Assembly: GCA_022712835.1 (NCBI GenBank)
Contig: JAFLJU010000222.1
Location: 1 to 5,761 of the forward strand
Direction: 5' to 3'
DNA from: Desulfobacteraceae bacterium
GTDB taxonomy: Bacteria > Desulfobacterota > Desulfobacteria > Desulfobacterales > Desulfobacteraceae
Length of the DNA stretch: 5,761 bases
Below the pieces are notes generated by a model. The model saw only the letters and a list, made by a program, of their open reading frames with translations. It was not told the DNA's origin and did no database searches. Position numbers and translations under genes: made by a program. Below, piece after piece: positions 1-5,761 of this stretch (the stretch's first letter is position 1; every line of letters starts with the position of its first letter).

Positions 1-1
1 G

Positions 2-223
2 AGATTATTTGTGAGGATGAGCAAGGATACAGGTCCCGCTGCTGTTGAAAATAAAATGATGGAGATCTCAAGTAAACCGGTTTTGTTGAGCCGGATCTAT
101 TTTGGCAAACATAAAGGGCAGCTTTTCAGGGATATACCTAAAGATTATTTAAAATGGTTGTCGGGTACGGATGATCTGGATGAGGATATGCGGTATACTG
201 TTGGGCATCATTTAAATGGATAG
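2..223 (+). CDS. C-terminal domain of ExoX-like 3'-5' exonuclease (partial at left edge)
   Basis: The reading frame is open to the left edge (codons for R-L-F precede the GTG at 11) and ends with TAG at 221-223. It contains EISSKPVLLSRIYFGKHKG, then IPKDYLKWL, then DLDEDMRYTVGHHL. This is the pattern of the small C-terminal domain (ExoX-like C-terminal / DUF3820 type) that follows the DEDD exonuclease domain in DNA polymerase III epsilon-like exonucleases. The linker ISSKPVLL is typical of the exonuclease fusions, so the catalytic N-terminal domain probably lies to the left of the window. If the GTG at 11 were the real start, the product would be a 70-aa stand-alone DUF3820-like protein with no nuclease residues; I consider that less likely. 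Its role would be trimming single-stranded 3' DNA ends in repair. Family recognition is fairly secure; whether the gene is intact cannot be judged here. Confidence 0.7.
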   Translation, partial: RLFVRMSKDTGPAAVENKMMEISSKPVLLSRIYFGKHKGQLFRDIPKDYLKWLSGTDDLDEDMRYTVGHHLNG

Positions 224-243
224 TGGGGTGTAAGGCATGTTAA

Positions 244-716
244 ATTCTTTGGATTTATGGATATAACATTGTAACCAGGGAAGACCAGGACAAATTTGCG
301 GCAGCCTCCCAGGCCAAAGCTGTTGCAGCCAGAGATGCTGGGCTTTTTACGGAAATTGTTCCCACTCCTGCCTATAAATATGTAGCCCAGGCAGACGGCA
401 CCTATAAAAAAGAATCCTTTATTGTGGAACACGATGACGGTATCCGTGCCTCCACCGTTGAAGGTCTTGGAAAGCTTCGGACCGTGTTTTCAGCCGTGGG
501 TTCTGTGACCGCTGCCAACTCTTCCCAGACAACCGATGGAGCAGCTGCCACTATCATGGCGGTGCCATTGCCCTGGGTCATCCTCTGGGATGTACCGGTG
601 CAAAACTGACCGCCACCTGCCTTGCCAACCTCAAAGAGGTTAAAGGACGATACGGAATTGTTTCCATGTGTATCGGCGGCGGAATGGGTGCAGCAGCTAT
701 TTTTGAAAGATTCTAG
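244..716 (+). pseudogene. Thiolase (acetyl-CoA acetyltransferase) remnant with N-terminal and internal deletions
   Basis: Two out-of-frame pieces of one thiolase can be read. The first (frame of 271) begins after a stop at 241-243 and shows [40 protein letters not shown] and [15 protein letters not shown] up to about 557. The second (frame of 558) begins abruptly at [20 protein letters not shown] and ends with [18 protein letters not shown] and TAG at 714-716. In intact thiolases (about 390-440 aa) roughly 90-100 residues separate these blocks, so an internal segment is missing and the join changes frame. The whole N-terminal half, with the acyl-accepting Cys, is also absent. The catalytic His of GHPLG and the Cys of CIGGG remain. 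An intact enzyme would condense or cleave acyl-CoA in fatty-acid or aromatic degradation; this copy cannot. Residue identity is otherwise clean, which suggests fairly recent inactivation. Confidence 0.9.
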
Positions 717-752
717 GCTGATTTAGCCCAGTTCTTTTAAAGTCGCTCGTTT

Positions 753-800
753 AAAAAGGCTGTTTTTCTTTATCCTAAAGGAAAACAGCCTTTTTTTATT
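753..800 (+). terminator. Strong intrinsic terminator after the thiolase remnant
   Basis: A long hairpin follows the thiolase stop by 36 bp. AAAAAGGCTGTTTT (753-766) pairs fully with AAAACAGCCTTTTT (782-795). The inner arm CTTTA (768-772) pairs with TAAAG (776-780), with a T-G wobble at 767/781 and a TCC loop. It is followed by a T-run through 797. On the + strand it fits the original thiolase terminator. Because the stem has A/T runs at both ends it could also act on the - strand. Confidence 0.88.
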
Positions 801-802
801 GA

Positions 803-1393
803 GACGTTAAACAGACAGAACAACTCCTTCGGTACCGGCGATCCATACGAAATTATAAGCGCAAGACGGTTGAAAAAGAAAAAATTGAAAAACGGATCCA
901 TATTGCTTCCCATGCACCTTCCGGCCATAACACCCAGCCGGTTCTCTGGCAGGTGATTTATGGAAAAGAAAAGGTGAACGAATTAAGTTCCCATGTCATC
1001 GATTGGATGAAAACGATGCTCAAGTCGAAACCGGAGCAGGCAAAGGCGATGCATCTTGATATGATGACGGCTGCCTGGGAAATGGGCACGGATGTCGTTT
1101 CCAGAAACGCTCCGGCTCTTGTTTTGGTGAACGGAGGAAGCAAAGATCCCTATGCCGATAGTGCCTGTAAAATAGCCATGACATTTTTGGATATTTCTGC
1201 GCCGTCCCTGGGGTTGGGATCATGCTGGAATGGATATTTCAACAGGGCTGCAATGTCATGGGAACCCCTTCAAAAAGCTCTGGGATTTTCAGAGGGTATC
1301 ACAAATTATGGAACAATGATGCTGGGATATCCAAAGTATTTATACCATAGAATGCCGAATAGAAATGCACCCAGCGTTAGATGGACGGATTAA
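803..1393 (+). pseudogene. Nitroreductase-family protein lacking N-terminus and start codon
   Basis: The frame is open from just after TGA at 800-802 to TAA at 1391-1393 (196 codons). It begins in the middle of a conserved block: LLRYRRSIRNYKRKTVEKEKI (FMN-phosphate binding RRSIRxY, about 824-880), then APSGHNTQP (914-940), ISAPSLGLGSCWNGYF in the middle, and MMLGYPKYLYHRMPNR near the end. These are nitroreductase-fold FMN oxidoreductase motifs. The closest style I know is the roughly 270-aa anaerobe type with an N-terminal 4Fe-4S ferredoxin domain; that domain is missing here. No ATG, GTG or TTG occurs in frame before GTG at 953. Starting there (146 aa) would remove the RRSIRxY and APSGHN motifs, so a working enzyme is unlikely. 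The sequence begins only a few bases after the preceding terminator's T-run, which looks like a deletion or rearrangement junction. Confidence 0.82.
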
Positions 1394-1474
1394 ATAGAAT
1401 CCATTGTTGTGTTTAATTCGGTAAATAATAACTTCCAACATCATCGGTGAAATGCGGTGCATGTTGATTGTTGA
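1394..1474. other. Short junction stretch between nitroreductase and kinase remnants
   Basis: No recognisable gene was found. One + frame stays open from about 1430 to a TAG at 1515-1517 and reads MRCMLIVELSSKGQMKHYLG near its end. It may be a frame-shifted piece of the region upstream of the following kinase, but I could not match it to any family. Confidence 0.3.
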
Positions 1475-2401
1475 ACTTTCCAGCAAGGGGCAAATGAAAC
1501 ACTACCTCGGAAAATAGAAAGTGGCTTTCCATCTGATCCAAGGCAGTGGACAACTTCCCATATCAGGAGATACCTGATATCTAACGGCGATGATCTGCCC
1601 GGGAATTTTATCCTGGGAGAACAGTCCATCTTGCTTTTGTCTCGCCGGCCTTATGGGGTGACAAGGGAATCATATCCAACGGTGGCAGAGGATGTTATGA
1701 AAGGGGAAATTCCGGGGTCATCAGCCGGTGGAGAGCAGCCGAAGTTTACCGCGTTCAGTAGCCTTTACGAATCCCATGTCATTGTTAAGTTTTCCCCCAA
1801 AGATGACACACAAATCGCAAGGAGATGGCGTGATATTTTGATAACCGAGTATCACGCAGCGCAAATCATCGATGAGAATATATGTCCTGCTGCCGAGACC
1901 GGATTCCTCGAAGCAGGGGGACGCCTGTTTCTTGAAACACAGAGATTTGACCGTTTGGGTGTATCCGGTAGATACGCAATGATTTCACTGCAGGTAATTG
2001 ATGACGAATTTACTGGCTTCAGCCATAACTGGGCACGTGTGATGGGCACGTTGAGAGATCAGGGGCTGGTGCGTGAACAGGATGCTCATATTGCCAGGCA
2101 ATTATGGTATTTCAGCCAGCTAATTCATAATACCAACATGCATTTGGGTAACCTAAGCTTATTCATAGACGGGGATATTTTTAAACTATTGCCCTGTTAT
2201 GATATGTGTTCCATGGGCTTTGCTCTGAATAGTGGAGGTGAGGTCCGACCATTCTCTTTTGATGCATCGGGAATTCCGGATCCGGAGTTCAATAAAAAGG
2301 TCATCATTCGTTTGCAGCAACTGGCATATATCTTCTGGAAAAATGTCGCAGGAGATGATCACATATCTGCTTGTAACACCTTGTGGTCTTTTTGGTATTA
2401 A
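1475..2401 (+). pseudogene. YjjJ-type HipA-family kinase, N-terminally truncated, catalytic Asp replaced by Asn
   Basis: The frame is open from 1475 (after TGA at 1472-1474). Family similarity is clear from about 1520: GFPSDPRQW, RRYLISNGDDLPGNFILGE, then PGSSAGGEQPKFTAF (about 1715-1760; the activation/Ser loop region), VKFSPKDD, RRWRDILITEYHA, FLETQRFDRLG, NMHLGNLSLF and LLPCYDM (metal-binding Asp, about 2201). YjjJ-like proteins are about 400-450 aa with an N-terminal winged-helix region. That region is missing, and the first in-frame candidate start (TTG at 1631) lies inside the conserved domain, giving only 256 aa. At 2135-2137 the codon is AAC (Asn) where HipA-family kinases have the catalytic Asp (NTDMHxGN; E. 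coli HipA D309). The last residues after about 2353 come from foreign DNA matching the methylase gene of this window. No adjacent antitoxin is seen. Almost certainly inactive. Confidence 0.85.
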
Positions 2402-2421
2402 CTTTCAAAAAGGTGAAAAAG
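2353..2421. repeat. Two-piece copy of methylase gene sequence (28 bp + 42 bp) joined directly
   Basis: Bases 2353-2380 are identical to 4653-4680 (28 bp), and bases 2380-2421 are identical to 4886-4927 (42 bp), in the same order and orientation. The base C at 2380 fits either side of the join. The 206 bp between the two blocks in the methylase gene (about 4681-4886) are absent here. The source blocks encode the C-terminal GVTSRYVII and the FFTFLKVNTKKTT segments of the methyltransferase on the - strand. Here they form the 3' end of the kinase remnant and supply its stop codon. Identity ends sharply at both sides. Confidence 0.92.
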
Positions 2422-2436
2422 AAAAAACCTATTTAA

Positions 2437-2664
2437 AAATGTTGGGGGGGATCAGATGAGGTATGCGGGTGGTTGGAAGATAATCCAGAAAAGACATCAA
2501 AATCAATGCTGTTGAAACTTCAGGGAAAGTATCCTGGTGAATACCAAGAAAAAAGGAAGGATGCTCAAGGAAGGAGAATATTTTTCAATAGAAAATAGAC
2601 TTTTTATCAATTCTAATTTTAACGGGGCCAGCCCTCAATTTTTGTCATTTAATTTTAAATTAGC
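2437..2664 (+). pseudogene. Possible IS21-type transposase (IstA) remnant
   Basis: A + frame, open from a TAA at 2434-2436 to a TAG at 2662-2664, reads WLEDNPEKTSKSMLLKLQGK and then YPGEYQEKRKDAQGRR (about 2470-2577). This resembles the N-terminal segment of IS21-family IstA proteins, which often read LxxNPxxTAKxLFExLQxKYPGxFxxxQLRTLQRR. The QLRTLQRR part is only approximate here, as if scrambled or frame-shifted. There is no start codon with a ribosome site, the DDE catalytic domain is absent, and what follows (FFNRKIDFLSILIL) is not transposase-like. The AT-rich stretch at 2636-2667 has short similar TTTAATTTTAAATT-type runs that could be a decayed element end, but no inverted partner was found. 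This is a lead, not a firm identification. Confidence 0.35.
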
Positions 2665-2667
2665 CTT

Positions 2668-2709
2668 AAAAAGAACACATAACATCTGCGGCTTGCCCGT
2701 CAGCATGTT
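2668..2709 (-). terminator. Possible weak terminator downstream of hipA
   Basis: On the - strand just past the hipA stop, AACATGCTGACGGGC (2709-2695) pairs imperfectly with GCCGCAGATGTT (2692-2681) with two or three single-base bulges. TTCTTTTT (2675-2668) follows after a gap of about five bases. The bulges and the gap make it a weak candidate, but its position at the operon end is right. Confidence 0.33.
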
Positions 2710-2721
2710 ATTGTTTAGAAA

Positions 2722-3975
2722 CTAATCGAATTGTTTAAGTGTTCTATTTGCTCTTTTCTTGATATCGATGATGATATTTCCCACTAGGTTGTTCTGGGCA
2801 TGTCTATCAATGAAATTCGTATAAGTGACGTCAATTATATTAACCAATTTATTGCAAAACTCGGATAATCGTTTCTGGAGAACAGGATGGCTGATCTCTA
2901 TCTCCTCTCCAAATCTTTTCCAGTGTCTGTCCATAATCCATTCCAGTCTGTTTTCACCCCCTATTTTCATTGCCAGCTTTTGTGACAGATCTTCATATAT
3001 ATTCGTACACATCAAGTCATAAAAAGGAGCTAACCGAATTTGTCTTCCTTGATAAATAAAAGACAAATTTTTTGCGTGAGCGTCCATATTCCCTATCAAG
3101 TAATTAAAAAACACCCATTGCATCAGTTGCTGAAGATCTTTAATCGGATTGGCAGAATATGCCCGGACGGCATCAAAGCATGCTTGCAACCCAGGACCAC
3201 CATCTGCCTGATACTTCAACTCATGAGAAAGCCCTAAAGCCTGGCAAAAATCTTCCTGGTGAAGACGATTGAGCACATCCTTATCCAAAGTTCTGTCATA
3301 CCTTTTGATTAACAGAACTTCTTGAGTCCCTTTTCGAGCAATTGAAACAGGCGGAACATTCAGACCCAGATCGCCTGCAAGCATCATACAGAAATATTCA
3401 TTTTGAATGGAAGACTGAAAATGAGCCATCCCCGGTTTTAAAATATAGTTGCTTGGAGCGCCATTCAGCGGGATATGAAATACAGGATCTTTATAGAAAA
3501 GAGCCAGTTTTTCCTGTGCCCCTGCAAGTGATATACGAATCCCCTCTTGGCCTGCAAGCAGGGGGCGCCGGGGGATATGCATTATGATATTTTCTAATTG
3601 TTCATCAGATAATGAACGATACGTGTATTGATTTGGAGATTCTGGTCTTTCTGATTCAGGCTGAATTGTTATCGCTCCCGCACATTCTCCGCCAATACGC
3701 TTGAGAAACATAAAGTCATTTTTATTTGAAATTCCGAGCCGTTTTGCGATTAATTTTCTGACGGCAGATTCAGGTAACAAATTAGAGAAAAAAGATTTCA
3801 CTTTATCATCTGTGATAATTCCTTCTTGCAGCGGCAAAGAAATAGATAGTTGAAAAGCAATCGGTGAAATCAACCATTCCTTCGAATATTGGAATGAAAA
3901 TAAACGCCTGTCATTTATAGAGAGAGAACCGACTCTGATTTGTTTAAAAAAAACATTCAAAGTTTCCAAAATCAA
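2722..3975 (-). CDS. hipA: HipA toxin, serine/threonine-protein kinase
   Basis: The 417-aa product is collinear with E. coli HipA (440 aa). The N-terminal subdomain (about 1-105) is followed by RISLAGAQEKLALF (147-160; Ser149 matches the autophosphorylated Ser150 loop), YILKPG with Lys180 (ATP-binding lysine position), QNEYFCMMLAGDLGLNVP (191-208), LIKRYDR, QEDFCQALG, KYQADGGPG (254-262), GNMDAHAKNLSF (295-306; catalytic Asp298 and Asn303) and LAPFYDLM with metal-binding Asp320. All key residues are present, so the kinase is probably active. HipA kinases phosphorylate aminoacyl-tRNA synthetases (GltX in E. coli), which halts translation and promotes persistence; the target here is not known. 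The start is TTG at 3975-3973, overlapping the hipB stop as TTGA, with GGAG (3983-3980) four bases upstream. No ATG lies in frame before residue 88. Translation is therefore likely coupled to hipB. The gene is visibly more AT-rich than the methylase next door. Confidence 0.95.
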   Translation of the reverse strand: MILETLNVFFKQIRVGSLSINDRRLFSFQYSKEWLISPIAFQLSISLPLQEGIITDDKVKSFFSNLLPESAVRKLIAKRLGISNKNDFMFLKRIGGECAGAITIQPESERPESPNQYTYRSLSDEQLENIIMHIPRRPLLAGQEGIRISLAGAQEKLALFYKDPVFHIPLNGAPSNYILKPGMAHFQSSIQNEYFCMMLAGDLGLNVPPVSIARKGTQEVLLIKRYDRTLDKDVLNRLHQEDFCQALGLSHELKYQADGGPGLQACFDAVRAYSANPIKDLQQLMQWVFFNYLIGNMDAHAKNLSFIYQGRQIRLAPFYDLMCTNIYEDLSQKLAMKIGGENRLEWIMDRHWKRFGEEIEISHPVLQKRLSEFCNKLVNIIDVTYTNFIDRHAQNNLVGNIIIDIKKRANRTLKQFD

Positions 3976-4214
3976 TTATCTCCACGTTTAATGAGATGGA
4001 GTTCAAGGCCAAGACTGTTCAACAATTCAAAGACTTTCCCAACTTGAGCAGTCTCTTTACCTTTTTCAAGTTCTATAATAAATTTTCGGCCGACATCAGC
4101 AAACTCAGAAATCTCTTTTTGCGTCAACTTGAGATTTTTACGTTCTTTAAGAAGGTATAGTCCTAATTCTTTTGGGTTATTAATTTTTGACGAAGATTTC
4201 AATACCTCTCCCAT
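3972..4214 (-). CDS. hipB: HipB antitoxin, Cro/C1-type DNA-binding protein
   Basis: An 80-aa protein with one helix-turn-helix domain: LKLTQKEISEFADVGRKFI (about 28-46) followed by ELEKGKETAQVGKVFELLNS and LGLELHL (residues 48-74). This is the standard HipB pattern, in which the C-terminal beta strand LGLELHL forms the dimer interface. HipB would bind HipA in the cytoplasm, hold it inactive and repress the operon through the dyads immediately upstream. It precedes hipA with a 4-nt overlap. The start is uncertain. ATG at 4214-4212 has no ribosome site in front of it (the upstream sequence is T-rich). A strong GGGAGAGG lies at 4212-4205, inside the first codons, and could serve the TTG at codon 5 (4202-4200), although with only 2 bases of spacing. 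Both starts leave the helix-turn-helix intact. The usual HipB length is 70-100 aa, so the gene is complete. Confidence 0.92.
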   Translation of the reverse strand: MGEVLKSSSKINNPKELGLYLLKERKNLKLTQKEISEFADVGRKFIIELEKGKETAQVGKVFELLNSLGLELHLIKRGDN

Positions 4215-4217
4215 ATA

Positions 4218-4241
4218 AAAAGATTTCGATCAGATACTTTT
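4218..4241. promoter_or_regulatory. hipBA operator O1 (proximal, degenerate dyad)
   Basis: This 24-bp site has the layout AAAAGA-N3-CGATCA-N3-ACTTTT, one mismatch in an outer arm and one in the core relative to the two distal copies. It lies directly before the hipB ATG and covers the candidate -10 box and start of transcription, so occupancy would block RNA polymerase. The degeneracy suggests weaker binding than O2 and O3. Confidence 0.7.
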
Positions 4242-4265
4242 AGCAGATTTACTAGCAAAGCGCAA
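4237..4265 (-). promoter_or_regulatory. Candidate hipBA promoter
   Basis: On the - strand, TTGCGC (4265-4260) and TAAAAG (4242-4237) are separated by exactly 17 bp and lie between operators O1 and O2. The -35 and -10 matches are only partial (3/6 and 4/6), but the position fits a leader of about 20 bases before the hipB ATG. Autoregulated toxin-antitoxin promoters often have this overlap with operators. Confidence 0.4.
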
Positions 4266-4267
4266 CG

Positions 4268-4291
4268 AAAAGTTTCCGATCGAGCACTTTT
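4268..4291. promoter_or_regulatory. hipBA operator O2
   Basis: A 24-bp dyad with AAAAGT (4268-4273), the self-complementary core CGATCG (4277-4282) and ACTTTT (4286-4291), with 3-bp spacers TTC and AGC. Its arms and core are identical to O3. It starts 50 bp from O1 and lies next to the candidate -35 box. It is probably bound by a HipB dimer. Confidence 0.8.
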
Positions 4292-4316
4292 CATGTTTTT
4301 TATTGAAATTTCCCGG

Positions 4317-4340
4317 AAAAGTAACCGATCGAAAACTTTT
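4317..4340. promoter_or_regulatory. hipBA operator O3 (distal)
   Basis: A 24-bp dyad with AAAAGT (4317-4322), CGATCG (4326-4331) and ACTTTT (4335-4340), with 3-bp spacers AAC and AAA. Arms and core are identical to O2 and it starts 49 bp away from it. It also overlaps a possible divergent promoter (TACAAT at 4351-4356), so it may control transcription in both directions. Confidence 0.8.
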
Positions 4341-4537
4341 AACCTGTGTGTACAATATCGGGGAAGGATCAGTCTTCCTTCGGACGAACAAGTAGAATTT
4401 GGATGGTGACAATAATGTTTAGAACCAAAATGAACATTGAAAATAACCGGATGCCAAAAGTCGCAGAGCTAAGCGGCACTGCTTTCAATCCCCAATTTTT
4501 GTAAACAATGAAAAAACCACATACCGTCATGTGTCAT
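4341..4537. other. Intergenic stretch with possible divergent promoter and doubtful small ORF
   Basis: On the + strand, TACAAT (4351-4356) is a good -10 match with a weak TCGAAA (4329-4334) 16 bp upstream inside O3. A small hairpin GAAGGA/TCCTTC with a 7-base loop sits at 4363-4381. A + strand ORF from ATG at 4403 (33 codons) or ATG at 4415 (29 codons) ends with TAA at 4502-4504 and reads MFRTKMNIENNRMPKVAELS near its start. It has no clear ribosome site and no family I recognise, so I do not call it a gene. Another short hairpin (CACAT/ATGTG) lies near 4518-4533. Confidence 0.3.
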
Positions 4538-4660
4538 TCAGCATTTATTTAGAAGTTCCATTGTCTCTTTTTGAGAAATATTCTTAACCGGTTTGATCCG
4601 GTTCAGTCGAATACCTGGCTTAGCTTTAGCGTGCAATTCTAATCTTGTTTTAAGATGATC
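4538..4660 (-). pseudogene. Unidentified coding tail, no start codon
   Basis: Downstream of the methylase, a different - strand frame reads DHLKTRLELHAKAKPG, then IRLNRIKPVKNISQ and KETMELLNKC, ending in TGA at 4540-4538. The composition (Lys/Leu-rich, amphipathic, few rare residues) looks like the C-terminus of a real protein rather than random sequence. It has no ATG before the methylase stop and overlaps the last methylase codons by about 20 bases. I do not recognise the family. It may be what is left of a neighbouring gene after deletion, or a former extension of the methylase frame. AACCGG/CCGGTT (4586-4603) inside it forms a 6-bp hairpin without a T-run, so no terminator is called. Confidence 0.35.
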
Positions 4661-5761
4661 ACATATCTGCTTGTAACACCCAGTATCCTTTTTTTCTGCA
4701 TTGCTGAAACAACCCCTGCACTAAAACGCTGGGAAGACATGGGGGCCTGGATGATGTGGGTGGGGTACCATCCGGTCTTTTTAAGGATATTAAGATACTC
4801 GTCAATCATGATTGCGCCTTTGCCGGTTTCCTCACTGGCAGGTTTGCCCTGGAAATCCCGCCAGTCAGCATTGATAAAAGCAAATCTTGTGGTCTTTTTG
4901 GTATTAACTTTCAAAAAGGTGAAAAAGGCTTTGAGGAATTCAAGATATTCTTTTCTCGGAAGACCTGAAATACTTTTTTTATCATAGTCGTCAGCTTTTT
5001 TGTCAAAATATGGCGGATCAAAGATGACAAGATCAGCCTTACCCTTTGAGCTTACCGGCCAGGATAACCCTTTGCCTGATGAAAGAGTCCATGTGTGGGT
5101 TTCGATTTCAGGACGGGTACCCTGCCTGTCCTCCATATCAAAGGCCCAGCACTTGCGGCCTAAAGCCAGACAGGTATCAGGAGTCACACCGCCTCCTGCC
5201 ATGGGATCAAGAATCAGGTCATTTTGCTTTGAGAAATAAAAAAGAATGTGGGCAATCAATTGAGCGGGTATCCTGCCGGGCCATTCATCACCGAATCTTT
5301 TATCACAGGCATTGAATTCCCATTGATCCCAGGTTCTTAAACCCCAGCCAAGTTCTTTAAATCTGTTACAGTCATCTTTGCCTTCCAGGGCCAGGGACCA
5401 TACCATAGACTCTGTCCAGCCATGCTTTTGCGCCACCTGTGAAACTGTAAATCCCTGGGACAAATCTGCATTTAGAAGTTTCGGCAGTGTTGCCATTTTT
5501 TCTAAATGGTTATGAATTGTCCTCTGAATCATCCTCAATCGCCCGGCAATCCTGTCCTGGGGGATACCAAGACGGTTCATGCGAAATATCTTCAGGTCTT
5601 TGTCCTCCTGATCCACAGCCCGAAGATCGGCTATATAAGAATCCACCGTTCGTCTTGCCCTTCCAATGGCCTTTCCGATATCCACGGAGCTTAAGGCAGT
5701 GTTCCTGGTATATGCTCTTCTGGCAGTATCCCTTGCCTCATCTTCCGTCAACTGCCTCGGG
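4639..5761 (-). CDS. ParB-type DNA methyltransferase (N-terminus beyond right edge)
   Basis: At least 370 residues are present, and the frame stays open to the right edge (P-R-Q precede the TTG at 5751-5749), so the N-terminus is outside the window. Counting from that TTG: RQLTEDEARDTARRAYTR leads into a first helix-turn-helix-like segment (SSVDIGKAIGRARRTVDSYI, 21-40). A second follows (IPQDRIAGRLRMIQRTIHNHL, 63-83) and possibly a third (FTVSQVAQKHGWTESMVW, 101-118). The methylase domain has IPAQLIAHILFYFS, motif I LDPMAGGGVTPDTC (181-194), ALGRKCWAFDMED, and motif IV VIFDPPYFDK (242-251; catalytic DPPY 245-248), ending in GVTSRYVIILKQD. Together these match ParB/RepB-like proteins fused to an N6-adenine or N4-cytosine DNA methylase, usually found on phages and islands. 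No restriction enzyme gene lies beside it. Specificity cannot be read from the sequence. It appears intact where visible. Confidence 0.88.
   Translation of the reverse strand, partial: PRQLTEDEARDTARRAYTRNTALSSVDIGKAIGRARRTVDSYIADLRAVDQEDKDLKIFRMNRLGIPQDRIAGRLRMIQRTIHNHLEKMATLPKLLNADLSQGFTVSQVAQKHGWTESMVWSLALEGKDDCNRFKELGWGLRTWDQWEFNACDKRFGDEWPGRIPAQLIAHILFYFSKQNDLILDPMAGGGVTPDTCLALGRKCWAFDMEDRQGTRPEIETHTWTLSSGKGLSWPVSSKGKADLVIFDPPYFDKKADDYDKKSISGLPRKEYLEFLKAFFTFLKVNTKKTTRFAFINADWRDFQGKPASEETGKGAIMIDEYLNILKKTGWYPTHIIQAPMSSQRFSAGVVSAMQKKRILGVTSRYVIILKQD

Follow-up and report, generated by a model that had tools for sequence, protein, structure and literature searches.

A 69-bp methylase fragment at the end of a broken kinase gene in a Desulfobacteraceae contig is probably a remnant of a recently duplicated gene

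The stretch of DNA analysed here (the window; 5,761 nucleotides from a Desulfobacteraceae bacterium) contains a 69-bp segment in which two exact pieces of a methylase gene from the same window are joined to each other and to the truncated end of a HipA-family kinase. The observation is real, and the 69 bp are probably the remnant of a recently duplicated methylase copy that was reduced by three joins. The deletions behind it are most likely ordinary ones, of a type common in related sulfate-reducing bacteria; what is unusual about the fragment is how fresh it is and how greatly its parent gene has multiplied.

The source gene, an N6_N4_Mtase methylase, occupies 4639-5760 on the minus strand, and its N-terminus (ParB_N in relatives) lies beyond the window. 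The first block of the fragment (2353-2380, minus strand) equals methylase positions 4653-4680 at 28 of 28 bases, and thus places the 3' end of the methylase antisense to the kinase, while the second (2380-2421, minus strand) equals 4886-4927 at 42 of 42 bases; both source segments are on the minus strand. Base 2380 is common to the two blocks, and the 69 bp correspond to 275 bp in the methylase, for a net loss of 206 bp (the segment missing between the blocks, 4681-4885 on the minus strand, is 205 bp, with one C common to both). The blocks retain the order and strand they have in the methylase gene. Exact repeat comparison therefore upholds the coordinates, the complete identity, the absent 206 bp and the retained order and orientation reported in an initial annotation of this DNA. 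Direct repeats never exceeded 15 bases when the window was shuffled 200 times (mononucleotide shuffles), so that matches of 28 and 42 bases are not due to chance. Identity at 69 of 69 positions has a probability of 0.25 at 2% divergence and of 0.03 at 5%; the two copies can therefore have diverged by no more than a few percent, and a duplication would be recent. The perfect match over 69 bp likewise bears out the methylase as the source and the recent date, both of which had been proposed.

The kinase to which this fragment is joined is a remnant of a HipA-family (YjjJ-type) protein (1475-2368, plus strand; NF007297, HipA_C) with relatives at loci L004-L008 and in proteins P0121, P0122 and P0124-P0126. 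It lacks the N-terminal ~130 residues and the C-terminal tail and is native to about position 2368; its match to NF007297 scores 332 bits, below the cut-off of 401, and spans 133-422 of the 446 model positions. Among the full-length kinases found, the two with the highest scores, P0121 (91%) and P0122 (85%), read GDDHIS-NEFRAFLNRGNPVASL, close intact relatives read GDDHIS-NEFRAF, and kinase relatives continue for roughly 20 residues past the D-D/E-H/R-I-S motif. The window protein ends instead in GDDHIS-ACNTLWSFWY-stop, and among seven proteins examined, out of at least 120 hits listed, this chimeric end occurs only in the window's own (P0123), the other six having the native tail. The reading frame of the remnant spans 1475-2401 and ends in a TAA (2399-2401) that falls within the 42-bp block; the methylase fragment does supply the stop codon, as had been suggested.

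Bases 2353-2368 (AGATGATCACATATCT, plus strand) fit the native kinase yet also equal methylase bases. The kinase and methylase thus have 8 to 16 bases in common at their join, 8 of which are backed by the closest kinase DNA compared (L004, identical to the window over 2344-2360) and up to 16 by protein. Since close intact relatives indicate that the kinase is native to 2368, the left junction falls inside these common bases, and the crossover would lie somewhere within 2353-2368; the breakpoint at 2352/2353 assigned initially does not hold, given the native GDDHIS of P0121 and P0122. The methylase-only part of the stretch is 2369-2421 (53 bp). The longest other same-strand word common to kinase positions 1475-2352 and the methylase is 11 bases, so that the kinase join uses the longest common word only if more than 11 of its 16 bases are native. 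The middle join at 2380 has one exact base in common. When the 400-bp tails of five relatives (L004-L008) were compared with the whole window, the kinase tail was not found past 2421, the best match being 14 bp at 3939-3952 (E 0.023). Because the kinase does not resume after 2421, the join is best read as a fusion in which the kinase lost its tail; of the proposal that an insertion had replaced the C-terminus, the loss of the C-terminus stands and the insertion does not. The product is a broken kinase frame, and the fragment has no proposed function.

Downstream of the junction, none of the matches listed reaches into the 33-bp segment 2422-2454, which is followed by a further fragment (2455-2544, plus strand) with 78% identity to four places in genome G066, there within an open frame that we take to be transposase-like. 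Elsewhere in the window a thiolase pseudogene (266-716, plus strand) consists of two collinear pieces (266-560 and 555-716) from which 253 bp are missing; these are present between the pieces in all 19 loci that hold both (20 examined), and the exact repeat at the join is only 2-4 bases. The thiolase carries the same type of scar as the methylase fragment, in the same window. A nitroreductase-like open frame (803-1393, plus strand), of which 803-1390 weakly match positions 9-184 of 205 of the BluB model, is not clearly truncated.

A HipBA toxin-antitoxin unit (2681-4342, minus strand; kinase 2722-3975, HTH 3972-4214) is 97% identical to G001:C660. Aligned with 8947-10607 of L059 from G001, it has sharp ends and unlike flanks on both sides, and it probably moved as a unit. 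Short stretches at its ends (2671-2709 and 4339-4374) are also found elsewhere in G001 (L002, L003), and a small hairpin is possible at 2671-2709. G001 is the nearest of the genomes compared and has in common with the window this unit and two stretches of fewer than 40 bases. No similar phage record was found for the window and no RNA family was found within it, and the plasmid records matching it are three from Vibrio, each with one 50-bp thiolase match.

Members of the methylase family are about 475-480 residues long and combine ParB_N, HTH and N6_N4_Mtase parts. Matches to the window's methylase protein were listed in 45 of 145 related genomes, more than 10 apiece in 12 of these, and many matches were incomplete; in G033, 8 of the 15 methylase matches listed span at least 345 of 373 residues. 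With a 777-bp methylase query, 2-48 DNA matches per genome were obtained among the matches listed in 14 genomes picked for having the gene, against 0-2 matches in the same genomes for a 777-bp oxidoreductase query, a single-copy control that shows multiplicity and not mobility. At one locus (G081:C197, 1289-1849) the control oxidoreductase itself lacks about 200 bp internally, and two matches there overlap by 13 bases. Many full copies together with fragments are seen in G033, G041, G024, G060, G052 and other genomes, and the six loci named in genome_contigs are from Desulfobacula and Desulfotignum MAGs. Neighbours vary between copies and include a type III restriction gene, an Mrr-type nuclease, housekeeping genes and others. 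With the patterns used, viral_contigs contained no relative of the methylase.

Several loci show how closely copies can lie. At L166 a 256-bp piece of the methylase 3' end lies about 5 kb from a full copy on the same strand (93%), and at L167 a divergent subfamily has two full copies that are 97% alike and lie about 6.4 kb apart. A near-identical methylase, P0097 (2 differences in 281 residues before the tail), on a contig of 1,628 bases, is evidence of another allele or copy in some data set; the last seven residues of P0097, LDRKSVV, are what an Illumina adapter would encode. Full copies at L045, L051 and L054 lie between direct repeats of about 57 bp. Repeats spaced ~72 bp apart, resembling a CRISPR array, adjoin a full copy at L060 (5567-6538), and L168 of G033 carries six long palindromic repeats about 2-3 kb apart (715-805, 3409-3499, 6023-6113, 7797-7887, 10224-10314 and 13160-13250). 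At L037 of G124 an integron-type integrase frame (127-993) precedes a methylase (1195-2613) by about 200 bp. By title and abstract, none of the papers listed concerns this methylase family in these bacteria, but a study of polyvalent proteins describing 31 uses of ParB (PMC5512222) may bear on the domain architecture of the family.

Incomplete copies in relatives resemble the window fragment. Exceptions aside, they are cut to two to four pieces that keep the order and strand of the parent, and their pieces share about 68-98% identity with the full copies to which they were compared. A filter that kept same-strand joins losing 30 bp or more and having no more than 4 unmatched bases, and so left out longer unmatched stretches, gave 61 rows, some of them the same place counted twice, and these represent 33 distinct internally deleted joins by one merging rule and 31 by another; as the loci were chosen for incomplete methylase matches, the counts do not give a rate. 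At the joins the longest exact repeat averages 4.5 bases, compared with 2.06 along the same genes, and 12 of 33 joins are at or below 0.05 (Fisher p about 1e-8). Exact runs as short as the single base of the window's middle join occur at 2 of the 33. The join that the initial annotation had treated as exceptional therefore has 31-33 distinct collinear counterparts in relatives, and the possible involvement of an internally deleted methylase copy, which it had suggested, gains from the frequency of such copies among the loci examined from relatives.

Comparison of closely similar loci also shows deletions. Relative to the orthologous G041 locus (about 99% alike), G033 is without 183 bp at a 10-base repeat, TACTGCCAGG, and a G024 copy has the longer form at this site, as in G041. 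Among loci 90-99% alike, repeats of 13, 12, 9 and 8 bases accompany losses of 150, 125, 202 and 555 bp, respectively, and 10-base repeats are found at deletions of 183, 242, 301 and 368 bp, with several other deletions at repeats of only 1-4 bases. Corresponding scars occur in separate genomes (L062/L067, L102/L103, L110/L111 and L115/L116). Deletion alone does not explain every remnant, as L079 carries a piece in duplicate and L069, L070 and L171 have a nearby piece on the other strand.

The blocks, the common word at the kinase join and the scars of this type that relatives and the window's thiolase carry are direct observations, from which we infer the duplication, an order of events and a RecA-independent route by slippage or single-strand annealing. 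A second methylase copy would have arisen recently next to the kinase, with the orientation of the first; close copies lying near one another are also seen in relatives (L166, L167). The most economical route to the identity, order, orientation and distance of the blocks would be a local duplication spanning roughly 2422-4927 and then two deletions. One deletion would have fused the kinase 3' end to the methylase 3' end at the 8-16-base common word, and another would have removed 206 bp inside the second copy. The third join, 2421/2422, would either have removed the rest or represent the far end of the duplicated segment. Deletion by replication slippage or single-strand annealing is established biology, and with Ku in only 1 of 145 relatives these are the likely routes, while non-homologous end joining, also considered, is unlikely for the same reason. 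Several findings speak against decay of a duplicate. Remnant pieces in relatives have about 68-98% identity, against 69 of 69 positions here; the window keeps no larger part of a second copy; the bases in common number 1 at the middle join, 2-4 at the thiolase join and 1-4 at several of the relatives' deletions; and if only 8 bases of the kinase join are native, that word is shorter than the 11-base maximum found elsewhere. Random deletions also leave unexplained a recurrent edge 80 bp past one methylase copy (L046).

In the main rival reading, a single replication accident would have produced the whole stretch: having left the kinase at the common word, synthesis would have taken 28 bp from the methylase 2.3 kb ahead, skipped 206 bp, taken a further 42 bp and returned at 2422. 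Such template switching would account for the perfect identity, the short distance, the same strand, the 8-16 common bases at entry with 1 at the jump, and all three joins in one event, and the middle join fits it about as well as it fits deletion. We nevertheless consider it unlikely, as the kinase does not resume, so that loss of its tail would have to be part of the same event, and as deletions account for the collinear joins in the 31-33 other cases. Of the recent template switching put forward in the initial annotation, the recency thus stands, and the switching is possible yet not needed. The same annotation had allowed for an artefact, here an assembly or library error (a chimeric molecule) in a short contig. 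The window is one whole contig of 5,761 bases, of which P0123 is the kinase fragment; neither genome_contigs nor viral_contigs contains the 24-base junction word in exact form; a search of the related genomes for the junction, as the annotation had proposed, did not recover it in any of 145 relatives (36-base word, up to 3 mismatches); and the 1,628-base contig of the near-identical methylase ends in adapter-like residues. Assembly words are usually 21 bases or more, and collapse by the assembler is unlikely because the exact overlaps at the kinase and middle joins, at most 16 and 1, are shorter, which leaves a chimeric molecule as the possible form of error. As the same type of scar is present in G033, whose assembly comprises about five contigs, and recurs at matching positions in separate genomes, an artefact seems quite improbable.

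Mobility of the gene itself would offer another origin, with the fragment as the minimal copy of a mobile, non-autonomous methylase derivative or cassette. The same shortened form (aa 11-47/184-227/399-480) recurs in G060, G024, G087 and G033, and L068 and L070 have only about 510 bp in common (L069 and L070 have 729 bp in common, but both reach contig ends). The direct repeats of about 57 bp at some full copies, integron integrases over the cut-off in 18 of 30 genomes and the G124 integrase frame about 200 bp before a methylase would also suit a mobile unit, as would an edge at query position 1730/1731 that is shared by 17 of the matches listed and would define the end of a unit. In the comparison of the G033 copy L046 with 12 genomes, at least 12 matches begin and at least 5 end at this position, and the edge (5229 in L046), 80 bp past the methylase stop, resembles in its sharpness the end of a moving unit. 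Lone 53-87-bp copies begin at this edge in L200-L205 and L210, from several genomes. The window fragment, however, stops short of the edge, and its outer ends lie within the methylase frame; remnant ends vary, though many lie near the gene's 3' end; breakpoints scatter; a strict attC consensus scan gave no site in the window and one doubtful site (L167) in 12 loci; and the repeats around the L049 copy are parts of a multicopy frame of 95-97 aa. A mobile derivative as the origin of the fragment is accordingly very hard to credit. A broader possibility, that an active and undescribed process multiplies and scatters whole and partial ParB-type methylase copies with a defined end, the 69-bp scrap being its fresh product and not a decayed remnant, strikes us as rather doubtful.

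Other readings were considered and set aside. An integron cassette finds no support in the strict attC scan of the window, despite the integrases in relatives, and retro-type copying with a fixed 3' end does not agree with the variable ends of the remnants. For a phage origin there was neither a similar phage record nor, by the patterns used, a methylase relative in viral_contigs. Intron-like or splice-like removal seems less likely given the scatter of breakpoints, of which 4 of 62 fall within 15 nt of the position equivalent to the window's 1196 (expected 1.4) and 1 of 62 near 1402. The ~290-bp repeats that might have formed a cassette array belong to the 95-97-aa frame, one of whose three copies is weakly DUF3427-like (E 0.0067, below the cut-off).

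Read as a decayed duplicate, the fragment is a fresh example of the erosion of a duplicated gene, with an identical parent available for comparison at the joins. Since a single methylase family has left so many collinear remnants in individual genomes, these sulfate reducers would provide a good natural data set for deletion mechanisms without Ku, and one may ask for what reason, and by what means, the gene has multiplied to such an extent.

Deletion-biased decay of bacterial pseudogenes and microhomology-mediated template switching are both established subjects (PMC2916853, PMC5447742, PMC2621351). As in pseudogene decay by short-repeat deletion, the remnants described here show collinear pieces, join repeats above chance, adjoining gene stumps and rare Ku; they differ in that one gene family supplies many remnants per genome, in that the window scrap is still 100% identical to its neighbour and in the single common base at the middle join. 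The window has in common with FoSTeS/MMBIR a short common word at entry, a nearby same-strand donor and several joins, whereas the recipient gene does not resume here and a single event is not required. Finally, the source family has the domain content of methyltransferases with ParB_N and N6_N4_Mtase parts, and departs from them in that Desulfobacula- and Desulfotignum-like bacteria carry unusually many copies and remnants of it, with varying neighbours.
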